Source of the DNA: Adineta ricciae | Taxonomy: Eukaryota > Rotifera > Eurotatoria > Adinetida > Adinetidae | DNA length: 64,000 nucleotides | Direction of reading: 5' to 3' | Assembly (NCBI GenBank): GCA_905250025.1 | Contig: CAJNOJ010000056.1 | Location: 62,001 to 126,000, forward strand | Shown: piece after piece, positions 1 through 64,000 of the stretch | How positions within the stretch are numbered: position 1 is the stretch's first letter | How the letters are laid out: every line of letters starts with the position of its first letter | Notes under the pieces: generated by a model | The model's database searches: none | What the model saw: the letters and a program-made list of their open reading frames with translations, nothing else | What the model was told of the DNA's origin: nothing | Translations under genes and position numbers: made by a program

Positions 1-126
1 TCAATTGCCACGCACCAATCAGATCATTCTATTCTTCTATATACTATATATATATGTTTGCAGCATCATCATCATCTGTTTGATTGTTGATTAGAACAGT
101 ATTGTTTTCTTTTTTGCAGAAAAAAG

Positions 127-2631
127 ATGAAGGATAAAAATTCTCCTGAACGTCGTGCACATGCTGATTCAGACGACGATGAAAATATTCATATCGATGC
201 CAATGATGCCTTCGAAATCATCGATGTTGATTCATCAGCAGAAAATCACTTAGATGCGTTGGATATCGATGATCCTATGGAAGATGAACATGGACAAGAA
301 GAAGAAGAAGAAGAAGATGATTCGTTATTGAAACTTTCTCATCATAAACCAGACAGTTCAATCTTTACAGTATCAATCGATCCTCGAACACAAGCTCGTG
401 TTTGTTCCGGTGGTGAAGACGATCGTTGTCTTGTTTGGCGTTTAGATACCGGTGAACTAATACATGAGTATCCGCCATTCGACGACAGTGTACATCAAGT
501 ATGCTGGAGTTTCGATGGTAAATACTTATGTGCATGCGACATGCGTGGTCAAATCCGTTGTTGGACCGATAATGCTGACGGTATTCCGACAACTGAAGTT
601 TGGTCCTTCCATACGGGTAACGATATTGAATTAATGCGCTTTCATCCCTCGGCACATGTTCTATTTGTTGGAACTAATGATTCACAATTATGGTTATTTA
701 AAATTCCATCAGGAGAATACAAAATTATGCATGGTGGTGGTGATACAGAAATTACGACATTAGAAGTCCTTTCAAATGGTAAGACGAAACAATACTTATT
801 TCGCTTTTTTTTCCTTCTCTCGTTACGACTAGTATACAGATGATTAAGAATGTGTCTACTCCTCAAGGATAATCTTCACTCGAATCTCGGGAGGAATCAA
901 TAATTGAACAAGGAGATATTTATTAGTCGAATCGTAGATATACACACTCGTTGCCTTTCAAATACAGATCTTTCTGTGCTCGTCTGAATATCTTAGTTCG
1001 TCAATAATCTTATCTGTTTCTTACTAATGATGAAAGAGTTCTGTTTAATGACAGCAACACTTTTCCAACTATCTAACAATCGACAAATAGAAAACTTCAG
1101 AGAAACTACGTCATACCATATTTGTTCTGTGCTTTGATTAGCAATTCGTTGGATATACGTTTGTTATGTCTTCTTTTGCATTTGTAAATACTAATAAATA
1201 TGAATGAAAGTCTAATACATTCCAAGGTTAGATAACCATTCGATTTGGTTCTATTGAAAAATGAGTCGACGCGCGATGAACCAGAAAATTTCTAGATTAA
1301 TCGTCGAACAAGTTTGAATATGTTATCTTTTTCTCCCTCGGTAGCCGCTTTCGATATCATAACGTCTCCGAAGTCAACATATATACAATGTTATCATAAC
1401 TTTTTTTCTCCTACTCGCTCGCGCTTACTTCGCATGGGTCTTCTCGACGGGGATGTTCTGGACACAAGCAAACGCATCTTTCATCGATACTCTCGACACA
1501 CGTAAGTTTTGAAGTAGTTTAAAAACGAGAAAAGTCCGCCTAGAACATATGTTTAAGATATTGTAAGAAAAACTCACTTAATCATATTTGTTCCCTTAAG
1601 GAAGTAGTCTGAGATGAAATACATACATACACACACACACACACAAAAGAAAAACAAAAGTACCAGAGCAACTACTTAACGCCATCAATGTTGACCTTGT
1701 ATTAACAGACATTCAAGATATATATATGCATGTCGCAATAGACAAATCCGACAAGCATTGTTCTCTAGAACCTACGCGATTCCATGTTTAATAGAATTCT
1801 TGTTACATCATTAGTAGCGTAGTTCAAGTTGATCGAACACTTGATGTATTCGATTAACAATGTCATCAATCATCAACGGAATCGAATTATGCAGTTTTTC
1901 TTCGTACCATGATTATCTTGAAAATTCTTTTAGGTAAACAATGTATCAGTGGTTATGGCAATGGTCATATCAAACTGTGGGATTTGAAACAATGTTCAAT
2001 TGTTTGGCAGTATGACAACAGTGGTGAAGGTGATGCTGCTGCCGCTAACAACAATAATAATAAGTGTATTTCAATGTGTTTAAACGATGAACAGACATTA
2101 ATAGCTTGTGGTTCAGCTGATGGAAACTGTCGAGTGCTTAATTTAAACAACGGCAAACTACTCTCATCATTTGCTTGCTTTCAACCATCATTAACAAAAT
2201 CATCGACCAGAGGTGACGGGGTCGATGACGATGATGGTGGTGAAGATGATGAAGACGCTGGTAGTAATGAGGATGAAACAGCAAGAAGTGTTGAAAGTGT
2301 GATATTCGGAACCGGTCATTTACTTATATGTGGTACTCTATCTGGTTATATTTACATTTGGGATATAAATACTAAACAGCTACGTTCTACACTGAATTTA
2401 CAAAGTGGTATTGTTAAATGTTTATTAAATGAAGGTTATCTTCTCTATACAGCATGTCTTGATGGTCATATTCGTTTGATGGACATCAGAAATGGTGAAC
2501 CATTAAAAGAATGGAAAAGTGGTGGTGGTCAAGATTGTGGAATAATGGATATGGTCATTACGAAAGATAAGCGACATATACTTTGCGCGTATACGCAAGG
2601 TTTATGTCGCGTATTTAAATTAAAAGAATAA
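127..2631 (+). CDS. AAMP: AAMP-like WD40 repeat protein
   Basis: Two coding exons, 127-778 and 1934-2631, join in phase (G|GT = Gly) to give about 449 residues; vertebrate AAMP is about 434. The N-terminus is acidic (residues ~13-65, with a Glu run), followed by a WD40 propeller. Repeats end in motifs such as RCLVWRL, IRCWTD, IKLWDLK, IYIWDI and IRLMDI. An acidic insert (DDDDGGEDDEDAG) sits between two blades in exon 2. AAMP is a cytoplasmic/membrane-associated WD40 protein linked to cell migration and ribosome biogenesis in other eukaryotes. The start is the first ATG after a pyrimidine-rich stretch ending in cag, so a 5' UTR intron is possible. The 1155-nt intron is far longer than most in the window. 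AATAAA overlaps the stop codon. Confidence 0.85.
779..1933 (+). other. Long intron of the AAMP-like gene
   Basis: Donor gtaagacg at 779 and acceptor ttttag ending at 1933. It holds a short CA repeat near 1630 and only small ORFs without domain character (for example 1314-1505). No RNA gene or second gene was recognised. Confidence 0.7.
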
Positions 2632-3559
2632 AAACGAAAAAAAAATGAAACACTTCTTCCGTGATGTATGAGAAAAAATGTTAAAAAATGTTTTTTTTTA
2701 GATCATATACATGAAATTGAACGCATGATCTTGTGAACGATATGTTTTGTATTGATATCAAAGGTGAAGCTAAATGAAAAATGAAGGATTAGTGTGACTT
2801 TCATCTCGCTCGAATTGAACATCAAATGTGTACGTATATTATATGTATTTGATCAATGGGTTTCTTTTTCGACTCTCATTATAGTTGAATCTATCGTTAA
2901 TGATCTTTAATTTACGTTCATGAGCAGCGTTTTCAAATGCATTAGAAAATTTTACTAGACAATAGACAGACATTCTAATCACTAGGCAATGGGTGACACG
3001 TGTATTGTGAAAATAGTGCAGCCTAATTGATTTTTTTTGTTGCCGTTGACAATGACACAAATGTTATTTGACTGAGCGCATGTTAAGACGCAGCTTTTGT
3101 AATGTTTGGCCTCACCGGCATCGTTGGCACTTTTTTTCTGTTGTTACTGTTCTTCTTTCCTTTCTCTCCGCGTGATTCCACATATACTTGCTAGAGTGCG
3201 AGAGTCATTGGGATGGAAACATTTCTCTTTTCTCAGCACAGCAACATACAAAAGACGATGAAGAAAGGAAGCACATTGTGTGTGAGTCGTTGTTCGTTTC
3301 CTCCTCATTCGTTCTTCTTCTTCTTCTCCTTCTCCTCTCCTTTTTTCTAGATTATATATAGGTAAAGAGACACACGCGCTCCCCCTCTCTCTCTCTCTCT
3401 CTCTCTCTGAACAGACGACGGCGAGTAAGCGAGCGAAGCATAAAGACGAAGGAAAAAAGTAAGAGTAATCATATCTTTTGCTTCACTAATGAATATGAAC
3501 TCTGAGAATATGTTTTTCTTTCATTATTTAGTGATTTGAATACATACAGAAAACAAACT
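2632..3559. other. Intergenic region with CT microsatellite, AAMP to MAP7
   Basis: No gene recognised. The second half is strongly pyrimidine-rich on the + strand and carries an uninterrupted CT run near 3384-3408, about 150 nt before the MAP7 start. It probably contains the MAP7 promoter and 5' UTR. Confidence 0.5.
3384..3408 (+). repeat. (CT)n microsatellite
   Basis: About twelve consecutive CT units immediately after a short C run, in the presumed 5' regulatory region or UTR of the MAP7-like gene. It is embedded in a roughly 250-nt pyrimidine-rich stretch. Confidence 0.8.
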
Positions 3560-6500
3560 ATGGAAAATCAAGGTATCTCGCAAATCTCAATTTTGTTCAA
3601 TTATCGATTTTCATTTCTTTCTTTCTCTCTCTTTTTCTTTCCTCTACAGAAGAACATTCAATAAACATACCAACTAATGATCATCATGGTAAAGAAATCA
3701 AAATTTCAATAGTTACAATTTCATCGTTTTTTAATAGAAATTTCATCGAATGATTGTGTCGAAGGACTTGCTTTGTCAATGACAAGAATAATTGAAGGGG
3801 GTAAAATGAAAAGAAATATTCTTGTTCACCTTGCATAGACCTCCTACACTCGTTTTTTTTCTTTGTACATATATAGATACCTATCCGATCTCAGATAATG
3901 ATTCAGCAACAGATTCAATGTATATAATCGACACGAACATTGGTAAATTATCACAAACTAATAACGAACAAGGTGAATTAAATCGTAAGTAAAACACGTT
4001 CGGAGGATTTACTTTTTGACACTACGTTCAGCTTTCTTGTTGAAGAAGCAGAAGAGAAATAAGACCTTCAATTAAATGTATCTTCTCGAAATGCGGCATT
4101 CCACTGACTGTAATGTTGCATAAGCATCACAATCACTGTAGTACGTGAAAGTGTTTCATTTTATTCGTTTTTTTTTTGCTCGAGATTAACTATTTCTCTT
4201 CTCTCTTGTCTATCTCTTCTGATGTTCATCTATTTGTCAACACACCGACCTCGTCCCGTCGTCGATTGTCGACAAAATGACAAACACTACTTGCTGTCGT
4301 TGTCTCTCATAACTTGCATAAACCTATCTAAACTTCAATCATGATCTTTCAACTCATCGTATTCCATTTCCTTTCGTTTTCGCCTCTTCTTGTTATACAT
4401 GCCAATGTTGAAACATTACATTTCGAAAGTGCCTGTCTACAACAAACGAATGCCGTTCATTTAAATCTACGTTGTTCACAATACGAACATATACAAATCG
4501 TTCGCGTCATCTACGGTTATACAAAACAAACTCTACTGCAAGAATGTCAGTTCAGTATCTACGATTGTATACAAGAAGGTACCAGTCATAATATTCTTGC
4601 CTGTAACGGGCAACAAACGTGTGTAATCAATCTAACCAAGAACGAAATGCTTTCATCATCAATCACAACACCAGGTGTACCAAGCTGTCCGGATTTTAAT
4701 TACGTTCAAGTCAACTTCGGTTGCATACCGGACTCGAAAGACATTTGCGATACGTGGAAAGATGAAGGACCAGTTATACATTTGAGTCATACTTATTCAA
4801 AAGATCGAGCGTTCAATCGCTGTCACTGCAAAGTTCGTTCGTCGATGCCGAATGGACAAGTTTTACTTCAGGCACGCGAGATCAATCGGCAGCATACGCT
4901 GTTGAGATCTTTAATCTATCCGAAATCTTTCGATCTTGAGTGTAAGAAAATGACCTATCTAGAAATTGCCATATCGCGTTCGGAAAGGAAATGTATGGAC
5001 ATGTTACCGACCAATAACATAGCTCTGTTTGGTTCTGGTTCGCATAATTTTACTTTAACTTACGTACGAAACGATCCTTTCTCGGAATTGTTCTTTTATT
5101 TCGAATTAAAAGCGAGCCCAGTGAAAAAGGATCATAATGTACAAATTATTTGCAATTGGGGACGACGACAAACAAAAGTAACAACAACGACAACGATAGC
5201 ACCAGCATTGACGACAGCGATTATCAGTACGACAATACCACGATTGACAAAAAAACGAAAAGCAACAACGGTGAATATGCAACGTGGAGGAAAACTAAGC
5301 CGATTGGATCTCATTCGACATCAGCCGCAAGACAATCAGAACGATCATATTGAAGTAGAAGATACAACGAATATGTACAAAAGCGAAGAAGAGATACCAT
5401 CGGAAGGGGATACCGAAGGAGAAGGAGAAGGAGAAGAATCAGAGGAAGAGCCGCTGACAACAACACTTCCAGTTCTAACATCAAGAATTAAAAAATCTAA
5501 ACGAACAAAAATCTCGACTACACCCAAAACGACGACAATTCCCGACACGACCAAAACAGCTAGTGTTTCACCTTCATCATCTGATGATGAAGAATGGTTA
5601 CGTATATTATCTCTAGCTAATATTGATTCTCAATCACATGCAAAACAAATATTATCAATCAATAATCGAACATATGTAACTGCAGCTCAGGCATCAGTTA
5701 TCACATCCGATCAAAAAATTCGTTCACCTTCATCGAAGCCAAATACTCTCGTCATTATTCTTCTCATTATTATTTCTTTAACATTTCTCGTCCTAATAAT
5801 CTATTGCCTGAAAATCAAAAAACCCAACTGTCTTGAACGTTTGAGAACAAATGCGAATGTTGCCTTTCTTTTCTGTTGTGAAGCGAGTAAACTATTGTTT
5901 TGTTCGCCAAACGATTCACCTCAACGATCTCAGACGACATCAAATTCACCAACAAGTACAATTGGCAACCGTCGGCATCGCCGTCGACACCATCGACCTT
6001 CACCATCCGTGCCTGATTATCAATCAAGTGAATACTATATGGATGAAACAGGAAATAATTGTCGTACAACACAAAGTATCTATGATGGTGGCGGTGAAAA
6101 ATCAATCTATAGTATCGATTATGATGAAGAAGAAACGGAATATACGACAAAATATGGTCGACATAATAATGACGGCGGCAGTTGTTAAGCAGAATGAGCG
6201 AGAATTTCATTGCCTTTTTCATTCTTACCTTTTCCTTTTTTGATCGTTTAGAACGAGTAGATTGTGTCTTGAGAATACTCTCATTTTTATTGTATACGTA
6301 GACGCGAAAAAAAAAGAATATATATGTTCCTAAGTGTGCGATTAGTATCGGAAATAAAATCAGCACAAAAATAACAATATGTAATTAATAATAAAATATT
6401 TCTTTTTGTTTTCTTCTATTTATAGACAGTATATCTCAGGATTCGTTGACTAACGGTGAACAAGATCATAATAAGAACAATAGCAATCAGAATAGTCCGA

Positions 6501-9500
6501 CTAAAATTGAACGGCCAACATCAGCAGCAACATCAAAAGTCAGCAGTAAGATGTCGACAATAAAGTCGACAACAAATGGTAAAAATTTTCTTTGACATGA
6601 AGAACTCTCTGCATACGAGAACCAAATTTGATTTTGTCAGGTCTTCGATCTCTTGCTCTTGATGAACATATTAAACTAGTGAAACAGAAGAAAGAAGAAG
6701 CTGAAGTATTACGTTTACAAAAATTTCAAGAACAGCTGCGTAAAAAGGAACAAAAGTGGTAAGTGATTATTAATGAGATTCCCTACTGATAGTCTCGATT
6801 ACATCATCCTTAGATTCTCTTTTCTAATGCCTTGAAATAAAAGTTAATCATGCGTCTTTCATTATTCCGACGTCGACAATTGAAGAACGAGTAGAAACAT
6901 AAAAGGATGCTGTAGAAAGAATCTCGCTGTTAATCTTTAATTTTTGACATATTGTCAAAGTTGTCCTTCTACTCGAATGATCTCAACGATTCGTTAGATA
7001 TTCGATTGGATTTTCTGCAGATCTTACTTTGATTTGTATTGATCAAACAATTGATTGTTTACAAGTTGTTCTAGATAGCTGCAGGCTCCATCATTAGTTA
7101 TTATCGACGTTAGGACGCATTTGACATCGTTGTCTTAGAACAATGCGACGAAAACACGTCTTTTTTTTCTTCTTTCTCTTTCCCAATCGACAAAACAAGT
7201 TTTCTCAATCACAGAACGAAAAGATTTCCCCCTTATTCCTCTGTCGGATTAGCTATGAAGCGAAGAAAATTCATTGTTTCTTCTCATTTTCCGTGATTGA
7301 TGCGTATTGAATAGGAAGAACAACATTACGAGAAATTGCTATATATGCAAATGAGGAAAAAAGAAAAACCGAAGAAATCTTTGCTATGTTGATATGTCAT
7401 GCTTATTATTTGTAGGCAACAGCAACAATTAGAACGAGTAAAAAAATGGCTACAATTACGTAATCGTGATACTGATCATCGATCACAAGTGGAAGAGCGA
7501 CGAAAAAAGCGTGAAGAAGAAGCGAAAGTATGAATAGTGAACTCTGACCTAGGATCGAGTCACTTGATGTTTATATTTGTTGTTTCAGGCAAAAATAGAT
7601 GAATTAATCCGTCGAGAAAAAGAACGAGAACAGCGCGTCCACCAGAATCTCAAGTATGAAAGCGACCATCTGGTCACTAAATAGTCACTTAAGAACATTT
7701 TCTTTCATTCATTCTAGAACAATAACTGCGCCACAAAAACCTGATTCTGTAATGAGCGCGTCGACAGATGTACTCTCCACTCGACGTGCTACTTCGGCGT
7801 CGCGTTCACGTACAAATCATCAGGGTATGTCATTTGATTGATTTGAAACGAGAAAGGACATCTCTTTTTCTTTTTCTTCTTCGTATAGATGTGACCAATC
7901 GACGAGGTTTACATGAACATTCTGACGATAATTCTGCTAGTAAGTGGAAATTTAGAGTATCTTTTTCTCTGCAAGAAGTCTGTTAGTCATCTTTCGTGTA
8001 GAGTCTGTTTGTTTATGGAACACCCGTTTCGTTTTCTTGTTTTGTTTCTTACTCTCTCTCCTCTTGTAGCTGTGATCAGTTCCCATCAACTGAATCCGAT
8101 TGGTGAACATCAAACTCAATCGTCAAATGACGAGAGTTCAGGTACATCTCTTTTATCGGCACGTCGTCAAAAACGACTCTTGCCAACATCTCACGCTTAT
8201 TGGTTAAATACCGGTGATAATCATAACCATACTAGCTCAAATTTTATGCGTGCGACATTTACAGCCACATGTCGATCACGTATCAGTCGCAGTGTGGAGC
8301 GATGTCCTCGAGACGGTCGAGGTATAATTTCTATCCCTTCCTTCGTTTGAATCGGGTGTAGGCATGTTCGTGTTGCAATCAATGTTTCTCTCATTTGTTT
8401 CTATCTGCTTGGCTTTCAATATTTCATAGATGACAACGCTTCGCAATGTTCTCTTGCATTATTTTCTAAATTTATTTCATTCTCATTTAGCTCGAGAAGA
8501 AGTACTTCATCCCAGCACAGCAACCAATGGTGAATCTCAACGTCGGCCGATGAATACAACTCGTCAACATCTAAATGAAACTATACGTCGTCTAGCCAAA
8601 CCCAAAAGTAATCCTATGACACAATCCATTCATATTGGCGCCACAACAGGACCAGGATCGTCTAATGGAATACCATTGTCAAGATCTAGCCATCAATTAC
8701 GTTTAACTACGTCAACGACAGCCACAACTATTCGAAAGGTATGTTTCTATGCCCAATGCCGAAACTGATGAAAAAAAACGCATTCTTTCTGCTCGTTTGT
8801 AGCGACAACCTTCTCGTCCAGCAACTGTACCAGCTTCCACCAATGAATCCCGAACTTCTCCGACGATAGATGATGTTCCTCGATCTGATCAAACATTAAC
8901 ACACAAGTCAGTTTCAAATCGCTCTGCAGCTCAAGCCAAACTGCCACCTTCGTCAACCAAAACTCTTCCTAATTCTGCATCTCAATCTCATGCTCCCACT
9001 CAAAGATCTCTTATGACTACATCACATTCATCGTCTTCGTTGTCATCTTCAACAGCAACAATAAATAAACGTCGACTAGCAGCGACTACTGCTGTTACTA
9101 CTAGTGCCACACAAGCAGCTTCATCGTCGAAATCAAAATCAACATCTGAAAGTCCAGTCGCTGCAACTAATCCCGACGAAAACGCGCAACCGGTGAATGA
9201 AGAAACTCCATCTGAATCCGTCGAACCTGACGTAACTTCCGAACCAATAAATTCTGTCAAACGAGAACAGCCAACTGTGGATGAACAGGAATATCAACGT
9301 AAATTGAATCAAAAGATTCGTGAAGCTCAACAACGTTTAGAATTAGAACGTCAACGTGAAGAAGAACAAAAACGTCAGCTGGAATTAGAAGAGTTTGAAC
9401 GTGAACAAGAACAAATACGATTAGTTGAAGAACAACGTCGTGCTGAACAAGAACGTTTACAGCGTGCTATTGAAGAACGAGAACGTGAAAACGAATTGAA

Positions 9501-10530
9501 ACGACAAGAAGAACAACGTCTACAGCAGCAACGCGAAGAATTAGAAAGGAAACAAGCCGAAGAAACCGAACGTCTCACTCGCGAACGACAAGAACGAGCC
9601 AAGAAAGAAGAAGAAGAAAGAAACGAACGAAAAAAACGTCTCGATTTAATTATGAGACGCACAAGACAGATTTCACCGAATTCTAAAGTAATTCTTCTAG
9701 ATTAAAAATAGGATGAACTAGGCTTATATTGAGTTTTTATCAAAGGATCAGAAATTTAGACAAAAATGAATAGACAGATTTGCTTTTCTCATCCTTGAAC
9801 GAGATTCAAAAATGTAACCTTGTTTAATAATAAATCTAACTCATAATTAGCTGAATTCTGCCAAGGAAATCTTCTTCATTTAAAATTCATCCTTTTGTCT
9901 CCTCATTTAGCAGGAAAACGACACGAACAAACCAGCCGTTGAACAACTCAATGGACACGATCAAACGAATCATACTTCATCTCCAACCAACATAATCAAA
10001 TCTTCATTGCCACATTCGATATCAGATACTCATTTTCATATGTCCACATCCACCGACAGTTTCATACTCACCCATGACTCAGTAGTGTCTCCAAGTTTCA
10101 CCACCAGTATCACTGATACACCCAAGTAATTTCCTATTCGCGAAGAAACCTTTCATATCATCGCTAACTCCTTCTAGATTCAAATCGCCGTTGATACAAA
10201 GTCTTCTCAATAAAGCCCGCAATACTCGATCAACAGATAATCTCGTGCAAACCAGTATGACAGCATCACAGATCATGACCGAAAGTTTGATCGAAGAATC
10301 CGTACCACTGGGAAAATCGACTACGCTAACCAATCTTTCCAATGATGATCATCTTGAAAATTCTCGAATTAACACGAACACCAATGGTCATGGTGATCTA
10401 CAGTACGTGCTTCATCGAGAGCAGAGCAACATTTACTGAACATTTCCATTTCCATTTCAGTTTATCTTCGTCTACGAATTTAAACGTCTATCACGATCGT
10501 CCGAGAGAAACAGCAACGGCCTCTCAATAA
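3560..10530 (+). CDS. MAP7: MAP7 (ensconsin)-family microtubule-associated protein
   Basis: Approximate exons: 3560-3572, 3650-3688, 3877-3984, 6426-6578, 6641-6758, 7416-7527, 7589-7653, 7717-7824, 7889-7939, 8070-8321, 8491-8738, 8803-9687, 9914-10126, 10178-10402 and 10462-10530; phases agree across the junctions checked. MAP7 proteins bind microtubules through an N-terminal coiled coil and recruit kinesin-1 through a C-terminal one. The first helical segment (EEAEVLRLQKFQEQLRKKE, then ERRKKREEEAKAK) lies in exons 5-7. A Ser/Thr-rich middle follows, then the long Glu/Arg/Gln-rich helix of exon 12, ending in ERKKRLDLIMRRTRQ, a close match to the end of the vertebrate MAP7 domain. A possible small exon near 8430-8450 is uncertain. 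The exon 3 donor may instead lie at 3942. A whole gene sits in the 3985-6425 intron. Confidence 0.8.
4341..6188 (+). CDS. SUEL-type lectin single-pass membrane protein, nested in a MAP7 intron
   Basis: Single-exon ORF of 615 residues. It starts with a signal peptide (MIFQLIVFHFLSFSPLLVIH). A SUEL/rhamnose-binding-lectin-like domain spans ~25-132, with the family's spaced cysteines, the IYGYT element after strand 3, CNGQQTC and a final VNFGC. A second Cys-containing extracellular module spans ~133-275. A Thr/Ser- and Glu-rich stalk (~280-450) follows, then one transmembrane helix (~470-492, TLVIILLIIISLTFLVLII) and a cytoplasmic tail with His/Arg-rich and acidic segments. The tail has several Tyr residues (DYQSSEYYMDE, EETEYTTKY). 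This predicts a type I surface glycan-binding or adhesion protein. AATAAA occurs about 165 nt after the stop. It lies wholly inside the MAP7 intron, on the same strand. Confidence 0.75.
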   Translation: MIFQLIVFHFLSFSPLLVIHANVETLHFESACLQQTNAVHLNLRCSQYEHIQIVRVIYGYTKQTLLQECQFSIYDCIQEGTSHNILACNGQQTCVINLTKNEMLSSSITTPGVPSCPDFNYVQVNFGCIPDSKDICDTWKDEGPVIHLSHTYSKDRAFNRCHCKVRSSMPNGQVLLQAREINRQHTLLRSLIYPKSFDLECKKMTYLEIAISRSERKCMDMLPTNNIALFGSGSHNFTLTYVRNDPFSELFFYFELKASPVKKDHNVQIICNWGRRQTKVTTTTTIAPALTTAIISTTIPRLTKKRKATTVNMQRGGKLSRLDLIRHQPQDNQNDHIEVEDTTNMYKSEEEIPSEGDTEGEGEGEESEEEPLTTTLPVLTSRIKKSKRTKISTTPKTTTIPDTTKTASVSPSSSDDEEWLRILSLANIDSQSHAKQILSINNRTYVTAAQASVITSDQKIRSPSSKPNTLVIILLIIISLTFLVLIIYCLKIKKPNCLERLRTNANVAFLFCCEASKLLFCSPNDSPQRSQTTSNSPTSTIGNRRHRRRHHRPSPSVPDYQSSEYYMDETGNNCRTTQSIYDGGGEKSIYSIDYDEEETEYTTKYGRHNNDGGSC

Positions 10531-13376
10531 TGAAAGTCGACATTTCTATTTGTAGGATTTCTCTCTGACATCAAAACATACACACGCGTACGATTCGAAC
10601 AAAATATTTATCATCTAGTCTTCTTTGATTCATTTCTCATTCTTTGTTTTTGTTTTGTTTTTTCTTATTTAACTCGCTCAATAATTGCATAGTTTGCAAC
10701 CAAAAAAAAAATTAGCCATACATCATCCGTTATCGAGAGACTGACAAAGCAGATTGTTATCATCCTTCATTTGGTTCTTTTGTTCATATAATGTTTGTGT
10801 ACGTTTTCGTGTGCGTGTGCTCTTGTTTTTTTTTGCTTCACAACCTATTGTTCTTATTTTTTTTCTCAAACGGAACGCCCTGTTCACGGTAATCAAATAC
10901 AGAATAAAAATCAGTCAAAAAAGAACACTTCTCGTCTAATAGAGTTTCATTCGACTGAGTATCATCAAGTTGATATGTCTTTTTTTTCGAAAGTAGATAT
11001 CGACTTCTTTGAAGTTTAGTCATTTCCGATGTTCTTTCTTTTCAATGACAGCAAATGAACCAATTTGAACTAAACCGAGCATGAATAAAAACGTATTTGC
11101 ATGATGTAATTTACCATTGACAATCTCAGACTTTCACAACGAGAAATGAAATGAACAAATCATTCTCTTCTATTTGATTAAGAAGAAAATGAAGTGAAAT
11201 ATCCAATTTTCTTTGTCAACGTTCAATCATATTTGATGATAATCATCACTTGAATCGAATATGTAAATATCCGTGTTGTTGTTTTTATTGTTTCTTGGCC
11301 TGTTGTTAATTGCCTATAACATACATACACACATGTTGTGAAACGATTCACTGAGCTGATCAATATATGATTATAGAGTAGAAAAAAGAGAAGAACAAGA
11401 GACAAAACGATTTGTTCGTCACACTTATTCTGACCGTGAAATAAGGCGAAATGTCCAATTGGTCTTATCTTACACTCATCATGTGCATAGTTTGCTGATA
11501 TCTTAATAGCGCTCAATTGTCGAAGAGAAGAGGGCTGGCACTTTACTCAATGTCAATGGAACACTATCTCTAACTTAGTGGCTTGTGTCGAGGGACCTCA
11601 TCATCACCTTCTCACTCATATCCAGAAGAAGAAAATCAGATCCATGATAGTAAAAGTAAAGCACAGTACTTGTCGAGTTCATTAATCACCAGGTGTCTGT
11701 ATAGTTCTTCTTGTAAGGTATCCAGTTGTGCAACTTAGTCAAGGCACCAGCTTGATCATTCGATGCGCTTCATTACAATCGAATCAAAATTGAACCATGT
11801 TCAAGTACCTTACTCTCTCTTTCTCTCGTTTTCTTTATTCAATTTTTATTGTTCAATATTTATATAATTGAGACATCGGACGAGAGAGGCTCGGCATCTG
11901 TTACATAGCCTTAAAAAGAAAAGAAGTTATGTTTCTTCTTCCTTTTTCCTTTTTGTTCTTGCTAACTTTGATTTCCATATTAAAGGGAAAAGTAAGTAAC
12001 CACGGGAGAAATGTTGAGTAAACAGATTTGTGCCTTTTGCAGTGATTTTTATCTGATAGGAAAAAAGAAGATATGATCTCGAAAATGTTTATAACCACAT
12101 GTCTTGTCGAGACACTTGTTTTTCAAGAGATGATCATCGTCATAAAGTAAGATGAACAAGAATTTAATTGGATCGATCGATTGATCGATATTTGATAGAA
12201 GATTTGACCCTGTGTCGAACGTCATTCATGGTCAATGAGCACAATCAGTTTGTGTATATGAGCGCGTCTTTCTCTCCCTCTCTCCCTCTTATCTTCTCGC
12301 AAATACCAAACAAGTGCTTAGATGTATATTACCAAGTCTGGAATCTTTCTTACTAAATGATGAATAAGATTAATGAGAGCGGCCTCTTTGCTCATATAAT
12401 GCATTCATAGATTGACTTATCTGTTATGAAGAAGATTTCATATTCATTTTTAAAAGCATAGGAGACAAGTAAAAATGATCTATCACATGCATCTTTTCCT
12501 GATCAATCAGTTATGTTACTTGAATGAACATGCTGTTGTCAAAGTCTATTATCATTATCACACATACGTACACACTTGTTCTCGTTTTCTTCTGTCCAAT
12601 TGAATATCTTTTTCTCTCCTTTTCTCTCTCTCTCGCTTTCGTTTTCTCGATGGTACGATTGATGGCACAGCCAATTAAGGTGCATTTAGCCTCGAGGATA
12701 CCGCTACAGACCAGACACTGTTTGTGCTGTCCATCAAAACGTGTTAGATATCTCATCATAACCATGTTCAATAGAGCCTTTTATTAGACATCTTCATTCG
12801 CAAACAAGTAAGTAGCATATTTCCGTTTGGAGTTTTTTGCCTTGACAAAATAGCTCGAATTAAGTGTGTAAATGATGAGTGAACTACTCACTGTTGCTAC
12901 TTGCTAAAAGGTCTTTTTCTCACCTGGATATATCCATGTGCAGTAGTCGCATTGATTTATGTAAGTGGATGCGTACACATACATACAGAGTGAACTTTTT
13001 CTAATTAATCGTATATGTGTAGATCGTTGAATATACAATGCGCGCGCAAGAGAGAGAGAGAGGGAGAAAAAAAGAAATAGGTGATATCACAAAACTGAAA
13101 CCAGATGCGAGACAGACAGAGAAGAGAGAAGGAAAAGACAAGGGACATATCGAGCGCGTCATAAATTACGATTACGATTATGAGCTCATCATTATTCGAC
13201 GAGACACTTGGTTGAAAGGTAGGTGCATCTCTTTCCTCCGAAGTCATCTTCAGATTCAATGTATGTTCTTCTGCTGTCATGTGATGTCGTCACTTGCTTA
13301 TCAAGACATGATGTATGCCCTTTTCTTTACAGTTGTTTCCAATTTTGACCTTTTTTAGATATACGATTCATTCGAA
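10531..13376. other. 2.8-kb region without recognised genes
   Basis: Between the MAP7 stop and the lectin-STRA6 start. It is AT-rich with many stops in all frames. It contains short low-complexity runs (poly-T near 10850, a GA run near 13047-13063) and a GATCGATC-type palindromic stretch near 12170-12190. ORFs here (for example 12524-12787 and its antisense overlap) lack domain signatures. No tRNA or other RNA could be supported by eye. Confidence 0.5.
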
Positions 13377-16300
13377 ATGTTGATACGATCAATTTTGCTT
13401 CTTTTGGTATTTCTAACCGTGATCTCGTCGAGTACATTGTTTGGCAATTGGAGATCGAAGTTTCGAAAATACAAAACCAAAGCCAAAGATAAAATCACGG
13501 AGAAAATCCATGAAAAATGTAAGTGTCAATCGAAGAAATCTTTTAAGTCAATAATCACTCATAAATAATGTTTCATGTTGTGTGTATTCACTTTGATTTC
13601 TCTTTCATCTCAATCATTAATCTCCAAGTATCGTCTATATAGAAACGTTTATATACATGTATTGAAAGAATAGAAGACAAAGATAGTCGATCTTGAGATA
13701 TACACGCGACAAACACTGTGTGTGTCCTCCGACCCGCGACACAATGCATTTTCAAAGTCAATTATCGTTCATACGACGAGAAGATGATGGTCAAAATATT
13801 TTATGTCTACTATATACACATACATACATTAAGAGGACGACTGTAATGTATTACATATATACAGACACTTGTCTGAACAATTATACACGTGAAAGAGATC
13901 ATCAGACACGCTTGCGTGTACCTTGATTGAGTACTAAATAACTCTAATGGAGACTATTATTGTTATGTACCGGATAAACGAAAAAGCGTTGTTCATTTTT
14001 CAATGCTATTGAAAAATTCGACAATGACAGAACCAATCCGATCATGTTTTGCTATGTCTTGAAATTCGAGTCGATTCATTGAAAATTATGAAAGATTTTA
14101 TAAGGGAATCACGAAGGGTGTCAACTAATCAATTAGTAATTGTAACTGTTCCGTTTAATGGACAGTATCAATTATCGTATCTACTCGTTTTTTTTCCTTT
14201 CGTAGCTCAATGTCCAATTGCATGGCAATATTTCGCTGCCTCGTGCTATTGGAAGTTCCCAATTAAACGTTCATGGAGTGAAGCACGTCACGAATGTGGA
14301 AGATTTCGCGCAGATCTTGTTGTCATCGATAGTGATAATGAATTTGATTATATCGCCAGAAACCTAACCGATCTACGAGAAGATTTCTATGTGGGATTTC
14401 ATTATTTCAACGGTAAAGGCTGAAGAGTTTTGCATTTCATATAAAAATCGTCGCATTTTTAGAATCATGGTCGTGGATTAATGGCCGAGCTTTATCAGAT
14501 TATACATATTATACCGAAGATGATCTATGTGAGAATCGATTGCCAAGCGAACCTCGTCATCGTTCGTGTGGTATTCTTGATCGTGCTCGTCGAGGACGAT
14601 TATGTATGAATGTTGATGTGTGTGATCGAAAATTGAATTTTATCTGCGAAAAAGGTATGTTTCTCATCTTCACTGTTCATTTTGTAGTCTCAATACGAAA
14701 TGATATTTTTTTCTCAGTGGTCGATCGGTGCAGTTCGTTGAATGATATCTGTGGTAAACATGGTCGATGTGTGAATACCGATGACGGTCAATTTCGCTGC
14801 GAATGTCATTTTCTCTACGGAGGAAATCGATGTCGATCAAGTATGAGGAGATGGGGAAAAGAAAGGAGCCGGGTTTAACTTTTCTATTTTGTTTAGTTAG
14901 TCAAGAAGGTGGTCAAGTCATCATGGCAGCAACATTTGTTATTCTTGCATGCATAACTCCGATCCTACTACGATCAATCTATAGAATATTGAAAAAGAAA
15001 TTAGATCGTTCTTCAGCCATCTATGGTAAACTTCATTGTTTAGATAACAGGTAAGAGCAGATTTCATGTCAATATTGATAGTGTCACTCGATTGAGAAAT
15101 TACGTCATCAGGCAATCGATTCTCTATTGTTCTTTGCGCTCGAGAACAATTTCACATGCAAATAATGAACGAACTTCATTTGATTTTAGTATTTTTGGTC
15201 GACCGAAACATAAACTTCGCCATGAAAGAAGACAAGACAAAAGCCTCGACAGCCTTTTCAAATTAATCTCCACTCTTTCCTACACAAACTTCTGCAATTC
15301 ATCCACTTTTCTGCTTATCATCAGTACATTGCTGATCGCAGCATTTTGTCTCATAACTATACCATTCGTTCAATATCGTCTTTCTCTCCCAGCCATATCA
15401 AATCACAGTAGTAATGTGACGTTAACACAAAAACTGAATTCAACTATCCGTCGGCTCTATCAATGTCAACAGTTTGATAATTATGTTTGGCAAAACTTTG
15501 TTTCATTACCATTCGCTGTTCTGGTGACATTCATATGTTCGTGTTTGAGAAAACGCGATACATTCTGTCTGCAATTCTGCAATGGACGCCCATCGATACC
15601 GATACCGTTTAATCTGTTCGATAAACGACAACGTCATGTCATCGCAGCCATCTTCGGCATATCGGCGAACGAAGTCTTGAAAATCTTAGAAGAACTTCTA
15701 GTTCGACTGAATGCGAATTATACCGTCAGTAATGGTGGAATCATCGTTGAACTATTAAAACGAATTGGAGTAGTATTACTCATTGGAATGAGATACTTTC
15801 CAGTACTAGTGACGTAAGTTGTTTTTATCAATGGAAGAAAAGCGAAATTCTGATAATTTTTTTAGTATAAATATTGCGCATCCACTCTCCTATGCTCTTG
15901 GATTGATCTATACATTTCTTGATGGTGCTTATTCGTTAGTTTACACAAGCTATTGTTCGCGTTTTTCGTTATTCCGTTTTGGACGAACATTACTCTTACA
16001 AAAATCGGCTGACGAATTAACTCAAGCAGATATAATTTACATTATTGTTCGAAATTTTCCACATTTTCTATTGATATCATTTGTATTCGTCAAGTTTGCC
16101 TTCTTATTAATGCAACAATTGAAATGTCGGTGTTGTCAACAAGCAACTATGATCGATGGAAAGGTTCATCAAGTTTCATTGGTTTCATCGACCCTTTCTG
16201 TCGATTTATCAGTGCCTGATTATCAAACAAAACCAGAATTTCTCTACACACAAGGTAAATTGTCCGTATAGATTCGAGTCTAATGAAAAATCCGAATGAA

Positions 16301-18019
16301 ATTCTAGGTTTACTGAGCAGTAAAACACCTTCTGACATGTATTATAACAATGTTCTCACACGTCCATTTGCCAAAATCTATCGTTGGCATCGTTATTTCA
16401 CATTTTCCAATCAAATTCTTGCGACTTACACAGTTGTGCTAATTGTTATTCATAATCTCACATGTTTATTAACCTTCTACGGTATTAATACCGTGAAAAG
16501 TTATCTCGATCGTATCCATTTATTAGTGCTCCATCAACTAAACTGGGATATCGATTGGGGTACAACTTTTGTTAATGATCTTTTTCTCTGTTCAATTATC
16601 TCGGTTCTTATTTATTGTTCACAAATTTTCAATGGCTTAATCAAAATTCAACAGCATCTCGTCGCTGCCTATGCCGGAAAGTATCTCGATATTCCTCCTC
16701 GTCATAACTTTTCCAATAATGAGCTCATGTCGAAGTGCTTACACTTCTCTGGTTATCTGTGCGGCTATACAGCATGGGGTTTTATTATATTTTATAAAAT
16801 TTCCTTTGTTTTCTGTCTCCTTCTCCGTCTATGGATTCGTTATGATTCTCGATGGTTTCAGAATATGTTGGCTATATGTTTACCAATCGTATTGGTCTAC
16901 TTATTGAAACATATTCTCATATCTATATTATCCGAATTTGTTTTCTTGCAAAATTTTGGTCGAACACCATCGTTGAACAATCGACGGATCTATTTCATAT
17001 TTAGTTATTTTAACTTTTTCTTCGATTGCTTTCTTGGCATTTTATCATGTTTTATTCGGGTATCCAAAGCAGTTTTAGCTTCGTTTATGTTCATGGGAAG
17101 ATTAGATTACTCATTTATGGGAAGAAATCTCGAACGGTTAGATCAAGGCTACGCCACATATGTTACTTTTATTCATATGGAAGTTATTCATGGACATCCA
17201 CTGATGGGTAAGACATGTGACTCATACTACCTTTGAATATTTCACCATCCGTTGTAAAGGACAGTTGGTAGATAAGAATGAGAAGTATAGAAGAACGTGA
17301 GCCACGATCTCGGTTCGAAACTTATCTTAAGAGACAAAAGCTTGATGATACGATCGTTAAAAATCATCCTCGATGGTTGAGGTGGTTTGATCATGAACTG
17401 GAATCAACTCGGTACTCACGTTTTTGCTTTGAATTTTTCAGTAACTTTTTGTGATATTGTTTGGCATGAGATCGAACGAAAACGTCGCATCAATCAACAG
17501 TCGAAAACCAATAAATTAGTGTATGATAGTATCACACATACACGAGTTCATCTCGCTCGGTTCAAATGGCAACTTTGTTATACACTAGTTCGTAATGAAT
17601 ATTTGAAATTTCTTCGAAAGCATGCGCTGTTAGTTGCAACCAACGGCGCAGGTTTAATATCGTCGACAACAGCAGCCGCTGTTGTTCTAACTGGCAATTC
17701 ATCAGACGAAAAACAACGGAACAATGAACAGCATTCATCGATTTTATTATATGATCGGCCAATAATGAAACAGCCACCGATTCCAGCCAAACGATCCGGT
17801 TATCGATATAATTTTGATTACGAACAGACAAGTGATCTTCGTTTTATCTATCAACAATTGAAATGTTTAACAAACAATGTTGCACAATTGAAGAATCCTA
17901 ATCGACGAGACAATGACGTGGACGAGATTTATCTCTCAGCGGATCAATCCGAAACGAAAAAACAGCCGTCACAAGTAACTTGTACATTTCACAATATGCC
18001 AACCATCCAACGTCGATAG
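13377..18019 (+). CDS. C-type lectin-EGF-STRA6 fusion, multi-pass membrane protein
   Basis: Nine exons: 13377-13518, 14206-14412, 14463-14654, 14718-14840, 14897-15050, 15112-15813, 15866-16254, 16308-17207 and 17442-18019. They total 3387 nt in one frame, about 1128 residues. Exon 1 encodes a signal peptide (MLIRSILLLLVFLTVISSS) and a Lys-rich linker, with a consensus gtaagt donor. Exons 2-3 encode a C-type lectin domain (CPIAWQYFAASCYW, then SWSWING and LNFICEK); classical EPN/QPD and WND calcium/sugar motifs are not seen. Exon 4 is a six-Cys EGF domain. A transmembrane helix follows (residues ~245-270), then a STRA6-like region with about nine or ten hydrophobic segments. STRA6 hallmarks include RYFPVLVT, GRNLERLDQGYATYVTFIHM, HPLMVTFC and ARFKWQLCYTLVRN. 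Human STRA6 (667 aa) takes up retinol from RBP4. The ligand here is unknown. Confidence 0.82.
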
Positions 18020-18315
18020 GACAGTACTTTTTAAATCATCATCATTGTTGTTGTTGCTGTTGTAATACTTAGTTTTTTTTTCTCACTTTTTCAAAAAAAA
18101 AACATTTTAGTTCGAAGAAAATCTCGTGACTTATACAGACATCTATCCGAGAAATCTCGCGTCGAATCTGAAATCCACCATTGAGAGATGTCTCTAATGA
18201 GTCAATCAAAATATCGACCTTGACTCATCGGCCATTTCTAGATGTGTATGAATTGATGCAACGAACGGAAGAGAAAACGAAAAATCTATCGATTAATCAC
18301 GCATAATACCAATAC
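18020..18315. other. Short intergenic region
   Basis: Contains a GTT-repeat stretch (near 18050) just after the STRA6-like stop and the presumed promoter of the phosphatase gene. Nothing else recognised. Confidence 0.5.
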
Positions 18316-19041
18316 ATGGCGGCAGCATTCAGCCGATCTTCGAGATCGTCAAAGACAAATGCAACGTCTTCGTATAGATTATTATCGACAGACAGATCGA
18401 AGAAAAGCACGTCAATAACAAAAACAAAGACAGGTGAAGACGTAATTGATCCAGTCGAACAACGTATTAATCAGATTTACATGCATCTATTAAGCGGAAA
18501 AGCACCACGACATGTTATACCTGCAGAACCGACGCTTGTCTTCCAGAGATTTCTGTTTTTAGGTGGATTGAAATCCTTAAATGACAAAGTAACTCATCCG
18601 ACTATTCTCGATCGATGATGAATATATGTTTTTACTCATTAGGATTATCTCACACGTTTAAATATTACTCATATAATATCAGTTGTTTGGATTCAACCGA
18701 GAGCGGCTTGCATTACGTCAACTATGAAACACCTTTTCATTAAAGCGGATGATTGTACTTCATTCGATATGTCTCCGTATTTCGAGCAAGCTTGTCAGTT
18801 TATTGACGAAGCGCGACAGGCTGGCGGCCGTGTGCTTGTTCATTGTGCTTGTGGAGTATCTCGTTCGTCGACGATCTGTTGTGCATATTTAATCAGACAC
18901 CATTCGATGTCTGTTGAGGAAGCGCTCATTCACCTTCGTTCACGGCGTCATATCATTCGACCGAATGCTGCTTTTCTCCGTCAGTTAATTCAGTATAGCG
19001 AACTAATCGATACTTATAAAAGACGAATAGATGAGAATTGA
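18316..19041 (+). CDS. Dual-specificity protein phosphatase
   Basis: Exons 18316-18588 and 18643-19041 join in phase 0 to give 223 residues, with a 54-nt intron. The Ser/Thr/Lys-rich N-terminus (~1-50) is followed by a DSP catalytic domain. It starts at FQRFLFLGGLKSLNDKDYL and contains the P-loop HCACGVSRSST (HCxxGxxRS: nucleophile Cys, phosphate-binding Arg). The general-acid region is around KADDCTSFDMSPYF. C-terminal helices are SVEEALIHLRSRR and PNAAFLRQL. Size and layout resemble small atypical DUSPs (DUSP14/18/21/28 group) acting on phospho-Ser/Thr/Tyr. The exact orthologue is not resolved. The DnaJ-X gene starts only 87 nt downstream on the same strand. Confidence 0.85.
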
Positions 19042-19128
19042 AAATGTTTTCATTTTCTGTGGAATTTATTTTTATACATAAATCTTTTTTTTCCAGATAA
19101 ATTGAGTTGAAAATTTTATTTTTTGATA

Positions 19129-20693
19129 ATGGCATCAGCATCATCCGGTGATAATGATGATAAAAAGAAATCGGCTGGCGGTGTACGCTCCGGCTTTCTC
19201 GGTAAAACTGGTACAGACGAAGCACCACTAGATAAAACTTATTACAATATTCTCAACGTGTCGCCAACAGCTACTGCGTCAGAAATTAAAAAAGCTTATT
19301 ATTCACTTTCATTACAGTATCATCCCGATCGAACACAAAATCTCAATGATCTCACGCGCCGAGAATATGCAGAAAGATTCAAACAGATTTCTCAGGCTTA
19401 CAGTAAGCGAAAACTTGCACTTTTATTCATTTATCTTTGATATTTGTAGGTATTCTCAGTGATCCTGAAAAGCGAAAACTTTACAACAGGTAAGAAAGAG
19501 CGAGAAATCGAGATATGCAAAAATTGGTTTCGTTTAGATACGGTAAAGATGAACGTCTAGTTAACAATGGTTCGGCAGGATTCAATTTGGAAGATTTCGA
19601 CGCTGAAGAATTCTTTCGACTGATGTTCGGTGGTGAACAGTTCACGAAAATAATCGGTGATTTCGAATTAGCTAAATCATTTAAACATGCGATCAGCGAA
19701 GTGATCAAAGATGCTGAGAACAAAGGTACCGAAGAGACCCGCGAGCAAAAAGAAGAAAAAATGCGCAAACGTTTGGCTTATGCTGAAGAACGCTCTCAAG
19801 CACGTGAAGAACGAATCAAACAATTAGCACAAAATCTAACGTATAAACTGTCCGTTTTTACGGAATCGATTCCGCCGAATGCTAACGAACAACAACAGAA
19901 GGAAGCAATGCATAATTTCACTGAATTAACTCGCATGGACATTCCAAATTTATTGAATGCACCCTATGGTGAACATTTACTACATGCCATCGGATATATC
20001 TATGCTTCGAAAGCAAAATTATGGTTGAATAAGCTCGATTCTCAAGAAGGTCACATTGGTAAACGTGTTTTGGGTTTTGGTAAACATTTTCAATCATCAT
20101 GGAAAGAACGTGTACACGTAGTTAAGGAAACAGTTAAGACAGTGAAATGTGCCGTCGAATGGGGACAGTCGATGTCAAAATTAGCACAAATTGCCGATGA
20201 AGAAGCAGCAGCGAGTGAAGAAGCACAAAACTCTCAATACCCGTTCACACACCATTCGGGTCATTTAGAATATGAAGGTTTTGTTCCTTCAGAATCGACT
20301 GCGTCAACTTCGGCATCAGCATCATCGCAACACGCCAATGCAAGTTCAACAGCATCAGCATCGGCATCAGCGTCGACTACGTCTACATCAGTCAAACATC
20401 ATCGTCAAGGTAAATCTGCATCAGCACAACCACCTGTCCCATTAACTGAAGAAGAAAAACGTAAACTCGAAGCAGACACAGCTGCCAAATCAATGGAAGC
20501 GCTCTGGCGTGCCACCAAACTTGAGATCGAAAGTATCGAACGCGATGTTTGCGATCGAGTACTCAATGAATCAACATGCCATCGAGATACGCGACGACGC
20601 CGATGTATCGCTCTACTGAAAATAGGCGAACTATGGCAAGAAGCACGTGACACACGAGCAAGAACAGCAGCATCATCCTCGGATTCACCATAA
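19129..20693 (+). CDS. DnaJ-X domain J-protein (CAJ1-type Hsp40)
   Basis: Exons 19129-19402, 19450-19489 and 19538-20693, about 489 residues. The start is the ATG at 19129. The J domain is at ~35-110, with [20 protein letters not shown] and the catalytic HPD (QYHPDRT). It is followed by the CAJ1-like [21 protein letters not shown] element and the long DnaJ-X region (charged helix, then [21 protein letters not shown] and the GKHFQSSWK segment). A low-complexity Ser/Ala/Thr linker (~380-420) precedes the C-terminal part [23 protein letters not shown]-proteins stimulate Hsp70 ATPase. The DnaJ-X subgroup is best known from fungi and plants (yeast CAJ1 and DJP1, the latter in peroxisomal import). 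No signal peptide is seen, so it is probably cytosolic. Confidence 0.83.
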
Positions 20694-21110
20694 ATCTTAA
20701 TGATTTCTAGTGCCTTTTTTCCTTTTCCTTTCTAATACTCTTATTTATATTTGTGCGTGTGTGCATACGTTTTCTTTTCTCAGTTCAATGTACGTGTGTG
20801 TGTTGAAAGAAATAAGACAATGTTCCATGGACCGTTTTTGCTTTGTTTTCTTTTCTTTTTTTTGTATTGAAAATCGAATAGACAAAAAGACCAAATATAT
20901 CGTTGCTGGTTTTTATAAACTTCGACCTTTTCGTCAATAACGGACAAAAGAAGAATTTAAATCTATTGTCTATTCGATATATTAAACGAGAACAAAATGT
21001 AGATGAAGTCCCATTACTCTAAACAAACCTTTCTACCGATCCCAGTGTTCAACAGACGCTGCATATCGAAAGACTTCTTTTATCATTTTATTTCACAATA
21101 CAAAAATCTC
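20694..21110. other. Convergent 3' intergenic region
   Basis: Lies between the DnaJ-X stop (+) and the MCAT stop (-). It holds T-rich runs and presumably both 3' UTRs. No gene recognised. Confidence 0.5.
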
Positions 21111-22531
21111 CTAAACATCAATGTGTTTATAGTGCTGATACGCTTTGTTATTATTCAATCGCAAGAGATAACCTAATTGACGTCCAGGACCGCATTCATA
21201 TGTATTCGGAAATGATTCGTGTTGAGGACGTTGATACATTTTATGAATTGATTGCTCCCAAAGGACACTTTTTGTTAACTGTTGACTAAGCGATCGCTTG
21301 ATAGTTGCTATATCACTTGTATGACGTTTTCCTGTCACATTCGACATGACTTGAATTAATGGTGGTTGCATATCGATTTTATCCAATACTTTGATTAATT
21401 TCAGTTTTGCTGATGACATCAATGGCGTATGAAATGCTCCGCTAACAGGGAGATATTTGATTCGACGGATGCCAAATACTTTATAATTATGTGCAATAAA
21501 TTGTAAAGCCTAGAGAAAACGATGTATATATATATATATCAATTACACTATAAAAGAATCGAACCTCTTTATGTCCGGCGAGTACTTTACATTCTGCATA
21601 CATGTGATTAGCAATAGTGATGCAAGGCACATCAATTTTCATGTATTTGTTACACCATTCTCTGGCTGCTTCCATTGCCAACGCTAGTTTTGTCTCGCGA
21701 CCAATGAAAACAGTCATCATACCACTGTTGACTTCGTTCGATGCCGCTTGCATTGCTTCCGCACGTGCTTTTATTAGACGAAGACCGTCTTCATAGGTCA
21801 TACAGCCTGCAAATACTAGCGCAGTTATTTCGCCGACACTAAATCCTGCTGCTACAACACAGTTCTCAACAACCTAAGGAAAATTCTATAGATAAAACAT
21901 ACATTTCGTTGCTCCGTACTTTCTGATCTTCTGCTTTGAGTTTCTGCACAGCAGCTAAGGATGTGACATAAATAGCCGGTTGAGCATAGAGTGTTTGATT
22001 CAAATCTTCAATTGGTCCATTGATACATTTGGAATACAGATCGTAGCCAAGTATTCGATGAGCGACATTAAACATTTCTTTCACATTTGGATAATCAATT
22101 ACTTTCTGTCTGAATAAACGTCATCATTTGTAGAACAAACCTGTCGTGCGATCAAAATCTTACCCCATCCCTAGAAATTGTGTTCCTTGTCCAGGAAATA
22201 GGATAATACTCTTCGTGCTTGGATCAATCGATGGGCGTGGAGAATCTTGCTCATCGAATTCGTCTTCCGTTGCATTATCATCAACAACCGACGTCCTTGA
22301 TTCTTGTTCGAGACGTCGTAACTCTAAACGAGCGAATTGTTCTTGTGTAGACATGTCATCGTACTCATCATTTGCAAACATTCTTTGATCTAATTTGATC
22401 GGTGGCGTTTGCCGTGATTGAGGAGGTGTAGTGCGTCGAACGCTGCGCGCCAAAAGGGATGTTGAACGATGTAAACATCGTATTTGCTGAGATAATGACA
22501 GACAACGAGACGATATTTTTAAGAATACCAT
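21111..22531 (-). CDS. MCAT: Mitochondrial malonyl-CoA:ACP transacylase
   Basis: Four coding exons read right to left: 22531-22164, about 22103-21922, about 21873-21511, and about 21507-21111. The start MVFLKISSRCLSL is basic and Ser/Leu-rich, as expected for a mitochondrial presequence; a poorly conserved acidic spacer follows. The transferase domain opens with ILFPGQGTQFLGMG. It carries the nucleophile elbow GFSVGE (human MCAT also has GFSVGE), a conserved Arg in IKARAEAMQ, and the catalytic His in PVSGAFHTPLM. It loads malonyl groups onto mitochondrial ACP for type II fatty acid and lipoate synthesis. The PLC gene upstream on the same strand ends 170 nt before this start. Confidence 0.88.
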
Positions 22532-22701
22532 TCTGGAAGGAGAAAAATAGATCAATTACCTGTTCGATTCAATGGGTTTTCTTGTTTAATGGATATGCAA
22601 CATAAAAATATTTATTCTACTACATTTTTACACTACAGAGATTAAAAAATAGATTCATCTGACAACCGATACACGACAATCACGAAAACAAAAAAGCAAA
22701 T

Positions 22702-25700
22702 TTATAAATCTTCTATGCTTATATGGACGAAAATAGTTCCATGAATGTAATCACCATCTTTAGCTTTCAATTTAATATGCCTATAGCCGAGTTGTAGTGC
22801 TGTAAATGGATAGCAAGCTTGGCCAAGAAACGACGAGCCACTATGCCGATCTTCATCACGTACTTGAAATTTGAGTAAACATAACTCCGGACAATAAATA
22901 TCTACATGACATTTGTAATTCCAAATCGGATTTAGGCCATTATTTCGTACAGCAGGTGTACGATGTTTGGTTGAATCTACTTCAATACCATATGTACTGA
23001 TTTCGACATACGGATCAGAAATATCTGAATCATTCGGAGCATTTTTTTCCTTTGGTAGATGTTGTCCGCTAATCACTTGTATTGTGATACGTTTCGCCTT
23101 TCTCTGGACGGCATTTTTTGGATCGAATGTTGGGTTATCGGACAGTAGAAATGATGGTTTGAGTAAATAACCACATCCACCATTATCACTAAAAAAACCA
23201 TATTGAAGACACATTGATTCATCATTCTTTTGATAATTCAATGCAGCCATTTGTACACCTAAAACAACACTCAGATATTTCGTTGTAGTTCGATTTACAG
23301 TGGCAGCGTTTTACCATAAGTCCAGTAAGTCATCGGATTTATATTGCTCGAATCTTGTCGTTTGGTTCCCGGATAAACTCGTACTAGATGTTTGCTTGTT
23401 AGCTTGATCATATCTAAATGTTCGGGTGAATTGACTTCGATTAAATCATCTGCTTTCGATTCTTTGAACGAAATCGAATGGATACATTTCTCTATTTAGT
23501 GCAACAAAAATTCATTTAATGAAATTTGAAGTTCAGAAATGAATCTTTACGTGTTGACATTGTATGCTCGATGTTTGTAAATGAGACAATTTGAGCATAT
23601 ATAATCAGTTTAGCAAATTCAGGATGATAACTCTAAATATGTACGGTTAATTTCGAAGATGAACATAAGACAAGGGGATGAATACTTTAGGATTTGGTTC
23701 GGTTTCGTCGTTGCTTCGATTAGATTTCGGATCAGCTGGTAGTTTGCCTTTTGGATTTCGTCGACTCTATTATATCAAAAGACTTTCGTGATATGTTAGA
23801 AATTGATTATGATCATTACCCGAATAAGTACTTTATATTTCAAATCCTCTGGAGATGGCAATTGATTGACTTTTGACCTTAACGGTTCAGTTAACAAACG
23901 ATCTACGACAGAGAAAATATAGCAAGTTGGTACAAATCGATGGAAATGAATAACCTTTAAATATACGCTTTAAATGTCTTGCCATCACACCTTGTTGCTC
24001 GTATGAGCAATGATTTTCAATATTTAAAAAGAGTGGGTATCTATGAATAGAGGCAAAAATTGACATAAGTTTCCTAACAGCAATGTTTTCTTACGGTGAA
24101 ACCGCAAATGCTTGCGTTTCAATAGCAAAAAGAATTTCATGCAGAGTGATTGCTCTGGTCCAGGTATTTGCATGATAGACAATCGGTTCGCCATCTTCGC
24201 CATCATAACAATCCACTAGAAACTCTCGCAATAAGTAAAAGCACAACAAACTCACAGCACAGCTTACTTTCTACAGCACGACAACCTGTTCGTAATGCAT
24301 GAATATATGTTTCGGGTGTGCAGTCACCATACACTTGACTGTCACGTATATAACTAATAAAACGAACATTATATTGCTAGATAACATTTGAAAGATGTCA
24401 CATTACGTATTATGCGATGTAGCAATGAAATAATCGGTGATTGGTCGCGTCATATCTTGATAAACTCGATGCGCTTTATCAGCATTCATTAGACAAAATT
24501 CATCATGAAGTAAGAATAACCGCAGACCATCGACACCGATTTCTTCACAGGTCGATCCTTCGTCGGATGGTTCGAATTTGGCGATTAATTTCGAACAATC
24601 TTCAATGGTCACATCTCGCATATGTTGTTCTTTCTGCAAGAATTTTTGAAATTGCTCAACAGTGAGGTAATTATTGTCATGAACGGTCTTCGTCAATGAT
24701 GGAGAGCGACTCGTGCCAGTTTTCTTTCGTATTTTCGGTCGCGGTTGAGCATTAGATGGCTGACTTTTCGACGAGGACCTCCAACAGCTGTTTGATAACA
24801 CATCCGGCGGTTGACTAAGTGGATTTGCATGCGACAATGTCGAAATAACTTCATATTTAGCAAGAAAGTCTGCCAATTGTTTCGGAGTGCTGCTATTATA
24901 CCTAGAATTCGGTGAGAAATCGAATGCGATTGTGGAGAAGAAAAAATGCATACTTACTGACAAAGTATTTTAATTAACTCCGGTCGATATGAAACAAATT
25001 TATAGAATGAAATAAACTCATCTTTGTCTAAATTTCTTAACTCGTCATAGTTGTCTCGACGAATATTGGCTTGATTAAAGTACTGATCGATTTCTCGCTC
25101 ATCCAATTCGATATTGAGTAAGAACAGAAGCCGTCGAACTTCACGTCGATTTAAATGGCCGGAATGATCATGATCGGCTTCCGAATACATCGACCAAAGC
25201 CATCGATCAGTTATTTCGTAATGAGAACGAACATGAGAACGATAACGACCAATTAGATATTCGAGACCTTGAATCCATTGTGAACGAATTTCTTCCGAAT
25301 CAGCAAGTAGATCAAGCGAATGTCGATTATTATCATAAAGAATCGAAAATGCTAAGTGAATTTTATCGTTCGTTATTTTTCCTTTACGTAAATATCTCTT
25401 CCAAACAGTCGTGGTAAAACCGGATCGAACCTGATCAATATCTTTGATCTTACCTAAAAACAACCAATATTATGATTCATCACATAAAAGGATGAGTAAT
25501 ATTTTTACATGCTTCGTGTTTGGAACGATGTGATGATCCTTGGTAATGAATCGCGTCTTCCGATAAATTAAGATAATAGATTCGAGCATAAGTTCGGCCA
25601 TTAGATTTGTGTTTAATAAATGTAACTCGACGTTTGAGACGATCAACCAAATTGCGTTTCTGCAATTCAGTCAGACCAGAGGGATCTATACTCATCAATC

Positions 25701-25772
25701 TAAAATAATCAATTTATCAGGAAATTTTCGGGTTAATCATAAAGCAAACCTTTGCCACTTGGTCTCGTCCAT
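22702..25772 (-). CDS. Phosphoinositide-specific phospholipase C, delta-like (copy 1)
   Basis: About a dozen exons. The first is short (25772-25751, MDETKWQR), then 25701-25507, 25455-24954 and onward to the stop at 22702. Order: PH domain (KSNGRTYARIYYLNL, KIHLAFSIL); EF hands including a canonical loop ADHDHSGHLNRRE; catalytic X domain with TSHNTY, the acidic pair in VEMDCYDG, IVYHANTW and NIENHCSYEQQ; a Lys/Arg-rich X-Y linker; Y domain (RVYPGTKRQDSSN, VQMAALNYQ, NGGCGYLLKP); and a C-terminal C2 domain (ITIQVISGQHLP to the end). The catalytic His/Asn/Glu/Asp residues seen in PLC-delta are present, so it probably hydrolyses PIP2 to IP3 and DAG with calcium dependence. A Pro/Ser-rich insert lies between the EF-hand halves (~residues 255-300). 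Confidence 0.88.
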
Positions 25773-25970
25773 AATTTCGCAGAGAGAAATTTACTCAGTG
25801 CATCGAAGGTTCGTTTATATTTATTAGTAACTGAAGCAATTTTTTTTTTCGTATCATAAAAATAGCAATATCAAATCAGTCTGACAAGTGGCGAGAATAA
25901 GAGAACGAACGAGCGAAAAAAAGGTGTAAAAATTGATACGTTCTTTTTTCCTGTGACAAAAATACATATA

Positions 25971-26808
25971 TTATGTTTCTTGATGAAGAGTGTTCTTCTT
26001 CCAGTATTGAATTAGACCACCATTTTCACCTATGACTGGATCCATTCGTGGGACTTCGACCTGTTAATTAGAAAATTTTAACCATGTAATTGCACATGTA
26101 TCGAAATAAGAGAAGAAAACACAATTTGAAAGTCATCAGACTGTTTACAAAAGAAATATCATCAACCTTTAGAGTATGCAACTCAATGAAATAGAACAAA
26201 AACCATCTGGTACATATTTTGAACGCTAGCAGAAGACATGCATAAAGTAAATCTCAACGAAACTATGAAAATAAAGATGAAAGTGTGAATCCAGGATCCT
26301 AAACATGAAGAAGAAAGCTAACGCAAAATTTCGCACGTTAAATTACTTTTTTCATGTTGTCTTCAGCTTTCCGTCTTTCTTCTGCATCTTTTCCGTAGTT
26401 CATATCGTAACTTCGTCCATCTAAGTCATACGCTCCGACCACAGCGAACTCGGAATCTTGTCCGATATTTTTATGCGCAACACCGGTAGGAATCAAAATG
26501 CAGTCACCAGCATTCAGTTCGACATCTTTTCGCACTTGTTCATCATCTCCACCTAATCGTACTTGCACATGGCCAGCGTAGCATCCTAATGCTTCATGCG
26601 CAGTCGAATGGTAGTGATGAAAAGTGAATATTCCATCTCGCCATGATTGACCGAAGTTATTCCGTTTGAATAGTTGTTCCCAGTTCGAAGCTGAGACTGA
26701 TCTAGAGTCAAATACTTGCCGATAAACAATGACAGGTAGTTGATTGTTATTAGGAAAGAATTTTCCATCATCGCGAACAAAAAACGTGTCAATTTTCATG
26801 TTACTCAT
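25971..26808 (-). CDS. YjlB-type cupin protein
   Basis: Two exons, 26808-26347 and 26060-25971 (phase 0), give about 183 residues. The single cupin barrel has the metal-site signature FHHYHSTAHEALGCY and the second motif CILIPTGVAHKN. These match the bacterial YjlB family (small cupins of ~160-180 residues with HHYHSTxHE and GVAHK). The second exon supplies the family's C-terminal tail (VPRMDPVIGENGGLIQYW), so the exon-1 reading past its donor is not the true end. The start is MSNMKID at 26808; an in-frame Met at 26865 would add a hydrophobic stretch. The biochemical role of YjlB proteins is not established. The gene lies 155 nt after the FARS2 stop on the same strand. Confidence 0.8.
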
Positions 26809-26962
26809 TTTAGAATGAAATAACGGGGTGATAATCTGAAGCAGTAGTACAGACAAAGATCTCATCTTAAATAGAAAACAATAAATTTTCCTGAAAAAGC
26901 GTTTATTGAGAACAGGATATGACGTCAAACTCATATTTATTTCATTGAAAACAAATCTACTC

Positions 26963-28376
26963 TTAGCGAATTTCGGCACCAAATTGAGCTATACAATAAC
27001 GCTCAATATCTTTATGTATCATATTTATTTCATTCTTTGTTAATGTGCGATCTGGCGAACGATAAATAATGCGATACGTTTGCGAATGTCGATCTTTCTT
27101 TTTGTGATAAAATTCATCGGTTAACATTACTTGTTCGACTAGATCGCCACCAATTGTCCGAACTAAGTCGTAGAAATCCAACGGATCAATTTTAGCTTTG
27201 CCTAACCACATTGACAGATCGTTAATGCATTGAGGATAAATACTAATCGGTTTGTATCGAACTGAGCGTGTCGAATCATCGAATGCAAATTGCGAGAGAA
27301 AACCTGAATCATTCGACCAAAACAAACGAATATCAGGAATACCGTACATTATCATAGCGATACGTTCTAGACCAAGGCCAAATGCCCAGCCAATATGATC
27401 TCTTCCCAATCCGGAATTTTCCAAGACGTGATGTTCCATAATACCACAGCCGAGGAGTTCGTACCATTTGCCATCGATTTCAACTTCATATTCCCACGAT
27501 GGATGCGTGAAAGGAAACGTGGCATCGACCCATCGAGAATTCAACGTTGAGGCGTCGGGAAAGAGAGTTTTGAATAGGTCAGTAATCGTTTGTTTTAGCG
27601 ATGCTTCGACTAATTTAACTGCTTCAAGTGTATGTCCTTCTTGCTTGGTTGCATCTCGGTGCTCTAAATATATCAAATACTAAAAACTCATCATTCGACA
27701 TTTTCTTACCATTTGCTGCAAAGATCTGTAGATCTTTTGTTTCACCACGAACATTCTTATTGTCAACGAATAATTGTTCTTTATTGAACAACTGTACACC
27801 TTCGCATTGATGAAAGATAGGATAATGCGTTGGATCGATGCTATCTCGTCGGTAGACATCTCCAATGCACAAAAACGCATCTAAACCTGACCGGATAAGA
27901 TCGACTTGATGCGCAGATGTGTGTGCTCGAAGGAGCGTATTCGCGTTGATGTAATAATTCATAGATTTCGTTCGACTGACATGATCTTTAGGAATGCAGA
28001 TCGAATCGAAATTTTGCTCGACGGTCACGATTGGCGAAAGATTGTCAATGATCGAAAACTTGGGCGATAGTTTTCTCGGATCATATTGTTGGTAGAAATA
28101 CTGACGAAGTCGACTGCTCAAATGACAGAGTGGATGGTGCTTTTGTTTATGTAAATTCTGACCAATACGTGAAAGAATATGTGGTGTGACATTTGTCCAA
28201 GAATCAGTTGAATAATTTTGATTGTTAATCACTAACTCGGGTGGATAAGTGACTGTCTGTTTGATTGGATCGTATTCAATATTGAATGGATTGAATTTCT
28301 TCTGTGGTTTAGTACTATTCGTACGCAATAGATATCGAATTGATGAACGAGGAAGAAGATGTTTCAAAATGATCAT
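26963..28376 (-). CDS. FARS2: Mitochondrial phenylalanyl-tRNA synthetase
   Basis: Two exons, 28376-27710 and 27663-26963, join in phase 1 (G|AG = Glu) to give about 455 residues, like human FARS2 (451). The N-terminus MIILKHLLPRSSIRYLL is a mitochondrial presequence. Class II catalytic elements include SAHQVDLIRSG, GDVYRRDSIDPTHYPIFHQ (motif 2), WYELLGCGIMEHHVL and GWAFGLGLERIAMIMY (motif 3). The C-terminal ferredoxin-like anticodon-binding domain starts at YPQCINDLSMWL and ends TLTKNEINMIHKDIER. It charges mitochondrial tRNA-Phe as a single-chain enzyme. The upstream mitochondrial IF3 gene stops only 71 nt before this ATG. Confidence 0.93.
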
Positions 28377-28447
28377 CTAGAAAATTTAGAGAATATTTCA
28401 AACAGAACAAACGGAAGTTTAAACTAAACTGATGACAAGAACACGAA

Positions 28448-29364
28448 TTATACAGATTTTTTACGTTTATGCTGAAAAGGTGTAGAACGTTTATCATTCT
28501 CGGCTTTGGTGTTCGTATCATCTGTCGATGTGGTTGATTCCGGCTTTTTCGTTGGCTTGTCTGTTTGTAATTTTGATGGAACAATCAGAATAATCGAACG
28601 AGTGCTTTTCGAATTTGTATGGACTTTAGGAAATTCTTCTAAAAACGGTTTCAGTCGCTCGAGAAAGTCTTTCTGTTCATTGGCACGTTCAGCCTAAAAG
28701 AACAATTCGTTCAATAGAGGCAACTTTCGTCACAACTATGATTTTAGGTTACACAAGATCTAGAGAGAGAGAAGCGGACCGTTGTCCGCATATCAAATTA
28801 GTTCTACTTACCAATCGTTGAGTTTCTTTTTCATCAATAGCGCGTCCAAAGTCTAATGAAAACCGAATACTCGAACCTTTAGCATACGCTGCTTTGGCTT
28901 GTCCTAATTTTGTTAACAGATCGTTTTCGGCAATAGTTGCTCGAAGTCGAACAACGAAATCAGTGATTTTCTCATTGGCTAATTCTTGTTTCTTATTCGT
29001 CCGCGTTTCGTCTCGTACTTGTGCTAAGCGTTTACCAGTCATTAATCGGACATCAGGTGGATCGTTTGATTCATCGAAAAGAACAAGAATTAACTCCCGA
29101 AATTTGGCTAATTTTTGAGCTTCGATTAATGGCATGCGACCAAGTGATTGTTTACTCTCTTCATCGAATAAATTCACTTCCAAATGTTGATTTCCTGGTG
29201 TAACACTAAGGAAAAGAAACTGAAAGAAAATCTTTTTCTTAAACAAAGGAACCTTCTTCAACAAATCTTTTCTGAATGAGCCCTACTCTAACATTCTCTG
29301 TGTCATTTCTCGCTAGAATTCGCATGTGAAGTAGGTTCCTTAATTGGCTGTATTCATGTAGCAT
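28448..29364 (-). CDS. MTIF3: Mitochondrial translation initiation factor IF-3
   Basis: Secure exons are 29204-28812 and 28693-28448. An upstream exon starting at the ATG at 29364 (MLHEYSQLRNLL) is possible but its donor is not clear, so the 5' end is uncertain. The protein follows MTIF3: an N-domain core HLEVNLFDEESKQSLGRM, then DESNDPPDVRLMTGKRL, a linker, the C-domain IRFSLDFGRAIDEKETQRL and a polar Lys-rich tail (HKRKKSV). IF-3 prevents premature association of mitoribosomal subunits and checks start-codon pairing. It sits between RanGAP1 and FARS2 on the same strand. Confidence 0.75.
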
Positions 29365-29718
29365 ACCCAAGTTTAGTCGGTACAAGAATTTTCTTTTTTG
29401 AATAGTATTGCGAGAGAAAACGAGTAGAAACAATGAGTTGATTTGTCAAAAACCGTCTGAACATGTTTATCTTGAAATATACAATAACAGAAAAACAAAA
29501 TGATGAAAGAAAGACAAAAAGAATTCATGTATAGGCATCTATTTCTTGTTTGAAATTCATAACAAAAATAGGTACAAGACAGTGAACAAAAACGAAATGT
29601 TTTATCATCCTTTCAAAGCTGATAATAATTGTTGTTTGATTTCGGGAGATAGTGATGAATTTTTGTCATTCCTAGGAATACAATTAGAATTGACAATTTG
29701 TTTCAAACAAAACTTGTC

Positions 29719-32037
29719 TTACGGAGCATTTTGTAGGAAAACAGACAGGAGATTTTTGGTTGATTTCGGTAAGCATTTATTCACATCGATCAAGGTGCGG
29801 AAGGTTCGATCACGTTGATTTGTTGTTCGACGTTGACGTCCTGTTTGTTCATCCTGAATCCAAACAACGTTCCTATGTCTTCCGTAAAAAATATTATTGA
29901 ATACGTACTTTAACAAAGCCCAAAGCAACGAGTAGACGTTCGTTAAAATTACGTTCGCTATCCGGTGTGAAGGTTAATGCTTTCAAAGTATTTGCTAAAG
30001 AAAACATTCACATTCGTATGAGAAGGATGACAATGAAAGAATCCTACTGGCTATGGAGGTGGCATCGTTTTGAGAAATAGAATTGTCGTTCCAAACTTCG
30101 TCAAGTAATTTTACAGCACGTTCTGTGGATTGATCGTCATTCTGAAAGAATCGATAAAGAAGTCGTCGAAAGATTGCACTGAACTTATACGAACTTTAAG
30201 ATGTTCCTTGACTTTATCGAGATTAGTAAATGATGCCAATTTCGGTTCGGTAGTTGCTTGTGAACCGAAACTGAATGGTGAACATACATTAACATTTGCC
30301 AATAAACTTGATAGACCACTAACAGATTCGGGTTGAGCGGGCGTTGTTTTGTTGGAGCCAAATTGAAAATTGTTCCATGCCGGTGGTTGATTGGCATTTT
30401 GGCCAAAAAAGAAGGATGGAGATTCCACATCTTCTTCGTTGTCCTCTTCACCTTCGTCATCTTCGTAATCTTCATAGTCTTCTTCGTTTTCATCGTCGTC
30501 ATCCTCATAGTTCTCATCACCGTCACCTTCGCCTTCTTCGTCACTTCCTTCGTCATCGCTGTAAGAACATCAAAATCGAAGAAACTCTTCGCCATAAGCT
30601 CGTTCACTTACTCGAAAACCATTTGATTCACAAAGCTCGTGTTTTCAAGCGCATTACGAATTTCATCGATTCCGTCCGGACCAAAACAATTACCTACAAT
30701 AAATTGCATTTTCCTTCACAAGAACACATTTCTCAAATTTACAAACCATTCAAATCTAGAACTCGCAGCGATGGCATATTCTTCACGGCATGTGCTATTT
30801 CCATGGCACCTTCGGTATTCATATCATTGCATCCGAGATACAATTCCTAAAAAGTTCAGCTCACATCAGCGATCTCGATCAACGCATGTCTTTACCTTCA
30901 GATTTTTGTGTGAAAATATCGCCCGAGCAATAGCATTTGCACCTTGTGTACGAATCAACGACGATTCCAGATTAATGATTTCCAATTTGGGCAGCTTTTC
31001 AATAGCTGATGCTAATTTAGGAGCAGCCAGCGTGATTGTATTGTCATTTAAATCAATAACACGTAAATTCTGATTACTGACAAATGCGCTTGTCAACGCT
31101 TCGATGCCGGGTGGACGAATGCCATTCTGTGGCATACGAATGACTTCCAATGTGCCTATTAGCTATGTATAAGAAAAGCAAAACATGGGTGAAAATCGCT
31201 CTCGAGAAGGAATTTTACTTCGAAAGCTTTTGACAACGCTTGTGCACCTTCGTTCTCCAATCGATTTCGGCCGGCAACAAACTGCTTCAAAGCAAGTTTA
31301 CCTCCGCTATTCTGATGAAGAGCAATCAAAGCTTCTGCTAGCAACTAAAATAACAATTCGACTTCGTTTTTCAATCAAACGAGGAAAACATCTTCTCAAC
31401 AAACTTTTCCACCACCAATACCCATACCACAATTGTTCAAACGAAGTTCTTCTAATGTGTAGCATGCCGATGATGAGAGAAATGTTTTAAGTCCTTCGAC
31501 TCCAATTGGACCAAATGCATTGTCGCTTAAATTGATTTCAACGATATGACAACCATTTGTAATTAAACCCTGAGTTAACTTAATCTATAAAATAGAATAC
31601 GATCAGTAAGTTTTTCGAAATCGAACGGCATAGAAGATAAATCATACCAATGACGGTGGTACTTCAGTTTTTAATCGAGTCGTGAATAAGTCATTCCAGA
31701 TGAGACGCTAAAAAGAGAAGTTCATTGCAAAACATTAGACGATCAATTCTATTTACTTCGATTTCACTATGTTTTTCTAATGCTTTGCCGATCGCTGTAG
31801 CTGCATCTTCATTGATTGTGTTTCCTTCAAGACGTAAAGCCACTAATTGCTGACATTTCTCAATTTCATCACATAATTCTTTGACTGAAAGCAGAAGAAG
31901 ATTCACTAAATGTGCAAGATCAAGAAAATGAAAGCAATAAAACTACCATCATATGCATTGTTTCCTTTTAAACCCCGATTAGCCCATGATAATTCATGTT
32001 CGGTTGATTTCAAACTTTTAGACAGATTATCGGTCAT
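29719..32037 (-). CDS. RANGAP1: Ran GTPase-activating protein 1
   Basis: About nine short exons from the ATG at 32037 to the stop at 29719. The N-terminal region ([13 protein letters not shown]) leads into RanGAP-type leucine-rich repeats: [80 protein letters not shown] and [16 protein letters not shown] strongly acidic stretch of about 45 Glu/Asp follows (positions ~30550-30420), as in animal RanGAP1. A Phe/Asn/Pro-rich segment and a helical C-terminal domain ([25 protein letters not shown]) end the protein. It stimulates GTP hydrolysis by Ran at the cytoplasmic side of nuclear pores. The tail is shorter and less conserved than in vertebrates, and no clear SUMO-acceptor motif was identified. 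Confidence 0.88.
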
Positions 32038-33447
32038 AATTGTACGTTGATGAAATGGATTGAAACTAGAATACTCAGACGATTTTTCGTATAATAAACG
32101 TAATTTCTTTGTTTTTTATTATTGCATCTCAACTCCAATAGAAACACGTTTTCTTGTACGATAGATGTCTCCCAGTGACAGTGCGAGATATATTTTTCAA
32201 CGCGTGGATTTCTGAACGTATTACTGCAGTCTACAAACGACCGACAGATTTAACACGATCACCATCATAAACAGAGTTCTTTCTCTTTGTCGAATGTTAA
32301 CATATGACTATTTTAAGATTGAACGCAGCGTACTTCTCGCATGAGATTACAATATAGAATAATACTTCGTGCGCGTTCTTTCATTCATTATTATACTGTT
32401 CCCTTTTAATCCTCATCATTTCGTAACTCCTACATGAATAATTTTACACCAGACGTCAAAGGAACGTTCGTTCGTCTGACTAATTTTGTTTGCCTAAGGG
32501 CAAATTTATTTTGAGTCATTAGTAGATGCCTCTCGAATAAACGAAACAAACGCTGAATTGCAAAGAGAAAAATCCACGACGTGTACACGATCCATAAATT
32601 ATTTGTGTTCGTAAAAGAAAAAAAATAGAAAGTGTAGTGTTTCTCGTCGTTTATTTACGACGAAGAAAAAAGGGTGATTAAAGGAGGGTTGGAGAGCATA
32701 ATGGAGATGAGGGCAAAGGAAAAAAAAGAGAACAGGAACATCAGGGTAAAGCAGAGAAAGTTTTCATCATATATATAGAAATTCCATCGTAAGAAAATCT
32801 TTGTCTTAGATTCAGAATAGGTGTATGTTTTCGATGTTTGCCTTTTCGCGGTGAAAGAGCTAAATATACTAGACTTATTTTGCACTCCTATTTGCGTTCT
32901 ACTTTTTCAGCGATACTCTTATCGACGATTCTAGGTCATTATGACGATGGGGAAACAAAAGATTTCGATTATTCGTCATGGAAGTTAAAGGTACAGATAA
33001 AAGTCGTCGATAACGATGCCTCGAACTCGCTATCTACAAAAATAACTATATAGAAAGAAAATTCGTTCGTTTAACTTAGAAGAAGTAAATTTTCATCAGC
33101 TAGGTTGGGATAAATATCTTATTTTAAGATTTATTATCGGTTTTCGACGAGCAGTCATGATGAGAAAGGCTCGAGAAAGTTGTTTTTTTTTTCTATTATC
33201 TAGATAAAATATCATGGTGCGATAGATGCCCTTATACTTATCAGAGATTGTATTCGATATACTACAAATAGAATATAAAACTCGATGTTTCTGAGCAGAA
33301 CTAGTATTTTCCTCTATCAAAATATTTGAAAAATGTTATCTTTCGAGTTGATTTTTGTTATGTATATAAAGCGTGGTGGTCTTCATTTTCTTAATATCAA
33401 TCTATTTTAGATTGTAGACAAGAGTCGGTTTATAGCATAATATAACA
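32038..33447. other. Divergent intergenic region, RANGAP1 / desaturase
   Basis: A 1.4-kb AT-rich region between two divergent genes, probably holding both promoters. A TATA box for the desaturase is visible at 33363-33370. ORFs here (for example 32655-32885) show no domain features. Confidence 0.5.
33363..33370 (+). promoter_or_regulatory. TATA box of the desaturase gene
   Basis: TATATAAA followed by GCG lies 78 nt upstream of the desaturase ATG at 33448, the usual spacing for a TATA box plus a short 5' UTR. Confidence 0.55.
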
Positions 33448-34890
33448 ATGGTGTACATCATCGACGAAGACAAGACGTCGAGCACATCTATGCCGTATGT
33501 TCCAACACCATTAGATTTGCCGACTCCAGTTATTGAACGTAAAACAACACCGATAACTGAACAAATGGCAAGTAGATTTCAAGCATCCAAAGAAGAAGAG
33601 GAAGATTTTATCAAGAATAATTACGTTGCACGAACGTTATTGAATGAACCTCAACTACCACCTGTGACCTGGTCAAACTGGTATAAACATGTCAACTGGC
33701 CTCAAGCAACCTTATTATGTCTTGAACCTTTCGTCGCACTCTACGGTCTATTCACAACAGCATTTATGTGGCAGACGGTCGTTTTTACAATCATCTGGTA
33801 CTTTCTGACTGGTTTTGGTATTACAGCTGGTTATCATCGTTTATTTGCTCATCGTTCATACGAAGCTAAAACACCATTGAAATATTTATTGTTGGTTTTA
33901 GCTGCAGGCTCAGTTCAAGGTTCTGCTCAATGGTGGGCACGTGGTCACCGAGCCCATCATCGTTATACTGATACGGATCTCGATCCATACAGCGCACACA
34001 AAGGCATTTTTTATTCTCACATTGGTTGGTTAATCTTCAAACCACGTCGAAAACCAGGCGTAGCTGATATAACTGATCTTTCACGTGATAAGACTGTTCA
34101 ATGGCAACATCATCATTATTTGACATTGGCTTTCTTCATGGCATTTGTTTTTCCCACTCTTCTTTGCGGTCTCCTTTGGGGCGATTATCGTGGTGGTTAC
34201 TTTTTTGCCGGTGTTCTCCGTCTCGTATTCGTTCATCATTCAACTTTCTGTGTTAATTCATTAGCACATTATCTAGGTGATGCACCATTCGATGACCGAC
34301 ACACACCTCGTGACCACTTTATAACCGCTCTTGTCACACTTGGCGAAGGCTATCACAACTTTCATCATGAATTTCCATCCGATTACCGCAACGCACTCAA
34401 ATGGTTCCAGTACGATCCAACAAAAAATCTTATTCAATTCTTCAAAAGGATTGGACTTGCTAGTAATCTTAAAGAATTCCCTCAAAATGAAATTCAAAAA
34501 GGTCGTTACACAATGGTACGTAAAGCACTAAATCAATTTGGACGAACTATCACTTGGCCAAAAGGCGATGAAGAATTACCGTTGATTTCTTATGAAGAAT
34601 ATCAAGATTTAGCAAAAAAGGACGATGGTCGTGTACTAGTCTTAATCGCCGGCTTTATTCACGATGTTAGCAATTTTATTGATTCACATCCCGGTGGTCG
34701 AGCGTTGATTCGAAGCTACGTTGGCAAGGATGCGACTGTTGCATTCTACGGTGGTGTACATGATCACAATACTGCAGCACACAATATGCTAGCGATGATG
34801 CGAGTTGCTGTTTGTAGATATGGTGGTGAAGTGGAACATCTGAAGAGAAGATTAGGACATATCCAAACGCCGACTCCTATTTTTGCCTAG
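33448..34890 (+). CDS. Delta-9 acyl-CoA desaturase fused to cytochrome b5 (Ole1-type)
   Basis: One uninterrupted ORF of 480 residues. A membrane desaturase domain (~65-340) has the three His boxes HRLFAH, HRAHH and HNFHH, each in Ole1-like context (HRLFAHRSYEA, HRAHHRYTDTDLDPY, EGYHNFHHEFPSDYRNA), and hydrophobic pairs around ~88-125 and ~225-265. A C-terminal cytochrome b5 domain (~385-465) has the haem-ligand motif HPGG in FIDSHPGGRALIRSYVGKDAT and a second His region near YGGVHDHNTAAHN. Fungal Ole1 has exactly this arrangement, whereas typical animal SCDs use a separate cytochrome b5. It should introduce a cis-delta-9 double bond in stearoyl/palmitoyl-CoA at the ER. AATAAA lies about 70 nt past the stop. 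Confidence 0.92.
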   Translation: MVYIIDEDKTSSTSMPYVPTPLDLPTPVIERKTTPITEQMASRFQASKEEEEDFIKNNYVARTLLNEPQLPPVTWSNWYKHVNWPQATLLCLEPFVALYGLFTTAFMWQTVVFTIIWYFLTGFGITAGYHRLFAHRSYEAKTPLKYLLLVLAAGSVQGSAQWWARGHRAHHRYTDTDLDPYSAHKGIFYSHIGWLIFKPRRKPGVADITDLSRDKTVQWQHHHYLTLAFFMAFVFPTLLCGLLWGDYRGGYFFAGVLRLVFVHHSTFCVNSLAHYLGDAPFDDRHTPRDHFITALVTLGEGYHNFHHEFPSDYRNALKWFQYDPTKNLIQFFKRIGLASNLKEFPQNEIQKGRYTMVRKALNQFGRTITWPKGDEELPLISYEEYQDLAKKDDGRVLVLIAGFIHDVSNFIDSHPGGRALIRSYVGKDATVAFYGGVHDHNTAAHNMLAMMRVAVCRYGGEVEHLKRRLGHIQTPTPIFA

Positions 34891-35031
34891 TTGTTCGTTT
34901 GCTTTTGTTATTGTAGAGAATTTCCGTTCTATTATCTAGATCTTGATCAAAGATTATAAAAATAAATTAAGATGATCCTAATGCTTAGTCGTATTTATTA
35001 TAAATATAAATCACAGATAGAGTACGAGTCT

Positions 35032-38000
35032 TTATAATCTTGTACTGATGATATTATCATCATCGTCATCATCATCATTGTCGCCGTCGTCGTAAACACC
35101 ATCACGTTGAATATCTACATGAACAAATAGAGTTGAATAAGTTTGATCGCAATTATTCGCTCGTAGATGAATATGTCGATAGCCTAGAAGAAAACAAAAC
35201 ATTTTATACTCTTCTCCGGAACAGTTAGCGATCAATAACCTGTTTGAAGCATTGTAATCGGTGAACAGAAATATGCCAATCGATCATTGTTCGTGATCAC
35301 ATCATAGTCCATAACACAAAAGTAGATGAGGCACATTTGAGGAAATTTGATGCGAAAACGAAACATTTCATTCCAAATTGGATCAAATCCATTATTATTG
35401 ATAACTTTTGTTCTTAATACATGTTCATCACAACGCATACCGTGTGTTGATAAGCGAACAAATGGATCAGGTATATCAGATGATTTCAAATTTGATCGAG
35501 GTAGAAATTGCCCACTAATGATTGTTATCGTTACAGTTTGAGAATGATCGAAATTCATTCCGATATCCCATGGATTGAATTGTGTGTCTTCGGCATGACG
35601 CAAATAGTCCGGTTTTAAGATATAACCGCAACCACCATTATCAAGAAATTTACCGTGACAAAGTGCGGTCATATCATCATCGTTTTGATAGTTTAAAGCA
35701 ACCATTTGAACACCGAAGTTCCATGCTATGATTGGATCAGGATTACTTGAATCTTGTCTTAAACCACCTGGATATAACCGAAGAAGACGCCAAGTTGTCT
35801 GCTGAACTAGACCAATGGGATCGCTCTGTGCAAATTTGTAGAAACGATTTTCTGCTAATGACGATGATTGAAACGATGAATCTTTAAAAACAAAAATTTT
35901 CACAACATGTTCATGTCAGTATATTCAGAGCTTACAATTCGCTCTGGCATAATCATATTCACGAAACGGGACATTTTGCAAATATACAAATAATGCAGCT
36001 AAGTCAGGTTGAACATCCTACATTAGTCGTCGATATGTAAGCATGACAGAAATTTTGAATTAGTGTATAAATATATACTTTGCTCAATGGATTCAGTAAT
36101 GTGTCATTATCGTCGTCGTCATCATCATCATCTTGACGTTTTACTACTGATGATAGTTTCTTACTCTGAATAAGGATGCATAGGAAAAATCAACTTCTTA
36201 CGAATGTCTACGAACTCGAATAAGAACTTTATGTTTCAAATCTTCTGGTGATGGCAGAACCGATGGATTTTTGCTAGGCAATGGTTTGGTGATCAAACGA
36301 TCTAAATTTTTGAGAAAAAACAGGATACCAGCGATGTATAATGAGTTTCTACTCACCACCGAGAATTCTTTTCAAAATCAATGCCATTTTCTTTTGTTGT
36401 TCTAACGAGCAATGATTTTCAATATTTAAAATAACTGGATATCTAAATTTCGAAAGTGGAATGGCACACGAAGAGTATACTCAAGATTTACGGTGAGGCT
36501 TTGAAGAGGTTCGGCTCGATTGAACGAATGATTGATTCAAATGAACATGGCTTCACTAATGTATGAGCATGCTTGACAATTGGACTACCATTACCACCAT
36601 CGTAGCAATCAAGTTCAACTGCCCGGCAACCCATAAGTAAAACGCGATTATAAGCTTCTGGATTACTGTCACCCGATATTTGACTGTAAAACAAGTAACT
36701 AGAGTACAAAACAAGCAAGAATCGAAGAAATTGAACATGGGATTTTCATACGTATTATGCGAAGTGTTGATATAGTAATCGCATAACGGTCTAAAATATT
36801 GAAATATATATTCATCATTATCAGTCGATATGAATTTTCACTTGACAGACTATACCTTGTCATATCTTGATATATATGACGAGTGTGAAATGGACTAACG
36901 ATGTCAAAGTATTCAGATAATAACATATTACGAAAACCTTCGAGAGCAGGGAAAATGCTTCCGTTGTCTTGTTATAGAAAGTCAACTTACCATCGGTGCC
37001 TAATAAGTTTTTGTCTCGTAATTCTTTATTCAACTCAAATTCACGAATTAACTGTTGCACTTCTTCGAGACTGATCAACCTCATCGTCTGTTTATAGTGT
37101 AATCGTAGGAAGGATAGTAGTTGATTAGCATTGATGAAAACAGTTTCCATCGGTTGCGTGTAGTTAAGATTGGCATGTCTAAAAACAAAGTACGAAAAAG
37201 ATTTTGCCAAGAAACTCATAGATTTACTTTTTTAGAATAGCACAGATATCTTTTCGGCAAGTTAATAACTGGAAAAAATTGATGAATTCATCTGAATTTA
37301 AAAGTCCTTCCTTCGATTTATCGGCTTTCTAGAAAGAAAGAGATTTTGCAACAAAATTCGTCAGTAAAACAAAGTTTTACATTAAACATTTGTTCGAATA
37401 TATGCTGTGGCAGTTCAACATTGAATTTATTGGCAAGTAATTCTCGACATTCATTTTTACTCAATGTATTTGATCGATTCTTATCCGCAGCATGAAAGAA
37501 ATCTAAAATCCATCTAAAAAAGAAACATTGATAAAAACTCGTTTCCATCTTTATCTCTTACTTTTTCTCTTGAATCAAATGATATTGAGTCTTCTGCGCA
37601 TGTCGATCCATTAGATGTCGCAGACCTTGAATCCATAACTCACGTGTACTGAAATCAGGTGCAATTAGATGTTCTTCTTTTCGATGATTGTCGTACATTA
37701 TTGTAAAAACGCGTTGATCCTAGACGTGAGATGTTTATAAAAGAGAAGATTGCAACAACAAATGAAATTATACATCCATATCATTGATAACACGTTTTTC
37801 GAGCAAATGATCGAATCTCGGTCCACGGATGCCTGGTCGAACTTCATCGATGTCTTTGACATGATCTGAACTCGATCGGGAAATATTTTTCTTGAAAATT
37901 TAGTTGAATAAACTTACAAATCCTCGGTTTACCAAACAATTTGTGTGATTTCTCGTAGGAAATGTAACCTTCACGTTCATGAAGATAAAATTGCCGCGAG

Positions 38001-38092
38001 AATTTCTTCCCGTTGAACTTTTGTTTGATAAAATTCGAGCCAGATTTCAGCTGATTTAACACATCGACGAACTGAGTTACATCATTACTCAT
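35032..38092 (-). CDS. Phosphoinositide-specific phospholipase C, delta-like (copy 2)
   Basis: About a dozen exons from the ATG at 38092 to the stop at 35032, in the same domain order as the copy at 22.7-25.8 kb. Order: PH domain (NFIKQKFNGKKFSRQFYLHE); EF-hand region (DKNRSNTLSKNE); X domain with TSHNTQ, VELDCYDGGNG, VKHAHTLVK and NIENHCSLEQQ; X-Y linker with an Asp run encoded by GTC/ATC triplets near 36110-36130; Y domain (RLYPGGLRQDSSN, VQMVALNYQ, NGGCGYILKP); and C2 domain (TITIISGQFLPRSN). The tail is very acidic (DDGDNDDDDDDDN). The active-site His, Asn, Glu and Asp are kept, but the usual Tyr after HNT is Gln. Overall identity to copy 1 is moderate, so the duplication is old. Confidence 0.87.
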
Positions 38093-39021
38093 ATTTTTTT
38101 TATCGAAAACGAAACGAAAAAAACAACAACAGAAGAATATCACAGATAAGTGCAAACCTAGGATTTTGTCAATAATGTTGTTATATGATTACCATATAAC
38201 ATTTACTAAATCCTTAAAATATCTTACTCTATTCTCATATGCGGCGTAGCCAACCGGTTGTGATAGCAAACGAAATCTACGTACGTATATGATCCCAAAT
38301 CAGTCCCCAAATATCAATTTGATTCAAAAGTAAAGATTATACAAAGATTTTCTTCGGATATTCAAACTAGAAAAAACGCTTGTAAATCTTTTCACTGTTC
38401 TGATTTGCATTTACATGCGAGCGTGTCAGCACGTGTAGAAAAAAAAGCAGTCGAAATTAATTCTATCGATTTTTTTTATGTTGTTTTTCTTCGGCGACGA
38501 GAAATCGTAACGAAAACTTCAAACATTCTACATTTATCCTACAAATTTCGATCGTCGATAATTTTGTCCTCGCTTGTATCGAATGGAACTTGATTTAATT
38601 TTCGTCATCAGTCGCCGAAAATTGCTTGCAGAATCTCAATCTCCTTCAATCATCGTTTCTTTGGAATATAAGTAGTAATGACTGTTCTCTTCATGTGAGT
38701 TATTTGTTTTATAAATGGAAATGTAATCATGTCACTTTGCAATCTACGATTTATTTTTGTTTTTTTTTCTTCTCATGCGCATGATGCCTTGATTCCATTC
38801 TCGCATACGAATTAACACTCTTCATCAATTGCCTTCATATATATTACACGCTTCAAACCAAAAAAAGACTGTAGCACAGTTTTGAATTTCGCTGATATGT
38901 CACTCTGACAAGTAACTAGTAACAATGGACATGTTCAGGTCTAGAATAATTTTCTTTTGATACTGATTACATCTCGTACATCACAAATATATTTAAAAAA
39001 AAACACAGAAGCGAATGGGCG
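38093..39021. other. Intergenic region between PLC copy 2 and ABHD16A
   Basis: AT-rich, with no coding exon recognised. It includes the PLC copy 2 promoter side and the ABHD16A 3' side. Confidence 0.5.
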
Positions 39022-40971
39022 TCAAACGCATCGATCAGGTATGCGAAAGAATGTGTGTGGCAAAGGTGTGCAATGTTGAGAATCGAAATTGACTAAATAT
39101 TGATCAATCAGATATACAGCAAAGCGTTGGCGTTCGATCAGAGAGAAAGTTTCGCCTAAAATCGAGATTTATCGAAATATTGAACACAAATAGAAAAGAA
39201 TTCTTACCGAATTTGCAGGGATATGCTGCTTTTGGATGTTCCATTCGATATTCTCTCGTCAATGCTTGTAAATCAGTTTCATTCGAGCAGTATTGATCGT
39301 ATAGAGCTATTCTTTGCGCTTGATTGGCACAGACATATCGTCTCAAAAGTGTTAATGTTTGATCATCATTGTAAATATGTGGATAACGGTATTGAAGAAC
39401 TTGAAATAACAATTCATTGCCTCGATTGGTTTCGACTCGACCTGGTACAAGACTGATAATTTCATCCTGTGTACGTCGTATAAGATAGAATGGTCCATTG
39501 AATAACTTCAGCAATTGCACATTATTCAGATCGAGATAATAACGTATTGTTTTCTCAACGAATTTCGATGCAAATGCTGGCATTTGACGTTGTGCTAATG
39601 GAAGAACATCATCGAAAACAGCATCTAAAACTAATCCGCGAATATCTTGATAACTGACAGCTGTCCAACAAGCCGAATAACCGCCGATCGACCATGCAAA
39701 TATAACAATATCATCAACAAGAAAATGAAGTTCTTCAATTGCATAACGCATCACTGCATCGATAGAATTGATTTCTGACAATGCGCCAGGATAACCCTGC
39801 AGAAATCAATGCACCACAAATCTAATAACAACAATTCATCATCAATCTTACCGAACTTTCTCCAAATCCTGGTCGATTCCATCCGAGCACGGAATATCCA
39901 CGATCAATGGGTGTTCCCATACAACCCATTTCATAGAATCCGGCATTTCCTTCGCAAGTGACTACTAACGTTCGTCCATTATTGGTCTGATTTGATTGTC
40001 GTCGATCGACGAATATCGTATCGATGTTATTTCCGTCAGCTGTACGTATAACATATCGTTTGGCGCGATGTTGAACAATTAGATTTGTGCGTCCGTCAAG
40101 TAAAGGACGTTCCATCATTTGTCGAAGTAATTGTAAACTACCTGGAAACATTAGACGACGACCGAATACATTCACACAGATATAGCCGAGAAATAATGTT
40201 GGATAATGAAAGATCCGTTCGAGAAGGGTTGGTTCAGTACGATTGAGAAGTTCATCTTTAGTTATGGATATCATCGGTATTTTTCGTACAGCAGATGCGT
40301 CAATAACATAGTCTGGTTGCCAATGAGAAAGAGAAAAGTCAAACTTAGCTAATAAGTGCTAAATACACAAAAACATGTTTTCTTGATTCTCTAAGTTTTA
40401 TGGAGAAGACATTTACTTGACGGGCGTCTTTGGATGTATTCGTTTTCGTCCGATAGAATTCATCGATAAAAAGTTTATAATTTGGATTAACATAACGACC
40501 AATACCTAATAAAACGTGAAATGTATCTAGACAATAAGCTTCTATTGAACATACCACGTAACAGCATAAAATAAGCTGAAATAATGGCGACACAACCTGC
40601 AAGTCGCAATGTGATGATCCCATTATCGTATGTTAAAAAACCTTTACGATAAAAGTATATAAGACATATAGGCCATGTTACTTTAAGTATGCCAAAGGAT
40701 ATTTTCAACTAACAAATCGATAAATTATTCACAATGATCTGAAGAACAATCATCTTACTGCAAAAAACACCGTATCGCTGAGACTCTCTGCTGTATTTTT
40801 CTCGTAAATGTGTGCTGGCTAGAAGTACAAATAGATGAGACCTTCGTATGAATGAAGACTGAATTCTACTTGTTGATCATTTCGCATCGGAGTCGGTGGT
40901 ATTGCTGGATATGTTTGGTACAGTTTTGGACCAAAAACACACCGCCATAAAAGAGTTAATTGATTCTTCAT
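39022..40971 (-). CDS. ABHD16A: ABHD16A-like phospholipase / alpha-beta hydrolase
   Basis: Exons include 40971-40870, 40818-40759, about 40709-40600, further short ones to about 40310, about 40299-39851, about 39797-39210, and about 39156-39022. The N-terminus (MKNQLTLLWRCVFGPKLYQT) and the hydrophobic pair near FYRKGF match vertebrate ABHD16A. Diagnostic blocks are GRRLMFPGS, DGNNIDTIFVDRR, CEGNAGFYEMGC, GYSVLGWNRPGFG, the nucleophile elbow FAWSIGGYSACW, LNNVQLLKLFNGP, LIRRTQDEIIS and the ending NFDSQHCTPLP, which carries the catalytic His. The vertebrate enzyme is an ER-associated phosphatidylserine lipase making lyso-PS. The first intron (51 nt) reads gtagaatt to ttctag. Confidence 0.9.
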
Positions 40972-41317
40972 TCGTAAACTAATATGAATAATCGATAGCA
41001 AACACAACACAAAAGATAAAAATGAAGTGAACGAGCTGGTTGGATTTCTTCCTTGACAGACAGAGCAAGAAAAAAAGGCGATTGGTGCGCTAGACAACTA
41101 GTTTTGACGAAGATAGAGTACGCGAGAAATAGATGTCCTAAGAGAACACTTGCTTAGCTGTGACTGAGATTAAGCAGCCGGAAATCTTCTCGTTCATATT
41201 ATCAAATAAGTAGCTTTTATTGACAATAAAGTATTTGAATTACAATATCGAACAAAAAAATGAACTTATTCGTTTTATCATGTTCGATCTCATTAAAGCA
41301 CGAAGAACACATCCGAA

Positions 41318-42401
41318 CTAGAATTTTCGATTTACTGAAATGCCAAGTTGCGATGCTGCAAGACTCATACGTCTGATTGTATCCATTTTTTCTTCGAATT
41401 CTTCTTCTTCTTGATCCCGTTCTAAACATATTGACGTAATACGATACGTTTGAAAGAGTAGAATCAGGAAGTTCTTAAATGTGAAGAAATACGTTAGAAA
41501 CGATCGTACACGATAAACAAAAATGGCAACGAGACGAACAGCAAAGAACGGACCGTCCTGCAACGACAATGTTACCAAGATCGACCAAATTTCTGATCGA
41601 AGAAACTTTGCTGAGCGTTTCTTGACGAAGATCTTGACACTTTCTGCAATCGACTTTCTCGACATTTGTTTCGAACGTGAAGCATGCCATAAAGACGAAT
41701 GTAATGAATTGAGAGAACCAATGGATAGGCGAGGATGCATTATCGGACGAGGAATAGTTGAGAGTAGATTGACTTCCGGAAATGTTGGTTTTAGGACTAT
41801 CAATAATAACAAATTTGATATCGTGTAGGAATGGCAAAGTTAACTTACCTAAACTATTTTTACTTTCTCGCATTTCGAGATTTTCATTGTGAATAGGATT
41901 TTCAAAAATTGTAACTGATGGATTCACGATTGAAAACGAGGCTGCACGTGGTTTAACTCGCGGGGTTTGGTTTGCTGATGTTGTCGTCAATGGACGAGCT
42001 GTAGACGACGATGGTGTCGTACTTGGCATGAGTTTATTCAGAACCTTTTGATGTATTGGTGTCCGTGGTGGCAATTGATGAATTTCATATTCTGCTTCGT
42101 CAAACTCAGCATGAAATGATCGACCACGTGTAGCCGTTAGGTTCAATGCGAATTGAAACATACACAAGGAAAAGACAACAAGAACAATATGAACCATAGG
42201 TGAACTTAAATAAATCTCCTTTTCACTGAATAATGTTAATAAATCCAAAATATCCGATGCAAGTGACAAATAAACCAACAGCAATTGTGACAATGCACTA
42301 TGTGATATATTTCCTTTTGGCAATAACCATCGACCAAGAATGATAATGAACATAAATGACAACTCAACCACCATTGCGTCATCTACGCCCCATTCTTTCA
42401 T
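41318..42401 (-). CDS. TMEM26 C-terminal cassette B (alternative end or truncated copy)
   Basis: Two exons, 42401-41848 and about 41793-41318 (phase 1). They encode the TMEM26 second half: FIIILGRWLLPKGNISHSAL, QLLLVYLSLASDILDLL, then LQDGPFFAVRLVAIFVYRV and FKNFLILLFQTYRITSICLE. The exon begins with ATG but is directly preceded by a good acceptor (ctgatttag), and it is in phase 0 with the exon ending near 44306. No N-terminal TMEM26 exons fit in the 112 nt between it and the stop of cassette A. It is either an alternative 3' terminal cassette of the TMEM26 gene or a 5'-truncated tandem copy with its own start. A 90-residue Ser/Thr/Pro-rich insert separates the two membrane halves and is absent from cassette A. 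Confidence 0.7.
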
Positions 42402-42513
42402 CTAAATCAGACAGAAGAGTTGTTCATACAAATTAGAAATGTACATAATATGCATAAATATTGTATATATATATATCGTTCGATCGAGTTCAAGGTAGTT
42501 GGATCATGCGGTA

Positions 42514-44835
42514 TCATGCTAAGATAAACTGAGTTGTTGTTGATTCAGGTAATGGGAGAGGTGATGGCAATCGTTGCGATGATTGTTTATCGAAATCGAT
42601 TTGTTCATCTTGATCCATGTGTTCAATGCAAATCGACCAGAGACGATAGACTTGTAAGCATAAGATAATTAAATTTTTACAGGTGAAAAATATCGTGGTA
42701 TAAGATTGCACTTTAAAATGAACAACGGCAATACAACGAATGATAAGAAATGGGAGATCTTGCATAAGAATTGTCAGAAATATCGATGGTAATTCACTGT
42801 TTGCAAGCTTTTGACAAATGGAAAGGACTCGATGTGGCGGTCGACGTTTTTGCTGTTTGATAATGTTCAATTGATTGTTGGAAGTCATACTATCGGATTC
42901 GTAACGAAACGTTCGGCCGCGTGAGGCAACAAGATTCAGACTAAATTGAAATGTTGACCAAGAGAAGACCGCCAATGTCGAATAGATCATTTCTTGATTC
43001 TTAATCACTTTCTCTTCTTGGAATATTGACAAAAGATCGATCATATCTGATGCTAACGAAAGATAAACAAGTAACAGTTGAGAGAGTGCAGATCGGCTAA
43101 TCTTTCCTTTTGGCAATAGCCATCGTCCGATGATAATTATCATTAGAAACGTCACTTCGATTACCACAACCCAATCGTCAATGGTTAGAGGTTTTTTCTA
43201 AAAACATGCCAAGATGGTCCACTGTCTCGTTTCGTGCACATGCGATCGAGCATCGAAAATGCTGGATTTTATATTCAAGAGAAAGAATTCATTTTTTTTC
43301 GGCTATTTCTGTGCTCTGTGGAACATCTATATTCGAGTTGAAGACAAAAAGAACATAAACCAACGTTCTGTCATAGACTAAGGAAGAACAGGAGAAGAAA
43401 AAGAGCGACGAGTAGAAAAAAAATAACGTTATTCTATAGATCAACACAGCGCCACGTTGCACACGCATGTGCCCTTGACAAGCATGGAAGAGAATGACGA
43501 TGAGCAAGTTCTACCAGCTAAAGCTACCAATGAAGATATAGCTAAAGTCTTAGGTGATCAAGAATCGGTCGAAGATGAAGAAGGAGCAAATGATGATGTA
43601 TTCGTTCATTTAAAATCCTCGTCAATCATATCAATTTTGGTCATTGTTATGATCACTCTTGTTTGCATATTAGCAACAGGTTTATTAATCAATACGATTC
43701 TTCGAACACATAGCATTACTCGTACATTATCGATGTATTTCGGTTTTAAAACAAATCGTACGATCGACGAAACGATATTAACATTTTGGGAACCGAAAAG
43801 TATCTCCAATAAACAACCAATAGAAACAACTACTACGACCACCATCATTAGTTCTTCTTCATCTTCGCGTCCTCCTCAATATATCTTAAGTACTCGAGAA
43901 AAAAAAGCTCAAATCATCTTTCGGAATTTTATTCTTCCAGCGCTATTTCTGCTATCTATGCTCTGTGGTATTTTCGCTTTTTATATGCGTCGTCATCATC
44001 AGTACTATCCTGCTTGGGGTGCTCGACCACGAATACCTGAACGGTATATCACTCTCGAACTCAGACCTCCGAAAACTGGCGCTCACTAACAAAATTGTTG
44101 TATTTTTCCAGTTTGTTATTGTTATGTACTATTGAATATAAAATGGAATATATATATAATCATGCATCATGCAATCGTTGTCTTCTTTCACGTCTCACCT
44201 TTTGTAAGACTAAATTCTATAGAATTGAATTCGATTGAGATTTTATGTTTCGAGAGAAGTTTATACGCAGAGAGAAATGTCAAAGAAAATGAAATGAAAT
44301 AAAACATACCGTTTTATCGTTGATATTTGCTTTGGAGATAAGACCTTTTTCGATTAATAGTTCCAGTTCTCTGCCTTCAGTTTGATTGAATGGTTCACGG
44401 CCAAGTTTAACATTGATTCGATTGATTTCGAGAAACCATATCGGAGGAATCATCGTGCAAATGTAAAGAAAAAAGCATGGAGAAAACCTAAACACGAATA
44501 ACTTCGTTGTTCAATCAATCATCAACGAATATTTACCATTTCGGTTCTTTGCCTAAAACAGACACGAATCAAACATGAAACGCATACTCGAGTTTGAACA
44601 TACCTTTTCGTTTAAAAATAGTAACAATCAATTCAATAAGAAGAAAATTCACTCCACACATGTTTAACAGATACCAATAATCTCCCTTTGTGATAACTGT
44701 TCGCACGATTGCGATCGTTGCATGAAGTGCAAAAATCACTCGAATGATAATCGCTTTTAATATATCGAATGAATGGCATATCCACCGACCGCATTCACGT
44801 AGAGTTTCTTCTGTCTTCGACATCCCGTGATACAT
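42514..44835 (-). CDS. TMEM26: TMEM26-family multi-pass membrane protein (cassette A)
   Basis: Exons are about 44835-44604, a short exon near 44555-44540 (GKEPKW), about 44490-44307, then 43200-42514 after a 1.1-kb intron. The N-terminal half has hydrophobic segments ALHATIAIVRTVI and YLLNMCGVNFLLIELIVTIF, then KWFSPCFFLYICTMIPPIWFLE, matching TMEM26 (KWFSPAIFLYL in human). The last exon carries IIIIGRWLLPKGKISRSALS, QLLLVYLSLASDMIDLLS, LMQDLPFLIIRCIAV and KNLIILCLQVYRLWS. TMEM26 is a conserved membrane protein of unknown biochemical function, known in mammals as a beige-adipocyte marker. The long intron contains an antisense gene, and a second copy of the final half follows at 42401-41318. 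Confidence 0.82.
43484..44089 (+). CDS. Two-TM protein nested antisense in a TMEM26 intron
   Basis: Single-exon ORF of 201 residues from the ATG at 43484. The N-terminus is acidic (~1-45), followed by a transmembrane helix (~48-74, SIISILVIVMITLVCILATG). A loop follows with a possible N-glycosylation site (NRT) and a Thr/Ser-rich run (~115-130). A second helix (~150-175, FRNFILPALFLLSMLCGIFA) leads to a short basic, Pro-rich tail. No family was recognised. It lies entirely within the 43201-44306 intron of the opposite-strand TMEM26 gene. Conserved coding character could not be tested, so it may be lineage-specific. Confidence 0.55.
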   Translation: MEENDDEQVLPAKATNEDIAKVLGDQESVEDEEGANDDVFVHLKSSSIISILVIVMITLVCILATGLLINTILRTHSITRTLSMYFGFKTNRTIDETILTFWEPKSISNKQPIETTTTTTIISSSSSSRPPQYILSTREKKAQIIFRNFILPALFLLSMLCGIFAFYMRRHHQYYPAWGARPRIPERYITLELRPPKTGAH

Positions 44836-45591
44836 TGAAATGTCTGAAATGAACAAAGATCAAAGAATAGAACGTTGTCCTCTGATTAAATTCGACAGAA
44901 TTATATAGCAGAAAAGAAAAGAGATAATTGTCGCTGTAAGGTTCACAATATCTCTAGTCTTGCGGATGGAAACACACACGAATGGCAGTAATGAAAGATT
45001 AATAATAATGCTGGAGGACCCCAGTGATCTCTTTTGTCCGTCAAGACGACAAGAGATAGAGATAGAGAGACTAATTACTCAGAATGTCAAACAATATATT
45101 AAAAGCGACGTCAACAAAATACTTTAACCAACCTCTATAGTCTGCAAGGCACAACAAGGATCAATTATTATTTTATCGTCAATGGGTGGCTCCCATCGAT
45201 CGTCAAGGATAGAACGATGCAACTGATGTGCTATATTGACTCAAATAAAAACAGTTCATCAGTAGAATTACTTAGACAAGCGTTGATAGACTTGTTCTTA
45301 CATAAACGATAGTAACACTTGAAAAAAAAACTGCTGCTATTCTCGCTACTCATAGTCAAGAAATCTCGAAGACTTCTTCTTCAGTTCTATCATTAATATA
45401 TATACATATCTATGCATTATATTTGATACAATACCAAGAGACAGTTTCGTACGTGATTGACAATCAATTAAGATAACAAACTGACATCATCTTTTTTTTA
45501 GATTATACGAAATGACACAAAACAAAGGCAAACAAAATCGAAGAAATTATTTCTCAGAACTACGAGAAAAAGACAAAGACAAATTCAGATA
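44836..45591. other. Intergenic region between TMEM26 and GPCR
   Basis: Region upstream of TMEM26 and downstream of the GPCR stop. A pyrimidine-rich acceptor-like stretch precedes 44835, so a 5' non-coding TMEM26 exon may lie here. No ORF with domain character. Confidence 0.5.
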
Positions 45592-48509
45592 TTAAATTGG
45601 TGAATGATGTTGATGACCGTAAATAATCGATGATGCTGGTAGATTTTGTTGTTGAATAAGACGTGTTGTTCCTTGTACATGATTCAATGTTGGTACACGA
45701 TATTTTGAATGATGAGGTAAAGGTGCTGTAGGTGTTGGTATGCGTGGATGATGTGCACGATGATGGTCCTCTGAACGTCGTCGTTGATATTTCACACTAT
45801 TCACACTTTGTCGACGATCAGATAAGGAGGAACGACGAGCATTTTCGACATTCGATGTTGATTTCGTTTTTGTCACTTGTGGACGACTATGATTCGCTCT
45901 ATAAAAAGAAGAACAAGGTTATGAATGGATTTTCTAAACGTTGCGGGATGACGTCGATGTTTTACTATTCAAATCCAAATGATTTGTAATTGAATAGAAA
46001 ACAGACCTTCGCGCATATCTACAACTTCTGTCCATCATGCAAATCCGAGCTTGTCATTCGGGAGTGATGGTGCTTTTCTCAAACACACTGGTCAGAGAAC
46101 GAGGCGCATGCAACGTGAGGAAGAAAAGAGAAAAATGATCACTCGAGTATGCTTTACTAGGAGAGAGAAACATTGGTCGTTTTTGTACTGAAATGAAATT
46201 ATAATTTACGTTGTTCGTAGATTCATCGTCGAATGATGTACCTTAATCGTAGACAGAAATTGGTTGCGAAAAGCCAATAGATAAGTGGATTAGCTAAGGA
46301 ATTCATATAACATAACGACGATGTCACACGTATAAGTACAAAATCTTGAATGAAGCCAAGTGTATTCATTATTGTGAGAATGAAGTAAGGCGACCAACAC
46401 GCAGTAAAAGCTGAAAATAAGTGAAAAATATCAGTGATCATCTCGAAAAATCAAAGAATAAGACTCTTCATCTAATCGAGTTTGTTTATAACGATGTACT
46501 CGAACGATGACTGATGAAGGTTAGACTTGTAAGGTTGACTACAATGTTATGCCAAACTCTATTTAGTATTTCATCAATCAAGACAATGTCGGATATCCTG
46601 TCATCAGCCTGTTAGGAAATTTACCAATAACAATGACTAAGGTCATTTTAACGGTTTTGATTTTTGCTCGAGGTATAACGCCAAGTGAGCGAACATCTCG
46701 TATGCGCGATTCGATCTGTTGATCACCTAATATGCAGAAAGAAAGATATGAGTCAAAGTAAAGTTCGTGAGCAGGTTTTTCTTTACCGCTTAAAGTTGAC
46801 TTTTTCGATGAGAAGAATCGACGTAGTCGTGATTTCTCCCTCCGTTCGCTTGTTGATCCATCTTTGATTTTCATCGAACCTTTTCTCCAAATAATTATGA
46901 TTATAATTACATATGACACTGTCATAACAATCAATGGAACAAGATATAATGAGATAAATAAGAAATAGACATATGCCTAAAACGTCCAAATAGAATTCAA
47001 TAGCCATCAATGCATTGTCAACCTTACATTCCAATTTTGAACATCCGATCGATTACCACATATACGCATTCCTTCAATTGTATTGATATCGCGGAGATAT
47101 AACTGGGCAGACGCGAAGGTCATTGAAATAATCCATGATGCTTAACAACAAAATTAATTACGAAGGCTTCGACGAACGAGAAAACTACTTCGGCTTACCG
47201 ATGATTAACGAGTATCGAAATGCTATGAGAAACGAATTCGTTTAGAAAGAAGGAGAAACAATCGAAAATCTACCTGAAGATGCAATCCGAACATCCATTG
47301 GACGAATAATGGCGTAGAGACGATCAATTGATACACAGACAAGTACATAACTAAAACCCGCAGTTTGTAAACAACGCAAATTTCACAAGTATTCGGTTTA
47401 CCTTGAATTATATGAAATTGTTCCCTGAAAGAAAAACAAAAGAAAAATCAGAGATTTTCATTCGACTTTGTCGCTTCAACAATATGCTAATCAGTATTTT
47501 TTCTGCAAATCTCATCTGTAGAATTTGAATAGTTTAGTATAAAAGATTTCTTTTTCCGACAAAAATACGATTGAGATTACTGAGATCAATCGTTTATTAA
47601 AACAAATCTTCCTTATTGAATCAATTATTCTCTTTCTTGCGAGAAGAAAAACACGAACTTGTATGAAACTGATCAGTCGACATCCGAGAGAGCCGAGTCC
47701 AAATGGTATACAACTTTTTTCAATAATATCACGTGTGACAATAATGATGCCAACGAATAAATCTAAACAAAGAAGAAGTTCTACAACAAACAACTTTTCC
47801 CTCGATTTGATTTTGAGGAAAAAAAAAGTTTATTAACAATTCATTCATCTGAATAATTGTTAAAATCGAATTAGCGTTGATGCACTCGAAGTAATATTTT
47901 GTGAGAAAAGAAAAACATTTTCTTGATTATAACCATTTGCTCTAATTCTATATTCGAGAGGGTTTACACGTAACATCGCATCATACTATACATTCATGAT
48001 TGAATAAATCAAGTGCTACTAGTCGATAAATATCGTTCGGATGTGCGAGCATACGAACGAACGATTTCCGGCAATAATAATAATAATAATAACAACAACA
48101 ACAACAACAACAACTGCGAGAAGAAACTTACCAGCATATGCCAGATTTAACAGAAAGAAACTCATGCGACTTTGGCTCTTTTTTGAACAGCTCAATTGAA
48201 GAATAACAGATATGTTAGCCGTAATAATGAGTACAAATATAATACACAGAAATACGATGAGCTAAAATAAAAGCGATCGATTAATTTCGCATTTCGACGA
48301 CGGAGAAAAACTTTACATCTCAGGGGATAAATAAATACAAACAGATGTTCCTAATTAAATATACGTACATGAAAATTTTTACAAAGATTATCTAATGACG
48401 ATTGATTGATTAATGTTGAATCATTAGTTAGTACCAATGCTGTTGTTGTCGATTCATTTTTCAACATCATCAATGTTGTCGTTTCATTGAAAATTGTATA
48501 ACTAGTCAT
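45592..48509 (-). CDS. Class A neuropeptide GPCR, CCAP/neuropeptide S receptor-like
   Basis: About ten exons from the ATG near 48509 (an in-frame ATG at 48587 is possible) to the stop at 45592. The N-terminus has several N-glycosylation sequons (NETT, NEST, NDST, NQSS). TM1 starts LIVFLCIIFVLIITANISV. TM2 reads FFLLNLAYADLFVGIIIV. The TM3 Cys is in GCRLISF, with a micro-exon (GTISYNSS) inside TM3. The DRY position reads DRL (SIDRLYAIIRP). The TM5 loop carries WRKGS. Before TM6 comes RAKIKTVKMTLVIVIAFTACW, a segment close to CCAP and NPS receptors. TM7 ends NPLIYW. A basic His/Arg-rich tail comes from the last exon (45901-45592). Likely a Gq/Gs-coupled peptide receptor; ligand unknown. An intron contains the AAT/AAC triplet repeat near 48075. 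Confidence 0.82.
48070..48113 (+). repeat. AAT/AAC trinucleotide repeat in a GPCR intron
   Basis: About six AAT-type units followed by about seven AAC units, located in the intron between the TM1 and TM2 exons of the GPCR gene. Likely a simple microsatellite. Confidence 0.75.
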
Positions 48510-48587
48510 TGTTATAATATTACTAATAAATACATACTTGTCGAAAGAATTCTTTGTATGATACTCTGTCAATTGACAAACTGACAA

Positions 48588-50158
48588 TAGCTAGAAATTA
48601 TCTAAAGAAATAATAGAACAGAGAATGAAGAGAAGGAGGAAGAAACTTGAGAGAGTGATGAATGTATGCTTATTTTCAAATTAGGCTCACTATTCTTCTC
48701 TTCATGTCTGACTGATCATTCGATGTCCGCTAGCGACTATGGGAAATAATCGAAGGTGACATAAGTAGATATTTAGTCTAGCAAGTCGGACGAGGAAATG
48801 CGAGACAGTTATGTGTACATTCTCAACACGATAACACAAGTAAGATGATGGCAGTAGGGTGTTGCCTTATGCTGATTGTCTCTAATCGTTCGGCTGACTG
48901 CTTGATGTCTTTCCATGAGAATAATACTCTTGTTGCTTTTCTTGTCGATAGATTGGTAAACTTGTTTTTTTTTGTCTCATCTATACTAAATGTCAGTATA
49001 CAAAAACAGAATGATATGACACACCGGAAGAAATAGAACTGACAGCAACTACCCGGTAGTGCTTGCTGCGCAAGTTGACGTCCAACGAAAAAATAATCAT
49101 CTCACAAGATATTTTTCTGTTATGGTTAGATTAATCGAAATGGTATTAGTAGTCAAAGCTTTCCCTCTTCTTTCTATTCTCAACTTTCCCTTTCTTTTCT
49201 CTCTCTCTCTCTCTCTGTCTCTCTGTATGTGTTCTTCCGATGCTTCAGATCTGCGCCTTTCAATTGCGATCATAAGCTCACATCAAGAACGAATCTAGAC
49301 TTCGAGCAACACTGTTGACTTCCTAATCGTCATATTGAATAGCGAGACGATTTATGTTGGATTGTTAGTAATGGCACAACATTTTGGCATGGCTTTCTGC
49401 TTGTCCCATGTCTATCTGTCGAAATGCAATAAAGACAAACAACAGAAGTTTATATACATAAATATCTGTATCTGCCTATATGAAAAGGAGGAAAAAGTCT
49501 CGATGTTGATTATTTTTTCATTTGCTATTTATGTCAAAAAAAACCGTATTACGGAACGATTCAACTGTAAAGAACTAAGCTCGTATTTACCGAAGAGTCA
49601 TTGTCTTCCATAATCAAGAAAAACAAACAAACAAGAAAGAACTCTTATTGAAAAAAAAATTAAAGCTGGATATGTCATTCGACTTAGTTGATAAGAACCA
49701 GATGTGACTTGCTGTAATGAAATCTTAAGAAACAAGATTGTCATGTGATTTTTTATTATGTGCGACAAAGGAATGCAATTCCCAATCGAAACTGAAGTCT
49801 ATTTCGAATTGTAAATGTTGACGAAGTGGAAGACTAATTATTATCATAAAATAGAGATTAATCATTGACAACAATCAACTTCATCGTAGGAAAAGTATTT
49901 GATTTGTTATTTATGAGCACAAACATTGGACGAGATTTCGAAAGAAAGCACGACGGATATGAGATTCTATTTTTACATCATGTTTTGCATAGAATACTTC
50001 ACTCAATGAATCATTCGTCACCGTTTATGAACATATTCAGGGTAGGAATATTACTTTCACGTACAGTCAGTTCGTCACCGAGTTTTATTTCCTACCCTCC
50101 CTTATGTGGAAGAAAAGCATGACATTTTCATTTTTCATACACACATCGATTCGCCCAA
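48588..50158. other. 1.6-kb region without recognised genes
   Basis: Lies upstream of both the GPCR (-) and the 50.2-kb gene (+), so probably a divergent regulatory region. A CT run sits near 49200-49216. Small ORFs (48845-49036, 49335-49613, 49865-50122) have no recognisable features. Confidence 0.5.
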
Positions 50159-50167
50159 TATAAAAAG
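50159..50167 (+). promoter_or_regulatory. TATA box of the 50.2-kb gene
   Basis: TATAAAAAG lies about 53 nt upstream of the ATG at 50220, well placed for a core promoter with a very short 5' UTR. Confidence 0.5.
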
Positions 50168-50219
50168 GTAAATACCAGTTCACATTTCACTGTCGATATT
50201 AATTATTGCGATAACAAGA

Positions 50220-51686
50220 ATGAGTAATATCGAAAGCGTAACTATGCTTGTTTGTTGGGAAAAACAGCGGCGAAGCATGGATGTGGATGTCAATGATAAT
50301 TTGAATGGTATTAAAGAAAAGATTATCCAAACGTATGGTATAAAGGGAAAAAAGGATTTTCTGGAGTACCAAATCCAATATTTCGACGAAAACTTTCAAT
50401 CATTTGTCGATTTATACGATGGTACAATAGATCGTTTTCGGACGCTTCTCCGTAATCTTCGAAAACTGGATGATTCCACGAAGAAGGAGCAAATTTGGTG
50501 TTTGAATATAGTTTCTGATGAAACCAAAATAATCAGTATGTTCTTCATCAGATCTCGACATTCAACATTGTCTTTTCCTCATAGGTCGCAAGTCCAGTGA
50601 CCCATTAACTGTTGACACAAATAATCATCCACCAAAGAATAACATCGACAAATATACACAACAAGCAACATTTGAAACAGATAATTCAATTGACGATAGT
50701 ACACCATCAGATTCAAGTAAGTCATCTCTCTGTCAATTAGAACTCAGTAAATTGATTAGTTTCGTGTTTTCATAGTGGAAGATACAGACGATACACGTTT
50801 GACGAGTAGTCCTTTGCATAGAGAACACGACCATCAACAGCAAACATGGAGTGAGTGTGATTCCTTTATCATTTGTCGAAATGAGACACTCACCTGTTAT
50901 TTAGATGAACTTTCGTCTTCAACGCATCCATTACAACTTCGTTTTGGGATTGACATTGCCGACCGTCAACGAAGACAATACGAAAGCGATATATGCAAAA
51001 GAAACTCTAACAATAAGTATGGTAATCTTAGCTATATTGAATATTTTCTTGAATTTATTCCATAGATCATCCCTAGGCGGAGTTTTCCTACAAGGACGCA
51101 ACTTAGATAACAGTTCATCACATCCAACCGTCCATGTAAGGAAAAATAGAATTGTATTTTCTATTCTTTCTCGTTTCAGTTTCAAATTCCGCAAGACAAA
51201 CACAAACTTCGCTGGTATTTGCACTTTTATGTGCTAACTGAGCGTGATCAACATGGTCAGCAATATATTCATGCGTCAAAAGGTATTTACGACAATGAAA
51301 CCGAATCTCAAGATCGATTCGGACCGATTCTGAACTCCAATGCTGTAAATCCATATGTTGTCGAATTAAATGAAAACCAGATTCAGCAGGAACAATATGA
51401 GTAAGACAAGTGAATCATCTTTCGAAAACTATTTCTTGCAATGTCACTTAGAATCCGTTTACGTGTGTGCAACATTCATAATCTATCAGATCACAAGCGC
51501 AGTAAATTACGAAAATTTCCGGAATTGCACACTCGAAACATATATATGGATTCGCGTTTATTGTCGTCATGTACTTCGAATAGTTTGAAACTTTCCTGTG
51601 CTAATTTTCATCTCGGTTGTCTTCTCATTAGTGGTAATCGAATCGAAGATCGATGTATTTCACAATTGACTACTGAAAGTAAATGA
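50220..51686 (+). CDS. Unrecognised multi-exon protein, possible Rel-like core
   Basis: Seven exons: about 50220-50537, 50586-50717, 50776-50849, 50906-51019, 51066-51138, 51180-51401 and 51450-51686. All are frame-continuous through six short GT-AG introns, giving about 390 residues. The N-terminal ~75 residues (VTMLVCWEKQRRSMDV to YQIQYFDENFQSFVDLYD) look like a ubiquitin/PB1-type fold. A polar linker follows. The C-terminal ~200 residues are beta-rich: LQLRFGIDIA, LGGVFLQG, SHPTVHFQIP, LRWYLHFYVLTERD, NPYVVELNEN and IRLRVCNIHNL. Order and spacing (RF, then GG, then HPTV, then two strand pairs) weakly recall the N-terminal Rel homology domain. That assignment is a guess. Frame conservation across introns strongly supports a real gene. 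Confidence 0.55.
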
Positions 51687-51824
51687 AAATTCGGTATTTC
51701 CATTCATAAACTTTCGTTTTCTTTCTAGATAAACAACGAAAAAGAAAAAAAATGAGCGAATAACAAAAAAATCCATGTCTGTTTTTCAATTAAATAAAAG
51801 TTTTTTAATTAGCCAGGAGTTGAC

Positions 51825-52565
51825 CTATGTTGATTTGATTTTGGCAAATACATCTCGAGAGTTTGGATGCGGTGGACAAGGTATAATAAGTTCCGGTGGT
51901 CGAATATCACGGAACATGTATGTCTGAAATTTGTTTTGCATATTAGTTTCATAAACCAATAGTGTTTCTTGTAATTGAATTAAATTTCTCTTAATCGTCT
52001 CGGCGTTTTCATCAAGGATATGTTCAATCATTCGCGATAGACAACATAACTATGTAAAGAACTGTCAGTGAACGAGTTGCATGAAATTTATTCTCACTTG
52101 CTTTTTGATATTTTGTAATATCGGTATCAAACGAAAGGTTATGTTTGAAGAGCCTTTCGTCGATATGATATCATTGTATAACTGAAAAGAATCGAGTATT
52201 ACACGAATATGACGAAACATTGAGCGTATATTCTCGTTTGATATGTTGTGTTCTAATTGATTCAAATCATTTTGAAAATTATCATTGAAAATATATGATA
52301 TTTTTTCGAAAGTCGTTGTCTTATATTGGTTATCTATGCCTTTAGAAATTTCATATCGGCGTTGCTGTGCGAGAGCTCGTATTTGCCATTGTAAATGTTT
52401 TTGTGCATCCTCAGCTCTTTGTGAAAACTGATTGAATGTGGCGGAGAGAGGAAATATACTTTCACCGAGTTTTAACGTCATTATGTCCTTATGTGATTCA
52501 TTGATTGTTTTTAATAGTTTGAAATAATCGATAATGAATGTCTGAATATCAATGAAATTATTCAT
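51825..52565 (-). CDS. Hypothetical helical protein
   Basis: Exons 52565-52085 and about 52033-51825 join in phase 0 (donor gtgaga, acceptor acatag), about 230 residues. Predominantly alpha-helical and polar: NQFSQRAEDAQKHLQWQIRA, NLIQLQETLLVYETNMQN. No transmembrane segment or signal peptide, and no family recognised. It ends with IPCPPHPNSRDVFAKIKST. Convergent with the 50.2-kb gene (stops about 140 nt apart) and divergent from the Cys-rich secreted gene (ATGs 152 nt apart). Confidence 0.55.
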
Positions 52566-52717
52566 TCGAATGAAAAACAAATAACTATAGTTACAATAGT
52601 TATACCGAACAGCTTGACCTAGTCACATCTGTATCATTAATACCAAATGTTACTTAGCAATTTCGCGTATATATACATATATTACTCGCAAAATTTTCAT
52701 TAAAATTTCTCATAACC
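52566..52717. promoter_or_regulatory. Short divergent promoter
   Basis: Only 152 nt separate the start codons of two divergent genes (helical orphan on -, Cys-rich secreted protein on +). A TATA-like run is visible near 52668-52682 on the + strand. Both promoters must overlap here. Confidence 0.5.
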
Positions 52718-53197
52718 ATGGACTTTCGTTCAATTCTCTTCGCAATCGCTCTACTCATTTTCGCAGCGAAAACATATGCTTTAAACTCAACAGCAGCGGC
52801 AGTAACAAACTCCACGAAAATAACTGCGACAGGCACAAAAACAACAATAAAATCTTCGCTTTCTAATTGTACGAAACAGTCTCAATGCGCAAAAACACAT
52901 TTTTGCAATACAAAACTTCGAGTCTGTTCATTGAAGTTATCATTGAACAGTACATGCAGTCAAGATAAAGAATGCTCAAGCAACAAATGTCATGATAAAC
53001 TATGCCGACAATCGTGTAGTCAAGACAAGGAGTGCTCAATCGACCGAGAATATTGTACAATATCACGTTATTGTGCCAAGAAACATTGTGGAGCATGTAT
53101 GCGCAATGCTCAATGTGCAAACAATAAGTGCCACTTTTTTCGTTGCTCGACAGATAGTTGTATAGCGAAGTTGAGCGCGCTTAAGAAATCACGTTGA
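52718..53197 (+). CDS. Secreted cysteine-rich protein
   Basis: Intronless ORF of 159 residues. The signal peptide is at ~1-21 (MDFRSILFAIALLIFAAKTYA). A Thr/Ser/Lys-rich N-glycosylatable spacer (NSTA, NSTK) precedes an array of about 22 cysteines. The array has repeating elements such as CAKTHFCNTKLRVC, CSQDKECSSNKCHDKLC and CSQDKECSIDREYC. The pattern is like small disulfide modules found in invertebrate secreted proteins, but no named family is claimed. A TATA-like stretch (TATATATACATATAT) lies about 45 nt upstream. It shares a short divergent promoter with the minus-strand hypothetical gene. Confidence 0.65.
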   Translation: MDFRSILFAIALLIFAAKTYALNSTAAAVTNSTKITATGTKTTIKSSLSNCTKQSQCAKTHFCNTKLRVCSLKLSLNSTCSQDKECSSNKCHDKLCRQSCSQDKECSIDREYCTISRYCAKKHCGACMRNAQCANNKCHFFRCSTDSCIAKLSALKKSR

Positions 53198-53489
53198 TGC
53201 AGGAGAAGAGTCAGCACATGATTTTATGAATAATAAATAAATGATTTACAAACTGCGTTTTCTTTTTAAGAAATTGGAATATTAACAAATGACTATACAT
53301 AATAATTCTAAAACTGCGAACTGAAATTTCATTCTTTTGATTTCGCCATGCACACGCTTCAATAGGCTCTGACGATGAACAAACTGGGTTTTTTTCTTGT
53401 CTCTGTACAGATAAATATCTCGAGAAACGGCATGTGATAAATAACAAAACAAATAAAAAAAGAAATGAGCGGCGAAAAGAAAACGGTTA

Positions 53490-56594
<3,105 letters not shown>

Positions 56595-56909
56595 CTAGAA
56601 TGAACAATTTCAATAAGACCTTTGAATTTTATGGCTTTCGTCAGCAGCAGAAAGCTCGCATTGATTTAATCTGTCTGTACTTTGCTGAGTGAGCAAATAT
56701 CAGCCAACCATCAGCAGCCAAGCCTTCGACTAATAAGAATCGATCTTTCAAACAACAGAGGACGCTTTAGTTCGTTTCCAAAATGTAGAAAAATAAAATA
56801 TATGTATATTTAAGAGAAGGAAAAACTCCGAACGTTAACTTGATAAAAAATGTCTATGAGCACATCTCGAACGGCAGAAGCAGAAAACAGAAAAGAAAAA
56901 CACATTTAT

Positions 56910-58298
56910 TCAAAATAATAATTGATAAGTATAAACTCGATAATCTTTCGAAGCTAAATGAAGAATGTTCGTATTCGTTTGGATTGCCACATCGAGAATT
57001 TGTGAATGACAGATGCGAGCCGTATAGGCACCTAAGCGTTTCTTCTGTTGATTTTCATCGTAAACGGTGATATTCAAACCTTGATGGTTATCAATAATGA
57101 TCAGTTGTCCTTTGGAATTCAACTTGATATTTGTTGGAAACTGTATGTAAATGTCATCTTTTATTTCACGAAGTAATTGGCCAGTATAGGAGAACACTTT
57201 GATCGAATGAAGATGATTGTCAGAGATAAAGATTTCGGAATTATTTGAACAGATCGATGTCGGGAATTGGAGCTGTTGACTGAATGAAAATACGCAAAGA
57301 ATCTGTCCATAGAGCGAGAAGATATGTAATTTCTGAATTTGAGATTCGATGACTAATATTCGTTGAGATTTATCTACAGTCAATGCTCGTGGCTTTTCCA
57401 GATGTTGACCAAATCGACGAATAAATTCTCCTTGGCAACTGAAGACATGAATTTGTGGTCGCGGATGACGTTGAATAACAACCAATTGGTCATTACCATT
57501 CGGTACAACCGCTAAACGGTATGGATAGAGTAAATTTTGACAACCCAGTGTTCGTCCACGTCCAAATGAATAGAGATATTGGCCAGATTCACTATCGAAG
57601 ATCTTTATACAATGGGCATTGGTGTCGACAACAGCAATTTTGCCCGATTCAAGCCATGCAACACTATTAGGTTCACGAAATGCATTGTTACCATCACCAT
57701 ATTCACCTATCGATCGAGTCCATTTCAGTATTTGTCGAGACGCACCATTTTTGAATCGAGTTTCAGGTCGATCTAGAAGAATTGGTCATCAGACATTGGT
57801 TCGTATCACGGCAAATTCGTTTACTCACTAACTGTACGATGATCGGGTGTACAAAGGAGTGGAATTGGTTCGGATTTGATTGGTGACCAAGCTTAAATAG
57901 ATAATTAACGATCAACAACAAAGTTCCCCTTCGCGTACATTTTACACTTACGATCTACTGATGTGAGGAAAAAATTGTCTGGCGGTGAATATGGAACTAG
58001 AACGAAGTATAGTCCGTTATATGATGTATTTAGTAATCTAGGTCAGCTCGTATTCGTATAATCAATACTAACTTGAATTGAAGATATTGTGATCAACAGC
58101 TGCTGCACCAAGCGCTAAACGTGGCTGTTTTATGACTAAACCATTTTCATTACTAAACGAAATTGATTAAATTAGAAATCGAACAGTAATCAGTGTGTCG
58201 TCCACTTACGCTTCTATACCTAACATTGTCGACCATACGTTTTCCTTATCAGATCCGAACGCTCGTTTCCGAGAGATTCCTGACGAGTTGATCATCAT
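56910..58298 (-). CDS. NHL-repeat protein (TRIM-NHL/Brat-like propeller)
   Basis: Exons: 58298-58210 (MMINSSGISRKRAFGSDKEN), about 58152-58072, two short ones near 57994-57950 and 57890-57830, then about 57772-56910. NHL blades are readable: GNNAFREPNSVAWLESGKIA with VVDTNAHCIKIFDS, LGCQNLLYPYRLAVVPNGND, IHVFSCQGEFIRRFG, LHIFSLYGQILCVFS, FPTSICSNNSEIFISDNHLH, VFSYTGQLLREI and FPTNIKLNSKGQLIIIDNHQ. No RING, B-box or filamin domain precedes them. Brat/TRIM-NHL propellers bind RNA or partner proteins; that role is only inferred here. The gene is short (about 400 residues). Confidence 0.7.
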
Positions 58299-59077
58299 TG
58301 TTTTATTTTTTGATCCGAGAAAATCCAGGTAAGAGATAAGACGTCAGATTTGGTCAATACGGATCAAAACAATCCCTTGCTGTACAGTTGACGAATCAAA
58401 TAAATGACGGAGGAGAAGATATATGAACCGGCTGTATATATATGTCTGCGTACACAGAGAACAGAATGAGTGAAGGCAGTGTTTAGTAAGTACAAACCGT
58501 CTTTGTGTCATGTCAGCTGTGTAGCACACAAAGAAATCGAGAAAGTGCATAAATTAGTAGAACAATGTCAGTGTTTTGTTCGATATGATAACAATACTCG
58601 TGCACATATGCCTATTGGTAAGGAATTCATCGACACCAATCGTCCGCTAACAATTCGTCAATGTTGTATAGATTTTCTATAGTGGAGAAGAAAGACTTTC
58701 CTTTTGTGCAGCTATGGACGGTATTCGCGGACGTTTATATTGAAATTGTCATTTTGTTAGGATTTCATAGTCGTTTGGACCGTTTCACACTAGACGGATT
58801 TTCTGCATATCGATGAAGAACAAATCGAAGTTATTTATCCTTCGTGTGAAAAGAATTTCAGTGAAAGCGGGCGAAGAGAACATTTGTTATGACTAAATCG
58901 AATACAGTTGAGAATAGAGTGGTGATATTTCGGTTATATTTATGTTTTTTAATATCCAAAAGAAAAAAGACCACAGTCATTTACACAAGTAGAGCGAGCA
59001 AGATTGAAAAAAAAGAGGGATGAAAAAAAAACCGTGTGAGTGTTAATAATAATCTACTGTTATTCCTTTTCTTTTGT
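58299..59077. other. Intergenic region between NHL gene and NDUFB11-like gene
   Basis: Promoter side of the NHL gene and 3' side of the complex I gene. A 70-codon + strand ORF (58470-58682) has no domain or signal features and is not called. Confidence 0.5.
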
Positions 59078-59841
59078 TTAAACTTCAATAGGCATGTCGC
59101 CGAGCTCCTCGTCATTTGGTAAAAATGGTGCTACTTTGGCGGGATCGACGTACCATGGACTAACACCCGGCTGACCGAGACTTTCGCGCGCAGCTAAGCG
59201 AAGATAAGCTTCACGCTGGCACCAGTGAGTTAATCTAAAACGATACATTATTCATGATGAGAAGACTTCAATCGTGACTTACAATCGATCGGGAAAATAT
59301 CTATAGGTAAACCAAAAGAGAAAGATTCCAACAGAAACAAGAGAAAACATTCGTTGCTTCATTTTGGCTTCATCTCGAAATTTATCATTGAAATCATAGC
59401 CATACCAGATATGCTAAAGAGGAGAAACAATTTCACATGTAATAGTGTAATTCGAACTAGCAAAAGCTGATCAGTTTCATACATTAACTTGTTTTCTTTC
59501 CCATTGTGGTTTGACGTATTCGCCTTCTTGCATGTCACGTTCTGTGGGCCATAAAATTTCAATTTCTTTTCCTTTAACTTCATCCGGCGCACCAACACGC
59601 TTTTCGTCACGTTTCAATGGTGTCGATACTGGCGTTTTGTCCATTGGTTTTGCCACACCCCAATCTATTCATATAAGCAATCGATTATATATTCATGAGA
59701 AAGCAACAACAAACCATCGGCAACACCCTGTGGTGTTTCAGAACGTGAACGACCAGCAATGATGGTACGAACAGCTGGTTGTGTTAAGAGTGGTCGCCAC
59801 CGCGACAATAACTGATAACCCGCTTTGCCGGGTAAAATCAT
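59078..59841 (-). CDS. NDUFB11: NADH dehydrogenase 1 beta subunit 11 (ESSS)-like
   Basis: Four exons: 59841-about 59715, about 59663-59484, about 59414-59280 and about 59236-59078, for a protein of about 200 residues. The N-terminus (MILPGKAGYQLLSRWRPLL) is a mitochondrial presequence. A hydrophilic region with KPQWERKQVNHIWYGYDFND precedes one transmembrane helix (MFSLVSVGIFLFWFTYRY). The tail reads FPDRLTHWCQREAYLRLAAR, then PWYVDPAKVAPFLPNDEELG. One central membrane helix with a REA...R and Y.DP.K tail fits NDUFB11 of respiratory complex I. Other accessory single-TM subunits (for example NDUFB8) were considered and fit less well, so the name is moderately sure. Confidence 0.65.
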
Positions 59842-59936
59842 CTAAAACTGAAAGATCGTGGTAATAAATAATTACTATAAACTAATTTGAAAAGAGAAAG
59901 TGTTTAAATGAATGAAATAGTTCTTGGTTTCAACAG

Positions 59937-61279
59937 CTAAGCACCAGCAGCAGGTGAACTAGTTTGTTCTTGAATAATATACTCCTTAGGTGCACGTTGT
60001 TGCCACTCAGTGAACGAACCCTAAAAGAAAAACATCAAGTCAAATTTGTTTCAAAACTATACTGCTGCAATTGACTAAACACTTAACGTCAAACAGCCCT
60101 TAGGTTTTGACGAAAAATTCTTTTCAGCCATGTTTACTTTCGCACGAAAATGTCTTCGCCTCTCAAACATCACAGACATCGATGCTGAGAGATACAAACG
60201 TGCGCGTTAGATTGTTTACTGGCAAAATGAAAGTATATCTTACGTTATAAACTGAGTACGACTTCTGACCGAGAATATGAGCAATAAAAGCTAATGTACT
60301 CGCTGTTGTACCCGTTTGACAGGTATAAATAGCTGGTTTCGATAAATTAACACCAGCTTTTTCGAAAACTAAGAAAAGAATCGAGTAATGCGCGACTGAT
60401 AGTGTACTGTGATTTTACGTTGTTGAAGCTCTTCCTTCGATTTTAAACATTGATTATCTTGATCAAATACATCATTGTACGGAACGTTGAGTGAATCTGG
60501 CAGATGTCCACCTTTTTCACCTGAAACGGTAGAATATAGAAATAGTTGATGAGAAAAGACAACTCACCGCTAAAAAGATTTCGTGGTCGAGCATCGACAA
60601 TCTGTTGTTTTTTGTCTTTCGAAGAAACAATGTTTAACATCGTTTGAAAATCCTTTACCATTCTTTCATTAAGATGAACGCTAAATTTTCCTGTCTAAAG
60701 AATACAAAAGACAGTTATTTTGCATTGAAAACTTCTTGTATTACCTCTTTAGGTTGATTATCATTGGATGGTTCTAAATCGTTGACTTCCTTCGCCCATT
60801 TATGAAATCCACCATTTAGAATAGATAAACTATCCACACCGTATGTCTAATCGAAGTAAGATCCATCATAACTAGTGCAACGTCAATAAAAACCCATTTA
60901 CTTTCAATAACCACCAAGCTCGACTAGTTGCATAGAAACCCATGGGTGAACGATCATAGAGAACAATATGGTCTTTGTTTGATACACCCAAATGTGAGAG
61001 ATACGATTCGAAACATTTGATATCAGGAAGACCGCGTGGAATCAATTTTGTTGGTTGTGTACATTCGAGTTGATCAAAGAATCGAGCCTTAGGAATATGC
61101 GCACTAAACAAAAATATGACCTGCTCAGCATGATTCGTTGAGTCTTACTGTAAGAATTCGTTGTGAAATTGTTTGCCAATGTCAGCTTCGAGCACGGAAA
61201 CTTTCTGCGAAGATGATCGTAAGAGATCTTTCAATGCTTGACACGAAAGCACTGGTGGAATTGCTTTAATTGCTTTCAT
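59937..61279 (-). CDS. Two-domain rhodanese (thiosulfate/mercaptopyruvate sulfurtransferase)
   Basis: Seven exons from the ATG at 61279 to the stop at 59937. The N-terminal non-catalytic rhodanese domain contains HIPKARFFDQLECTQPTKLI, HIVLYDRSPMGFYATSRAWW and YGVDSLSILNGGFHKW. The C-terminal catalytic domain contains QIVDARPRNLFSG, GHLPDSLNVPYNDVFD and the active-site loop IYTCQTGTTAS (Cys nucleophile in CxxGxTA). The last exon (GSFTEWQQR) ends SSPAAGA. These enzymes move sulfane sulfur from thiosulfate or 3-mercaptopyruvate to cyanide or thiols. The loop CQTGTT does not match the usual vertebrate TST (CRKGVT) or MST (CGSGVT) exactly, so substrate preference is open. About 290 residues, as usual. 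Confidence 0.85.
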
Positions 61280-61930
61280 CTAGAAAGTAAATCGTTGAAT
61301 ACTATTGAAAGTTATGCAAAAACCACTCAGAGAGAAGATTAATCAAATAATCATGGAAATGAGTCGACATGTGAGATAACACAAGCTAACCGTGCTATTC
61401 CTCGACATGTTTCCTCGATCAAATATGAGAAGAAAATTTCATCATCGTGGTTTTTCTTGTGAAGAAGAGAAAAGAGCACAAACAGCGACAAGGATTTGTT
61501 ACAGGACATTGATATATTTGAATATTATCTTTTGTTTTCAACAACGAGAACAGACGGACATTGTAAGAAAGAGAGAAGGACAGAGAAGAAAAAAGACAGA
61601 AAAAGTAGCAAGACCAGTCAGATACACAGCACAAGTACAAAGCAATTCTAAAAGCATCCGCGTACACATCAACACACAGATGTTCTTCGAAACGAATAAG
61701 TCAGGCGAGTTTTATGAACGGAACGAGAGAGAAAGAAAGAAGAACAGACAAAAAAGTAAGTCACCGGATATATCTGCGTGTATAACAAGAATAGATTTTT
61801 TTCGGTTACCTTGTTTCTCCGAACTTGTTTAGAAAAAACGAAGAAGAGAAAAGATTGGTTAACAAAGAACAGTTATTTAGTATGAAATTATTGAAGTTTT
61901 TTCTAGCGCTGGTACAATGAAGGAAAGGGA
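61280..61930. other. Intergenic region between sulfurtransferase and WDR20
   Basis: A 146-codon + strand ORF (61392-61832) is Arg/Lys/Glu-rich low complexity without domain features and is not called. The WDR20 3' UTR and the sulfurtransferase promoter lie here. Confidence 0.5.
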
Positions 61931-64000
61931 TTACAATCGTTGAGAAACTGTCGAATAATGAGTATTACTGTTAGTGAATGTTGTTGGACTCGTTGTTCGA
62001 TCATCAGTCTAGAAATTCAGCTGAGCGAAATGAAATTAGCCAAAAGAGTTCTACTTACGATATTATTACTTAGAAGTTTTTGCGGTTTTTCCCAAATAGC
62101 GATAATTCCATCTTGTGAAGATGTCACTAGGTAGTTTTCACCGAAATAAATTCCATTTAAACGTTCGTGAGCAATGAATTCAGTTATAACTGGTTCAATT
62201 ACTTGTATATCATCTAGTTTCGGACATAGATTAGTTCCAAATGTACTTTTAGTTAAATCGAAATTCGTTCGACGCGATGACGAATGATTGTGATTGCTTG
62301 TTAGTGTTGACAATGAACCATGATTCGAATCATCAGTATTCGCTTGTAGTTTTGACGACGATGATTTCGATCCGGTCAATGTGCTGGATAGTAGAGATGA
62401 CTTTCGAGATTTCTTCGACGTTCCATTGGCTATTGTCAAAAGGGACATGTCAGGAGTATCATCAATAGATTTGTTAACTTTATTGGAATTCCGTACAAAT
62501 GAAAGACGTGATGTTAAGGATGAAAACGATGTTTTGCTTGGCGCAGGTTGAGTGTTCACTGTTGCGTCGGATGATAATGATGCATGGCCATTGGAGGATG
62601 ACGGTGAGGGTATTGATGGATATGATGAAGAATTTTTTTTACTATTAGGAATGAATTTCAAGATATCTTCAGTAATATCCCATAGGCACAGACGATTATC
62701 TTGTCCAACTGACGCGATTCGATAGAATATGGATGGAATCGTTACATCGAGACATGTTGAATCACTCCGTGACCATGATGTTGATTTTTGAAAACTATCT
62801 TGCTCATGATCATCGTTGTAATCAAATGAGGTTTGTACAAATGACGAATAATAAGTTTTTGCATTCATATACGGATCAAACGATATAGCACTTATCCATG
62901 ATGTATGACCATGACCACGGCATATAACACGAGATACATGTTCGTCAGGGATCAGAGTAAATAATGTTATGAAATCATCTTCACCACCAGTAGCAATGTA
63001 TTTACCATCAGGCGACCAACAGACCTGTTTACAATCAACAAAACAATGGATAAGTCGTTTCGAGAAGCAAAGAACGGAGAAACTTACGCAAAGAAGACCA
63101 CCGAAGTAACTTTTCATATAAGCTACTAATTCCATTTTTTCATAGTTAAATATTCGAAGAAATCCGTCTTGTGAAACAATAGCAAGAAGAGTATTATCAG
63201 GTGAAAAGGCGAATTCGTTGATACTTCCACTACCTATCGACCATCGTGCAACTGGATTTCGTGCTTGTTTAGATTTATTCTAAAACAAATCTTTCATTTT
63301 CCTTACAAACTGTAAAATTCGTCTTACTTTGATGTACGATATAGAGAAATTCTTTTCATCGTCTTTTATTGTTGTATAAGTCGGTTGAATATTTGTATCA
63401 CGTTGATAGTTCAATTGTTCATCAAACACATACAGATATCCGCTGGAATAGGATGCAATAAAATAAGTTTTCGGATTTGTTAACCATTTGATACATGTCA
63501 CTTTGGTTTTATCCAGATAACTCTAATCATAAGTAGAAAAGAATTCGATGCACAACTTCGTCTTTAGTTTGACATACGCCTTCATTGAATACTTTCTGTT
63601 CTTTACTTTGCATATTTATATATTGTATTTGTCCTTTAGAAAATCCGACAAGGACATGGAGACTTTTGTTATCAGGATGCTGAGTAATATCATGGCACGT
63701 CGGATGATGGTTTTGTTTGTAAACACGATGATCGATAGGTTCGCCAAAATTAAACTAGAAATTATTCGAAAATCTTCATCAAATTCTTTGAATCTCGAAA
63801 CTTTACCTGTGTAGCTTCAGCAAATTCATAAACGATCAATTCTCTTCCAATATTAAATGCTAAAATATCTGTTAGAATCACATTTCCATTGGAATCGTAT
63901 CCATTCGTTGCAGATATTTGTTTCTGTTCATTAGAATGATCAATAGAATTGCCCGTAGTGTTATTATTCGTCGATGATGACCGTCTCGAACTGGTTTGAC
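61931..64000 (-). CDS. WDR20: WDR20/DMWD-like WD40 protein, 5' end outside window
   Basis: Exons read inward from the right edge: up to about 63809, then about 63757-63587, about 63520-63331, about 63280-63087, about 63026-62074 and 61931-62008; more 5' sequence lies beyond 64000. Hallmarks are NEFAFSPDNTLLAIVSQDGF, MKSYFGGLLCVCWSPDGKY, ATGGEDDFITLF, CRGHGHTSWISAISFDPY, RIASVGQDNRLCLWDITED and IAHERLNGIYFGENYLV, all close to vertebrate WDR20. A long Ser-rich insert lies between the last blades. WDR20 activates the deubiquitinases USP12/USP46 together with WDR48. The last exon (26 codons, ending STVSQRL) is inferred from a consensus gtaagt donor near 62073; reading through would give a slightly different C-terminus. 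Confidence 0.87.

Follow-up and report, generated by a model that had tools for sequence, protein, structure and literature searches.

Results

Gene structure

The window analyzed in this study is a stretch of 64,000 nucleotides from the genome of the rotifer Adineta ricciae. Between positions 13377 and 18019, nine exons join into a single continuous reading frame of 3309 nt including the stop codon, encoding a predicted protein of 1102 amino acids (Table 1). All eight introns have a GT donor and an AG acceptor with compatible phases, and the joined exons are devoid of internal stops, exactly as the original prediction of nine frame-continuous exons had positioned them.

Coding potential was assessed via the codon usage of the window, with 3933 codons from 12 other open frames as training set. 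The proposed frame scored better than the other five in eight of the nine exons (exons 2–9). Exon 1 was the exception, with 0.09 bits per codon vs. 0.18 in one minus-strand frame; as codon usage favors another frame there, exon 1 is the weakest part of the gene model. A tblastn search revealed no further copies of the gene in the window, all eight matches being located on its own exons or their edges.

Several other open frames of the window carry recognizable domains. On the minus strand, the adjoining frames 41475–42401 and 42514–43197 match Tmem26 (PF09772; E 8.3e-29 and 7.5e-48) and are perhaps a tandem pair. Parts of phospholipase C, perhaps from two paralogues, are found on the same strand at 22702–24969 and 35232–35915 (C2 and PI-PLC-Y in both places, EF-hand_like in one). 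A single open frame on the plus strand (33436–34890) combines a fatty acid desaturase with a downstream cytochrome b5 domain.

Table 1. Exons of the predicted gene and the features assigned to them (nucleotide positions refer to the window, residues to the predicted protein)
Feature	Position	Strand	Content
Exon 1	13377..13518	+	Met, signal-peptide-like hydrophobic start (hydropathy peak 2.16, residues 1–19), basic linker
Exon 2	14206..14412	+	C-type lectin-like domain, first half; Lectin_C E 1.5e-10
Exon 3	14463..14654	+	C-type lectin-like domain, second half; no EPN/QPD, no WND
Exon 4	14718..14840	+	EGF-like domain; six cysteines (185, 192, 198, 208, 210, 219)
Exon 5	14897..15050	+	Extra hydrophobic segment a (residues 228–246; 14914–14970; by hydropathy) and basic stretch
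Exon 6	15190..15813	+	Basic loop; extra hydrophobic segment b (residues 312–330; 15305–15361)
Exon 6, also			Sequons 309, 344, 348, 356, 449; STRA6 core begins at residue 376 (15497)
Exon 7	15866..16254	+	STRA6 core; match of the exons 5–7 piece extends to profile position 152 (residue 515)
Exon 7, beyond residue 515			Within the whole-protein profile match (14–605)
Exon 8	16308..17207	+	STRA6 core; loop with GINTVKSYL (16481–16507) and GRNLERLDQGYATYVTF
Exon 9	17442..18019	+	Core end, calmodulin-binding-like segment ARFKWQLCYTLVRNEYL (17555–17605), C-terminal tail, stop

Domain composition of the predicted protein

The N-terminal head contains a C-type lectin-like domain (CTLD). Residues 68–180 match Pfam Lectin_C (PF00059) with 42.2 bits (E 1.5e-10, cut-off 22.6), and the head alone gave an E value of 6e-12. 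Eight cysteines lie in the CTLD region within residues 50–178, six of which fit the set of a long-form CTLD, with 139 and 164 as extra ones. Calcium-dependent sugar-binding C-type lectins are characterized by the motifs EPN or QPD and WND. None of the three was found in the CTLD, which has LPS, EPR, and MNV instead; this domain is thus not expected to bind sugars in a calcium-dependent manner, as the original prediction had suggested.

The EGF-like domain was less evident from the profiles. When the whole protein was scanned, none of the four EGF models among the matches listed reached its cut-off. With the exon 4 peptide alone, PF00008 passed (23.1 bits vs. 21.5), as one of five EGF models among the matches listed. 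The six cysteines of exon 4 occur in EGF order, and an EGF cysteine pattern was found at residue 208 of the predicted protein.

Another candidate for a lectin-like surface protein, possibly the second one in the window, is the product of a long open frame on the plus strand (4332–6188), which has a SUEL lectin match below the cut-off (E 0.0018) and a late hydrophobic stretch.

The C-terminal part of the protein is a STRA6-type membrane core. Pfam RBP_receptor (PF14752) matches residues 376–971 over profile positions 14–605 of 605 (E 6.1e-55, 187.5 bits, cut-off 25), and about 130 residues follow as a C-terminal tail past the profile end. Separately scanned exon pieces match the same profile collinearly: exon 6 alone at 14–116 (E 3e-8), the exons 5–7 piece at 14–152 (E 6.2e-10), exon 8 alone at 233–534 (E 2.3e-32), and exon 9 alone at 561–605 (E 3.2e-5), the last with 23.3 bits and thus below the cut-off of 25. 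The best match in the Protein Data Bank was STRA6 itself (5sy1, the zebrafish structure; E 4.6e-23), covering residues 690–977. With residues 224–745 alone (a query one Glu short), 5sy1 was not found even at E 10 and the sole match was an unrelated protein (E 0.049), so that only the profile match supports the core's N-terminal half. The single-sequence fold predicted for exon 8 on its own had a low confidence (mean pLDDT 53.8). A Foldseek search with this model, which returned seven matches with E values from 5.0 to 9.1 and STRA6 not among them, was given no weight either way.

Near the end of the core, ARFKWQLCYTLVRNEYL aligns to the CaMBP2 peptide of zebrafish STRA6, the sequence of which was taken from PMC7154012, with a score of 52 that was reached by none of 1000 peptide shuffles. 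As judged from this alignment, the predicted protein has conserved the calmodulin-binding segment known from zebrafish STRA6.

The RBP4-binding loop appears to be kept only in part. In PMC9992173, Tyr336, Gly340, and Gly342 are reported as essential for RBP4 binding by STRA6, and mouse STRA6 is given with GINTDVSYL. Seven of the nine letters of this motif are identical in GINTVKSYL (residues 669–677), an identity that none of 2000 shuffles within the loop attained; the alignment score was reached by 26 of 5000 loop shuffles and by 166 of 1000 whole-protein shuffles. If the GINTxxSYL placement, a short and post hoc alignment, is followed, Tyr336 is retained and Ile and Leu occupy the places of Gly340 and Gly342. 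Thus, one of the three RBP4-binding residues (Tyr) is apparently kept, and the equivalents of both glycines are apparently replaced.

These results confirm the gene structure of the original prediction and support its domain parts. Its domain order (signal peptide, CTLD, EGF, STRA6-like region) and its CTLD devoid of EPN/QPD and WND were both recovered, and the hallmarks of STRA6 that it placed toward the C-terminus are reflected in the RBP_receptor match, the 5sy1 alignment, and the CaMBP2 alignment. The profile search proposed at that time for Lectin_C, EGF, and STRA6 was positive for Lectin_C and for RBP_receptor, the latter (E 6.1e-55) in the membrane region for which this comparison had been named as a refuting test; the EGF domain remained below the cut-off in the whole protein, with PF00008 above it on exon 4.

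Extra hydrophobic segments and predicted topology

Two strong hydropathy peaks, segments a and b (Table 1), lie between the EGF-like domain and the STRA6 core, both ahead of the start of the profile match at residue 376. These two extra hydrophobic segments had been missed in the original prediction. The loop of 65 residues from a to b contains 15 Lys/Arg, compared to four in the 43 residues after b, and the stretch after b carries the sequons 344, 348, and 356. Within the core, the hydropathy peaks agree in part with nine transmembrane helices and one intramembrane helix, the second core helix showing no peak at the threshold; all helix assignments are based on hydropathy only. STRA6 has its N-terminus outside and its C-terminus inside the cell.

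As the number of extra segments is even, the head and the N-terminus of the core could both be located outside. The charge bias and the sequons after b fit such an arrangement, with the head outside, the loop inside, and the sequon-bearing stretch as well as the N-terminus of the core outside. Six of the ten sequons (100, 116, 344, 348, 356, and 449) are found where this model places the chain outside, and four (309, 660, 744, and 996) where it predicts an inside or intramembrane location. These four, with sequon 309 at the end of the loop modeled as inside, speak against the topology.

Discussion

We consider it slightly more probable than even (about 0.52) that a single gene at this locus encodes a fused receptor-transporter, consisting of a lectin-like head and a STRA6-family core. 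In this protein, a lectin-like type-I receptor with signal peptide, CTLD, EGF-like domain, and one membrane helix would be fused in frame to an RBP_receptor core that retains a leading helix of its own. From the head outside, the chain would run inwards through helix a, form the basic loop inside, return outwards through helix b, and expose the sequon-bearing segment, before entering a core with the usual outside N-terminus and an inside calmodulin-binding segment. The junction between head and core is predicted from splice sites, frame, and topology, and the exon 4–5 and 5–6 junctions lie outside all domain matches. Searches for relatives gave one pattern match in viral contigs and, with the core end as the only query, 25 pattern matches in bacterial and archaeal genomes, none of which was confirmed; neither collection is meant for animals. 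Because relatives were not retrieved and the fold model was of low confidence, the verdict on the fusion rests on one gene model.

Regarding function, the core may, like STRA6, move retinoid or a similar lipid across the membrane, and the head may keep a protein partner or a lipid carrier other than RBP4 by the outer mouth of the core. The original prediction had suggested that the head may capture a glycosylated carrier or particle. A more specific proposal, which we regard as unlikely, is that an invertebrate has evolved a carrier-capturing vitamin A receptor of its own, in which the lectin-like head, fused together with its membrane anchor to the STRA6 core, replaces the RBP4-docking loop and, within one polypeptide, delivers to the core the lipid of a carrier other than RBP4.

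Lectin and EGF modules are frequent in receptors, and a CTLD without EPN/QPD and WND would be compatible with a head serving simply for adhesion or folding, attached by a real fusion to a retinoid channel and devoid of any carrier role. We judge this possible and somewhat unlikely. Nothing specific argues against it; a head close to the outer side of the core would fit a binding role, by inference only. Similarly, with two of the three RBP4-binding residues named in PMC9992173 apparently not retained, the core might move another lipid or a sterol rather than retinoid, or act as a calmodulin-coupled sensor. The conservation along almost the whole RBP_receptor profile argues against this second possibility, which likewise lies on the unlikely side.

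Alternatively, the locus could give rise to two products: a secreted CTLD-EGF protein from exons 1–4 ending in intron 4, and a headless STRA6-family protein from exons 5–9, transcribed from a promoter within the locus or trans-spliced to a spliced leader at exon 5. Exon 4 reads into intron 4 without interruption up to a stop ending at 14878, so that a secreted head is possible. Followed upstream, the reading frame of exon 6 meets a stop at 15041 before any ATG, and its first Met is residue 473 inside the core; the whole core therefore needs an upstream exon, which speaks for the fusion. Among 14 ATG-donor pairs that could be spliced in frame to the acceptor of exon 6, six have a plausible donor, which in four of the six is the donor of exon 5. 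The starts at 14803, 14830, 14851, and 14923 (Met231) are open through exon 5 into the core and would yield headless proteins. Moreover, PMC6053224 and PMC12460157 mention rotifers among the organisms that use trans-splicing, which makes a two-product locus conceivable. On the other hand, introns 4 and 5 both have intact splice sites with matching phases, and intron 4 is short (56 bp) and contains neither AATAAA nor ATTAAA nor any of the four variants sought. AATAAA and ATTAAA are absent from all introns, but this point is weak, as both are also absent between 18019 and 18738, at the gene's own 3′ end. Overall, we rate two products as rather unlikely.

From the ATG at 14851 onward, intron 4 also has no stop in the exon 5 frame, and intron retention combined with a start there would lead to a headless product.

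As for artifacts, profile matches speak against a chance open frame for exons 2–4 and 6–9 (exons 1 and 5 being without such a match), and an erroneous assembly join is largely excluded, since the window contains no N and introns 4 and 5 span just 56 and 139 bp.

The fused receptor-transporter proposed here combines features of two known groups of proteins. The order CTLD, EGF, and membrane helix is that of selectins and of CTLD group 14 (thrombomodulin, CD93), and in the Protein Data Bank search a P-selectin chain aligned over residues 69–223. In contrast to these proteins, the predicted protein has a single EGF-like domain and lacks the canonical sugar-binding motifs, and we know of no STRA6 core in selectins or CTLD group 14. 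With STRA6 and RBPR2 (PF14752; 5sy1), it shares almost the whole core profile, the calmodulin-binding segment, and apparently the loop Tyr. Unlike them, it has a CTLD and EGF head, two extra hydrophobic segments, and about 130 further C-terminal residues, and apparently replacements at the positions equivalent to Gly340 and Gly342 of STRA6. According to PMC4584289, STRA6 has nine transmembrane domains, and the RBP-binding domain is located between domains six and seven.

A STRA6-family protein in a bdelloid rotifer is not new as such. In Table 2 of PMC12220480, Adineta vaga FUN_025721 bears the annotation Stimulated by retinoic acid 6-like protein and is assigned to PF14752, the same family as found here; the table names at most one Pfam family per gene and would not show a CTLD besides it. 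The same paper lists this STRA6-like gene as one of the 25 with the strongest under-expression in spaceflight. As such a gene has already been annotated in a bdelloid there, possible novelty lies in the fusion and not in the presence of the family. A CTLD-STRA6 fusion was not reported among the papers listed by the literature searches, which is weak evidence, as these covered titles and the openings of abstracts. The retinoic acid passages in PMC3846280 concern an RXR-like receptor and were set aside.

A well-conserved STRA6-family core with its own binding head in a bdelloid would allow asking what role such proteins play without RBP4.
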